64,000 nucleotides of DNA, from assembly GCF_026151205.1 (NCBI RefSeq), contig NC_087082.1, positions 942,501 through 1,006,500 on the forward strand, read 5' to 3'. The position numbers were made by a program, and so were the translations under genes. Below, piece after piece: positions 1-64,000 of this stretch. Each line of letters opens with the position of its first letter. The stretch's first letter is position 1. The DNA is from Bolinopsis microptera. Taxonomy: Eukaryota; Ctenophora; Tentaculata; Lobata; Bolinopsidae. The notes under the pieces are model-generated. The model made no database searches, was not told the origin of the DNA, and worked only from the letters and a program-made list of their open reading frames with translations.

Positions 1-97
1 GTAAATAAAGTAAATTATATTGCAATGAAATATTTATATTGTGTTAATAAAAGCAGCTGTATCATCTCAAAGTTTAAAGATGAAGTTTGCTTCTCTT

Positions 98-265
98 GTA
101 CAGTTCGTTTGACACTACTAGATAACCTAAAAGCAGATACTGGGCTGAAGTCAGTAGATGAGATAGCTAAACTGATGGAGGACAGAAAGCTGTGGAGAAC
201 TGTTGTCAATGGATCTCGGGAATACCACCCGCCTTAAGTCAGTCAAGTAAGTCAAGTACAGTTCG
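98..265 (+). mobile_element. 5'-truncated LINE tail with 10-bp target duplication
   Basis: About 148 bp (108-255) sit between two copies of GTACAGTTCG (98-107 and 256-265). Copy C of the host repeat (near 2190) has one such site and no insert, so it shows the empty site. The insert reads DEIAKLMEDRKLWRTVVNG followed by SREYHPP and a stop, resembling the extreme C-terminus of a LINE reverse transcriptase. It ends in a GTCAGTCAAGTAAGTCAA-like simple tail. The empty-site comparison is direct; the LINE assignment rests on the short protein tail. Confidence 0.65.
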
Positions 266-571
266 TGTACTTAGTAAATGTAACTGTAGGCTTTTCTAAA
301 AAAGCCTACAGTTTTTTTTTTCAGCTCGAAAAACTCCGAGCTGAAAAAAATAAAGATTGTTTTGAGGGTCAAACGTTCTACAATTGCAGAATCAAATAGG
401 CAAACTTGGCATTTCCAGTGGGTGCAAATACTAATGAAGAAGTTTTCAGCAGCGAGGCGTAAATATTTGAATATTATGCGAGGTAATTCAATAAACACCC
501 TCTATGCTCGCATATTATCGATACCGAATATATACACACTAAACACTGGCACCCAATGTAAGTGTTCAAAT

Positions 572-625
572 GGTACTATTATTAACAAGATGGGATGGAA
601 TGTTGAATGGGTAGCAGTAGGTTAA
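572..625 (+). pseudogene. Fragment of W-rich C-terminal domain
   Basis: Reads GTIINKMGWNVEWVAVG then stop, matching the last residues (MGWNVEWIAVG) of the protein at 4393-5803 but on the opposite strand. Only this tail survives; the upstream domain is absent. A second copy at 1742-1790 (INKMCWNVEWVAV) has lost the stop and was split by the pogo-like element. Confidence 0.6.
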
Positions 626-851
626 GTGTAATCCTTAAAAAATCTATAAGTAAGCAAAATACAGTAAGTAAAGTAAATCATATTGCAATGAAATATTGAT
701 CATTGTGTTGATAAAAGTAGAGCTAATTTTATTTGATCACTATTTTCAACACTGTTGTTGACAAGGCTAATTAAGAAATAACTAGAAGTTGGGCTCAGAT
801 AACGATCTTGTCTTTTAATCTCGGGCAGTAATACCGGTTCAAATGGTACTA

Positions 852-1740
852 CCTTATCGGACCTTATTTGGACGGACATTACTTGAACGCTGGAGGCCCT
901 AGCGTTCATCTTAATGTCCGTTCAAATAAAGTCTGTTCAATTAATGTCCGTCCAACCTAAAGTCCGTTGAAATTTGTTCAAAAATGTTTCCATTTCGAAC
1001 TTTTTGTCCAGAATATGACAACTATGAGAACTTTATTGTGCCGTAAGTTAACGACGGAAAGGTTCTCCTTGGTCTGCCGGAGGCACAGAAAACTCTACTA
1101 GTATATGATCTTTTCAAGGGTCACTTGGCGGAAAAAGTCAACGAAAATATAGCACTCAACAACATAGTTCATGAGCTAGTCCCCGCCAACATAACATGAC
1201 AAACTTGTTCCAGCCTCTAGATATTACGGTAAATCGTGTTGCCAAGGACATTGTCCGACGTTGTTATAGTTCATATTACTCAGGGGAGGTAATGAAACAG
1301 TGTTAGGAAAGCTCCACGTGATGTTAAGGTTAACCTAAAGTTGTCTAAGATAAAACCACTTACCGCCGAATGGCTTGTAAAAGTTAACACTGAAATGCAG
1401 GACTGGGGTAGTTTGATAAAAAAGGTTTCCATAAAGCTAGAAATCACTGATGCTTTAAGCATGGACTATTTCATGCACGAAAACCCATTTGATGAAGATG
1501 ATATGTGATATTAGACACTGATCATCATCATGTACACATACTTTAACATTTTTACTGTTTAATGACTGCTTTTCTTACTTACTGTATAAAAAATGGATTT
1601 AAAAATCATTTGATGAAATTGAAAAAAGTCAAAAAAATTCGGATTTTTGATGGTTTTGAATGCCTTCGAGCGTTCATATTAATGTCCGTTCATAATTATG
1701 TCCGTTCATGTAATGTCCGTCCAAATAAGGTCCGATAAGG
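852..1740 (+). mobile_element. Degenerate pogo/Tc1-mariner-like element with TA duplication
   Basis: Flanked by TA at 850-851 and 1741-1742. The ends are inverted repeats beginning CCTTATCGGACCTTATTTGG, with shorter GTTCA/GTCCG repeats inside. The undamaged copy A of the host repeat shows the empty site (GGTACTATTATTAAC). The 889-bp element keeps only the C-terminal half of a DDE transposase (next entry), so it is internally deleted and non-autonomous. Confidence 0.8.
1053..1508 (+). pseudogene. Broken pogo-type DDE transposase, C-terminal part
   Basis: The translation contains LLVYDLFKGHLAEKV, NNIVHELVPAN, LFQPLDITVNRVAKD and KIKPLTAEWLVKV in the order expected for the end of a pogo/Tigger-type DDE transposase. 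The PAN and LFQPLD motifs are in different frames because AACAT is tandemly duplicated near 1190. A further frame break near 1303 precedes the last block, which ends NPFDEDDM and a stop. The N-terminal HTH and first catalytic Asp are missing. It cannot make an active enzyme. Confidence 0.75.
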
Positions 1741-2490
1741 TATCATTAACAAGATGTGTTGGAATGTTGAATGGGTAGCAGTGAATAAAGCGTGCTAAAA
1801 TACCAACTGGTCTTGCAAGCACGCTAATTATTCTTTGAATATCTATAGTAAGTAAGCAAAATACAGTATGTAAAATAAATTATATTGCAATGAAATATTT
1901 ATATTGTGTTAATAAAAGCAGTTGTATCATCTCAGCAGTCAGTACACTGTCGAGGGTACAGTATAGATATACATTAGCGTGTAGGAACTCCTAGTCTCAT
2001 ATTACTATGTTTCAATATACTATAGCTATCAATCTATCATACTATGTTATATCTATTGAAGAGCGAAACAGGTTATATGTATCGACCCTTCAATCGTGTC
2101 TAATTAATTGAGAAAAACTGCAAATATTCTAAAATTAACCACTGTCACTGCCTCAAATTTTAAAGATGAAGTTTGCTTCTCCTGTACAGTCCGTGTACTT
2201 AGTAAATGTAACTGTAGGCTTTTCTATCAGAATTAGAAGTTAAATAAACTTGGAAAAACTCTGAGCTGAAAAAAAATAAAGATTGTATTGAGGGTCAAAC
2301 GTTCTACAATTGCAGAATCAAATAGGCAAACTTGGCATTTCTAGTGGGTGCAAATACTAATGAAGAAGTTTTCAGCAGCGTAAATATTTGGATCTTATAC
2401 GAGGTAATTCAATAAACACCCTCTATGCTCGTATTGATCAATCATTATCAATATCGAATATATACACACTAAACATTGGCACCCAATGTA

Positions 2491-4392
2491 AGTAATACGA
2501 CACCTATAAGGTCGGAGACAGTGAGTATGAGATTCACACTTCTAGAGCTCTAGTAACATCGATAAAAGTGAGAAAGTAGACTATCTGAGTGTAAGAACTG
2601 TTGGTCGGTACCAAATAAGTGAAAGCAATTTTAGTAAGATATAGTACATCTTAGCACATGAAAGTTTAAAATCGTACCGTGCAGCGTACATGATGTGTTC
2701 TGTTGAAGAGACGTCACGTTTCACAGATAAATTATACAATCTTTCCGTGGGTTTCAATAGGTATTTGAAACTTGAATCGAGATGATTCTTGGATCATTAG
2801 GAACCTGAAAGGATTGTGATCAAAATGAGCAGTGATTTTAAGATTAAATGTCAGTATTTTATTTGTAATAATTCTGTTAAGACGCGAAATTCGAATTTTT
2901 CCCACGCTTAATCAAATCCCAGAATTTCTAACTCCCCGATAAAATGTATCTATTAAAAACTCAGCTCTCTATTTCTGTATTTGAACATGGTGTGATAGGA
3001 CTGACTACGTGGCCGTCTATATATACTTATTTTCATAGAAACGGAAGAAATATTTGACGCTTATCCGAAAATGAGTGTCGTAAATGAGTTACAGCAGCAA
3101 TGCATACGGCTACCGGAGTTGGTAAGCCAAAAGTATAATTCAAATAAGGGGGGGGGGGGGGGGGGCGGGGGGATTAAAATTAGAGTAAAACTATCCCATC
3201 ACCAAGTTTGAGTCACACTTAGCGAAATGTGCAATATTTTAAGTGTCGAATTCAAGAATGGGATTTCTTGTGGCTTATGCTATGGTGATGTTGCTATGGT
3301 GATGTTGAGTGGAGTACTGAGCCGCATGCAACCACGCGTAGCCGCATGCAACCTTGCAATTTGAGACAGAACTGTTAGTAACCAGTTCTTGTTTTCTGGT
3401 TATTGAGTGAGTGATTACTAATCCTGAAGTAGTTTACACTTGCCGTCTCGCTTGCTAATCGCTTTTTCAATGATTTGGACCGTTTTCAACCGTTTTCATT
3501 AATGTGTGACATTAAATTGATACAAGTCCTATTAAACATTAAAATGGTAAAGGCTGTAGTCATAAAATCCGAGTGTTAAATATCTGACAATTCATGTTGT
3601 AAAGTAAGTTGTTTTCAAAATGTTGTCTCATTGGCATAATAACAGCCGGAGATCTCATAACAGGTTTGCAAAGGCAGCCCACATCACCACTTTTAAGACC
3701 AACATGCCTCAACTTTTGTAGAGTGTCTGACCCTTCATGGACAAACTGATATTCGGTTAACAAACGACACAGTTGCTGCAATCTCATGTAAGATTGGCTA
3801 TCTGTCTCACATAAGACCTTTATAATGACTTTTACTTTAACGAGAACAATCTTAACTAGTAAAGTAGTAAGCTTGCTAAATAAGAGACGGAACTATTGAA
3901 AAAAAGCAGACGAATCAATAATTTCAGCAAAAAGAAATAAAATCAATTTATCATGATTGATAGTGTTTAGTCAATGATAATACGGTAACACTAACAGTAT
4001 TAGATATGTATATATATTATATATACACATTAAATGGGAATCTTAATTTGGGCTTAACATGCAAACTTGAGTTCAATAATATATGAAAATGTTTGCACTT
4101 ACATAACACCTAAATAATATCTAATCGATTTAAATGGTATGTTAATTTTGATTTGTTTAGTTTTGGTTCAATTTACCCTAACGATGCTGCATATATTTAT
4201 CTTGAAACTTCGGGTTCGGAAGCCCTGCATTTTACTTGTATATCGTTCCAACTCATACTTAGTCGTTAACACTTAACACTCAAATATCCTTTTGGTCTAA
4301 AACAAACAATTAAGTCGAAAACCTAAAAAACAAAATTAAGGAACGTGCATGCTAGTCCAGCTGTAGTTTCAACACGCAATTTGGGTGCAATT
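2491..4392. other. Intergenic, no confident gene
   Basis: AT-rich DNA with a G-run at about 3150-3172, a duplicated GCTATGGTGATGTTG near 3280 and an AT-rich tract near 4005-4030. A 51-nt open stretch at 3071-3121 (ATG to a GTAAGC donor) resembles the start of the zinc-finger protein at 8802 but is unproven. The minus-strand reading frame at 3560-3787 shows no recognisable motif. Confidence 0.5.
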
Positions 4393-5803
4393 TCAACACG
4401 TATATCCCACAGCGATCCACTCGACGTTCCAGCCCATCTCATTGGCGCCCCCACTCTGCCCACTCGGTGCTAACAAGTATATCGTGAAACTAGTGGCAGT
4501 TGCACTGTAAATCTCAGAGCTCCCTGTGGTGCCCCAGTGAGCGGTGGAACCCTCCAGAGACGTGGTTACAGTTGGAATTGTCACAAAGCCACACTTGCTA
4601 ATGTCTACGTTAGTGTAGATGCCGGTAGTACTGTAATCCACCCAGTTGGTAGCCCCTCTGACGGAGGTCCCGGCGCATACTTTAGCACAGTTGTCATCTC
4701 TGAGGTCCTCCTCTCCGCTCACCACCATCACGTCTATCTTCTTGCTGTGGTGATGTGTGTTCAATATCTAATATTATCATAGTTCGTGGTACGTTAAGAC
4801 CACTTTAACTTAATATTTAAGTTAAATATTTCAACATATCACATAACGATATAAATCGCAATTTTATTTTATCATAACATCTTTGAAACAATTTTGCAGA
4901 AGTTAATTTGTGGATCATGGTCTTACCCTGTGTAAGTCCGTCAAATAATACTTTGTAGTCTAAGAGCTAAATTCACACGTAACGGTAGAATTAGAATATT
5001 TGCCTCAATGCGAACATATATATATTCGAAAAACAACCAAAACTACCATTATAATCTGACTAAATTTACCTTGATCTCTTTGGATTACTATTAGCTTCTT
5101 TCAGTGCTTCAACATCTTTGGCTAATTGGTCTTGCGTTGCTGTGAATTTCGCTTCAAGCTCCTCAAACTGTTTTTGGGCTTCCTCTTTTCCACCCAATGT
5201 AGCGATTGTGCTTTTTAAATTCTGGATATCATCCTTAACTTCGTCTACGAAGTTTGATTTCTCGAGAATTGATCCTTCAAGTGCTTGAATATCCTTGGTG
5301 AATTTGTCTTCATATGCTGCAAATTTCCCATCAAGCTCCTCAAACTCTTTCTGAACTTCACCTTTTTCTCCTATGGTTGCTATCTTACTTTTTAAATCCT
5401 GGATATCATCCTTGGCTTCGTCTATGAAGCTTGATTTCTCGAAAATGGATTCCTTCAGTCCTTGAATGATCTTGACCAATCTTTCTTCAGATGCCGCCAA
5501 CTTCCCCTCAAGCTCCTCGATGCCTCTCTCAGCTTCGTTCACGTAGTTGGTGATGTCAAATATCCGCTGTGTCTGCTGTTCAACCAGACCAGTTAGGGAT
5601 ATAGTGGTCTGCATTGAAGACACCAATAGTTCACGCAACTCCCCAACAGAAACTAGAGTACCACCTGCTCCAGCGCCTGCTCCAGCGCCTGCTCCAGAAC
5701 TTGCTTCGTCACCAGCACTCGCACCTGAGCTTGCACCAGCACTCGATTTGCTGGAAACGAGCACAATGGCCACAGAGAGAAGCATCAATTTCAGGAATGC
5801 CAT
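4393..5803 (-). CDS. Secreted coiled-coil protein with W-rich C-terminal domain
   Basis: Two exons, complement(5070..5803) and complement(4393..4744), joined by a 325-bp GT-AG intron (donor AAG|GTAAAT, acceptor CCACAG|C). Both sides are phase 2, giving 361 aa. Residues 1-20 form a signal peptide, followed by a Gly/Ala/Ser linker with (GA)n. Then come about three coiled-coil repeats of roughly 60 aa (FEELDGKFAA, ILEKSNFVDEVKDDIQNL). Exon 2 encodes a compact domain with CAKVCAGTS, GIYTNVDISKCGF, SEIYSATATSFTIYL and the ending MGWNVEWIAVGYTC. Similar domains are common in secreted proteins of cnidarians and other early animals, with no assigned activity. It is probably an extracellular, possibly oligomeric, matrix or mucus protein. 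A truncated paralog lies 650 bp away on the same strand. Confidence 0.85.
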
Positions 5804-6456
5804 AATTCTGTAGAGAAATAAATGGTAATTAGAGGTAAATAATTAATAATATGTTATTGGATAAATTAAGAAAATCAAAAACGTGTAACGATTAATAATG
5901 ATTGTTGTATGTAATGATTATCATATTCGACAATGTTGAGTGTTCAAAATCTCTGATAGTATCACATTTTTGCGATAAAGAAATAAACTCATTATTTTTA
6001 GAAAAGAAAATAGTCAACGTTTCAATGTAACGAACTACACTATATTTATATTGAACTATAAACGTATTAGTCAAAAATTCAAAACATACAAAGTAAAATC
6101 TGAGACAAAGTTAGTTAAGTATGTAATTATCAATTTATAATTTGCCGTATGATGTCAATATCGGCCCTTTTCTAACAAAAGTGCTCTGAGACAATTTTTC
6201 AAATTTTGGATTCTTTTATTCAAATATACGTTTTGGGTCAAGAACTATCCTTGTAAACGGTCAGAAACAAATGCCAGCCCCCAGAAACCTCCTTTGGAGC
6301 CCCCTAAAATGCGAAAATTGGCCAAAAATGTGACAAAAGAATTTAAAATCTCGAATTTTGGAGTGGATTTAAGTGCTTTTGTCAGAATACGTCAAAATTG
6401 TATTTTGATGAAGGTTGTAGGGGTTGAGGTGTCATTAAATATATTTGGACAGAAAC
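5804..6456. other. Spacer between the two coiled-coil paralogs
   Basis: AT-rich. It contains no second copy of the W-rich exon, so the upstream paralog has no exon 2 of its own here. The segment 6270-6420 has repetitive CCAAAAATG/AAAATTTT composition. Confidence 0.55.
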
Positions 6457-6914
6457 CTCAAAATTTTCAATTTGTCCTCGATATCCTCCTTTGCTTCCTC
6501 CACGAAGATTGATTTCTCGAGAATGGATTTTTCCACTGCTTCAATATCTTTGGCTAATTTCTCTTCTGATGGGGCGAATTTCCCTTCAAGTTCCTCGATT
6601 CCCCTGTGAGTTCCATCATTTCCTCCAAAGGTCGCGAGCTTAATTTTCAAATCTTCGATATCCTTCTTTGCTTTGTCCACCAACCTTGATTTCTCTATAA
6701 CAGATAGTTTCAGCTCATTCATGCGATTGTCCAATCTGTCCTCCGATGCCTCGAATTTCTTCTGTGTCTGCTGTTCAACTAAAGCTGTTAAAGATAAAGT
6801 AGTCTGCATGGAAGCCACCAGTAGTTCCCGCATCTCCTCAACAGAGATAAACTCTGCCTGGCTGAAGTACAGCACAATCGCCACAGACAGCAGCATAAAT
6901 TTTAATAATGTCAT
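6457..6914 (-). CDS. Truncated paralog of the secreted coiled-coil protein (exon 1 only)
   Basis: Starts MTLLKFMLLSVAIVLYFSQA (signal peptide) and continues SVEEMRELLVASMQTTLSLTALVEQQTQ, nearly matching the neighbour at 5070-5803. Two coiled-coil repeats follow instead of three, and the Gly/Ala linker is missing. The frame stays open to 6435, but a TTGAG|GTTTCT site at 6457/6456 would give the same phase-2 donor as the paralog. No matching second exon lies before the next gene. Either it splices to the neighbour's exon 2 at 4744, giving a shared C-terminus, or it is a decaying duplicate. Confidence 0.65.
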
Positions 6915-7690
6915 ATTTCTGCAGAGAGTTTGGTGGTGGTAAGAGAATGAGATATTGGTATAAGAAAATCAAAAACGAATTAAACAAGTGTGTAGTAGCT
7001 TTACTTGTAGTACTCAAAAAGTGATTTAAATATCATTTTCGAATTAAACTTCTGTGATTATGTAGAACTATAACTGCCATAAAAACTAAAATCAAAATGT
7101 TGGTACTCAAAACGGAGTCTGAGCATCAATAACGACATTCAGATGTGTTTGATTGAAGACTGTTACTTCTCCTATTACATTCCATGTTGACATCTGCCTC
7201 ATGAAAATGTTAGTTTATCCAATGTAGCCCTTCCCGCAAGAAAAAGTTGAACGAAATCAACGTCAAATTGAAAAATACTGTACGCAGCAAGAGTCAACAC
7301 AAAGAACTGAAGTACGAAAATGTATAGCATCCCAACACTGTGAAGATGCAAATTGATCAGCATCCCAACACTGTGAAGAGTATTAGGTGGTAATGTAAAG
7401 AGTATTAGGTGGTAATGCCACTCTAGCTCGCTACTAGCTAACACCACTTACATGCACTTTCCTCCTCAAACGACGTGGCAACCTACAGACGTTACTAGAC
7501 GTAAATCATGATATATACAATAACATTGTTAGGCGGACTAACAGGAATCAAGTTCGACAGCTGTCTACTAATTACCCGTAAGAGAGAGAGCCGACCCCGC
7601 CCCCACAAATGCCCGTCTTTGATCAGGTAATCAGTAATAGTGATCTAGATACTTTCAGACTTTGATGTGGTTCAGTCAGATTGACAGGAA
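6915..7690. other. Spacer, no gene seen
   Basis: Contains short direct repeats (AGCATCCCAACACTGTGAAGA twice near 7327-7379; AGAGTATTAGGTGGTAATG twice near 7377-7417). Nothing coding is recognisable. Confidence 0.5.
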
Positions 7691-7693
7691 CAC

Positions 7694-7890
7694 CACCCAC
7701 GTGGTATGACGTCACACGACTCACGTGGTATGACGTCACACGATTCACGTGGTATGACGTCACACGATTCACGTGGTATGACGTCACACGACTCACGTGA
7801 TATGACGTCACACGACTCACGTGATATGACGTCACACGACTCACGTGGTATGACGTCACACGACTCACGTGGTATGACGTCACACCACCC
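7694..7890. promoter_or_regulatory. 24-bp tandem array alternating E-box and CRE palindromes
   Basis: Eight units of about 24 bp, each with CACGTG followed by TGACGTCA. The first is the bHLH E-box core and the second the full CRE site for CREB/ATF bZIP factors. Variation falls mainly between the motifs (GACTC/GATTC, GGT/GAT), while CACGTG and TGACGTCA are intact in all eight. It lies about 0.9 kb upstream of the zinc-finger gene. It could be a bZIP/bHLH-binding cluster or simply a minisatellite whose unit happens to hold two palindromes. Confidence 0.7.
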
Positions 7891-7944
7891 ACGGGGTACG
7901 ACGAAACCAAGTTTCACAAAAAAATCAGGGTGAACACAAGAATA

Positions 7945-7983
7945 GAAATCTTATTCTTAGGAATTTCCTAAGAATAAGATTTC
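7945..7983. repeat. Perfect 39-bp palindrome
   Basis: Arms of 19 bp, GAAATCTTATTCTTAGGAA and its exact reverse complement, with a single T between. It could extrude as a cruciform or fold as RNA. It adjoins the CRE/E-box array. No protein or known element explains it. Confidence 0.9.
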
Positions 7984-8801
7984 TGCAACTTGTGCAATAT
8001 TCAGATATTTATATAACATAATGATCTGCATAATAAATATTATATTACATATATGGGGTCGTTCACATATATTGCGTGGGCCTTATAATATGCAATAATA
8101 AATATGATCTCATAAGAATATTATATTTTTGTTTATATTCCATAATTAATGTTCTTGTTGCCCATTCTTTTTCTTTTTTCTTCATTCATGAAGCTTCTTT
8201 TCTTATCTGTCTTTTTGTTGTTTTCGGTCAAGTGTTAAAGTCAATTCGGAAAATTTAAAGGTCAAGTGATTGCAGGTAAAAATACCAAGCTCTCTCCTAC
8301 ACCCATATTCACACAGCACACTCTCGTAAAGACAGGATGCACTCCCCAAAACCAAGGAGGCACTCCACAGGGGGTGCCGGGGGAGGGGAGGGGAGGGGGG
8401 TCATGAGTAATTTTGGGAATTTTTGAATCTGAGAATTTAACCACCATTTGCCCACTATGTTTTTTTTCCTTTTTTGTCCCGTAATTTTTGTCCCGTTTGG
8501 AAAAACTGACAAAAAAGACAGAAAAAGACAAAAAAAGAAATACTAGTGAATCGCGGGATGAACAAGAAGCTGGAGGCCACATGTACCTGTTGAGTTATAT
8601 ATACAACCCGTGGCTGGCGACGTGTTTATTTAGGTGATCCCTGAAGTGGGAAGGATCTCCATCGTGTTTCTTTTAGTTCTATTACAAATTACACGGAGAC
8701 CTGGAGTTTTGTATTGGAGAGTCTAGGATGTTTCGAACTTTTATCATATTTATGTCTTCTTCCGATTATAAAATACCAACTTGAATTTACAAATTCTTTG
8801 A
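7984..8801. other. 5' flank of zinc-finger gene
   Basis: GGGGTCGTTCACATAT at 8055 matches one end of the Harbinger-like element at 24732 without a partner end. A GGGAGGGGAGGGGAGGGGGG tract lies at about 8381-8400 and A/T-rich homopolymers at 8460-8545. The sequence TTCAG|CAAG just before the coding ATG at 8814 resembles a 3' splice site, so an upstream non-coding exon is possible. Confidence 0.5.
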
Positions 8802-10217
8802 ATGTTCAGCAAGATGGAGCAGCAATGTTTACCAGAGTTGAAAGATGAGATGAAGATGGAAGAAGATATTTTACTGTCAAATTTGGTTCAGAGAGATATC
8901 AAGAAGGAAGAAAATGATAATCTGACAGGTTTGAAAGATGAAATGAAGGTGGAAGAAGATATTTTACTGTCAAATTTGGTTAAGAAAGATATCAAGAAGG
9001 AAGAAAATGATAATCTGACAGGTTTGAAAGATGAAATGAAGGTGGAAGAAGATATTTTACTGTCAAATTTGGTTAAGAAAGATATCAAGCAGGATCAGGA
9101 GGAGGATTCTTTTCTACTCAAATCAGAAACGTATTCGAATCCTACTCCCCAAATAGAATCTCTTATCCATGAATCATTCACGGAACATAACCAACACCAC
9201 AATTACAAGATAGCTGGTGACAAAATCAAAGACCGAAAATACTCTCAAAGTGGACAAAGCAATGCTGATTCAAAACTCCTCCAAACTTCTGTAGCCAGCA
9301 TTGAGTTTGATATACAGGATCATGCCAGTGGCAAACTTTATAAATGTTCTGAATGTTCCTACATTGCTAACTGTAAATCTAAATTAGTTTGCCATCTGCG
9401 GACACATACCGGAGAAAAGCCTTATAAATGTTCTGAATGTTCCTACATTGCTAACTGTAAATCTAAATTAGTTTGCCATCTGCGGACACATACCGGAGAA
9501 AAGCCTTATAAATGTTCTGAATGTTCTTACAGGGGTAGCCAGAAAGCACACTTGGTTTGCCATCAGCGGACACATACCGGAGAAAAGCCTTATAAATGTT
9601 CTGAATGTTCTTACAGTGGTAACCAAAAAGCATCTTTAGTTTCACATCAGCAGACTCATACCGATGTAAAACCGTACAAATGCTCTGAATGCTCATTCAG
9701 TGCTAAACGGAAATCAAACCTGGTTAAACATCAGCGGACTCATACCAGTAAAAAACCGTATAAGTGCTGTGAATGTAACCACTGTGCAAGCCAAAAAGCA
9801 GCTTTAGTTTCACATACCGATGGAAAACCGTACAAATGCTCAGAATGCTCATACCGTGCTAAACGGAAATCACACCTGGTTAAACATCAGCAAACTCATA
9901 CCGGTGAAAAACCGTATAAATGCTCAGAATGCTCATACAGATTACGCCATAAATCAAGCTTGTTGAGTCATATGAAGATTCATATATCCAACAGGAGAAA
10001 CGGACGCAAGGAGAGTGAGGACTTAGATCCCTTGGCTCACGTACCTTCACGTACCTCAGGGAGACAGGCTTCGATTTCAACAGAAAACTGCAGCACTGAA
10101 GGGCCCATTTTCGTAAAGCCCCTACCTTTCGTAAAGCCTCTAACATTTGTTAAGCCCCTTTTCTCGAGTTCTAGTTGTTCTACTACTTATCTAACGGAAC
10201 CTCCCCCGGAACAATAA
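8802..10217 (+). CDS. C2H2 zinc-finger protein, 8 fingers
   Basis: 471-aa open frame, probably a nuclear DNA-binding regulator. The N-terminal 100 residues are three tandem 31-aa modules ([17 protein letters not shown] then [14 protein letters not shown]), acidic and with IKKEE sites that fit a SUMO-type consensus. From about residue 180 there are eight fingers of the form YKCSECSY-x12-H-x3-H joined by THTGEKP linkers. Fingers 1 and 2 are identical. Finger 6 ([24 protein letters not shown]) has lost four residues including the second His, so it should not bind zinc normally. A second ATG at 8814 (AAGATGG) has better start context and would trim four residues. The stop is followed almost at once by the CTCTCACC satellite. 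Confidence 0.85.
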
Positions 10218-10221
10218 CAAG

Positions 10222-10648
10222 CTCCTCTCACCCTCTCACCCTCTCACCCTCTCACCCTCTCACCCTCTCACCCTCTCACCCTCTCACCCTCTCACCCTCT
10301 CACCCTCTCATCCTCTCACCCTCTCACCCTCTCACCCTCTCACCCTCTCACCCTCTCACCCTCTCACCCTCTCACCCTCTCACCCTCTCACCCTCTCACC
10401 CTCTCACCCTCTCACCCTCTCACCCTCTCACCCTCTCACCCTCTCACCCTCTCACCCTCTCACCCTCTCATCCTCTCACCCTCTCACCCTCTCACCCTCT
10501 CACCCTCTCACCCTCTCACCCTCTCACCCTCTCACCCTCTCACCCTCTCACCCTCTCACCCTCTCACCCTCTCACCCTCTCACCCTCTCACCCTCTCACC
10601 CTCTCACCCTCTCACCCTCTCACCCTCTCACCCTCTCACCCTCTCACC
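10222..10648. repeat. (CTCTCACC)n satellite
   Basis: About 53 copies of an 8-bp unit with only two visible CAT substitutions, starting five bases after the zinc-finger stop codon, so it probably lies in that gene's 3' UTR. The plus strand is pure pyrimidine apart from one A per unit. Confidence 0.95.
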
Positions 10649-11714
10649 TACACACTCTACAACATATCCTCCCCTCTCATATCTCCTACAATCACCCTAA
10701 GTGACCCTGTATCATGTCGTACAGTTGTCATGGACAATTAACTTATACTTTACTTATACTTTACAGTATTTTGATTTTTAAGTGCATGTAATATGGTGTT
10801 TCACGAAGTAATGGTACAGTTTTGTTACATTTCCGTATACCAGTTTCTGGAGCAATATAAATTGATTTTTTCTGAATCAACTCGGTGATGACAATGTCAT
10901 AATGAAAGTAAGTAGATCACATTATGAAATTCCAGGTTTTATTCCCTGTATTCGAGAGTTAAAAATTTGCTTCAATCATGTATCAAAATGTTGTCATAGT
11001 TCTCGAAATTCTGTTAACTCATGTCACTCTATCCAGAGTTGTGGTCAAAACCTATAACGGTTGCAGAACCATGAGAACCTTGGCGTGAATAGTGCTGAAA
11101 GTGTAAAACAAACAAAAAAATCTATTTGCATTTGGAATTTAACGAATTTCACGTTCAATTTCCAAATTCTTACACAGATATTATTATATCAGGTGCGGCT
11201 TTTATTTTACACGCTTTGGTAGTTTCATATTTAAAAAATAGACATACCCTTTTAGAGAACAGCCAGTCGGTCTCATAAAGCAAACGTCTCGTCAACCCCC
11301 ACTTTGGAGCTGTAGTTCAGGCAACCTGTAAATTTATTATTTATGTGATCGCGATTGGCAAGAGGTCCAGGAACAGGTGTTCGCGAAAACCTGTCGGGCT
11401 AGTAGTTGGATACTGCAAAATTTTGGAAAGAATATTATAAATTCTAAAAAATATGTGTTCGGAACTCGCGTGCCCCAGTAAGCAAATTTAAGCAAAAAAT
11501 TATACTTCGCGCGTTACAAATTCTAACATCGATTTTCGTCAAAACTTTATCCAGATCCTAATGAATGATTTATTTATAACTTTCCAGATAGTTATATAGC
11601 CATAATACGGATAATCTGTGCAAGTTTGGGCGAATTTCTATGTACCAAATTGGAGATATCTGTTCAAAGAAAATATCTCCTAATCGGTACAATATGTGGT
11701 ACCAAGGCATATAA
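10649..11714. other. Spacer, no gene seen
   Basis: No open frame of note and no recognised repeat. Sequence near 11660-11700 (AAATATCTCC, ATCGGTACAATAT) recurs at 13500-13530 on the far side of the 46-bp array. Confidence 0.5.
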
Positions 11715-11757
11715 CAGAAAATTTACAAGAAGACCCTAGAAACTGACTAGAGAGCGT

Positions 11758-11802
11758 CTGAGACTCCCTATTCTGGAACTGTCCCAGAATAGGGAGTCTC
11801 AG
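11758..11802. repeat. Hairpin with 19-bp arms
   Basis: CTGAGACTCCCTATTCTGG at 11758-11776 pairs perfectly with 11784-11802 across a 7-base loop (AACTGTC). It begins two bases inside the left 41-bp inverted repeat. Its intrinsic-terminator-like form has no such meaning in a eukaryote. Confidence 0.9.
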
Positions 11803-11864
11803 CTCCTGGACCACAGTGGAACCAGTGTCAAATTTACTATGAGTCGTCAAGGAGTTGATATATT

Positions 11865-13466
11865 CACTTGTGAGTTGTGTGGAGTACTCTGTTCCAGTAA
11901 CTTGGCACCTCACTTGTGAGTTGTGAGGAGTACTCTGTTCCAGTAACTTGGCACCTCACTTGTGAGTTGTGAGGAGTACTCTGTTCCAGTAACTTGGCAC
12001 CTCACTTGTGAGTTGTGAGGAGTACTCTGTTCCAGTAACTTGGCACCTCACTTGTGAGTTGTGAGGAGTACTCTGTTCCAGTAACTTGGCACCTCACTTG
12101 TGAGTTGTGAGGAGTAATCTGTTCCAGTAACTTGGCACCTCACTTGTGAGTTGTGAGGAGTACTCTGTTCCAGTAACTTGGCACCTCACTTGTGAGTTGT
12201 GAGGAGTGCTCTGTTCCAGTAACTTGGCACCTCACTTGTGAGTTGTGAGGAGTGCTCTGTTCCAGTAACTTGGCACCTCACTTGTGAGTTGTGAGGGGTA
12301 CTCTGTTCCAGTAACTTGGCACCTCACTTGTGAGTTGTGAGGAGTACTCTGTTCCAGTAACTTGGCACCTCACTTGTGAGTTGTGAGGAGTACTCTGTTC
12401 CAGTAACTTGGCACCTCACTTGTGAGTTGTGAGGAGTAATCTGTTCCAGTAACTTGGCACCTCACTTGTGAGTTGTGAGGAGTGCTCTGTTCCAGTAACT
12501 TGGCACCTCACTTGTGAGTTGTGAGGAGTACTCTGTTCCAGTAACTTGGCACCTCACTTGTGAGTTGTGAGGAGTACTCTGTTCCAGTAACTTGGCACCT
12601 CACTTGTGAGTTGTGAGGAGTACTCTGTTCCAGTAACTTGGCACCTCACTTGTGAGTTGTGAGGAGTACTCTGTTCCAGTAACTTGGCACCTCACTTGTG
12701 AGTTGTGAGGAGTAATCTGTTCCAGTAACTTGGCACCTCACTTGTGAGTTGTGAGGAGTGCTCTGTTCCAGTAACTTGGCACCTCACTTGTGAGTTGTGA
12801 GGAGTGCTCTGTTCCAGTAACTTGGCACCTCACTTGTGAGTTGTGAGGAGTGCTCTGTTCCAGTAACTTGGCACCTCACTTGTGAGTTGTGAGGAGTGCT
12901 CTGTTCCAGTAACTTGGCACCTCACTTGTGAGTTGTGAGGAGTGCTCTGTTCCAGTAACTTGGCACCTCACTTGTGAGTTGTGAGGAGTGCTCTGTTCCA
13001 GTAACTTGGCACCTCACTTGTGAGTTGTGAGGAGTACTCTGTTCCAGTAACTTGGCACCTCACTTGTGAGTTGTGAGGAGTACTCTGTTCCAGTAACTTG
13101 GCACCTCACTTGTGAGTTGTGAGGAGTGCTCTGTTCCAGTAACTTGGCACCTCACTTGTGAGTTGTGAGGAGTGCTCTGTTCCAGTAACTTGGCACCTCA
13201 CTTGTGAGTTGTGAGGAGTACTCTGTTCCAGTAACTTGGCACCTCACTTGTGAGTTGTGAGGAGTGCTCTGTTCCAGTAACTTGGCACCTCACTTGTGAG
13301 TTGTGAGGAGTGCTCTGTTCCAGTAACTTGGCACCTCACTTGTGAGTTGTGAGGAGTGCTCTGTTCCAGTAACTTGGCACCTCACTTGTGAGTTGTGAGG
13401 AGTACTCTGTTCTAGTAACTTGGCACCTCACTTGTGAGTTGTGAGGAGTGCTCTGTTCCTTGGCAC
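11865..13466. repeat. 46-bp minisatellite, ~35 copies
   Basis: The unit contains TTGGCACCTCACTTGTGAG, TTGTGAGGAG and CTCTGTTCCAGTAAC. Nearly all variation is at one spot after GAG, where units read GTACT, GTGCT or GTAAT. GTGCT forms dominate from about 12750 on. ACTTGTGAGT and TTGTGAGG give internal symmetry. No coding frame runs through it. Confidence 0.95.
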
Positions 13467-14008
13467 CGATCAGTATAACAGGACACTTCAAACACAAGCA
13501 AATATCTCCAAATCGGTACAATATTTGGTATGTTCACAGTTGAACATACCTGGAACCACTTCAACAAACTCTCAACAGGGCAATTTGTTTAGTTAATATG
13601 TACTAATATTCAGTGTATTACTACATTTCCACCAGAGGGCTCGCTATACAAATTCAGCTACTCAAGCTCAGTTTCCATCTGAACTTGGCGTGATTATTAA
13701 GCAATTGTCACCCTCTTATTTCACAGAGTGGACTGTAAAGTTAAATCTTTAAATAGAAGTTACTGGGTTATGATCTGGCACTCAGGAATGCTCTCAGCTC
13801 TGGAAAACTGCCCAGGTATCCGAACCTAAAATCTAACAAGTCATAACTTTCTAGCCAGTGCAAAGCTCTCTAGTCAGTTTCTAGGGTCTTCTTGTAAATT
13901 TTCTGAAACCTCATTCAATTCGATGCACAGCACGATGATTATTATTAATGAGAATGGATTTAAAGTTTAAACACTTTTTTTGCTCTCACAAGCTAAAGAA
14001 TAACGTTG

Positions 14009-14105
14009 CAAGAATCCACATTCCGCATCATAATAAAGTGGGAATGTTTACTAAACTAGGAATTACAAAAGGTTTTTCACATCTTAAAAATAATAAAACA
14101 TATTA
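14009..14105 (+). repeat. Left copy of an inverted repeat pair (partner 16226-16352)
   Basis: AAACTAGGAATTACAAAAGG, CACATCTTAAAA and the flanking sequence match the reverse complement of 16226-16352. Both copies read RIHIPHHNK then FTKLGITKG, so the family may have a coding origin. I do not recognise the protein. Confidence 0.6.
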
Positions 14106-14308
14106 CAGCAAAACCCCGATTTACCGTGCCCCTATATACTGCAAACCCCGATTTATCGCGGCCATTTCCTATGCCCAAATGGGGTTTACCATACATAATG
14201 TACACAAACAAAACCCAGATTTACCACAAACCCCGATTTACCGCAAACCCCGATTTACCGCGGCTATTTCCTTTCTCCCATACTCCGCGGTAAATCGGGG
14301 TTTTACTG
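14106..14308. mobile_element. 203-bp MITE with CAG ends and TA duplication
   Basis: Flanked by TA at 14104-14105 and 14309-14310. The ends are CAGCAAAACCCCGATTTACC and its near-exact inverse ending GGGGTTTTACTG. The motif ACCCCGATTTACCGC recurs several times inside. TA target and CAG termini fit the Tc1/mariner/pogo superfamily. There is no coding capacity. Confidence 0.8.
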
Positions 14309-14310
14309 TA

Positions 14311-15074
14311 TACGCAAGGTAGTAGCGTGCACACTGCACTTTATTCACTGGATCCACTAAATAAATAATAGTCCGTAATGTGTAAGGGAGATTCAAAAAT
14401 GAAATACACCTGAAACGTGATGACAAGGAACATCGAGCAATATGTACACTGCAGGTTATTATTTTTGGACTACCTACGTGATCAAATTACAGCGCCGGGA
14501 AAATCTTATCTCTGCTAATCGTATTGACTAGTTTCAATATTAATTATCCCTGTAACATAGGTATTGTATTACACATTTACACTGAGAGGTGTTGAATGAT
14601 TGGAGGTCACATGACCACATTAGTAGAGTTAATATTGTGAGTGATTTATGTGAAGAAAGAATGGTAATTAGACAAGAAACCGCGACCAAGGAACTTAAGT
14701 TGTCTGAACTTGGCGTGAGTCTTGAACAGTCGTCAGCATTATATATGTTTGAATATTATATAATATTTAATAAGAATGATGTAATACCAACGAAGAAACT
14801 GTTAACCTTGTATCAGATGTACCAACAATTTATGCATATAATGTAATAAAGAAATAATAATAGGTAATACCTATCGAATATTATGGGTTTATATAGAAAC
14901 CCGGAATACCAGAAAGTTCTCCAAAACACACAGATATTATGTTAATGGAATGTAAAAACGATATGGTCACCGTTACTTTCGCTTTTGCTCTCTGTCGTTT
15001 TGTCATATTAAATTACTGCACATCCATTATGACCATACAGTAATTTTTGTTTGTTCAGTTTTTGCTGCATTGCT
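14311..15074. other. 5' flank of the LRAT-like gene
   Basis: A+T-rich. An open frame at 14589-14846 begins with TTG, not ATG, and has no recognisable motif, so I do not call it. Confidence 0.45.
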
Positions 15075-15957
15075 ATGTCGTCTGGTTCGAACAGCCGTGG
15101 TTCTGGAGGTTCTCAAAGCTCGAAAAACTTTGCCGCTTCGTCCTTACCAGCAAGTAGGAGAGATGATATTTCGGAGCTTTATGGAGATGATCATGCTGAT
15201 GCATTAAAGATTGGCAAAACGTTGCTTAACTCAAAAGGAATTATGTCTCGATTCGTGTTCACCCACAAAGCAATCTGGTGTGCCGAACTGATCCAATCCA
15301 ATTTTTTAACTGATATCGGATGTTTTGGTGGTAAACTTTTTACATTAAATAAGACTCCTTACCTACAGCACTGGGCGTTCGTGGCAAGGGGTACCATACC
15401 CGGGTTGGAAGACATACCTGCTTACTTTGTAGCTCAATTTGGAGAAGGTGATTACATTCCAACAGCTGAAGAGAAGGAGAAAAACCCAGACAGTAACGAG
15501 TTTCACGCCTTATTAGTGGAGAACGACAAGAGATATGCTGCATTACAGATCTGCTCAACGCAAGAGAGATCACATGTATGGGTGAAGCTGAAGCGAAGCA
15601 CTCTAGAATCGATAATCACTGGCTATATAGTCCCTTATGAAAATTCAGGAGATATTCTTCAACATCCTGGCGGAGTTCTTGTGAGCAAAGGTTCCACTAC
15701 TACAGAGCAAAGGATTTGATCCAAAACAGTGGGCCACCATGGATAAACCTCTTAAACTTGGCGAACTCAATGAGCTAATGTTTAAAACAGAGTCTGCCGG
15801 CAAAGAATATGTTGCTGCTTCTCTTAAAGATACTGCTGTTGATCTTGTTGTTAATCCTGTTGATCTTGTTGTTAATCCTATTGTCAAACTTGCTGTCCAA
15901 ACAATTACAAACAACTGTCAAACCTTTGCAACTTCTCTTTATGATTTGGCTAAGTAA
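15075..15957 (+). CDS. Possible LRAT/NlpC-P60-like (permuted papain-fold) protein
   Basis: Two frames fit one protein if a 49-bp intron is removed: 15075-15680 and 15730-15957. The donor is CTT|GTGAGC and the acceptor AACAG|TGG, phase 0 on both sides, giving 277 aa. The first ATG follows an in-frame TTG-led stretch. Residues 1-30 are Ser/Gly-rich. PYLQHWAFVARG supplies a His in the position used by LRAT/H-REV107 and related NlpC/P60 folds, and NNCQTFATSLYDLAK near the C-terminus resembles their catalytic NCxxF motif. If so, it would be an acyltransferase or peptidase-like enzyme. The weak point is the intron, which is very short and lacks a pyrimidine tract; the alternative is a frameshifted gene. 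It lies between inverted repeat copies (14009, 16226). Confidence 0.5.
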
Positions 15958-16225
15958 TCTTTTTGAACGATTTTGACATGAATATTGGCTGCTCGTTTGA
16001 TAGTGTCTTATTTTTTATGGTTTATTGCTCTAAATAATATCGTAATATATGTGCCACAAATTGGAGATAAGATTTACCCGGCACTGTAATTTTATCAGGT
16101 AGGTACGATATTCATGAACCAAAATTAATAACCTGCATTGTATTGCATAAAATGTACTTTTCAAGTGTATTTCATCCATTTTACCTCACATATCATGGAC
16201 GATTATTTATTAAGTCGATCCAGTG

Positions 16226-16352
16226 AAGATTCTGCATTGCTTTGCAAATAATATTTTTTATTATTTTAAGATGTGACAAACCTTTTGTAATTCCTAGTTT
16301 AGTAAACTTTATTGCTTTGTTATGATGTGGAATGTGAATTCTTGCGATGATA
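16226..16352 (-). repeat. Right copy of the inverted repeat pair (partner 14009-14105)
   Basis: Reverse complement of the left copy for about 95 bp, with scattered substitutions. On the minus strand it reads ARIHIPHHNK and FTKLGITKGLSHLK. Together the copies bracket the MITE and the LRAT-like gene. Confidence 0.6.
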
Positions 16353-17100
16353 AGCTTGATTGCAGGAGTTAGCAACTATTGAGTATTGATAATTGCGACG
16401 GTTTAGGGAAAGTTGAATGCTTCAGGGTGTCCAGATATGACACAAAGCTTACATGAGTATCTAACTAAAGAACCAAAATAGATGCTTCATTAAAACAGAT
16501 ATTTGCTTGTAGCAGTGTAGCACAATAACGAGAGGGAATACTAAACCAGGGGTACAACTATTTGAAATATTCTAACCTGCGCTGTATCCTCTTATCTCTT
16601 GTTTTAGTGTCCAGTATTTGGAAACTTATTACAATTCCTCTTTCGTGGGAGAGATTCTTGGGTGTCTGCTTTTAAGATCTTGGCTGTGTCTACAATATAA
16701 TATATTCTACCCTCAGCTCCAGTGTTTCCCAGTTTCCTGTAATGTGCTCGAAATTAGAATTAGAATTGAAACATGCAACCAAACAGAGGACAGAGTTTGC
16801 AGAATTTTTAAAAACTTCAATATTGCAGTCATTTTATGGGCAGTATCATGAATTTTTGGATCAAACTTTAGAAATACAAAACTTAGTACTATAATTATAA
16901 TAATAAATCAAGTTGTGCCAACCTGGACTAGATTAAACTGCTTCATATTTTCAAATGTGAGAAAACTCCCTGGACTCTTTCTGTAGTCGTTCAGTGTCAG
17001 GTGCATGTCAACAGCTGCTGTTGTACCTTGCATATAATTTTTTGGATTTCCGTTTTTCAGTCCTGTTTATAACTTGTCGAATAGTTAACATATTTAAAAC
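16353..17100. other. Spacer, no gene seen
   Basis: No supported gene or classified repeat. A plus-strand open frame at 16618-16851 lacks motifs. Confidence 0.45.
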
Positions 17101-17145
17101 TAGGTGGATACGTTTCAATACGCCACAATGCCATAAGAGAAACTG

Positions 17146-17403
17146 TTGCTTTCTTCCTCCAAGAAGCTAAGTAAAGACATAAGGATAGAACAAGCACTCC
17201 TGACAGTCTTACCAAGGTCATTCTCAAGGAAGACCAACACCCAGGATGAAGCCCGTCTTTATGTAGCAGCTGTCAGACTGTATGCACCCTTTGAAAGAAC
17301 ATTCTTTGACATCAGGGTCACACATCCTAACTATGACACAAATACATTGAAGCCACTAGATAAGATCTATAGAGAGCATGAGAAAGAAAAGAAAGATTTG
17401 TAA
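17146..17403 (+). pseudogene. Retroelement-type C-terminal domain, first half (copy A)
   Basis: Reads FERTFFDIRVTHPNYDTN and LDKIYREHEKEKKDL, a signature seen in many animal reverse-transcriptase-linked proteins (the FFDVRV ... HEREKK block). The expected continuation (EVEKGSFTPLVFST) is found 1.85 kb away at 19255-19421 in the same orientation, so this copy was split by later insertions. Not functional. Confidence 0.65.
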
Positions 17404-17414
17404 GAGAGAGTATT

Positions 17415-18612
17415 GGGGGGAGGTGCTGTCCATATTAAAGTATATTAAAATGTAGGTTTTTTCCCGTTTTAGGGACAGGGATATACTTCAATATACTTCA
17501 ATATACTTAAATATATCCCTATCTTTTTGTAGGACTAAAAAAATAGCTGCCCACAATAAAATAACTGCTAAAAATGCAATTCTTAATCGATTCCGAAAAT
17601 TTTGTACCAAAATATTAAAAGCAAGTAGACCAAAGTGGCTCTTGCTTGTGAACAGTGCATCCAGTGGCGTAACGTTGCCTGTTGGCGCCCCCCTGCCGAA
17701 AAGGCGCCCCCCTGTTGGCACCCCTCTCCTTTTGGTGCCCCTCCCTAAAATTGAACAAATTAGGCGATTTAAGAGGATTCGCCGGTAAAATCTCTAAAAA
17801 AGTGTGTATCTAGAGCAAAACACGCAGTTTTGCTAGTACTTTAGTTAAGTTTTCGAAATTGTCCCACATTCAAACGACGATTTGGCGCCCCCCTAAGACG
17901 GCGCCCCCCTGCACAGCGGGGTCAGCAGGGCCCTTCGTTACGCCACTGAGTGCATCAACTACCCGCCGAAGCGGTGGGTTGGGAGTCCCCCTGGGATCAT
18001 TTTGTCCGTAAAATTGTATACAATATAAAATAGAACAGTAAAATATCTAAAACATTTACATAAACAAATCTAGGAACAAAATCTCGTAATATAATAGATT
18101 TGAAGGAAACGTCTTGCAGTTCAAGATGTTGAGCCGTTGATCTTCCTCTGATTCCCCTCAATGCAATGAGTGTACTTCTTAACAGATCAAATCTGAACCG
18201 TGTTCTGATATGATTTTTAACTTGGCTCTTGGCTTATTTTTTTGTGGTCAGCTATCATCTCGCACAGAGGTGCGAGAAAGAACTTTGTCAATATAGATAG
18301 TCTAGAACCAAGATATTTTATGTGCAATTTAATTCATGGAGGTCTTTTTACTTAGTATCCACTATTCAACAAATATTGAGCTATATATCTTTCACATAAA
18401 GTTAGTCTCATTCAAAAATATTAAAATTTGATCGAATTTTGGGCAAAAGCTTTCAAATTTGGTGCGGATGGCCAAATATATGGGCATATGGTTTGAAGCT
18501 CATAACTCATCTATTTTTGACCAAACTGGATGTGAATTTAGGTTTTCCCCAATTTAGGGCCGGGGATATACTTAAATATACTTTAATATATTTTAATATG
18601 GTCAGCCCCCCT
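17415..18612. mobile_element. Insertion with inverted CCATATTAAA-type ends
   Basis: Left end near 17415-17450 (GGGGGG ... CCATATTAAAGTATATTAAA) is mirrored at 18590-18612 (TTTAATATATTTTAATATGG ... CCCCCC). ATATACTTCAATATACTT repeats lie just inside both ends. It sits within the split retroelement copy A and carries the hAT-like element 17662-17948. The boundaries are approximate. Confidence 0.4.
17662..17948. mobile_element. 287-bp hAT-like MITE
   Basis: Ends CAGTGGCGTAACG and CGTTACGCCACTG are exact inverted repeats. An 8-bp duplication AGTGCATC lies at 17654-17661 and 17949-17956. The interior repeats GGCGCCCCCCT. The flanks join to match the uninterrupted repeat at 19120-19210 (CAAGTAGACCAAAGTGGCTC to CTACCCGCCGAAGCGGTGGG), an empty-site control. 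Another CAGTGGCGTAAC end is at 30299 without a partner. Confidence 0.9.
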
Positions 18613-18639
18613 TCCATTTTCGTTTTTTAAAAGAAAAAG

Positions 18640-19077
18640 GGGGTCAAACAAACAACAGTTCTCAGACGCAATAGCGCTCAGATATAACCTGAACCTAAAG
18701 GATTGCCCTAAAACATGTACGTGTGGCCAGAAATATTCAGCAAACCATGCGCTCATCTGCAAACCTGGTGGATATGTGTCACTGTGGCACAACTCGTTGA
18801 GAGACACCTTTGCAGAACTAATGAGAACTGTGAAATGCAAGGATGTGCAGACTGACTACTGAGCCAGTTCTTCTTCCAGTTGATGGTCTAGAGTTGCCAA
18901 AGGGAACAGTCCTAGGAGACCAAACTAGGCTGGACATTTCTGCAAGATCGATTGGAATGCTTCAGAGAGGGCATATTTTTATGTAAGGGTGTTCCATGCC
19001 CCAGCCCCCTCCAATGCAAGCAAATCGATCCCGGCAATGTATCAGTTTATTGAAGAAAAAAAAAGAAAAAAAAAAAA
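18640..19077 (+). pseudogene. Retroelement-type C-terminal domain, copy B, frameshifted
   Basis: Reads CPKTCTCGQKYSANHALICK, GGYVSLWHNSLRDTF, then LDISARSIG, then in a shifted frame YFYVRVFHAPAPSNASKS and EEKKRK. These are successive blocks of the same domain as copy A. A stop (QTDY*) and at least two frameshifts break it. It is followed by an A-run and a G-run. Confidence 0.65.
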
Positions 19078-19221
19078 AAAGGGGGGGACTCCCAACCCAT
19101 GTAGCTGAAACACCTCACAGCAAGTAGACCAAAGTGGCTCTTGCTTGTGAAAGGTGCGTCAACTACCCGCCGAAGCGGTGGGTTGGGAGTCCCCCCTGGG
19201 ATCATTTCGTCCGTAAAATTC

Positions 19222-19259
19222 ATTGTAACACCGTTTTCATTCAAAAACGGTGTTACAAT
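19222..19259. repeat. Hairpin, 16-bp arms
   Basis: ATTGTAACACCGTTTT pairs exactly with 19244-19259 across CATTCA. It lies at the junction where retroelement copy A resumes, so it may be the end of the inserted DNA. Confidence 0.85.
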
Positions 19260-19421
19260 GCAAGGGTTCTTGAAGTGGAGAAAGGAAGCTTCATACCGTT
19301 AGTTTTCTCAACGTCTGGTGGAATGGGTGGTGAAGCTGAAAGACTGGTGAAGAAGCTGGCTAGTAAGATGGAGTATCACACAGGGCAAAGGTACTCAGAT
19401 GCTGTGGAAAACATATATTGA
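19255..19421 (+). pseudogene. Retroelement-type C-terminal domain, second half (copy A)
   Basis: Reads ARVLEVEKGSFIPLVFSTSG, GMGGEAERLVKKLASKMEYH and YSDAVENIY then stop: the continuation of 17146-17403. The family normally extends further (a segment ending near CIRGSR), so the C-terminus is also lost. Confidence 0.65.
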
Positions 19422-19940
19422 TTGATTGAAATAAATTTTCGTGCACAATATAGGGTCATTGTGACATTATGTGTATACTGTTTTAAAATTTTTATATGAT
19501 CACTTTATCAAAAAATGGGGTAAGTAAATGATCGATCAGTATCAGTAGTAAACAGCTAAATAACGGAAGAATCTAAAAATTTGTAGCCAAATTTATTGCG
19601 AACTAAATTTATTGGCCTTAAGGTATGCGAGAAGCTCGAAATGAACGCCGCGCATATATTATTAATAAGGAAATAGGCTAGGGTTGCATGATCAGGGTTT
19701 CCTTTACCTGGGAACCTTAGGCTATTATATTCATGTTCATAATCATAGAAGATTCGGTGGAATAAAAGGCTGAGCGCCGCCCAGTATGCAGTAAGGTTTC
19801 TTGAAAAATTCTTCACCGGAGCATATGCTGAAACCTTTTATTTATTTATATATATTTATATATTACATATTACACCTAATCCTATAGCGATAACTTCATT
19901 ATACAGTCATATCGTGTGATCGAGATTACTGGGCGGTGCT
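19422..19940. other. Spacer, no gene seen
   Basis: A+T-rich; the minus-strand open frame at 19556-19816 has no recognisable motif. Confidence 0.45.
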
Positions 19941-19942
19941 CA

Positions 19943-20530
19943 GCTTGTAGGTTTACAACCTGCCGGGACGCGCGCCGAGTTGGACTCGTCGACGGTCCTG
20001 GAACAAATATTTTACGAGTATCACCCGTTTATGCTCAGCCTGTCCACTGTCATTCCGACGAAAAAAAAAATTGTATTACGTCATACGTGGTGATCCCCAT
20101 TATCGTTTCACTTGTCATACGTTGTATTGTGTATGACCCGCCGCGCACTGTATCGACGTGATACAACGTTTCACTAAGTCTAGTGGCTAAAATGTATTCG
20201 GTATTATGGCTAATTGTATTACGTTTTGACCCCCACTGTCGCTTTACTATAGTGTAGTGTTTCGACGATACAGGGGGAGCCGCGTACTCGTGCGCGGCGG
20301 GTCATACAACGTATGACAAATGGCTAAGATGTATTTTGTCATACACTGTATGACCCGCCGCGCACAAGTGCGCGGCTCCCCCTGTATCGTAGAAACTCTA
20401 CTATACTTCACTATAGTGAAGCGACAGTGGGGGTCACCACGTGATACAAAATGTATTGTGGCTACTATACGTCGATACGTGCATGTACAGCCGCGCACAC
20501 GTGCGCGGCGGGTCTACATTCTACAACGCG
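19943..20530. repeat. CpG-rich foldback repeat cluster
   Basis: 20211-20318 and 20336-20450 form a long imperfect inverted repeat: GACCCCCACTGTCGCTT, GATACAGGGGGAGCCGCG and GCGCGGCGGGTCATAC recur in inverse order around a spacer near AATGGCTAAGATG. Partial copies flank it (20068-20165 and 20480-20520). Short palindromes such as CGCGCACACGTGCGCG sit inside. The sharp CpG enrichment contrasts with the AT-rich surroundings. A related block is at 47690-48000. Confidence 0.75.
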
Positions 20531-20859
20531 AACGTATGAAATTGGACATGCTAAATTGTAAATAAACTGTGTATACATTATACGGAAAAATATATGTTGG
20601 AGGACTTATATTCTTGCTTCGCATCGATCGTTGTTCTCCTTCACAAATAACAGAGCAACGATCTCGATGGGTTAATATCGCGTCAATCAAATATATATGA
20701 TACATATAAATAATATTATATGTTTACGAACATTATTGATTGTAGCATGGGGACCCCGGTATAGGAGATATATCCGAATAAATATAATACAACAAAAATG
20801 GTTAAATTTGGACAAATTTGGTCAAACTACGCGACTTTTACAATTACAGCTACTTTTGC

Positions 20860-21034
20860 TCCAAAAGCCGCGCACCATCAAATATGGCACCTAGGCGAAA
20901 CTCACTGCGATCTTTCCAAAAAGGTATAACAAATTTGGTATTGTGAAAATTCTCACAGTCTCTAGAAAACAGTGGTACAAAAATTTTTAAAATCCGAGCA
21001 AGTTTATTTTTATCGTGCACCCCCTAGTAATATT
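20860..21034 (+). repeat. Dispersed repeat, copy 1 (copy 2 at 47466-47645)
   Basis: Shares AAAAGCCGCGCA, TCAAATATGGCACCTAGGCG, AATTCTCACAGTCTCTA and ATCGTGCACCCCCTA with copy 2 in the same orientation. Both copies lie next to CpG-rich blocks, so the two parts probably belong to one larger element. Confidence 0.75.
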
Positions 21035-21081
21035 GTAGGTTTACAGTATCAGTATCACTATCACTCACAGAGCCCGGTTTC

Positions 21082-22060
21082 ACTAATTCACTCGCCATGG
21101 ATTATAGGAAAAGCGCGCTAATTTGTATTTCGCATTGGATATAAAGATAACCAATGATATTGCAGTAGTGATATGACTGTGATTTCAGATAACCTGATAT
21201 TTACTTACATTTTTGGTCAGGTTCATGGTTAGGAGATTGGACAGTTGTTATTTTTTACTAAGTTTGGAAATGTTATTATATTCTTAATGTCAACTGTTTT
21301 ATAGCGTAAATATTCTGTTATTCTAACAGCACCGTCATAAAACATAAGTGTTTTAATCCTTCAAACATATTATGTAGCTGATATAATAACATATTGTAAA
21401 ATTATTGAAATGTGACGTGCTCTGGTATATAATATATCGACTATGGTAGAATCTAGGTAGATAAGAATTTGGTAGAATGTAAAATGTGGGTCTATTCAAC
21501 AGTTGGAGGCACGTTTAAGAGGCATATCGATCTCAATTTCAATTGCCCTTAAAGAAATCTCACGTCGTTGATAAACAGACCTACAAATCTAATCAATTGT
21601 GAGATTTATCTTTGGCCGTGTAACAACTTGAAATTGTGATATAATATCTGTTCGCGATGCAAAACTGAAAACAATAGGATATTGTTTTCCTGCTTATATT
21701 TTACCCTTTACCAACAAGATCTACAAAACCTTAAATGAACCGAAACTTGCCGGAATAATTTTCTTGTGCATGTTATATTGATAGTTCGTGAATTTATGCA
21801 AGTGCAACCTATAATAACTAAAATTCAATTATTAATTACCGGCCATGCTAATTACCGGCCATGCGGTGCATATAATAAACCATATTATGGCCCATTTCGG
21901 TCACAAAGCGGAGCTTAAATTGAGTTTATTGCACGCGCGGTAGTGGGTAGACAAATTATGTGAAAAAAACTGTGCTGTCACAAATAATGCGCGGTATAGA
22001 GGTGACCAATGAAATCACGGCATTAAAAACACGTGATAGCGCGCTGGCGAGTGAATTAGT
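21082..22060. mobile_element. ~1-kb element with 16-bp inverted ends
   Basis: ACTAATTCACTCGCCA at 21082-21097 is exactly inverted at 22045-22060, and GCGCGCTA lies just inside both. No transposase and no certain target duplication, so probably a non-autonomous DNA transposon. It ends 130 bp from the 3' end of the MFS gene. Confidence 0.55.
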
Positions 22061-22192
22061 AAAATCCCCCTGTGCACGGTTTCACGTCTTATTGATAAAT
22101 AAACTAAATTTGTCGTTCTTAAAGTAATACATTTTATAATTTAATCTAAAAAAGGAAAATTCTTTAGTTAAAGTTCGGATTCAAATACTATT

Positions 22193-23620
22193 CTATGTAA
22201 GGTCCACTCCAACAGTTTCCCTCCTCAGTCCCATCGAACAGAAGACAAAAAAGATAAAAGCAGCCTGAATGGCAGCAAAAACCAATCTTACACCCTCATT
22301 AAATAGGTACTCTGAACACAGGATACCTATTATCCCGCCCACTCGGTTCGCTGAAGCTAAAACACTTATCATAAACGATCTGATGACAGTTGGAGAATAC
22401 TCAGCTATCAAGATGACACATGCGAGCCCTGCTGCGGAGATAGCCATGCGCTCTAAGAGTAGAAACCAAAACAACCAAGACCTACTAACACAGAAATAGA
22501 GGGCAGTAGGGAGGAGGAGTGCTAACACGCCCGCTCTAATTCCACATTTTATTCTCCCAAACTTTTCCATGACAAGAAGCATCATGATAACACTCAGGGG
22601 CTCTACTAGACTGACTATACATATGTCAAATAGTGTGTCAATGTCAAATGAACAAGTTCTTTCGACTGACACATCGCTGCCAGTGCAATACCCTTCATTA
22701 AGAATTCTTGGCATTACGAAGCCGTTTAAATAATAGGCGAAATTGCATGCCATGCCTGAGAGTACGATAAGCACAGAGTTGGACATGTTCTCTGTCTGTT
22801 GGAGCAACTTATAGACCATGCAGCAGTTAATGATGCTATCTTGTCTTCCTGGTGGAACCTTCTTTAGTTTCAACACCACATCCCCCTTACCATTCATCTT
22901 GTATATCTTCTTAATAGTGGTTTCTGCCTCATTCACGTTACCTCTGTAATATTGGAATCTAGCTGACTCTCTGATCACTGCAAGAAACACGATGCAAGGA
23001 GAGAAAGCAAGAGAAGTGCAAATAACCAGACCTCGCCACCCATAGTCATGGAGAATTAAGTAAGCAATGCCTCCTGTAACTGAAGCTCCTATACCCCAGG
23101 GTAAAGAGAGTCCAGAGAAACCGAGAGCGCGGAATTTAGTGGGTGTGACCTCTCCACTCAGAGCAACAGTTGGCCCAGTGCCCAAACCAACAAACACTCC
23201 CGTTATCAAGCGCAGGACTATGAACTGCCAGTAGCTCTGCACGAATCCGCATAAAGTCCCTGCTGTTATAACTCCAACAGCTGCTATCAGAGATATTCGT
23301 TTTCTCCCGAACCTGTCCCCGAATGTGGAGGTTACAAGAGGAGTGATCAGCATGGTGATGATGGTGCTGGTCTGGAGTCCCGAGAGTGCAGCAGAGGAGA
23401 GGTTCCACTCGCACCTCAGTATTGGTCCTATTATTGTGAGGAGGACTATCTCTGCACCCTCCAGCGCACAGAAGAAGAATGTTCCAATTGTGTAGAGTAA
23501 AGTGCCCCACCCACATGTTGAACCGTCCATTGCTTCATTTATATCTAGCTCCATTTCTTTACCAGAATTATCATAATCTTCTTTTAACTTTCTCTTCTCG
23601 TCGACATCGTCTGAACTCAT
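22193..23620 (-). CDS. SVOP/SV2-like MFS transporter, intronless
   Basis: 475 aa with about 12 hydrophobic segments, a cytoplasmic acidic/basic N-terminus and an E-x-x-E-I-V-L-L first segment (CALEGAEIVLLTIIG). The loop motif GDRFGRKR at residues 101-108 is MFS motif A. RESARFQYYRG and AETTIKKIYKMNGK after segment 6 and EYSPTVIRSFMISVLASANR in the second half fit the sugar/organic-ion-like SVOP branch (SLC22 relatives). It is an integral membrane transporter; the substrate is not inferable. The frame is complete in one exon, while the SLC49 gene in this window has 13, so a retrogene origin is possible. The start ATG has a purine at -3. Confidence 0.85.
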   Translation of the reverse strand: MSSDDVDEKRKLKEDYDNSGKEMELDINEAMDGSTCGWGTLLYTIGTFFFCALEGAEIVLLTIIGPILRCEWNLSSAALSGLQTSTIITMLITPLVTSTFGDRFGRKRISLIAAVGVITAGTLCGFVQSYWQFIVLRLITGVFVGLGTGPTVALSGEVTPTKFRALGFSGLSLPWGIGASVTGGIAYLILHDYGWRGLVICTSLAFSPCIVFLAVIRESARFQYYRGNVNEAETTIKKIYKMNGKGDVVLKLKKVPPGRQDSIINCCMVYKLLQQTENMSNSVLIVLSGMACNFAYYLNGFVMPRILNEGYCTGSDVSVERTCSFDIDTLFDICIVSLVEPLSVIMMLLVMEKFGRIKCGIRAGVLALLLPTALYFCVSRSWLFWFLLLERMAISAAGLACVILIAEYSPTVIRSFMISVLASANRVGGIIGILCSEYLFNEGVRLVFAAIQAAFIFFVFCSMGLRRETVGVDLT

Positions 23621-24190
23621 CTCGTAAAATTGTAAACAAAGAATTGAGCATCTAACCTGTAAATAATGTATAATAACTTCCAGTTATTAGCAATTATTTG
23701 GACGGTAAACTATAGAAAAGCTAAAAGGTATTAAAATTATGAACACTGTATTATTGAGGGGTTCAAGATAAGACCGCTACAGCTCTGTTGAGTTGGTGAC
23801 GAATGAAGTAGTCAAAATCGTCGCATAATGCATATCATACCATCTAGAATAAAATAGCGCAGAAAGATTTTGGATGTCAACTTTTATATGAGCCCACTGT
23901 GTAAAATTAACCAATCAAATGAAATCCTAAAAATATTTGTCTGACTTACAAAATAAGTCAAAGAATGTGGAAATCGGACACAAAATGTAGAAATCAGGAA
24001 ATGGTAAGCAATTCATAATGATCAGTTTTCTCTGGCCCACCCAGTAGATTATGAACAGCTCATGAAAGTCTAAAGATTCGCAACGCAAGCTGTTAAACAA
24101 GTCACTGCAGTTAACAAGTCAGTAAGACAAAGAAATGTAGAACTCAGTGATGTTCACAATAAGGCTTGCAGAGCAAAGATATATTAATAA

Positions 24191-24228
<38 letters not shown>

Positions 24229-24731
24229 CCCTCAGTATAATATAATATAAATTTATAAAGGGTACGTGTGTCGTGTAGTGTGTAGTGTGTACCCTTTTTC
24301 AAGATGCAGTGAAACAGATCAAGACAAAAGAGAGTGTGCTTCATTTATATTGAACAAGGAATTTGAATGTTGAGTTTAATAAAGAGAATAACAATTGAGA
24401 AACGTAGAATGCTGCAGGAATGTATTATAGCTCATTGCTTGAAAGTTTGGGTGTAGATTGGATCAAGTAGGACGCGACTATTATTTGAAAATGTTTTTCT
24501 GAAACCTGATTGAAATCTACTGCAGCAAATAGAATATTGGAACTTAGTAGCATAATTGAAAGAGAAAGCTCGAAACACGCCAAACATAGACACCATTTTA
24601 TCAAGAATGGGGAAGGTTGAAGTAAAAAATCGGTAAAAGTTACGAACAAGAAAAACATCTTACAACAAGTTTAACTATCAGAAGTAGCAGTGTAAAGAAA
24701 AGACCCCAAACCACTATGACTCTTACTCTTA
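23621..24731. other. 5' flank of MFS gene, no other gene seen
   Basis: An (AT)n microsatellite lies at about 24192-24224. GTGTGTCGTGTAGTGTGTAG at 24266-24285 is a short GT-rich stretch. Open frames here have no motifs. Confidence 0.5.
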
Positions 24732-25042
24732 GGGGTCGTTCACATATTACGTAATGTGGTTTGGTCGTTGATTTTGACGTAATCAAAATTTTTATTTTTT
24801 ACCGATTTTCGAAATACCAATTGGACAATTTTCGTTAATTATGTAATCAAAATTTTCGTTTTTTAAACCAATTTTCGTTTAGTAAGTGCTTTGCGATTAT
24901 TCCATTCATTAATCCGTTGTGATAGCTTTTAATAAATAAATGGGTGTCTAATCTTGATTACGTAATATAGGAGAGGGGTTGGGTCTTGATTACGGAGGGG
25001 GGAGGGGGAAAATTATTGATTACGTAATATGTGAACGACCCC
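24732..25042. mobile_element. 311-bp Harbinger-like MITE
   Basis: TTA on both sides (24729-24731, 25043-25045) and inverted ends GGGGTCGTTCACATATTACG. A 3-bp TWA target with GGG ends fits PIF/Harbinger. Single ends of the same family occur at 8055 and 30573-30595. It has no coding capacity. Confidence 0.8.
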
Positions 25043-25263
25043 TTACCGCGCAAAGAGATGTCACCAACAACAACAATATTTATATATCGGATTGTGAAAT
25101 TGATTGACAATTCAAATTTGGTCCCCAATTATTCAATTTATTTGTTATTATAAGTATTACAACTCGGATGATTTCTGAGTGATAAAGCTGCTATTATCTC
25201 TTTTAAATTTTCTAGTTGCGGCTGATAAGAAATATAGAAAAGTATCTCGATCTATAGCGGTTT

Positions 25264-25558
25264 TCATATTATTTTAAGACACTCGGCCGGGCACTTCTTA
25301 TGCTCACTAACTCCTGATATATGGCTCTTTGAGCTTCGGTCAGAATCCATAGATCGGGAGAAAATAATCTCCGGATTTTCCCCCGGACCAAAGAGAATGT
25401 AATTTGTAAGAAGACGCAGAACAATGTCCATTAAAATAAAAGCAGCACCGACAACAAACGCAAAACGAGCATCTCCGTTGTATTGTACAAGCAAACTGTT
25501 TCGTAATTGTGAAATGAGTCTCACAATAAATATTAGCGACCCTCATTGAATTTATATG
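25264..25558 (-). CDS. Possible terminal exon of a membrane protein
   Basis: The frame is open from an ATGAG site near 25553 (possible acceptor) to TAA at 25264 and has no ATG of its own at the start. It reads LISQLRNSLLVQYNGDARFA, then the hydrophobic FVVGAAFILMDIVLRLLTNY, then a polar tail (SDRSSKSHISGVSEHKKCP). It could be the last exon of a gene whose other exons I could not find upstream. I do not recognise the family. Confidence 0.25.
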
Positions 25559-25716
25559 AAGTCAATAGTACATCGTATATCATTATGCATTACATTTATA
25601 TTTATATTGATGGTATTTATACATTAAAAGACGTATGGGGCCATCTACTTAGTGCTTAGGACGTCCACCAAAATCGCAGATTTTAAGATCACCCCCCTCC
25701 CCCATGTCCGGGTGTG

Positions 25717-26462
25717 CAGGCACGTAGCCAGGGGGGGGGGGCAGGCCCCCCCTCCCCCCCCCCCCCCGGAAAAAAATAAGCTCCCTAGTCCCAATGGTCG
25801 CCTGGAAACTGGGCTGTGTTTATGACTGCAGTCTGTACTGTTTGAACGGCAGGCAATTGACTTCAGCATTTCGTAAATTATTCCCAAATCCCACTTATTC
25901 CATACATCCCACTATACATGTACTTATTCCATACATCCCACTATACATGTACTTATTCCATACATGTACTTATTCCATACATCCCACTATCTCACTATAC
26001 ATGTACTTATTCCGTACATCCCACTATACATGTACTTATTCCATACATGTACTTATTCCATTCAGAGTTCTTGTCCCCTATAGACCGTAGGAAATGTCAA
26101 AATCTTAAGACGATAAGGCCTGAGTAAGTCGTAAATTCTGATTGAAGAATGCAGATTGCTGTTGTGAAGTTACCTAATTTACATGAGTACTTGATTCTTT
26201 TCAGTCCCAGTTTATTGCTGTCCTACAAATTTCTTTAATGCCAAATGTCGTCTGAAACAACCTATTTCTCAAAAACATTTCCGGGGGCCTGCGCCCCCCC
26301 CCCCCCCCCCCCCTAGCCCCCCGCCAAGGGGCTCCGCCCCTGGACCCCGCTGGGGGCTGCGTCCCCAGACCCCTGCCGGAGCTTGCTCGCTGGGTAGGAC
26401 GCGTCGGCTCGCTTCGCTCGCCGAGGCCCCCCCCCCAAAGAAAAATCCTGGCTACGTGCCTG
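25717..26462. mobile_element. 746-bp hAT-like element
   Basis: 8-bp duplication CGGGTGTG at 25709-25716 and 26463-26470. Ends CAGGCACGTAGCCAGG and CCTGGCTACGTGCCTG are perfect inverted repeats. The interior is G/C-run-rich at both ends (GGGGCTCCGCCCC, GGGGGCTGCGTCCCC) with a minisatellite built from ATACATCCCACTATACATG at 25900-26060. No transposase. Confidence 0.9.
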
Positions 26463-26470
26463 CGGGTGTG

Positions 26471-27013
26471 TCCGAATTTTCAAAACCCCCCCCCTCCCCT
26501 CCCCCGGACGTCCGGATTTCCAGCTACTTTTAAGAGTACAAATAAAACCAACTCAAATTCATTGTTAATAAAATTCAAAGAGTTGAAATAAATGGGACTT
26601 TATCGTTAATCGGTTAATTCTGCCAAAATTTCCGGACGTTCGTTTTTTCAGAAACCCCCCCCCCCCCCCCCCCCCCCCCCTCCCCTGTCCGGATTTGTCC
26701 GAAATTCCAAAACCACCCCCCCTCCTCCCTATTTGCCGGACATCCTAAGAAGTTGGACCCTATCTCGAGGCGGCCCGCTTGTTTAAGGTTCTACACTGGT
26801 TTGTCGTGGAGCGACTGCTGCTGAATACCATCATTACTGACTTGTCTACCTTAGTCAGCTATTTACATATAATAACGCTATTTACATATAATAACGCTCA
26901 TTATTACTGTTCATATTATCGTAGTTACGACTACTATTATAGCAGCAGGATAGATTTTGTAATTAAATTATGAATGTTATATTTATAATTGGATTTGGAA
27001 GGTGATTACTGAT
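26471..27013. other. Spacer with poly-C tracts
   Basis: Long C-runs near 26490 and 26656-26690, and a duplicated CTATTTACATATAATAACG at about 26860-26897. No gene seen. Confidence 0.5.
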
Positions 27014-28323
27014 GGGGGGGGGCCAATGGCATAAAATGGCATAAAATGGCATAAAATGGAGACTTTTTCTATGGAGAAAATGGAAAAACCCATGAGTAAT
27101 TCTCCATTTTCTCCATTTTATGCCATGAATTTTGTCTTCGAAATTTCATCTTTAACACCATTTAACACCTAAATTGGACATCCTAACATGTTTATTTACG
27201 CTTACTAGGGGCGTAACAAGCTTATGAAAGCTCATAGTAGGCTACTAGATGCTTATACTAGGTTAGTAGAGGCACACTTCAGGCAAACTCATAATTACTC
27301 AAGCCTAGTGTAAAGTTATTTCTACAGGCTACAGCAGGAGTGAGTAATAGGGGAGAGTAATAGGCACTGAGAAGTGAGACCTACATCCTCGAAAGTCGAA
27401 ACAAGCTCGCACTGCAAAGGGGAGGCCTGCCTTCCGAGATCGCATTACCAGGGGGAAGCCTCGAGTCCAAATTTGTGTATCGACTATCGAGGGGTAGGTG
27501 CAGACTTCGATAAACCGAAAAACCAAAAAAATATTTTCGGCTAATAATGAAGAGGGTAGCATAAAACGTGGAGAAAAGTGGTTTTTAGAAAAACTTTGAA
27601 AAATGTTGACTTAGAAAATTTTCGGCCCGAGTCATTCTCGATACGTACCTCTCGTATCGAGAGCTCCCGATTCCGAGCTCGTGTTGCAAAGGGGAGGCCT
27701 GCCTTCCGAGGTCGCATTACCAGGGGGAAGCCTTGAGTCCAAAATTGTGTACCGAGGGGTAATTTTCTTAGTCAACATTTTTCAAAGTTTTTCTGAAAAA
27801 CACTTTTCTCCACGTTTCATGCTACCTTGTTCATTATAAGCCGAAAATATTTTTTCGGTCAACATTTTTCAAATTTTTTCTGAAAACCGCTTTTCTCCAC
27901 GTTTCATGCTACCCTGTTCATTATTTGCCGAAAATATTTTTTTCCCCTCGATGCACAATTTTGGACTCGAGGTAATGCGATCTCGGAAGGCAGGCCTCCC
28001 CTTTGCAACACGAGCTCGGAATCGGGAGCTCTCGATACGGGATGTACGTATCGAAAATGACTCGGACCGAAAATTTTCTAAGTCAACATTTTTCAAAGTT
28101 TTTCTGAAAACCACTTTTCTCCATGTTTCATGATACTCTGTTCATTATTGGCCGAAAATATCTTTTTTTTAAATAATTTTTCTCGAAATTCTAAATTTTT
28201 CAGGTTTTCAATGGCATAAAATGGCATAAAATGGCATAAAATGGAGACTATTTCTATGGAGAAAATGGAAAAACCTATGAGTAATTCTCCATTTTCTCCA
28301 TTTATGCCATTGGCCCCCCCCCC
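27014..28323. mobile_element. 1.3-kb hAT-like foldback element
   Basis: 8-bp duplication TTACTGAT at 27006-27013 and 28324-28331. Inverted ends are G9-CCAATGGCATAAA. Each end carries a ~110-bp block (ATGGCATAAA repeated, ending CTCCATTTTCTCCATTTTAT). Inside, 27546-27758 and 27944-28149 are inverted copies of a ~210-bp sequence (AAAGGGGAGGCCTGCCTTCC, CCCGATTCCGAGCTCGTG), with a third partial copy at 27405-27500. No transposase frame. As single-stranded DNA or RNA it would fold into a long hairpin. Confidence 0.85.
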
Positions 28324-28331
28324 TTACTGAT

Positions 28332-29230
28332 TCGAGGTCGATAACTAAAGTTGTTGATTTGAGCTCATGCTATAATCAAAAGAAAAAACTACAGATTCAG
28401 TAAAATCACTTGAAACAACTTGTTAAGTAATACATCATTTCATAATTCACATTGCCTCGACCTAAGCGGAAAAATTGTCCATATCTCAACATTTCAATAC
28501 ACGTTACCAAGATTAAAAATATCAATCACGCCATTCAACGTTAACAATCTCTCGTTACAAAGCTGAAGTTATTTCACACGATAAACTGAGAAAAAAGTTA
28601 CATCACGAAGAAAGTATATAATAATAACGTGAGCGTTGGACTTGGGAGGGCTTAGCACTGACGTAATGTCCGCCAAAGTTAACGTTCTACGACTGTTCAC
28701 TGTTGAGTTCATAATCAAGTCTGCCAAAATAACGTCCGATAAAGTAGGTGAATCCCACGAGCCACGAGGGAAAAGTTCGAGTTTACTATCGCTATGTCTA
28801 CAATCTACATTGAGGCGATGCCGAGGTCTTTATAGACTATAGTATGTATCATACTGTTCTGAGTGATGTAACGAAAACCAGCATCGTTTAAGATACATCT
28901 AACATTACAATCTATATTACAAAAATGTTTATACTACAAAACATTTCACATTTCAAAACACAAAGATAAAAAGTAAAGTACTAAAAAATAGAAACCCTCC
29001 AGGTTTGACATTATCATTTACAAAACATCCTGCCGACAGCAGGGATCAACTGAAAACTTCTGATCTCGTAAAAACTAACATTAACACGTCCTAACAAATG
29101 AACAAGCATTATTTCAAACTCAACAATTGTCTTTTAACAGTTAACATCTACGCTTAGTTTATGTAAGCAAGTTGTCCACACTGTACTATATATAAAATGT
29201 GGATGATGTATATTGCACAATATTCCACAT
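28332..29230. other. 3' flank of SLC49-like gene
   Basis: AT-rich, without recognised repeats. The plus-strand frame at 28636-28842 has no motif. An AATAAA on the minus strand at 29231-29236, four bases past the SLC49 stop, could be a very close polyadenylation signal. Confidence 0.45.
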
Positions 29231-29239
29231 TTTATTCTC

Positions 29240-32200
29240 TCAATCACATGACACCTCAATGGAGTAGCCGGCATTCTCCACCTGCTGAATGCTCCTGTAA
29301 TCAAGTTGGTCCACAGTTACAGAGTTAGAGTCCATGTGCTCCCTGACGGTAGTAGGACGGTACAGGGTGGAGAACAGTACGGACAGAGTGAACGAGCCTA
29401 TCAGCACGTAATTTAGCTTATCTCTGTGTGCTTCATCAACTGAGGGAAATCAATGTGGTAACTTCGTCATGGTGCAACAAGTTTACACTCATTAATGAAC
29501 CAGTTTGTATCAGTTAATGAAAACTTAATTTTAAGATACAAAAGTTTGCAAGTGGCAGTCACATCAATACATTAATGTAAATCAGCAAATCATAACAAAA
29601 TACTACATAATATTACATAATATTACATAATATTACATAATATTACATAATACTACATAATATTACATAATACTACATCACATTACATAATACTACATAT
29701 TATTACATAATATTACATAATACTACATAATATTACATAATACTACATATTATTTGCACATTACCTAAATGAGGAATCTGAATAAGAGCAATGAAAAACA
29801 GAGACATCAGCTGATTTCCCAGAACCATAACTGTCGAACTCAGGTCCTCACTTACTGGATGACTTGATTCTGCGCTCATGTCAAAGAACAGTGGTGCAGC
29901 TCCTGAATGTTATACGTAGGTAACGTAGCTGCAGAAATACAAGAATTTAACTGGGATTCTTTGTAAGTAAGACTCAGTCTAGATGAGATGATATAAACTA
30001 TATATATATATGACATGAGATTACTTACCAGTAAGACACATAACCCCAACTATAACAGTAACCCACACTACAGTCATGTTACGGGGTAGCCAGTTCTCTA
30101 ATTGTGCTACAAACACTGTCATTGTACTAGTTCCTGTCACGAGGAACAATATTGTCATTATTTTCTGAAATATTAGAGAAATTAGAGGGGGAATCTTCAC
30201 AATCTAACACTCGTATTCATGCAAATAAATCATTTTAAGTTCACCTCAGATAAATAAATGATAGAATAAAATATTCACTAGACATTTTAACGCAACGGCA
30301 GTGGCGTAACAAAGCGACCTGCGACCTGCACACGTCCAACTTGGCAGCAAAATGTACCATATCACGGCCAACTTGGCGTTCGGTCGACGTGGAAAAAAAT
30401 TGACGGTACAAAAAGCTGCGTAAACAGCCTGAGGGGGGAGGGCGGAGGCCGAGGGGGGGGGGGGGGGGGGGGTTTCCAAATGATTACGCTAGTGTAATTT
30501 TGACACAATGTGTAAAACTGATTACGGAGGGGCCGGGGGAGGGGGGTTAAAAATTGGCCAAAATTAATTACGTTATATGTGAACGACCCCTTAATATTCA
30601 GGATATGAAAAAATGTTAGGGGCGTCAATGGTCGATGCAAATAGTAACGTCACTGTGCAACCGGCAACGTGCACTGCTCACACTTTCTCGCAGTCCAGAT
30701 TTTACAAACTGGCAGTAAGTAAATTACGATATTAGTGAAGATGATATCGCTCATCGCTCCATTACTCATGACAGGTTGTGTCTCATACATTCATGCAAGC
30801 CCGCTGAAGCACACTCGAAACAATCTAAAAATTAACTAGGGATGCGCGCGCACTATGCGCGTACAATTTCGCGCAGATACATCTGATATTTATTCAAGAG
30901 CGTGTTCCATTTTAGTACACATAATTCTAATTATAGATAGCACTTGCCACAGCTGTTAAAGATGAGCTCATAATGTTGTTATCGTCAACCACAACATCAC
31001 AATAAAATAGGATGTACAAAAGGATCCAATTCTGTGTAACAAACCTTGCGTCTGGGAAACATTCCGCCCAGGCCACCAATAATAAGATTTGCTGGAACGC
31101 AAGACAGCAGCGCTGCGAAACCTATGTATCCTGCCTCTGCTTGCGAAATACCACATTTTGTTACGATCGTGTCTAAAGTGAGACCGTACCCGTTGAATGT
31201 GCCGCTGTAATAATGAGAATGAAACAGGTGCACGTATCTTCATTAGATTAGCTTAAGTAACACCAGCGTAATACAATTTTTCTTTTGTTTAGAAAAAGAA
31301 GGCCCGGACTTGATAAGGTTGATAAGGTACTTGATAATACTCACGTTGTTAATGAGAACATGAGAACGGCCAGCCAGAAATTGCCACGTTTCAGTAAAAT
31401 CTTCACTCCCTGAAGAAATATGACTGTTAATTATCAATCTGGGAAGGAATCGTGTCTGTGCGAGACAGATTCCAGCGTTAAATCAGATGAGAGTGATTAG
31501 TGAACCGGTTTCAAATTTCAACGGGGATCTGCGCCCATATTTCTTATCAGCGTATTTGCAACCATACTGCAAACATTCTAGTAAATAAGTGATTTATTTC
31601 CCTGGTAAAATACAGATAAAATACGAATAAATTAATAAATTAATAAATGAATGGATGCTACCTCTTTGATGTCGAGCCTGGCTGTAACGGAGGAAGCGGT
31701 GGGTGCATAACGAGGTCGAGAGGGGAAGTAGATGACAGAAAATACCAAACATAGTATCATACAAGCTCCCTGGATCACCAAATACCACCTGAGTGTTAAT
31801 GATGAAATAACACCAGATACTGAGTGTTAATGATGAAAGAACACCAGATACTGAGTGTAAATGATGAAATAACATCAGAGCAAAGAGTTCAGCAAAATGT
31901 AACAAACAATGTTGAACCAGAGATTTGTTGATTGTCATTCTCACACAAAATCATGTCATTCAAATTGTAAGTTGTTGATATACAATTTTTAGAGCATTTT
32001 AAAGATGTAAATTGTAAAATAACCTTAATCCTGTTGAGTAGTCAATGTCCTCCGCTGTATCAGTTACAAGTCCTAGCGTCGAGACTAGCGATGTGTCTGT
32101 AGAGTTAGGTTCAGGGAGTAGACTGGGTCCCAATATGAACGGTACTGCAACACCTGTTATACACCTGTTATAGACTGGGTCCCAGTATGAACGGTACTGC

Positions 32201-35200
32201 AACACCTGTTATACACGTGTTATAGACTGGGTCCCAGTATGAACGGTACTGCAACACCTGTTATACACCTGTTATAGACTGGGTCCCAGTATGAACGGTA
32301 CTGCAACACCTGTTATACACGTGTTATAGACTGGGTCCCAGTATGAACGGTACTGCAACACCTCTTATACACGTGTTATAGACTGGGTCCCAGTATGAAC
32401 GGTACTGCAACACCTGTTATACACGTGTTATAGACTGGGTCCCAGTGTGAACGGTACTGCAACACCTGTTATACACCTGTTATAGACTGGGTCCCAGTGT
32501 GAACGGTACTGCAACACCTGTTATACACCTGTTATAGACTGGGTCCCAGTATGAACGGTACTGCAACACCTGTTATACACGTGTTATAGACTGGGTCCCA
32601 GTATGAACGGTACTGCAACACCTGTTATACACGTGTTATAGACTGGGTCCCAGTATGAACGGTACTGCAACACCTGTTATAAACGTGTTATAGACTGGGT
32701 CCCAGTATGAACGGTACTGCAACACCTGTTATACACGTGTTATAGACTGGGTCCCAGTATGAACGGTACTGCAACACCTGTTATACACGTGTTATAGACT
32801 GGGTCCCAGTATGAACGGTACTGCAACACCTGTTATACACCTGTTATAGACTGGGTCCCAGTATGAACGGTACTGCAACACCTGTTATACACGTGTTATA
32901 GACTGGGTCCCAGTATGAACGGTACTGCAACACCTGTTATACACGTGTTATAGACTGGGTCCCAGTATGAACGGTACTGCAACACCTGTTATACACGTGT
33001 TATAGACTGGGTCCCAGTATGAACGGTACTGCAACACCTGTTATACACGTGTTATAGACTGGGTCCCAGTATGAACGGTACTGCAACACCTGTTATACAC
33101 GTGTTATAGACTGGGTCCCAGTATGAACGGTACTGCAACACCTGTTATACACGTGTTATAGACTGGGTCCCAGTATGAACGGTACTGCAACACCTGTTAT
33201 ACACGTGTTATAGACTGGGTCCCAGTATGAACGGTACTGCAACACCTGTTATACACGTGTTATAGACTGGGTCCCAGTATGAACGGTACTGCAACACCTG
33301 TTATACACCTGTTATAGACTGGGTCCCAGTATGAACGGTACTGCAACACCTGTTATACACGTGTTATAGACTGGGTCCCAGTATGAACGGTACTGCAACA
33401 CCTGTTATACACCTGTTATAGACTGGGTCCCAGTATGAACGGTACTGCAACACCTGTTATACACGTGTTATAGACTGGGTCCCAGTATGAACGGTACTGC
33501 AACACCTGTTATACACGTGTTATAGACTGGGTCCCAGTATGAACGGTACTGCAACACCTGTTATACACCTGTTATAGACTGGGTCCCAGTATGAACGGTA
33601 CTGCAACACCTGTTATACACCTGTTATAGACTGGGTCCCAGTATGAACGGTACTGCAACACCTGTTATACACGTGTTATAGACTGGGTCCCAGTATGAAC
33701 GGTACTGCAACACCTGTTATACACGTGTTATAGACTGGGTCCCAGTATGAACGGTACTGCAACACCTGTTATACACGTGTTATAGACTGGGTCCCAGTAT
33801 GAACGGTACTGCAACACCTGTTATACACGTGTTATAGACTGGGTCCCAGTATGAACGGTACTGCAACACCTGTTATACACGTGTTATAGACTGGGTCCCA
33901 GTATGAACGGTACTGCAACACCTGTTATACACGTGTTATAGACTGGGTCCCAGTATGAACGGTACTGCAACACCTGTTATACACGTGTTATAGACTGGGT
34001 CCCAGTATGAACGGTACTGCAACACCTGTTATACACGTGTTATAGACTGGGTCCCAGTATGAACGGTACTGCAACACCTGTTATACACGTGTTATAGACT
34101 GGGTCCCAGTATGAACGGTACTGCAACACCTGTTATACACGTGTTATAGACTGGGTCCCAGTATGAACGGTACTGCAACACCTGTTATACACGTGTTATA
34201 GACTGGGTCCCAGTATGAACGGTACTGCAACACCTGTTATACACGTGTTATAGACTGGGTCCCAGTATGAACGGTACTGCAACACCTGTTATACACGTGT
34301 TATAGACTGGGTCCCAGTATGAACGGTACTGCAACACCTGTTATACACGTGTTATAGACTGGGTCCCAGTATGAACGGTACTGCAACACCTGTTATACAC
34401 GTGTTATAGACTGGGTCCCAGTATGAACGGTACTGCAACACCTGTTATACACGTGTTATAGACTGGGTCCCAGTATGAACGGTACTGCAACACCTGTTAT
34501 ACACGTGTTATAGACTGGGTCCCAGTATGAACGGTACTGCAACACCTGTTATACACCTGTTATAGACTGGGTCCCAGTATGAACGGTACTGCAACACCTG
34601 TTATACACGTGTTATAGACTGGGTCCCAGTATGAACGGTACTGCAACACCTGTTATACACGTGTTATAGACTGGGTCCCAGTATGAACGGTACTGCAACA
34701 CCTGTTATACACCTGTTATAGACTGGGTCCCAGTATGAACGGTACTGCAACACCTGTTATACACGTGTTATAGACTGGGTCCCAGTATGAACGGTACTGC
34801 AACACCTGTTATACACGTGTTATAGACTGGGTCCCAGTATGAACGGTACTGCAACACCTGTTATACACGTGTTATAGACTGGGTCCCAGTATGAACGGTA
34901 CTGCAACACCTGTTATACACGTGTTATAGACTGGGTCCCAGTATGAACGGTACTGCAACACCTGTTATACACCTGTTATAGACTGGGTCCCAGTATGAAC
35001 GGTACTGCAACACCTGTTATACACGTGTTATAGACTGGGTCCCAGTATGAACGGTACTGCAACACCTGTTATACACCGTGTTATAGACTGGGTCCCAGTA
35101 TGAACGGTACTGCAACACCTGTTATACACGTGTTATAGACTGGGTCCCAGTATGAACGGTACTGCAACACCTGTTATACACGTGTTATAGACTGGGTCCC

Positions 35201-38200
35201 AGTATGAACGGTACTGCAACACCTGTTATACACCTGTTATAGACTGGGTCCCAGTATGAACGGTACTGCAACACCTGTTATACACGTGTTATAGACTGGG
35301 TCCCAGTATGAACGGTACTGCAACACCTGTTATACACGTGTTATAGACTGGGTCCCAGTATGAACGGTACTGCAACACCTGTTATACACGTGTTATAGAC
35401 TGGGTCCCAGTATGAACGGTACTGCAACACCTGTTATACACGTGTTATAGACTGGGTCCCAGTATGAACGGTACTGCAACACCTGTTATACACCGTGTTA
35501 TAGACTGGGTCCCAGTATGAACGGTACTGCAACACCTGTTATACACGTGTTATAGACTGGGTCCCAGTATGAACGGTACTGCAACACCTGTTATACACGT
35601 GTTATAGACTGGGTCCCAGTATGAACGGTACTGCAACACCTGTTATACACGTGTTATAGACTGGGTCCCAGTATGAACGGTACTGCAACACCTGTTATAC
35701 ACGTGTTATAGACTGGGTCCCAGTATGAACGGTACTGCAACACCTGTTATACACGTGTTATAGACTGGGTCCCAGTATGAACGGTACTGCAACACCTGTT
35801 ATACACGTGTTATAGACTGGGTCCCAGTATGAACGGTACTGCAACACCTGTTATACACGTGTTATAGACTGGGTCCCAGTATGAACGGTACTGCAACACC
35901 TGTTATACACGTGTTATAGACTGGGTCCCAGTATGAACGGTACTGCAACACCTGTTATACACGTGTTATAGACTGGGTCCCAGTATGAACGGTACTGCAA
36001 CACCTGTTATACACGTGTTATAGACTGGGTCCCAGTATGAACGGTACTGCAACACCTGTTATACACGTGTTATAGACTGGGTCCCAGTATGAACGGTACT
36101 GCAACACCTGTTATACACCGTGTTATAGACTGGGTCCCAGTATGAACGGTACTGCAACACCTGTTATACACGTGTTATAGACTGGGTCCCAGTATGAACG
36201 GTACTGCAACACCTGTTATACACGTGTTATAGACTGGGTCCCAGTATGAACGGTACTGCAACACCTGTTATACACCGTGTTATAGACTGGGTCCCAGTAT
36301 GAACGGTACTGCAACACCTGTTATACACGTGTTATAGACTGGGTCCCAGTATGAACGGTACTGCAACACCTGTTATACACGTGTTATAGACTGGGTCCCA
36401 GTATGAACGGTACTGCAACACCTGTTATACACGTGTTATAGACTGGGTCCCAGTATGAACGGTACTGCAACACCTGTTATACACGTGTTATAGACTGGGT
36501 CCCAGTATGAACGGTACTGCAACACCTGTTATACACGTGTTATAGACTGGGTCCCAGTATGAACGGTACTGCAACACCTGTTATACACGTGTTATAGACT
36601 GGGTCCCAGTATGAACGGTACTGCAACACCTGTTATACACGTGTTATAGACTGGGTCCCAGTATGAACGGTACTGCAACACCTGTTATACACGTGTTATA
36701 GACTGGGTCCCAGTATGAACGGTACTGCAACACCTGTTATACACGTGTTATAGACTGGGTCCCAGTATGAACGGTACTGCAACACCTGTTATACACGTGT
36801 TATAGACTGGGTCCCAGTATGAACGGTACTGCAACACCTGTTATACACGTGTTATAGACTGGGTCCCAGTATGAACGGTACTGCAACACCTGTTATACAC
36901 GTGTTATAGACTGGGTCCCAGTATGAACGGTACTGCAACACCTGTTATACACCTGTTATAGACTGGGTCCCAGTATGAACGGTACTGCAACACCTGTTAT
37001 ACACGTGTTATAGACTGGGTCCCAGTATGAACGGTACTGCAACACCTGTTATACACGTGTTATAGACTGGGTCCCAGTATGAACGGTACTGCAACACCTG
37101 TTATACACGTGTTATAGACTGGGTCCCAGTATGAACGGTACTGCAACACCTGTTATACACGTGTTATAGACTGGGTCCCAGTATGAACGGTACTGCAACA
37201 CCTGTTATACACGTGTTATAGACTGGGTCCCAGTATGAACGGTACTGCAACACCTGTTATACACGTGTTATAGACTGGGTCCCAGTATGAACGGTACTGC
37301 AACACCTGTTATACACGTGTTATAGACTGGGTCCCAGTATGAACGGTACTGCAACACCTGTTATACACGTGTTATAGACTGGGTCCCAGTATGAACGGTA
37401 CTGCAACACCTGTTATACACGTGTTATAGACTGGGTCCCAGTATGAACGGTACTGCAACACCTGTTATACACGTGTTATAGACTGGGTCCCAGTATGAAC
37501 GGTACTGCAACACCTGTTATACACGTGTTATAGACTGGGTCCCAGTATGAACGGTACTGCAACACCTGTTATACACGTGTTATAGACTGGGTCCCAGTAT
37601 GAACGGTACTGCAACACCTGTTATACACGTGTTATAGACTGGGTCCCAGTATGAACGGTACTGCAACACCTGTTATACACGTGTTATAGACTGGGTCCCA
37701 GTATGAACGGTACTGCAACACCTGTTATACACGTGTTATAGACTGGGTCCCAGTATGAACGGTACTGCAACACCTGTTATACACCTGTTATAGACTGGGT
37801 CCCAGTATGAACGGTACTGCAACACCTGTTATACACGTGTTATAGACTGGGTCCCAGTATGAACGGTACTGCAACACCTGTTATACACGTGTTATAGACT
37901 GGGTCCCAGTATGAACGGTACTGCAACACCTGTTATACACGTGTTATAGACTGGGTCCCAGTATGAACGGTACTGCAACACCTGTTATACACGTGTTATA
38001 GACTGGGTCCCAGTATGAACGGTACTGCAACACCTGTTATACACGTGTTATAGACTGGGTCCCAGTATGAACGGTACTGCAACACCTGTTATACACGTGT
38101 TATAGACTGGGTCCCTGTATGAACGGTACTGCAACACCTGTTATACACGTGTTATAGACTGGGTCCCAGTATGAACGGTACTGCAACACCTGTTATACAC

Positions 38201-41200
38201 GTGTTATAGACTGGGTCCCAGTATGAACGGTACTGCAACACCTGTTATACACGTGTTATAGGGGTGTAAAAAAGAGTCAATAACGGAGCAATACTGTCCA
38301 CATTACATTTTTATAAACTTAATGACATTGGCGTATTAACCAACCAACTAGAATTCCAGGTAATCATATCTGCAGTTTAACTTAAATTAATTAATTAATC
38401 TTCACTGATTGGTTTAACCCGAATCTCAGGGGGCCTAATTGTCGGCCACCGGCTTACGGAGGGGATCTGAAATATCCAAAAATAGCTCACTTTAAAATAT
38501 GAAGAATCTAACCACGCACTGGTCGGTGGGGTAACGAGACAACAATCTACAATCGTAGTTCCAGACCGTTAATATTCCTGCTCACTAAATTAAAGTTCAC
38601 AAATTGTCGTAATTTGCCCATAAATAGCTGAGAATTTCTGGGCACATTCATTGTTCAGGGAGGTAAAAGACTAACGAACTGAATTACTGGCGAGATGTAA
38701 ACTCTTCAACATTTCAACACTCTTTTACATTCGTTGCAATTCTCCTGTCTAGACATCTCATTCAATGAAATGACCTGATCATATATCTTGCACACCCTTT
38801 TCAAACGTGTGTTTCTCTCATTTCTGATCGTGTCTTTTGTTTCTGCAATGTTTATAGAGATTGTCCTAGCTCTGGTGTTCTGGGTACCGGGAGGATCGGG
38901 AGGTATGTTAACACTTTGTTATAACAACTCTTTATAAAGACTTTTTTATGAGAATTACATATTTTGAAAGTACAGTGATGTTTTTTAAATCTCAGGATGT
39001 TGCTCTGTAATCTGTATCTTTTGAAAAATATAAAAACTAGCAATTTTCAGATTCCAGTTTTACACGGGTTGACAGGTTTGGGAACAGGATAACAGGTGAT
39101 AAGGAAGGACTGGTGCTGTATGACAGTGGAAAGACACGTGGCTATGCATATGATTATGTATATGGAAAGGTATGTGACGATAGATTTAATGATGACGCAG
39201 CTAGTGTTATCTGTAGAGAAATGGGATATCTTACCTTTAACACTTGGAGCACTGGAGATAAGTGGCCCATACAGAGACGATATTCTAACTGATGGGTAAC
39301 ATGAGATGTAGCGGTCCAGAAAGTATTAGCTCTTGTAATCCCACTACTCCTGATCCTTATTGTCAGCGACATCATGACGTATTTCTTAGCTGTACACCAT
39401 GTCCCCCCGGAACTCAACGTGAACGTAAAGAGGACGACTCAGACTGGTGTGGGCAATGTCCTGCCGACACTTACAAGTCTCCCGAGGGAATTGAGGAATA
39501 TTGTACTGATTGCCCCGGTTCTTCTACATCAAAACCCGGTTCTTCTTATTGTACATGTCCTCCAAACTATATTTCAAGTACAGAGGACATGGTATGTATC
39601 TGCCCTGAGGGTCAGAGTTGGGTGTGGGATGGTCTGGGGGTCGGTTTATGTAAAGGTTCCGGTATTGCGTGGTTTTCAGTGGTATTGATCATCGTCATTG
39701 TTGCTCTCGCATTTCTTATCTGTCTGCTGGTCTACGAAAGAATAAAGAGGAAAAAAGAAGAATCTTCTCCATCAAAAGACAGAGGAAGCGTGTATGCAGC
39801 CAACGGTGAAGGTAAAACAAGTGAAGTCCAAACTCAAGAGGAGGTTTGATTATAACCAACACTGCAGAAAAGGAGATGAACTGTGTGATGGGAGGGAAAC
39901 TTCTCTGAGAATGGAAATGTTTACGATATGATTGACAATCTAACTGAAATGATGTGATACTGTTATGACAATTGGGAAGTGTAGGGTGAAAAAAGAGAGA
40001 CTTTCTTAAAAACGTTATATTTTAGTTTAGTTAGCTGGTTCAGTAGTACCCACTGAACTTGTAGTTAATTGTTTTGATTTTTAAGTTTTGAATGAAATGT
40101 TTTTCAATGATTTTAAACTAGCATTAGGAGATGTGCTGTGTAATAAAAGAAAAGGGAAACTTCTCAGAGTGTCAGGATTTTATCGATCTGATTTAGATAA
40201 AGAGCAAAGTACCACAAGCCAGGGCTGAGTGTTTGGCAGTCTGGCTGCAAATATCACGTGATAATAATACTTTATAAGGTACCAGTTTCTTTGTTGTACA
40301 GATTGTCTAGATACTTTGAAATAAAATACATAACTACAATAAACCCTCTGAAAACAGCATTTAAGTGAGAGAGACCAAGAAAATATGTAGTCCTCTAAGT
40401 TTAAGCTCTAGTTCTAGAATTAATTTCTTGTTCTTACTCTAGTATTCTTGCACACCAATAATATAGAAACACGCATCAGCAGGTCATTAGTCGAATCAAC
40501 GTTCATAAATGTGTTTGTAACTTTTTATTTGCAGCCCATTTTATCGACTTTATAAGTTCAAATTGCAACATTAAAAGGTTTACTAAAACTTTTAGTTTGA
40601 ACTCTAATCCGACATCTCTCGATGAGGAACTTTGAAACTATCGGCCGTCTGGACAAATGAAACAGTGACTGGACACTGTACATCATTAGATCACTGTACG
40701 AAGTGAATTTTAAAGGGTTGTACAATTCTGTAATGATTTACAGCTTGGTGCAAACTTGTGTACGCACACAGTACACACCCAATGTTACTAAATGGAAAAT
40801 GGTGGAGATGTGATCGACTTTCCTTATTAATTTTCAGAGCTTAAATTGTGCGATTAACATTTTATCAAAAATGATCCGACCTTGGCGTCAGATGTTAAAG
40901 AGTAAAAAAGGAGTTTAGCCGAAACTGTTTTTATCATACCATCATTCGGACATAAATCCCCAAAAATACTTTTTCAGCACCCAAAACATGATCAAACTGT
41001 CCATGAGGGCCAGGGGTTGTTGGCTAGCAAATTAAAGTATGCAAAGTATGTACTATGTAAAGATAAAGCTTGAAAACTTTACATACCTACGTTCACACAT
41101 GATATTATTATTCCTGCTACAAACAACTGTTCTTTCAATGGAAACCAGTTCACTGAAAAAACGACAGTTATGAACAAATTTGCATTTCAAATCAAGATTC

Positions 41201-42861
41201 TGATAAAAATTATTCATATCAATGCAAATTTAAGTTTTGCTGCTAAAAGTTTATTCTTAGCAATTACAGCATATTAATCAAGACAATTTGAGACTCCGCT
41301 GGATATTTTAAGAGATGAATCAAATCAGTTACGTCTCGCAATCTATAATTATAACTTTATTTTTAATGGAAATTGAAGTTAGTCATAGCTATAGTTATAA
41401 ATCAGTAACTAACTTATTCAGTAACTAACCTGAAATGTACATGATGGAAGAGAAGGGGGCCGCTCCACAGAGCCCGTTAATTATCTGGGTCACGTGTGCA
41501 GTGTAGATAAGGTACTTCATGGGGATCACAGTTACTGATAGAATCTGAGGATTACGACGTGTCGTTCACTTAACAGTGTTTTAAAATATTAAATTTTAGA
41601 ACTTGTTACTTACAGAATCAAACTCAATGATAAATATCAGCTTTAGAAAATTAAACACATATTTGATATGAACTGATCACGTGAAGGCCACGAGGGGAAA
41701 TACCTTGATAATACCGGAGAAGGCAAGAAGAGAAGAGTTAGCTAGCATAACGAATCTCATGTTGGCAGCAGCCATCAGCCAGGGGAAGAGGAGGGCTCCG
41801 GGGACGAAGAAAACTGGCGTCCACAGGGACAACAAACTTACTCTCTGTAGAAAATTATATTAATAACTAAATTTGTACATGGATAAACAGGGATTGGATT
41901 ATCACAGTTTCTTGTTAATGTTTCCGCAACTATAATAGTATTCGTGTACGAAAATTTGCTTTAAAACTGTTTTACGATATTATGGGATGTAGATCTGATA
42001 TTTATTATGTTTATTAATTATGTAAAATTAATGTATATTAATTATGCATAGTATAATATACATTAATTAATAATTATGTATAGTATAATATACATTAATT
42101 ATGTATCATATAAAATGTACAAGTTTCAAATTACCTCGTCACTCCAAAAGTATACTTTCTTCATAACCTCAGTTATTGGCCCCCATGTGTTGCCTGAACA
42201 ATGTCTAAGTTACATCACTTTGTATTACCAGTTAACTGTTAAGTTGTAGCCAAAACAAGGAATCTCTATTATGGTGGGGCTAATTCAAACATTAAAATCG
42301 AGTTTTATTGAACTTGTAAAATTCTAATGTTGTATCTACACGCACAATAGAAATCACCAAGCATTATTTTATAAGCTGAGCGAAATGAACGACTTAAAAC
42401 TAATGACGACGATTTAAACCATAAATCTGACCGAGTAAATTATAAACGTACCGATGAAGTTTTGTATCAGACCCATCCAACAAAGAGTAAAGAGAATATA
42501 CCATCTTGCGGGTGTGGTTCTGAATACCTCACGCGGGACTAGCTGCAGTGGGGGTGAAGTTAGCGGCAACAAGAGAAGAGAAGGAGAAGATAAACATTTC
42601 TACTGCTTCACCGCTAGTTATTTTCTGAGCGCAAAGTCTTAGAGTTGATCAAGTTTCGAAACTTTAAAACGTTTAGACGTTTAAGAAAGGTATTGGGTTC
42701 AGATAGCAGGATAAGGAGTAGCAGAATTATAAGTTATTAATCACCTGACTACTAGAGAGGACTGATCTGAACGAGGCGTCCAGATCATTTCTATTATCAT
42801 TTTCACTAGCACTTCTGAATAATCTGTCCCTATCTTCTGATCGGGCATTGCCTGATCTCAT
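29240..42861 (-). CDS. SLC49-family (FLVCR/DIRC2-type) MFS transporter, 13 exons
   Basis: Exons in transcript order: 42745-42861, 42452-42542, 42135-42193, 41704-41844, 41430-41544, 41087-41152, 32024-32153, 31662-31788, 31345-31409, 31045-31204, 30029-30164, 29765-29902, 29240-29439 (all complement). All introns are GT-AG and every phase matches, giving 514 aa from MRSGNARSED to SIEVSCD. Family marks in order: RWYILFTLCWMGLIQNFIGN then TWGPI (TM1), FPWLMAAANMRFVMLANSSL, INGLCGAAPFSSIM, VNVGVAVPFILGPSLLPEP, a luminal loop, YFPSRPRYAPTAS, TGTFNGYGLTLDTI, QAEAGYIGF and GAAPLFFDMSAESSHPVSED. SLC49 members move haem, choline or similar solutes; the substrate here is unknown. Intron 6 is 8.9 kb and holds the 52-bp array and the SRCR gene. 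Confidence 0.9.
29597..29755. repeat. 10-bp AT-rich tandem repeat in intron 12
   Basis: ACATAATATT/ACATAATACT units repeated about 15 times in the SLC49 intron between exons 12 and 13, starting 10 bases from the exon 12 donor. Confidence 0.9.
30299..30595. mobile_element. Transposon ends and G-run inside SLC49 intron 10
   Basis: CAGTGGCGTAACAAAGC at 30299 matches the hAT-like end at 17662. GTTATATGTGAACGACCCC at 30573-30592 followed by TTA matches a Harbinger-like end (24732). A G-run of about 24 bases lies at 30451-30472. Neither element has its partner end, so this is fused debris. Confidence 0.55.
31789..31873 (-). repeat. Tripled 31-bp 3' splice-site unit before SLC49 exon 8
   Basis: On the minus strand the exon 8 acceptor region TTTCATCATTAACACTCAG is followed upstream by two more copies at 31-bp spacing, ending with AG at 31820-31821 and 31851-31852. 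Each carries the CATTAAC branch-like motif and CAG. Only the innermost joins to coding sequence in the right phase. Confidence 0.85.
32119..38261 (-). repeat. 52-bp minisatellite made of the exon 7 splice acceptor, ~118 copies
   Basis: The unit, read on the minus strand, includes GTATAACAG|GTGTTGCAG, GTACCGTTCATACTGGGACC and CAGTCTATAACACGTG. The copy at 32119-32153 is real coding sequence of SLC49 exon 7 (GVAVPFILGPSL). Every other copy therefore repeats the acceptor plus about 36 nt of exon. Variants (CACCTG for CACGTG, GTGTGAAC for GTATGAAC) cluster within 600 bp of the exon, while distal units are nearly identical. A few units carry one extra C (CACCGTG), making them 53 bp. Each unit has the E-box CACGTG and an imperfect palindrome around it. 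As 52 is not a multiple of 3, readthrough changes frame at each unit. Confidence 0.95.
38262..38847. other. Intron 6 sequence upstream of the SRCR gene
   Basis: Unremarkable AT-rich DNA that may hold the promoter of the plus-strand SRCR gene. No TATA or other site is distinctive. Confidence 0.4.
38848..39849 (+). CDS. SRCR receptor-like membrane protein, nested, with a frameshift
   Basis: Exon 1 (38848-38902) encodes the signal peptide MFIEIVLALVFWVPGGSG. The donor GAG|GTATGT joins phase 1 to exon 2 at 39051. Exon 2 encodes an SRCR domain (GKVCDDRFNDDAASVICREM, GYLTFNTWS), then a stop at 39288-39290. The rest, NMRCSGPESISSC plus a Cys-rich GCC2/GCC3 (ephrin-receptor-like) segment (CTPCPPGTQ, WCGQCPADTYKSPEG), one TM helix (VVLIIVIVALAFLICLLVY) and a basic tail, continues in another frame to 39849. 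One missing base near 39288 would explain the break, so it is a recent pseudogene or a sequence error. It lies in intron 6 of the SLC49 gene on the opposite strand. Confidence 0.75.
39850..41086. other. 3' flank of SRCR gene within SLC49 intron 6
   Basis: AT-rich, with no repeat or extra exon recognised apart from the two AATAAA sites. Confidence 0.45.
40142..40147 (+). terminator. Candidate polyadenylation signal for SRCR gene
   Basis: AATAAA about 290 bases past the SRCR stop; another lies at 40320-40325. Choice between them cannot be made from sequence. Confidence 0.4.
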
Positions 42862-43553
42862 TAAGCTTCTAAACGTTGTTAAAAGGGTGATAATACCTTC
42901 ATTAAACTATCATGGATAAAAGTAAAGTTATTGTGTTCATTTATTGAGGGTGAGAAGAATTTTGATCTCAGAATATCGAAGGGCTTGTTTCGGTTTGAAC
43001 AGGTTACAGTAGTTTTCATTATTTCACACAAATTTGTATCGCACTCTTCCTTGGAAATATTATATATATAATCATTTTAGAATTTATGTTACGTGGTACG
43101 AAGAACTTGAATAAAAATACATTTTTCATTGAAAAATGCTTTTAGTGATGTTCTATCAATTAATTTTACAACTGATTAAGGAAAATATCATGAAGCAACC
43201 ACGTAATATGTTATAATTAAATAAAATTGTAAATTTTTAAATAAGTCCCAAAACTGACATTGTATGAAAATAACTGTAATCAAATACTATGGTTAAAATA
43301 AATGACATGCGATGAGTTATTCACAATCAATGATAATTATTGCAATTATGACAAATCAAAAAACTAACCAATGAAAAAGAATCGCGCATATCATATAGTT
43401 GAGAATACTTTTTACCATTTTATTTTTTTCCACTATTCATAATCATATCTTATCATTAATCAAAACCCAAAATTAAAATGAACTTCAAGCCCTAGTTTGA
43501 GGGTGTGTTATTGTTTGAAGTGTCCCTGAGTAGCTGCATCCAGTTTCCACGAC
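42862..43553. other. Spacer between I29 gene and SLC49 gene
   Basis: Only 692 bp separate the stop of the I29 gene from the SLC49 start codon (same strand), so the SLC49 promoter must lie here or inside the I29 gene. No distinctive core element seen. Confidence 0.45.
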
Positions 43554-44822
43554 TTAGTGAGCCTGACGAGGAGGAGCTCCCATACCGAGGCCCCGGCCCC
43601 GGCCTCGTCCGCCTGATGGGGGGCCAGCGTTGTCACCAGGAGGGCTACCAAAGCCGCTTCCGAAACCTCCTGAACTTCCAAGGCCTCCAGAAGAGCCTAG
43701 CTTGGCACCTCCTGGAGATCCGGGGATGGGTCCAAAACCAAGCCTTTGGGCTCTCTCTGCCTCTGTCATATCAGCAAACTTGTTTACCTCTGAAATATTT
43801 GCTTTCAGAATTGCACAAATTAAACATTGAAAGTCCTGAAGCTATATATTGAAAACTAATTTTATGATACCCTAAAATGAAGTTATATGAACAGCAGCTG
43901 AACAGTGATAAATTGATGTCGCTTGGGTTAAAGTTCCAAATTTTTTGAACCACTAATAATTACTGACCAGTAGTGTAAGACAGATTCTGACTGTTGATGT
44001 CGTTTACCATCTTAACGGTTTCTTTGAAAATTTTGTATCTGTCAGTCGATTCATCCCGGCTGGTGTATAATCCCACTCCCTGAGTTTGTTGGTTATTTAA
44101 TGTTTCTTGTTAAACTTATATATAATGTAAACTCAACTGTAGGAACTACAGTGGGACCAGCATTTTACGAACAACAGCTGAGATAGTATTATCTTTACTT
44201 ACATCCTCGACATCTTTGTTAGCTTGGAAGGCGATGAAAGCACATAGATAATCCTCTGAAACGAATATTGCTTGAATATCTTTCCGTCATTAATTTGGAA
44301 TAAACGGGATCGACGCTGATATACCGAATGACCAATTTCATTACTGTGAAACGAAATTTTATAATTTACAAAGATTATCTTACTTTCTTCTTTGACTTTC
44401 AAAAGTGTGTCTTGATCCTTGTATATTTTCTTGTCCAAACATTTTGATGCGTCTACCGACTGAAGGAGACCATTATTTTCCATCTTGGGCAGGACAACCT
44501 TGCTCAACTTATCCTCTTGCTGAAACATTTCTTCTTTATCACATGAATTTAAATTACATCTTAAATATCTGAAAGATGCCTTTACATCGGGCAGGGCAGA
44601 CAAAATGTGGAAATATTACATCTTCTTAAACTTCCTCGACAACCACCTAGTTTACATAATCACTTTAGTTTCCATTTTATATTAGAAAAGATGTAGTGTA
44701 TGAAAGTTGAAACTAACCGAAACAACAGCAGCGCTGGGTGGAGCTAACATTTCATTGTCAGCGCTGACCACTAACAGCAATCCTAAGACTGCTACAATCT
44801 TCAACATCTTGCTACTGGGCAT
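43554..44822 (-). CDS. Secreted stand-alone cathepsin-propeptide (I29) inhibitor-like protein
   Basis: Five exons: complement 44718-44822, 44384-44519, 44203-44255, 43968-44079, 43554-43789. Phases all match, giving 213 aa. Residues 1-21 are a signal peptide (MLKIVAVLGLLLVVSA). The middle holds the papain-family prodomain pattern: LCAFIAFQANKDVED, ESTDRYKIFKETVKMVNDIN, SQNLSYTTGEVNKFADMTEA (ERFNIN-type helix plus the GNFD-type turn). Where the mature protease should begin there is instead a Gly/Ser/Pro-rich tail (GSSGGLGSSGGFGSGFG, GGRGRGRGLGMG) and a stop. Free I29 domains (CTLA-2, silkworm BCPI) inhibit cathepsin-L-type proteases, so an extracellular cysteine-protease inhibitor is the likely role. 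The tail is unusual for that family. Confidence 0.85.
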
Positions 44823-45934
44823 TATTATGTAATTAATTTGTTGAATTTTTGTTGGGTTTGTTGGTGACAACCAGAATAGGTGGCAATCGATGCGCCAAAA
44901 GTTTAAAAAATAACATCATACTTTATCATCACTTGGGCTAAGGATAACACCATTTCAGTAATTGAAAATTGAAAACCGTCCGACAAAGTGAAAAAACTTG
45001 AGTCAAGTCGAGTATAATTCAGCAAACAAAACTTCCTAATACAGTTTATATATAAATAATAATTATTATACTGACAAATATGTTAATAATCTTACAAATT
45101 TCACCAGAAATTCAACAAGTAACAACCCAATAACAACAATTCAATGGCTAACTCACCAAGACCAATCTGAACTATGTCATTAAACCAAATTATATCTTGC
45201 AAAAATATACAAATAATAGACATTTTACATGATCACAGTGAAATAAAACCATGGCTTTAAGAAAATGTAACCAATGAAATGATTCAGTTCAACTGAAAAA
45301 CTTGAATGCAAGAACAAACTTATAAAGGAACTTCGGATGCTTTAATTCTCGATTGTCATGAGGTAACACCCTTGTAAACGTGCAACATAGAAATATTTAC
45401 AATTTAAAACCAATTCAAGGCATATGTTATGCTGAAATAATGTCCCTCATTGAAAAATGTAAATTCATCACCATATGGTTAAAACTCACTTGTAATTCAA
45501 AACAGAGGTATTATATTGTACCTACTACAAATTACTTCGTTAACATCTGTCCAAAGTAAATTCACCATCTTGATTTCATACATCATTTAAGACCAACACA
45601 ATATGTCTTGTAGATCGCAGTATTTTTTAATATACTGACGAAAACAGACTAAAATACTCTGCAAAACTAAAGCAATGTCAGCAGCAGAATCTTTAGTTTT
45701 CAGCCATTGTCTAAATTTTTAGTTTTCCTTTTAGGGTAGGTATTAGATCTTACATCCAATAAATGTGGACATATAAATTATACACTTAACTAGTTTTCTT
45801 AGAAGTGAAAATACACTGTAGGCCGGCCATATGACGATTATTTGTAGATTCAAAACAGCTTCTTTTTATCAAACTGGAGCAGTTTTGAACACTTAAATAG
45901 AGGTTTACAGAACAGCAATTATTTATTAAAGCTA
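44823..45934. other. Spacer, no gene seen
   Basis: AT-rich region between the I29 gene start and the end of the 86-aa gene. No long frame or repeat recognised. Confidence 0.5.
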
Positions 45935-46308
45935 TCACTGATTACTTCTGCACAGTTCTTTGGGTAATGGGGGATACATCCATTTGGTCTTTTCTAACTC
46001 GTCTACTAGACCTCTCATATAATCTAATCGTCTTTTGTGAGCTTCCGTGGAAGATATGGTTTTCTGAAAGGAATATTTTTTAATATTTTATCTGTGACCA
46101 TCATTAAATCTAAGCTCTAAGTTAGGTACAGTATTACTAAAAGGGTAAAACAAGGAATTTTGTTCATTGATCTGACCTGTTCTTTTACAGCTGTGTTAGC
46201 AGCAACTGAGGAGGCTGATGAGCTGGAACTTGGTCCCTCAGAATTAGCAGGTTGTTCTTTAGGTGAAGAATTGAAGGAAAGCCGGCACCTGACTCGGTTT
46301 AGAGACAT
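45935..46308 (-). CDS. Two-exon 86-aa protein, family not recognised
   Basis: Exons complement(46177..46308) and complement(45935..46063), donor ACAG|GTCAGA and acceptor TTTCAG|AAA, phase 0. The N-terminal half is Ser-rich (GPSSSSSASSVAANTAVKEQ) and probably disordered. The C-terminal half is a charged helix followed by an aromatic/proline motif (RRLDYMRGLVDELEKTKWMY then PPLPKELC). No signal peptide, TM or Cys pattern. The sharp splice sites and the change from low-complexity to structured sequence at the exon boundary favour a real gene. It looks like a small adaptor or complex subunit, but I cannot name it. Confidence 0.6.
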
Positions 46309-46572
46309 GACTACAAGGTTTTATTATTGTTAGCAACATCGGTTTTAGCACGTTAACTGTGCAGTAAATAAAATTATTGAATTTGTTAGAGATTGCTTTC
46401 ATTCTATACTGATAAATCCAGAGTTATTCCTCCTCATATCGGTGGGCTGCACATTTTTGGCCATTACAGTTCACCTTTGGGGTTTCATTAACCTAATAAT
46501 AATTTATATCACAGGGGTAGTTTCGATATTATGTTCATGATAAGGTATGGGGCTGCTGCAAGTTATATTTTG

Positions 46573-47100
46573 CTAAGATATTACAGCTTTTGCAAGCTTA
46601 AGTAATCTAGGCAAGGTCAATTTTAAAGTTTTTGAATTTTGTTGAACACTGTTTAAGGCTAAGTTCCAGTCATTTGGTTCTCCTTCCTTTTGAGTGTGAG
46701 CGATGGTTATTTTTATAGATGATTTGAGGTGATTGGGCTTACAGGTGAATATAGTTAGCATAAGATTTTGTCGTACTGTGTTCCATATTGTCCCTGCTCT
46801 GTATATGTAGATGTCTGGTGGTTTAGGTGTGAGAATAAATATCTCTTTGCCAATTCTGCCAGATGTTTCAAAGAGGTAGTATAGTGATATAATAGGGGTT
46901 CTATATTTCAAGACCTTGAAGATGTCATTAATACAATGGTAGAAGTACAGATTATGCACATTCATGATTTCATGAGTGTTGAAGAGGGGTTTAGTATGCT
47001 CCTTTCTGTAGAGTTCGTTGCCCAGGATTTGCTCCCCGTAGGATCTGCATCGAGCACTAGTTTTAAATTGACTGTAGAGTGATTTAGCACGCTCGCACAC
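46573..47100 (-). pseudogene. C-terminal fragment of a non-LTR retrotransposon reverse transcriptase
   Basis: 175-aa frame with the spacing typical of the end of CR1/jockey-type ORF2: YGEQILGNELYRKEHTKPLF, NLYFYHCINDIFKVLKYRTP and AGTIWNTVRQNLML (the KIWNSL-type motif near the C-terminus). The catalytic domain is absent, so this is a 5'-truncated insertion. Immediately upstream of the small two-exon gene. Confidence 0.65.
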
Positions 47101-47465
47101 ATTTGTTGTGCTTTGAGCTCAAAGTAACGTCTTTTGCTCCATTTTCATCACTATACCAACTCCGATAGCCACAAAGTTTTTCGGACTGTGTTGAAAGTCC
47201 TATCCGGACAGTGTTAAAATTTTTATCCGATTAGAAGCTTTTTACAAATTTTCAAAATAATCTCATTCCATGCCAGGAACCGAAGATATGACAAAATAAT
47301 ACAATAAAAATCAACGAATTTTGTCAAATAACGCGACTTTTAAACTTGGCGCAGTTTATTATATCTCCACCAAAAGCACACTCCCCAAATTGCACGCATT
47401 GCTGTAACTTCTCTCAAACTTCATGAATCGAGATAAATTAGTTTGAAATGTATATAGCTATTTTT

Positions 47466-48000
47466 GCTCCAAAACACAAAAGCCGCGCAGCATCAAATAT
47501 GGCACCTAGGCGAAACTCACTGATTTTTACAAAAAGGTATGACAAATTTGTTATTGTTAAAATTCTCACAGTCTCTATAAAAGAGTGGTACAAAAATTTT
47601 AAAAATCCGAGCAAGTTTATTTTAATCGTGCACCCCCTATCATTAGTGCTTTTTTGAAAATGAACGTACAACGTCAAACGTAGGCAGTAGAGTTATTATT
47701 TATTTGGTAGGTTTATAACCTACCAAGACGCGCGTCTAGTATTTCATATTTGGAACACATTTTTTAGGTAAACACTAAAATAGGCCCATTTTGTTTCACT
47801 TCGTGACCCTTATCGCCATTTCATTTAGTGAAATGAAATCGCCCCAGTATCGGGGCGAAAGCTCCACGATACAGCCGCGTCCTCGTGTGCGGCGGGTCTA
47901 CAACTTGTAGCGCGATGCGTTACTGGGCCGCGCACTCCATTATGCTTCTCGAAACCACCTCGCTAGATCGGCGAGATGCGCTACTGAGCCTCGCCGAGCT
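47466..48000 (+). repeat. Dispersed repeat copy 2 plus CpG-rich block
   Basis: 47466-47645 matches 20860-21034. From 47690 a CpG-rich stretch follows (GTAGGTTTATAACCTACCAA, GACGCGCGTCTAGT, GTGCGGCGGGTCTACAACTT, GGGCCGCGCACTCC) that corresponds to pieces of 19943-20530. In locus 1 the CpG block precedes the shared segment; here it follows, so one copy is rearranged or the element is circularly permuted. Confidence 0.7.
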
Positions 48001-48299
48001 GCGAAGAATTGACATCGTCAATTAAGCTAAGTCTACAACGTGAGGCAAGGCCAATATCATCACAGTTTATTCATATTAGTTGGGTTCATTTAAGGTTAGG
48101 GTTGACACAATTGTTTCAACCCTTTTTCGCGTGCAAAGCGCGCTGCGACCACAAAAGGCCGGCTGGAGTGCACGAGATCAGAGAGGTATACAACGTGTAG
48201 CGACGTTTACATGGCACGCCAATCCCAATGCGCGGCGCTCTTTTCAAACTTCTCGCGAGCAATACTATTAGACTAGCAACCTAGGTAAGGTTACCGCGT

Positions 48300-49393
48300 A
48301 CCAAATAAAATCAATTTTGCGAATTGTAACTTTAATATCAAAACCATGACATTTTGTGAAAATTTTCAATTTCGTACATCATACACTAAAAATCAAAATA
48401 AATTCCAATTTTATTCGAACGAAGTACTACTGGCAGAAGAATGAGAATTTAGAAAATATGATTATGATCCTTTCGTTACGAAATCTACAAACATGTAAGT
48501 TCATTATAATTGAACAAATAGAGATTAAAGAGAGCATTTTACATTCGTAAAGCTAAAGGTTAGGATTGCAAAGCACAATGCAAACTGGGTACAATAATCA
48601 ATAATGTAGAATATATAGAAAGTGTTTCATAACTATTAAATACAAGCTCAGGAGAAAATTTGTCAAATATCCCACAGCGCACAGACTAAACTGGACTGGT
48701 AAACTAATAAATGATGTACTTCAAATGTTAGTTTCATTATAAGGATTTTTCCCTAAATTAATAAAATATGCAAATCGTAAATGCAAGATGGCGATTAAAA
48801 GCTTTGAAACCACAAATGGTCGGTGGTCCCTTTGTGACTGTAATTGTTTTCTTATTCCGTATTCTATTTAACATAAGGGGAGAGTTGGGTTTAGAAAAAG
48901 CATACTGAATTGCGCCAGGAGGGATATTAAATTGTTCATACTTCATGAGAAAAAGAAGGCCAACATTTGAAAGGTTGATCGCAAAACTTAAGCGGGTTTA
49001 TTTCTAAGCGAATTTGTAAAATTTACAATTCCAACCTGTGATACACAGAGACTTCCTAAAAGTAATAAATGCGATCCAAATTAAAGAGTAAAGATCAAAT
49101 TAAGGAAAGTTTGAAAAACAGCTACCCTGCTAGTATTTTAACTTTAAGCAACCCAAACCTTTTCTCTTTCTTTAACTTTCCAACTCAACTCAAACATTTC
49201 AAATTTCATACCTTAACGATCTAAATTCACTTCCTCTCATACGCACAAGTTTCAGCTATACTATAAAGAAGGCCTGAATAAACCGACACTCCACTGTCTT
49301 ATCAATTCTCGGTTAGTGGAAATCTCCGAGAGAGAGAAGCGAGTCAGAGATTACAAGCTAACTATAAATAATCTAAATGACTAATGTCCGGTA
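48300..49393. other. 3' flank of CAND1
   Basis: AT-rich, no gene. The last exon ends at 49394. Confidence 0.5.
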
Positions 49394-52300
49394 TCAGTGG
49401 TCCATGGAGAATACCATATCATCATACGATGCTTGGTTAGCCTGTAGCTCCTGAAACAAATGATGTGTTAGTGTATCTGTTAACTGTTAATTCTGAACAT
49501 CACTGTTTAGTGTATTGAGATCTTAGATCATCTTACTATTATCAGGATGAATCGACCTAAAGCCTACAAATGCCGACATTTCAGTAGCCCACAAAAGGGC
49601 GAAAAGTAGCCGGTTTAAGTTAAGCCGATTCAAGATACATATTGTGGTACAATCGGTTTTGTTATAGTTCATACCTGTTCCAAAAGTAAGTCGGTTTCTT
49701 TATTCGCTCTTAACTTCTTCATAAAATCAATAAATACTGGATGCTTTTCTGTAAAAAGGTTTAAATTAAGTTAGAAGAAAAGCAATATCATAACTACAAC
49801 TATAATAGCAATTGTTTTAAAGGACTTGGCCCATAATAATTGCTCCCTTTTTAGTCGTTGACCTTGTGCAGAACCAAGAAAATTTTAAAATATTTTCAAT
49901 TTCCATTAAAAACTAACCGATATCGGAGATCTTGCTGAGCGCCACAACTGCTCTCATAGCACTTCTCTTAAGCTCCTGTACCTTCTCAACCTCCTGACCA
50001 ATGGGACAAATGTCCTTCAGTTTGGACTGGAATGTGTCACGCAGAGGTTCTAGAATACTCTCCAGCTCTAGAAGTTAAGTTTCTATGAATATTTCAAATA
50101 TTTAGCTCTGAGTGACAAATTAGCTCGGCACAATATTAAAATGTTATTACTCTATTAGATGAGGCAAGTTCGACCGTCATTTTTGAAGATTTATCGTTAA
50201 CAATCAGAATACACACTCTGAAAGTGTGGTAGAAGAACGTGATAGTAGATTATTATATTAGCAGAACATAATGATGCTGGGTAAATTGTAATGCTGATTG
50301 CTGGGCCGTGTAAGCCATGACACACTAATAATGTACTGATACAAAGTAAACTTACTTAGCATTATAGCATTTGGATTTATATGGACGAGTCTCAGGACCA
50401 TCAAATAGGTCAACATCTTGATATCAGGCACATCCTTTAGTCCTATCTCGATGTGATCCAAGAACTGGAAGATGTTAACTCGATCCATACAGCTCTGGAG
50501 GACGGTATACATGCACTCAAATGCTGCTTTGCGGTTGTCCAGCGCGTCATCCACTGGGTACTTGAACGGTCCCATCTCCACCTCTCTCTTCAGTTTTATT
50601 GTTGTTTCTTTGTAAAGATCAGGTAGGATATCTTCCATGTGGTCCCTGCACGGATTTCATCAAATTTTCGACTTAGTTTATATAGTTAAGGTAATTTATC
50701 TAATCCAAAAATTAAACATCAGCAACAAATATCTATTTGATTATTCGTAACGGGTTGAATCGACAAGAGTTAATCATGACCACAGACTAGCTATACACCA
50801 CATCTCCGCAAGCAATCATGGATCACCTGATAAGTGCAGGTTTGTTATGAGCAGTAGAGTTCAGTGTAACAAGCGCCATCCGTCGCACGTGCAAATCCTC
50901 ATCTTTCAGCAAATTGAGGAACTGCCCAATGTACTGCCTTAACATGACGTCAATAGCTTGAGGTTCCTCCTTCACCGTGTATTTGATTGCCATGACGACG
51001 GTGCTGCGCGCGTGAGGGCTGGAGGAGGTAGTGTAGTTTAGTAGCTTGGGTAGGAGACTCTCGTGGTCAATGAGCATCAGTTTACCCAGGCACGCTGCTA
51101 CGATCTTTCTGGAACCTTCCTCCGAGGACTCCATGTACCGGATAAGGAGGTTCCACATGTCGGGCACGTAGTTCTGTGGGAGCTGGCATTTAGATCCGAG
51201 GAAACTTATTTTAGAAGAGGTACAGTAAGACTGTGTATATTGCAGTTTAATAAAAGCTTGATTGAAACTCCTATATCCGAGATCGGCAGGATAAATGGTT
51301 TGCACTCCAACTATTGTGCCACGTAAATCATCTAATAATAGCGCCAAAGAGCTGATGTTTCATATAATAATGTCGTGTTAAGAGTCACCTTGAGAAGCTG
51401 AATACTCTCCTCCTTCTCCGACATGGAGGTGATGATCTCTTTAAGGGAGTGGAGGAGGAGGTACTGACGTTTTGAGTTGCTCTGTATCTCGGAGAGGATG
51501 ATGGGCAGGTAGAGGTTCAGGTTACCTACGCTCACATTACCTGGAAACAAGGTCAGCAGTGTTATGATCACTATCCTGGTGTACAGCTCACAACGACATG
51601 CTCTTCCACATCATAAAGAACATTCGAACAATTACATATTTGAATCAGGTTATAACTTCTTACAAACCTAAAGCATATGAAGCTGCAGATTTGACTTCCT
51701 CTGTGGGACTGTTGAAGGATGACATGATAACATTCTGCAGATTCTTGTGCTCGCTCAGATCTCTGAAACAAAACATGCCCTCCATTTATAATTACCCCTG
51801 GTTACCCCTCCATTTATAATTTATAACAAGTGAAAGGCTTAGTTGACAGTAGTAGTACCGTTATGGCAACGGTACACAAGTTATTTTCTGAAGTAATCTC
51901 ATTCACGTGCATCCAGGATCAATACGGTGAAAAGTGGTCTACATTCTCAATTAGAAAAATACTTGCAAATGTTTTTACACACCCCTTCAAAGTAATACCT
52001 GTGTTTACCAATGCCTCCCAGAGTGAGCAGAGCGAACAACCTAACACTACAAGACATGTCGTTACTCTTTAGGTTGTCTAACAACTTGGTTATCACCGAC
52101 TGGTACTCTGGAAAACGCAAATAAAGTAAGCACCATCTTATACAACACCTTCATATCAATATGAGTTGATTTATAAAACAGGGTACAGATAGCTGAAATA
52201 GGGCGTACCACAAGGCAGTAAACTAGGCCACCACTCACCGTCCTGGGAAGCACAGTTAAGTGCGAGAGCTGAGATGCAGGAGGAGGTGCTGTAGAATGCT

Positions 52301-55300
52301 TGTTTGTGGACAGAGAGAGGTGAGTTGGCTGGTTGGGTGGCCGGTGAAGGGTTGTATACTGGGTTAGTTAGGTGCTGGACTAGCTCAACAAACGTTAACC
52401 CTGTAGGGAATAATTAGCAGGGGTAATCAGGGGTAACCAGGGGTAATCAGGGGTAACCAGGGGTAATCAGGGGTAACAAGGGGTAACCAGGGGTAACCAG
52501 GGGTAATCAGGGGTAACCAGGGGTAACCAGGGGTGATCAGGGGTAACCAGGGGTAAACAGGTGTTATCAGGAGTAACCAGGGTAACCAGGGGTTACCAGG
52601 GGTAATCAGGGGTAACCAGGGGTTATCAGGAGTAACCAGGGGTAACCAGGGGTAACCAGGGTTTATCAGGAGTAACCAGGGGTAACCAGGGGTTATCAGG
52701 GGTAACCAGGGGTAACCAGGGGTAACCAGGGGTTATCAGATAACAGAATCAGTTATAGAATTGGTTTAAAATGGTATGTTATGAAGAGCAAGGACAGACA
52801 AGTCAATGTTTTCCAGAATCAAAAGAAAATCCTAAAAAATCAATAAATTGTTGAACTTACTAGTGTTTCCTGATCGTACGAGACTGCAGAAGAATGTAGT
52901 CATACTTATAAGAGCATTTCCTTGTAATAGTGGTGATCTTATCAGAGTAAGAGCGGCAGGCAGCACTCCGTCGGGGATCTGAAATAAAGAGGGTTCTTAG
53001 TTTTACATATTATAACTGATAACACTACCATTAACACTACCATTAACACTACCATTAACTCTACATGTTTAATAGAAATGTTTTCATATCTTTTCCATTT
53101 TGGAATTGTTTGTTGATTTGAGCAAGTAAATGAAACATATTCATTTCAGTCTAGACCTGTAATAGGTTGCCACACAATTACTTATAGCTCTACAATTGAG
53201 TGTAAACTAGCAGGAACCCGTCTAACCCTAAAGTGGTGTCAAGACTCGAGAGACTAAAATAATTATTACCTATTTAATTCGCGTTTTTGACACCACTTGG
53301 CGGTCCAAATTTTGGCACTAAAATTCTTATTTCTTGACCAATTTTTTATTTTTTCATGCTGATTTGAAGGCCATTAAAGCATTTGACCCAGTCAAAAAAG
53401 TTTCAGTTGTATATCTTCATACTCAATTGTTAGTTAGCAGGATTGTAGCTGAGAGATATATATAAGACTAACGTGGTAAGTCGTACTCTGTATTATAGAT
53501 CTAGATTGTATAATGTAGAGTACGCTATATAAATATCTACCACGTACCACACTTGATATTATCACAAACGACTAGTAACCGAGTACCGGTCTAGAGATTT
53601 GGCTGCTGACCCAGAATCAGTCGGATATCAATCTATTTTCCTGTTAGCTAGACCAGAACTGAGTGGCAAACAGAAAAATTATACTATACTGAAAGGTTCT
53701 GGAATCTCTAACCGCTGGTTGCTAGATGTCAGAAAATTGTTTTATCTGCCATTGAACCCTGTGATCCTATGATGAGGACCCGGCAATAGCCGTTGGATCA
53801 CAAGCAGAAACTATTTGTCAAACTAGAATACGCTACCTGGACTCTAGTTCGACACGTACAGAATTTCGACAGGGGTGATATCTGGCGAACTCAAGTTGTC
53901 GAACTATAGTGCGTGTCGAACTCGAGTACGTGAATCGCATTCAATGATTTATATTTCATTAATTCGTTTTTATTTGTGTCCCAAGTTCTTTTCCTCTGTT
54001 TGAAGGATTTTTTAACGAATATGAACAAATTTAAAAATGAAGTTAATAAACATTTTAAGACCTTAGCTAGACTCTTGCGCTCTGCAGTACGAGGTATTAA
54101 TTCTTTTTAAACGATAGTTTCTGTTCTATATTAGACGGCCTTCTTCTGTTGCTACATTTGTGGTACCAATGACTAATTGGAACCTCATGGGAACTCAATA
54201 AAGCACCCTACATTCTACAACGTTATACGGTAATTCTGATACGAAAACTAAACGGCGCAGGCAACTCGGTACTTCCGCTGTTTGATGTAAATCGTTTAAT
54301 TTTGTTTTTCTCAATGGGTATTTTTTTGTGAAACTTGATTTCGAGATAGCAGTCAGACCAACAAACTAGGACCAGGGGGGGCAAATACCCCCCCCCCCCC
54401 CCCCCCCTTAATATAACTTGCATTGCTCTTGATAACAAACTAGGACCAGGGGGGGCAAATACCCCCCCCCCCCCTTAATATAACTTGCATTGCTCTTGAT
54501 AACAAACTAGGACCAGGGGGGGGGGGGGGGCAATACCCATGCCCCCCTCCCCCCCCCCCCTTAATATAACTTGCATTGCTCTTGATAACAAACTTCTAAA
54601 TTAGGGACTAGGGAAGTTGAGCGATCTCGTACAGATATGGCTACTGCGGCTGATACAGTAATCATCAACCCAAATTTGAGACTTGATAATGATCCTGTAA
54701 ACGATGACTATTCCGAAATGTTAAAACCGGCAAACAATGTTAAATCAAGTTTGAAAAATGAAAAGAAGGACGAAACTGAAGGTAAGAGTGAGACCAAAGA
54801 ACGAATACCAATTTCTAGAAAAGTCTTCGGTATTTTCCTGATTTTCATGTGCTCAATTCAGAGTACAGCCCAAGGAGCAATAATCAAGTACATCGACGTG
54901 ATTCCAACGGGTGAGGCAGTAATGATAGTGAGCGGTCACGCGATATGTTTCCTAGCAGTTGCAGCTGCGTACTACAACATATCCCTTATACAGTTCCCCT
55001 ACAAAAAGTTCATTCTCATGAGATGTGTGATAGGGGGATCGTCCTACGTGGCGAAGATATGGAGCTTCCACAACCTACCCTTCGGGGATGCCACCGCATT
55101 GATCTTCACCATACCATTCTTCGCGGGAATCATAGCTCGATTTTATCTGAAGGAGAAATACACTTTGGTACACGTTCTGGCGACACTTTGTGGATTGGCT
55201 GGGATAGTTCTGGTTGCTAGACCTAGTTTCGTGTTTCCTAGTTCTGGTTCCTACACAGAGGAATGGTACGTGGTGGTACCTCTCATTACTGCTGCTCTGA

Positions 55301-58300
55301 TGGGGTGGGCTTATGTCTGTGTGCGGAAAGCTGGGAACGCTGTCAGCACTGTGGTTGTCTCTTTCTACTTGGTGGTCTGTCAGTTTCTGGCGGGATTAGC
55401 TTTTCAAACCGCAAGTGGAACACGATATGTGAGTCCCTCCTGCTACGACCACAGAGCACTTCTTCTCTTCTGTTCAGTTTTAGCAGCTTCACAGTATGCG
55501 TGTTTGAATAAGGGTTTGGCGATAGAGAAGTCAGGAACGGGCAGTCTGGTAAGAAACTGTGACACAGTTCTCGCTTACCTAGTCCAGATATTCATATTTA
55601 GAGCTGAGTTGGATGTTCTATCCCTAGTTGGAGCTGGATTGATTGTGACGGGAACTATTTCTATAACTCTTGGGACGGCATTTGATATAACATGTGGCGT
55701 GGAGTTCTAGAATATGATACGTCGCTCCAGAAAGTTCAGCCATAGTACTTGGTGACTTCTAACCGTTATCCTAGTTCTCATATTAATCATTCTCCCCCAC
55801 ATAATGACTTTGTGCTAACCCTTGCTTCGCTTGATCACAACCCAAACCCTAACTTCCCTAACACGACCATAGGGTCATACAAATTTCAAGCATAACTTAG
55901 AAACTTTTAGTGCAGGGTGACGGGCACCACATATTTTAGATATAATTAACCGCATGGTTGTTAGATTTTCATATTTTATAAGTATTTAGATAATATTGAT
56001 TTGAGCTTTAGGGTGGTACAGAAAGGAAAATGCGCACGTTATATTCCCAAAATAATCAGCAATACAGCTAAAAAACCACAACATATTATTATTACTAATC
56101 TTTCAGATATTGAAATATAATTAAACAAATTGTGGGACTGTCATGATTTCGTAACCATCCATTCCTTTTAATTTAAAGTTAAATTCTTAGAAAAATAAGA
56201 TGTAAAATCCAGAGTTGAAAAAAACGTGAGATAATTTTTTAAATACGCCGTATTTTGCGTATTTTTGCTTAGAAATAAAATACGTCAAAAATACGTTAAA
56301 ATACGTTTTTCTTTCAAAGACTAAAGTTATGTCATTCGTTTGCATTTTTTTCAGACACATTTCTATTTAACTTCAACGCTTTAATGCTTTGGTATAGCAC
56401 GTGCCCAGTACTCTGAAGTCATATGCGAGGTGAAAAACGACAGAGCTTCGCGAGTTTTGATAAAATCGTAAATTTATATAAAGCAATAGTACTTATTACT
56501 TTATTGGAGCTATCAATGTTACAATAACACTTATTACGTATTTTATTCAACGAAAATAAAATACGCCGTATTTAACGTATTTTTGATATTTTATAAAATT
56601 CGTAAAATACGTATTTTTCAACTCTGGTAAAATCGCATTTTTTCGTTCCGAATTGAATTGTTCCACGTCACGAGACTTGACGTCACATCGTAAAATTTAA
56701 AATGAACGTAATGAAGAGTAATGCGCAGTCATAAAGCGATCATGAACATGATAAAGGGTCATGCAGAGAGAGTATGATTCACATGTGTTGCCCACATGCT
56801 CCACGGTACACCACGTATCTGTGTATCCCGTCCAAGCAGCTAGCTCGCCTCATCTCACACCCGTTACTATACGTCTCCAAGCAGCTAGCTCGCCTCATCT
56901 CACACCCGTTACTATACGTCTCCAAGCAGCTAGCTCGCCTCATCTCACACCCGTTACTATACGTCTCGTCTAGCTGTGTACACACAGGATCGTACACAGC
57001 AAGACAGTAGATATCATGAATATCACACTGCCTTTTAAGGGGCCCGGGGACATCTTTAGTAGACCTGGATGTCCTGGCGGGGACATCTTCTTTAGAGATC
57101 AGAGGTCTTGTGAGAGAGGGAGATAGGAGGACGAGGAGTAGGGCCGTGAAACGAATCATGGTTTAAACAGATCACAACGGGGTAAGTTTCTTAATATCGG
57201 TACTCCTTAAATATAACATCTAGTGGCTGATACCGGTAATTAGATTTGACAAGTAATCAAGATAACCGGTATATAGTAGAGTTTAAACCGAATATATGAC
57301 AAAAGTAAAAGCACGATTTTGGTTTTGAATTTTGGGTGAACCAGGAAATTTGCTGGGTTTTCCCATCATACTGATAACTGTTTGGAATGTTCACGTCTAG
57401 TTCATGTATTTAGTAAGACGATGGATAATAAATAGGTAATTTTATCCATTCACGAAAGAAGTCAATAAAACTCAGTTAATACTTAAAGTTAATAAATAGT
57501 TCATTTTTACAACACTGTTATCAAATTAAGATTTATATCACACTCAATATCATAACTTAATATATTATAATCATTTAATTAATAATTACTAACTTTGTTT
57601 ACTTTCTCTAGTTAGAAATATTAAGAACAGAATGAATATCTTAACTTAAGTTGTAACAAAATAATATGATACCCTTCATATCAATACGAATTTTAGCGTT
57701 TCGCAGCAACCATAATATAATTAGCATTAATCATTGCTTCAAAGGATGTGAAACTCGAATTTAAAGCGATAGCCGATAATAATTAGAAATACAAAAATCT
57801 CCCAGATAACGACTATTAATAAATCATTTGGTAAAATTTCTAAATTCTGGTCCCGATCGCAAATTATTTCCGTTCACGTTGTCATTAAGCTGACGACCGT
57901 TTAATAATCAGTGAAAATCACCGTGTCGCCTTCTTACAAGAAGGCTCTACCTTCTATCGCTTCAAACTAAATCGCACTGAAGTAAACATGAAAGTGGAGG
58001 GCTCAAACGATTATTTCTTCACACCTTTAATTTTATCTCACAATATTTCATCCCGACTCTAATCCTATGAATAACTCTCAATTGCCCAAACATAAATCCT
58101 TAGTCTTGCTAACCCTAGGAAATAAGTTCAAACTTTAAACATCGTGAGATAAATAATAAGGGGTAAAAAGTCTGTTTCCTAACATTTTAGAATATAAAAC
58201 ATTCTCACAAAACTCAAACGTCAGTTACCAGCAAATAAATAATGACGTCACGCTACCTAACGTGGCATCATCATTGCAGTCCAACTAAGCACATACAAAC

Positions 58301-61300
58301 GGAGGGGTCTTCTGAGGGCAGCCTCTTCCAAAGACATCTTTCTTCCACACACATTCATCAGCGGGGCACATATCATCAGAGCCGCGTAACAATGTGCTGT
58401 ACTTGAGGGAGCACATGATGCGCGCAGCTTGCTGAAGAGAGCATTCCTGAGCAGCTGTAGCTTTCCTTCCTCCACAGTGGATCTCAGAGGAGGACTTGGA
58501 GGGACCAGCCTCACAGAGGGCCCAGGCTCCCAGTTTCAGGGCGGCAGCGGGAGCGTCTCTTCTGTATTGGTTAAAGCTTGAGTCCGGTAGTTTACAAGAG
58601 TTGTCCGCTACAGAGACTTCACACTGTCCAGTAGTCATGCCAATCTGCCAGTTCTTTCTCCAGCCCGACTCACCATCCCAACACAGACCCACATTCCCGA
58701 ATCTTTTCTCAAGCTGCGTCGTGGAGCGCATGGTCTTCAGTCTGATGTGACCCGACATCACCCCGTCATAGTAAGCCTCGAAATACTGGCATTGCAGCTG
58801 GAGATGTTTGTCTGAAAACCTAACCCAGCACCCGGTGTGAGGCACCCGGATATCAGCCCCTTCTTTTAGCGACATTTTACCGTTCCCGTTTAGGTTTATC
58901 AGCCATCCTCTCTGGAACTCAAAGGCTACATTTCCAACATAGAATGTCATGGACATGAGGGCAGTGTGGCCATCATGCTGGTCGAATGTCCCGTAGATAA
59001 ACCACGGGTTGGAATAGTCTCCGTCAGTCATGATATCAGCAGCCAGAACGTGAGTACAGGACAAGTCATACTGTCTCCCGGCACCGTCAAATGACTCCAC
59101 GACCCCGCCCGGAAATACGCTACACACGTGATTTGCTCCCATCGTCATATCATCAGGTCCTTCCTCTTCAGTCGGCTCCTCAGTCGGCTCCTCTACAATC
59201 ACCAGGCTTCTAGCAACAGAGTAGGTCGGCTCCTCTAAAGCGCCGTGGAACACAATGCACGTGTAGATGCCTTCGTGCTCGGCCTTGTTCGCGTTCTTAT
59301 ATTCATTTCTCAGAGCTATCTCTTGAGTGCTGCCGTGGTAGTTGAAGCTCTGGTATAACAGCGTGTCCTCGTTAAAATGGTCCTTGTCCTTTGGTTCCAG
59401 GAAGATGGTCTGTCCCAGAATAGCGTGCTCTGATTTGCACACCAGCTCGAATGTGTCTCCTGGTGAGACGGTTACTAGCTCGGGGAAGGTGATCAGACCT
59501 TCAGTAGGGGCGGCGTTAAACTGGTACACAGAGATCAGGAACACTACAAACCGTATCATGTTAACTGAGAATATGTGTTAGGGTGAATATATTATTGGGA
59601 TGTAAATGGTGGCTGTCAATCTGACACTTTCCCAGAGAGTCGCGTTAAAAATGTGACAAATGTATTTAGTACCAGGACGTACTATAGGAAGTTATTTAGA
59701 ACCAAACTAATTGTGGCTGTGCAGAACTCTGGCAAATTAGAAATGGAAGATGAAGTTAATTAAATGATGATTTTATTTACAACTCGACTGCTGACAACAT
59801 TAATAGTAACATCTTCATCAGTCGGGAAATCCGACTCAAGATACAAAACAAGGATAAAATGAACCACTCGAGAAAGATAAATCAATCAACGGGTCTCAAA
59901 ATTAAATTCAAGAACAATGGTGAAATTTAATTGCAAATCTTGGTATGTAACGTGGTGTTGTCGTACTAAAATTATCACGACATAGGTGTCCAGCAAGTCA
60001 TTTCCAATTTACCAAGGATCCACAGTAAACCTAGTTACTGATGGGTAACAATGGCGGACTATGTGCCACTTTGAGTATTGCACCGCGCCAGTTTAATTGT
60101 GTTGAGCACAGTCATCTCTATTCCAAGTAAGTATTTAAAGGGCCCCTTGTATCGAATTAACAAATCCTAAGTACTATACATTAATATATCGTGGGATTTG
60201 AATTTTTGAAAATATCTGTCCCGAATTCCTAAAAGTTCTGTGCAACAGAGGGTGCAGCCCCATGATTAGCCTCTCAATTTGTAGTGGCCCCCCACAATGG
60301 CGCACCGAAATTGGGGAGAGCGCGGGGTCTAAATTATACTGAACATTCATCTAGACAACATATTCAACCTTTCAATAATTCCAGATAATTACAAAAATAA
60401 GTGACAAGTAACAAGTTCCAGGGAAATTACAAAACGGGCTGACTACCCCAAAACGAGTGGAAAGTTCACGTTCTGCAAACTACAGACCACAGCGTACAAA
60501 CTACAACGATACAAGTAACTTGTAGAGGAAAAGCAAGGTTTTTAAGAGAAACTAAAATAATGAAATGTTTCCTTGTACGTAAGGGGAGGTGTGTCAGACA
60601 CAGGGTGGTGGGTCACAGGGTGGCTTGATTAGCATCATGTACCACCCAACATTACAACAACAAGTGCGCAATAGTCTCTGAATCACTGGGCAGGTAACTC
60701 CAATCTGGGGGTAACCCGTGACGTGCTGCTCGTAACAGCACATCACTCATATCCACCACATGCTACGTTACACAAACACCCAGGCAAAATTAGGGCGACT
60801 TCAATTAATTATCAAAGATTAATTTTCATGAGATGTTACAGAGATATCCGCGACAAGGGGTGTCATTTCCTGATGACCTCTGGGGGTTGGGTGACGTCAC
60901 GTCACTATCTGGTGACGTCACGCCACTATCCAGGGGCTGTAGTATATGTTGTGAGCTATAGTTGGGTAGAACGTCACTATGCTTTATCACGAGTTGGGGT
61001 GGACATAAGTTAAATTTACAGGCTATAGTGAGCAAGAACGTCACTATGATCACAAGTTTCAGTAGGCTTAAGTAAAAATAAAACCAGATAGTTTCGTAAT
61101 GTAACGGAGTTATCAGCCCGGCGGCGGTAATGGCACGTAGTTAAGTAATTAGGTAATGGGTCAGACTAGAATAAGGATTATCAGGAAACTGCTGACAAAT
61201 TAACAGCGTGATAAATCACATTCCGCGACTATTCTTTGTAGTAGGTCGGCACTGCTTTTCGGGGGAAATAAACGTTAAAACATATAGACGTGAAGCACTA

Positions 61301-61919
61301 TTAATGGTCATGAAAGAATTAATAATTTTATATTTTTCAAAAATCAATAGTAAATCTACATTCTATTTCTTTGATATTGTGTGCATTTTGTTCGAGACAA
61401 GTATGCAGAGGAACATAGATTTAGTTTTACAAATTATCGTATCACATCTGTATATGGATTTTATGGTGATTGTATCCCAGGGGGATATAAGTAATAAGCG
61501 TGACGCGAGCTCGGGCGTATCAGCCGAGAAAATACCGCTACTATTTCTGAAATTTGGTCATAATTTCAGAGCGCAAAACTGGGTAAGAGGGTTAAACGAT
61601 AATGTTAAAATATCGTAACTATCATCACGACAACAAGATACAGCACAATATCACGACATACAAACAGAGACAACATTTGGGGGCCTGCCGTACTCTTTCT
61701 ACTTTCTTATGAGTAATAATCTAAAAATATGATAAATTGCATAATTTGGGAACATTTGCATTTGTCGCACACAAATGTTATCTCTGCCTATAAATGAATG
61801 AGTGGAAGTAACTTCAAGGTACATCTTAGCACGTGTAAGTGACAAACCCTTAAATTAATTATAGTGTCCGAGGGAACACACACACAAAAACAAACCTTTT
61901 CCATTGATTGTGGCATGGG

Positions 61920-62006
<87 letters not shown>

Positions 62007-62265
62007 CTTTTCCATTGACTGGGGCATGGGAACACACACACACACACACACACACAAAAACAAACCTTTTCCATTGACTGGGGCATGGGAACGCACACAC
62101 ACACACACACACAAAAACAAACCTTTTCCATTGATTGTGGCATAGTCTCAGAAAGTCTGGAGACTATCATGAGGGCTAGTTGAGAAACGTGGGTATCTGA
62201 CTCGCTTATCAACCTCGGCAGTTCATCAATCAGGTCGTTTACCATGGACAATGTGATGAAATTAG
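49394..62265 (-). CDS. CAND1 (TIP120), C-terminal 11 exons; 5' part lies beyond the window
   Basis: Exons in transcript order (complement): 62123-62265, 52861-52978, 52239-52400, 51999-52107, 51668-51762, 51389-51540, 50827-51173, 50356-50645, 49918-50067, 49675-49748, 49394-49450. Phases agree throughout, giving 564 aa. Diagnostic segments: [113 protein letters not shown] and [24 protein letters not shown]1 is a HEAT-repeat protein that binds unneddylated cullin-RBX1 and exchanges SCF substrate receptors; the conserved TIP120 domain is intact. It ends MVFSMDH*. The first visible intron (52979-62122) is 9.1 kb and contains three other genes. The N-terminal half is not in the window. Confidence 0.93.
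52418..52738. repeat. 10-bp (CAGGGGTAAY)n array next to a CAND1 acceptor
   Basis: About 32 degenerate copies of CAGGGGTAAC/CAGGGGTAAT inside a CAND1 intron, starting 16 bases from the acceptor of exon 52239-52400. On the CAND1 strand it is pyrimidine-leaning (CCCCTGGTTA) and contains no AG. Confidence 0.95.
52979..54359. other. CAND1 intron sequence upstream of the nested SLC35G gene
   Basis: Short tandem CATTAACACTAC near 53030-53055, and a small inverted pair AAGTGGTGTCAA/TTGACACCACTT at 53230-53300. No exon found. Confidence 0.5.
54360..54597. repeat. Three ~70-bp repeats with paired G and C runs
   Basis: The unit AACAAACTAGGACCAGGGGG, then AAATACCCCC with a long C-run, then TTAATATAACTTGCATTGCT is repeated three times, differing mainly in homopolymer length. 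Each G-run faces a C-run a few bases away, so each unit can form a GC hairpin or quadruplex. It ends 40 bases before the SLC35G-type start codon. Confidence 0.9.
54637..55710 (+). CDS. SLC35G-type (EamA/DMT) transporter, intronless, nested in CAND1 intron
   Basis: 357 aa in one exon. Residues 1-60 are a polar cytoplasmic N-terminus. The rest forms about ten hydrophobic segments in two EamA halves ([60 protein letters not shown] then [12 protein letters not shown]; second half [20 protein letters not shown]). The FGDAxALxFTxPxF and LxGxxLVARPxF patterns are those of the SLC35G/TMEM22 group. It is a membrane solute carrier of unknown substrate. It is transcribed opposite to CAND1 and lies wholly within CAND1's large intron. 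The GC-hairpin repeats adjoin the 5' end. Confidence 0.88.
   Translation: MATAADTVIINPNLRLDNDPVNDDYSEMLKPANNVKSSLKNEKKDETEGKSETKERIPISRKVFGIFLIFMCSIQSTAQGAIIKYIDVIPTGEAVMIVSGHAICFLAVAAAYYNISLIQFPYKKFILMRCVIGGSSYVAKIWSFHNLPFGDATALIFTIPFFAGIIARFYLKEKYTLVHVLATLCGLAGIVLVARPSFVFPSSGSYTEEWYVVVPLITAALMGWAYVCVRKAGNAVSTVVVSFYLVVCQFLAGLAFQTASGTRYVSPSCYDHRALLLFCSVLAASQYACLNKGLAIEKSGTGSLVRNCDTVLAYLVQIFIFRAELDVLSLVGAGLIVTGTISITLGTAFDITCGVEF
55711..56201. other. Spacer, no gene seen
   Basis: AT-rich 3' flank of the SLC35G-type gene. No AATAAA is obvious close to the stop. Confidence 0.45.
56210..56626. mobile_element. 417-bp hAT-like MITE
   Basis: 8-bp duplication GTAAAATC at 56202-56209 and 56627-56634. 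Inverted ends CAGAGTTGAAAAA and TTTTTCAACTCTG. Multiple AAAATACG/TACGTATTTT motifs lie inside, concentrated near both ends. No coding capacity. Confidence 0.9.
56779..57159 (-). CDS. Secreted Kazal-domain protein with triplicated core
   Basis: 126 aa, one exon. Residues 1-18 are a signal peptide ([18 protein letters not shown]). The C-terminal half is one Kazal domain: C-x5-C-LAVYDPVC, then [15 protein letters not shown], ending RYVVYRGAC. The 15-aa [15 protein letters not shown] block occurs three times in exact tandem (45-bp DNA repeat, 56839-56975), adding four Cys to the usual six. Kazal domains inhibit serine proteases or act as follistatin-like binding modules. The insertion sits just before the third helix segment, so the fold may be extended or disrupted. 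Nested in the CAND1 intron on the same strand. Confidence 0.85.
   Translation of the reverse strand: MIRFTALLLVLLSPSLTRPLISKEDVPARTSRSTKDVPGPLKRQCDIHDIYCLAVYDPVCTQLDETYSNGCEMRRASCLETYSNGCEMRRASCLETYSNGCEMRRASCLDGIHRYVVYRGACGQHM
57160..58284. other. Spacer between Kazal and Ig-VWD genes
   Basis: AT-rich, no gene or classified repeat seen. Confidence 0.5.
58285..59559 (-). CDS. Secreted protein with Ig-like and VWD domains
   Basis: 424 aa in one exon. Residues 1-17 are a signal peptide ([17 protein letters not shown]). An Ig-like domain follows (DTFELVCKS ... EGIYTCIVF), then an acidic Pro/Thr/Glu linker with tandem [14 protein letters not shown]-like domain follows ([57 protein letters not shown]). 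The Cys-rich C-terminus resembles a C8-type module ([49 protein letters not shown]). The likely role is an extracellular adhesion, mucus or immune-type molecule. Its start MIRF and its intronless form match the neighbouring Kazal gene. Nested in the CAND1 intron, same strand. Confidence 0.85.
   Translation of the reverse strand: MIRFVVFLISVYQFNAAPTEGLITFPELVTVSPGDTFELVCKSEHAILGQTIFLEPKDKDHFNEDTLLYQSFNYHGSTQEIALRNEYKNANKAEHEGIYTCIVFHGALEEPTYSVARSLVIVEEPTEEPTEEEGPDDMTMGANHVCSVFPGGVVESFDGAGRQYDLSCTHVLAADIMTDGDYSNPWFIYGTFDQHDGHTALMSMTFYVGNVAFEFQRGWLINLNGNGKMSLKEGADIRVPHTGCWVRFSDKHLQLQCQYFEAYYDGVMSGHIRLKTMRSTTQLEKRFGNVGLCWDGESGWRKNWQIGMTTGQCEVSVADNSCKLPDSSFNQYRRDAPAAALKLGAWALCEAGPSKSSSEIHCGGRKATAAQECSLQQAARIMCSLKYSTLLRGSDDMCPADECVWKKDVFGRGCPQKTPPFVCA
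59560..61880. other. CAND1 intron sequence, no supported gene
   Basis: Two full CRE palindromes (TGACGTCA) at about 60892 and 60913 in a short repeat (GGTGACGTCACG, CACTATC). AACGTCACTATG occurs twice near 60970 and 61038. The open frame at 61208-61618 starts with GTG and shows no motif. Confidence 0.5.
61888..62139 (-). repeat. CAND1 exon-end/donor unit repeated four times with (GT)n
   Basis: On the minus strand the exon end CCACAATCAATGGAAAAG|G, TTTGTTTTTGTGTG is followed by three further copies of ATGCCCCAGTCAATGGAAAA then GGTTTGT, separated by GT repeats (the longest about 40 repeats, 61921-62002). The first copy (62123) is the donor that joins in phase to the next exon. The outer copies keep both the last codons and the donor GT. 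Confidence 0.9.
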
Positions 62266-62900
62266 CTGAAACACAGTCCGTTTACCGTTAGGGGTTATAT
62301 TTAAACAAAATCCAATCAATCATTATTACAGGTTGATACTGCAGTATACTCAGGAAATTGGGCGACCCAGCTCAGCATCATCTCCTGTTTTAGAATATCC
62401 GATAGTTTATATGATTTTAATGCATGCTAAAACTCATTAATATCTCTATGATTAAAAATAAAACACCACGCCTCAAAGTATGATGAACCTCAAGAATGCC
62501 CCACTAGGCTGGGAACACCGTTAATTATTCGCCTCAATACTGATAATCCCCCCTGCCCAACACGCACAGTTACTAGTAAGTATTCCGGTATTAACTGTGA
62601 ACCATATTATGTTACAACACCTCTATGCTTTCTTGACGCTTCAATGTTAAATAGTCCGTGAAACGATCTAATTTTGTAGATGATTGACAATATTTGACAC
62701 GGTAAGGTGGCCTGTATAAGTATGCAGGTATTCTGTGCTGGTTTTCTCAGTTCTGTAAATTAACGAGATGCTGTAGAGAATATCACATAACAGCTATCAT
62801 ATAGCTATTATAATCATTACATAATACCTAGTTTATGAGATTTAGTTAAAGGGCGGGGTACTTGATTAGTCTAGTAGGTAGTTCCGACTGTCCCGGTCTT
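62266..62900. other. Upstream CAND1 intron, no exon found
   Basis: The acceptor of the 62123-62265 exon is TTTCAG. I find no further CAND1 coding block to the window end, so the next exon lies beyond 64000. Confidence 0.5.
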
Positions 62901-62904
62901 TATT

Positions 62905-63966
62905 AATAGTGCTCTTCATACCGGGGCAAAACACAAGACAAGATTCTGGGCCAGAAATAACAACATGTCAGGTGTGTTATTGTGTGTCACAGACCGCCCC
63001 ACCTTGGAAATTCCACCTATCGGAATTTCTATTAACAGGCCCCGAATTTGTTTCCCCAATTACTGGTTTGGGATTAAAGGTAATGTGTGTATCGCACCTT
63101 GATTTATCGGCTGTTTTGGTTTGCTGACATGACCCCAGGATGCCCGGTTCAAATTTAATTTAGTCCAAAACCTGCATAAATAGCAGGCCTCTAAATGTTA
63201 AGCTGTTGATTCTATTGTTATTTAGAGCTTTTCACAGCCGGCTTATACGCTTTGAACGTACAAAGTTAGAGCAATAATTCACCTGCATTATTACAGGTAA
63301 AATATAACCGTACAAAAGTTATTGAATGTAAGGTTGCTTCCCACATGGTGATATTTTGATGGCAGCAAACTTAAATCGCGACCATTTAAAGTTTTAACAA
63401 TTAAAATAATAATAAGTAGACAAGAATTGCCCCAAATAGTGCTCTACTAGACCGGCAAGATGCAAGACAGGTTGGCCTTGGAAGGTGAGGTTTCTCATTG
63501 TCCATCACACACCGCCACAAAGCCAAACCGCTGACATTCTATTATCGGAATTTCAATGAACCGGCACTGGATTGTTTTCCCCAATTACTGGTTTTAGCTA
63601 ATGGGTGTGAATCCCACCTTGATTTTATGATTTACCGGCTGCTCTAATTTACTAACATTGCCCCCGAGATGCCCGGTTCATATTGAACTCAGGCCTAACC
63701 TGCAGGCTGCAGTATCCATTTTAGTAGCTGGCCCCTAAATGTTGAGCTGCCCGGTTCATATTGAACTCAGGCCTAACCTGCAGTATCCATTTTTATTAGC
63801 TGGCCCCTAAATGTTGAGCTGCCCGGTTCATATTGAACTCAGGCCTAACCTGCAGTATCCATTTTTAGTAGCTGGCCCCTAAATGTTGAGCTGCCCGGTT
63901 CATATTGAACTCAGGCCTAACCTGCAGTATCCATTTTTAGTAGCTGGCCCCTAAATGTTGAGCTGC
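62905..63966. repeat. Diverged ~520-bp tandem duplication with 72-bp subrepeats
   Basis: 62908-63230 and 63438-63735 are related (CCCCAATTACTGGTTT, TGCCCGGTTCA, TCTAAATGTT/CCTAAATGTTGAGCTG). At the end of the second copy AGCTGCCCGGTTCATATTGA through GCTGGCCCCTAAATGTTG is repeated about four times (63675-63966) with units of about 72 bp. No gene. Confidence 0.75.
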
Positions 63967-64000
63967 TGGTGATATAATATTGCTGTGTTATTCTATTGTA

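Follow-up and report, generated by a model that had tools for sequence, protein, structure and literature searches.

What happens to an exon whose splice acceptor is present not once but some 118 times, in near-identical copies, and which of these copies would deliver the functional messenger RNA? This question is raised by a transporter-like gene in a 64,000-nucleotide stretch of the genome of Bolinopsis microptera, which is called the window below and has a GC content of 39.6%. Bolinopsis belongs to the ctenophores, which have been put forward as the sister group of all other animals.

Host gene and paralogue

The earlier note on this DNA had assigned the gene to the SLC49 family on the minus strand, and the family assignment is borne out by the protein that it encodes, which matches the Pfam family MFS_1 (E=8.8e-17); a 350-residue stretch of it also matches the PDB chains of FLVCR2 (E=1.4e-6) and FLVCR1 (E=7.3e-5). 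By these similarities the host gene is SLC49/FLVCR-like, with a predicted transport activity. Its model (window coordinates) comprises the following features:

29239..42861, minus strand: gene model of the SLC49/FLVCR-like transporter, with 13 exons coding for 514 aa and no internal stop
41087..41152, minus strand: exon 6, 66 nt, donor G|GTATGT, phase 1
32154..41086, minus strand: intron 6, 8933 nt (remaining introns of the gene model 126-880 nt)
32024..32153, minus strand: exon 7, 130 nt, of which the leading 35 nt are the terminal array copy
31789..31879, minus strand: 31-bp repeat, 2.9 copies, adjoining exon 8 (Tandem Repeats Finder)
31662..31788, minus strand: exon 8, as joined in the gene model
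29902, minus strand: start of exon 12 in the gene model

The join of exon 6 to exon 7 reads NV-G-VAVPFILGP and is gap-free at that point against the PDB chains of both FLVCR2 and FLVCR1; together with the equal phase-1 position of this intron in a paralogue, this upholds the junction that had previously been proposed from phase. When the genome was searched with the 350-residue stretch, all 16 of 16 matches fell in two loci, the array gene and the paralogue just mentioned (L002, C11:7.10-7.11 Mb). Eight of the nine exons compared between the two genes are equal in length (exons 2-6 and 8-10), and exon 7 differs by 18 nt. Since both genes have intron 6 at the same position, the intron predates the gene copies. 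In the paralogue it measures 260 nt, as against 8933 nt in the array gene, and lacks such an array: a G-run and a weak repeat of 14 bp are all that it contains. The array thus either arose in the SLC49-like copy or was lost from the paralogue. The neighbouring intron of the array gene shows a smaller repetition of the same general kind: the acceptor of intron 7, CACTCAG, recurs within the 31-bp repeat, at -62, -31 and 0, and the reading frame of exon 8 is given by the last of these three copies only.

A minisatellite across the exon 7 acceptor

The array was recovered by Tandem Repeats Finder as a 52-bp minisatellite of 118.1 copies with 99% matches at window positions 32119-38261, in agreement with the roughly 118 copies that had been noticed there. 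Its unit straddles the exon-intron boundary, and the earlier reading of it as a 3' splice site joined to the start of exon 7 holds:

32119..38261, minus strand: 52-bp minisatellite, unit TAACACGTGTATAACAG|GTGTTGCAGTACCGTTCATACTGGGACCCAGTCTA, made of 17 nt of the end of intron 6 and 35 nt of the start of exon 7
38262..38290, minus strand: flank outside the repeat, upstream of the distal unit, containing TTGAC and TTTTTTACACCCC

Splice signals are present in the units, and the minus strand carries 118 acceptors of the form AG|GTGTTGCAG, the first exon base running from 38241 at the distal acceptor to 32153 at the true exon 7. The pyrimidine-rich TTTTTTACACCCC of the flank, a T/C-rich stretch, precedes the distal copy only. 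Ahead of the true unit stand 117 array units, of which 94 are identical and 14 share one variant; in four a single base is inserted, and the remaining five carry single variants. The variant shared by 14 units is a C-to-G change that creates a second CAG|GTG; it recurs in the 17 nt preceding the true AG, and is thus present before 15 of the 118 acceptors. The first 35 nt of exon 7 differ from the common unit by a single synonymous change (ATA TTG vs ATA CTG).

Genome-wide, the string TATAACACGTGTATAAC occurs 108 times, 97 of them on the strand of the array, which is the same count as in the array itself, and 11 on the opposite strand, 8 of the latter on C10 among those listed; by these counts the unit does not belong to a widely dispersed family. 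A match to the unit on C10 was set aside, being an 11-bp satellite that shares TATAACACGTG. RNA folding of six units gave a z value of -3.35, which the repeats may inflate and which was therefore set aside.

Reading frame and splice-site strength

Exon 6 was joined to each of the 118 acceptors in turn. A single one of them, the exon-proximal acceptor, leaves the frame open, and the other 117 reach the same in-frame TAA after VGVAVPFILGPSL. The earlier statement that extra units shift the frame was therefore incomplete: it left out that all 117 non-terminal acceptors end at one in-frame stop. By arithmetic the frame would also be kept by an AG located 9 nt inside exon 7, which scores -2.88 bits and whose use would shorten the protein relative to the FLVCR chains and the paralogue.

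Scores were taken from weight matrices; the sites behind them, 73 acceptors and 75 donors, came from automatic calling around Pfam hits in this genome. The acceptor of the common unit reaches 3.91 bits, at the 8th percentile of the 73 called acceptors, and the true exon-proximal acceptor 3.27 bits, at the 3rd percentile. In a second set of 73 acceptors, composed of called acceptors above 5 bits and 11 from the SLC49-like gene, TAAC is found 39 times within 60 nt of the intron end, and in 16 of these 39 the branch A falls between -16 and -19; in the common unit, a TAAC resembling a branchpoint places this A at -15. The pyrimidine fraction of the common unit between -15 and -4 (0.42) lies below that of all 73 acceptors of the second set, and the true site has 0.41 between -20 and -4, where the median of the first set is 0.65 and one lower value, 0.35, is found. 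With TAAC and AG present, few pyrimidines and low scores, the units have the appearance of acceptors that are complete yet weak.

Origin of the array and polarity of its variants

The edges of the 52-bp segment are marked by the trinucleotide CTA, found in the unit as well as in the distal flank and on the exon side. This fits a tandem duplication at short microhomology, and the array probably began by duplication at this 3-bp CTA, although three bases make weak evidence. The diverged units had been described as lying near the exon, and this impression stands up statistically: variant units are closer to the exon than chance would place them (23 of 117, P=0.0035), as are the five single variants taken by themselves (P=0.019), and at the distal end of the array one variant only lies near the edge. 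From this concentration towards the exon, the exon side appears to have been less homogenised.

Splice-site ladders in other genes

Similar ladders of splice sites were found in other genes of this genome. An AFG3L2-like gene on C3 (E=3e-43 against an AFG3L2 chain, gap-free at the junction) carries a donor-spanning 22-bp unit, ATCAGTACAG|GTTAGTTGTCTG, in 105 copies over 2324 bp; when donors 1, 2, 3, 4, 51 and 105 were tested, the frame was kept by copy 1 only. Eight variant units lie near the exon in this ladder (P=0.00025), a trend that disappears when a five-copy variant at the far end is added (13 variants, P=0.245). On C13, an inverted pair of FtsH-like genes, 95-96% identical to each other, has donor ladders of a 52-bp unit, with 17 copies in one gene (AAA match E=1.0e-17; FtsH chains E=3.5e-4) and 4 in its partner. 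In the 17-copy gene the frame is kept only by the first of four donor copies tested, while in the 4-copy partner the donor GT is lost in units 2 and 4 and kept in the exon-proximal unit. A myosin-like gene, also on C13, shows the ladder architecture with a 31-bp unit in 4.1 copies; its exon fragment (L017) gave no significant Pfam match (best E 0.09) and no PDB match, and its naming as myosin is by position and by-eye similarity. Three further arrays were considered as ladders and rejected: a 72-bp array of 3.1 copies with strong acceptor-like sites (L008), which is an open repeat on the other strand with no exon start seen; a 48-bp array of 2 copies (L011), which begins 1 nt inside the donor; and a 20-bp array (L043), which ends at an acceptor without copying it.

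Splice-site ladders are thus recurrent in the genome but are not the rule. In a junction-first census of sampled genes from this genome (264.65 Mb in 232 contigs), 24-mers over 148 called junctions of 79 exons were searched for a near copy within 1.5 kb, and 0 of 148 had one, against 120 of 3300 random 24-mers; 10 additional junction calls below the score cut-off were left out of the 148. A second junction set, run without a random control, gave near copies at 0 of 39. Junctions were called automatically and some calls are wrong, as with one acceptor set inside the L011 array. Both results, compared with the random 24-mers, indicate that junctions are if anything copy-poor and that ladders are not enriched there overall; the known ladders were missed because they sit at exons outside Pfam hits. 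The ladders themselves were found by eye, by reading arrays (period at least 12 and length at least 40 bp) together with reading frames: 36 rows yielded one case (L017), 19 partly overlapping rows yielded three loci (L056, L059 and L061), and 6 rows from the DEAD sample of 14 loci yielded no ladder. Loci were cut for 24 of the 69 listed myosin matches, 22 of 33 for TCP-1, 21 of 21 for AAA and 14 of 52 for DEAD, and the first-look candidates scored were 65 of 94, 40 of 40, 19 of 113 and 48 of 144 for the same four families, so that the ladder counts describe the sampled gene families and give no genome-wide rate. As a separate observation, a ctenophore spliced-leader-like motif was counted 113 times with at most 2 mismatches, against 50 for the reversed control; its 3 exact occurrences are clustered on C13.

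Which copy is used

The reading that we favour, with a probability of about 0.78, is that the array is a minisatellite of the kind termed a mirage in amphioxus, which would have come from tandem duplication, would be intronic by default and would leave the exon-nearest site to be used. Tandem duplication would have acted on a 52-bp segment in which the end of intron 6, with a CAG and a branchpoint-like TAAC, is followed by the opening 35 nt of exon 7; slippage or unequal exchange would then have added copies until there were about 117 extra ones. Every copy but the exon-nearest would be removed as intron, and functional mRNA would be made from the exon-nearest acceptor. Most simply, exon 7 may be recognised together with its own donor, and it is this exon definition that we propose as the reason why near-identical distant sites lose. 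Support comes from the finding of 118 acceptors with one frame-compatible copy in an intact 13-exon model; we also count in its favour the paralogue without an array, the CTA at the edges and the TAAC of the unit, as well as the ladders in the AFG3L2-like, FtsH-like and myosin-like genes, including the loss of the donor GT from units 2 and 4 of the 4-copy FtsH-like ladder. Against it stand the weakness of the true acceptor (3rd percentile), the score of the distal copy (3.91 bits vs 3.27 for the true site) and the fact that this copy is transcribed about 6 kb earlier than the true acceptor. The lack of near copies at the 148 and 39 called junctions also weighs against it, as does the view in the amphioxus work that repeat units might be used as cryptic splice sites. 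Being slightly the better scored, the only one placed after a T/C-rich stretch and the earlier transcribed, the distal copy would be taken in a first-come model, which favours a truncated product. Little full-length protein would be expected from such a choice, yet the frame is intact, and the two are in tension.

The earlier note proposed that the array might delay splicing, yield variant isoforms or form an intronic RNA, and a regulatory role is possible. The units might act as poison acceptors, to which a share of transcripts that depends on copy number is spliced, meets the TAA and is degraded, so that the array would serve as a dimmer of expression and its decoy sites would lead transcripts, in a proportion set by array length, to early stops. 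We regard this as unlikely. That 117 of 117 non-terminal acceptors lead to the same early stop is what such a dimmer would show, but stops are commonplace shortly after a reading frame enters an intron and do not point to design. The common unit, with its branchpoint-like TAAC and CAG, does score slightly above the true site, and the related FtsH-like ladder differs in copy number (17 vs 4) between nearly identical gene copies; on the other hand, the available text of the amphioxus papers reports mirages without disturbance of splicing (PMC3087553, PMC3902484). Similarly doubtful is the broader proposal that long acceptor and donor ladders are recurrent in ctenophores and that their copy number tunes gene output as fast-evolving dimmers; ladders of about 100 copies were found twice (118 acceptors, 105 donors).

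It is very unlikely that the array owes its length to the assembly, through inflation or through expansion of a repeat that was much shorter. Tandem arrays, when long, are difficult to assemble, and the 1-bp insertion in four units is a possible read error, but distinct variants are interspersed along the array and show polarity, and the AFG3L2-like ladder elsewhere has variants of its own. The published B. microptera assembly, if it is the same one, is also described in the accessible part of its report as gap-closed, haplotig-purged and polished (PMC10232365). Hardly any weight can be given to recursive splicing, in which the units would be AG|GT ratchet points dividing the 9-kb intron into steps: every unit has AG|GTG, and the second CAG|GTGTAT at 15 sites is a donor of 6.76 bits (32nd percentile), but the main junction, CAG|GTGTTGCA, gives 3.3 bits when taken as a donor, at the 1st percentile of the 75 called donors and far from a good donor, and each step would measure 52 nt, less than the shortest intron of the gene model (126 nt).

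The locus offers a natural test of exon definition, in which the exon-nearest site wins, against transcription order or intron definition, and it is a good one because a weak, last-transcribed true acceptor is set against an intact frame. Ladders of near-identical competing splice sites otherwise need minigene construction, whereas this genome supplies 118 acceptors and 105 donors, the exon-nearest copy being in both ladders the one compatible with the protein. Such introns are also a warning for gene-annotation pipelines.

Comparison with known systems

Minisatellites that multiply splice sites have reportedly been seen in the human gene 6-16/IFI6, in a 1995 paper; there the sites are donors, whereas they are acceptors in the SLC49-like array. 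Intron gain by tandem genomic duplication of AGGT, by which coding sequence becomes intron according to the part of that work available (PMC3443670), likewise involves tandem duplication of a splice-like segment, but intron 6 already existed at a position common to the paralogue. A literature search for such arrays in ctenophores found none among the titles listed, subscription papers lying mostly outside the search.

The closest known system is that of the amphioxus mirages. The earlier note knew of no described case at this scale, which was mistaken as to the kind of structure: exon-intron boundaries covered by tandem repeats have been described, in the sections of the papers at hand, from Adh3 and the globins BflGb6 and BflGb9 (PMC3087553, PMC3902484) and also from troponin C and PGBD5 (PMC3902484), although copy numbers are small there, the BflGb6 haplotypes having 6 and 3 copies (PMC3087553, PMC3902484). 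As far as those sections go, the likeness extends to a minisatellite-like duplication of the boundary with AG/GT signals in many units, which are regarded as possible cryptic splice sites in amphioxus (PMC3087553), to both junction types being affected in amphioxus and in Bolinopsis, and to the escape of units at the cluster boundary from homogenisation, which may be compared with the concentration of variants towards the exon described here. Length instability is a further trait of mirages, which the SLC49-like array may share; within the one assembly, the related FtsH-like ladder has 17 copies vs 4 in an inverted near-copy. The differences lie in the phylum, the present array being from a ctenophore, and in the number of copies, about 118, 105, 17, 4 and 4 against the 6 and 3 given for BflGb6. 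By its structural features the SLC49-like array is of the mirage type, its splicing being a prediction from sequence. In the literature searched the phenomenon was confined to amphioxus, and its presence here suggests repeated origin or wider occurrence. What appears to be new is a mirage-type array, as judged by its structure, in another lineage and with far more copies than the figures given for BflGb6.

Donor-spanning repeats in other genes

Tandem repeats whose unit spans the donor boundary of an exon were found in other genes of the genome:

Contig C3, 17640456-17642780 (locus L056 from 2600, with locus L070 1-1774): AFG3L2-like gene, 22-bp unit, 105 copies
Locus L059 (contig C13), about 177-1059: FtsH-like gene, 52-bp unit, 17 copies
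Locus L061, 863-1065, reverse complement: inverted near-copy of the FtsH-like gene, 52-bp unit, 4 copies
Locus L017 (C13), 925-1052: putative myosin-like exon, 31-bp unit, 4.1 copies

The 22-bp array begins immediately 3' of the exon ending in KISTG, and GT is missing from two of the four units of the inverted near-copy. Judged by position and by eye, the exon at L017 may be myosin-like.

Repeats and a nested gene-like stretch in the window

Window 31789-31879: 31-bp repeat, 2.9 copies, adjoining exon 8; second acceptor repeat of the SLC49/FLVCR-like gene
Window 29595-29754: 10-bp array, 16 copies, starting ~10 nt into the intron past the exon 12 donor
Window 38860-39900, + strand: gene-like stretch inside intron 6
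Window 11864-13459: 46-bp array, 34.7 copies

The nested stretch comprises, in order, a signal-peptide-like start (by eye), an SRCR domain (Pfam, E=8.2e-6), a frame break and a further stretch, which had no Pfam match and, again by eye, looks Cys-rich and membrane-like; the whole is possibly decayed or misassembled. Unit 1 of the 46-bp array resembles, by eye, a zinc-finger-like coding stretch (FTCELCGVLCSSNLAPH).

Motifs shared with the satellite and upstream of acceptors

An 11-bp satellite on contig C10 (locus L001, 1997-2280) carries TATAACACGTG, which also occurs in the intronic portion of the main array's 52-bp unit. Upstream of 73 reference acceptors (those called automatically at >5 bits, plus 11 of the SLC49/FLVCR-like gene), AACAC was the most enriched 5-mer (13 observed versus 2.7 expected), which suggests that this genome uses a TAACAC-like branchpoint.
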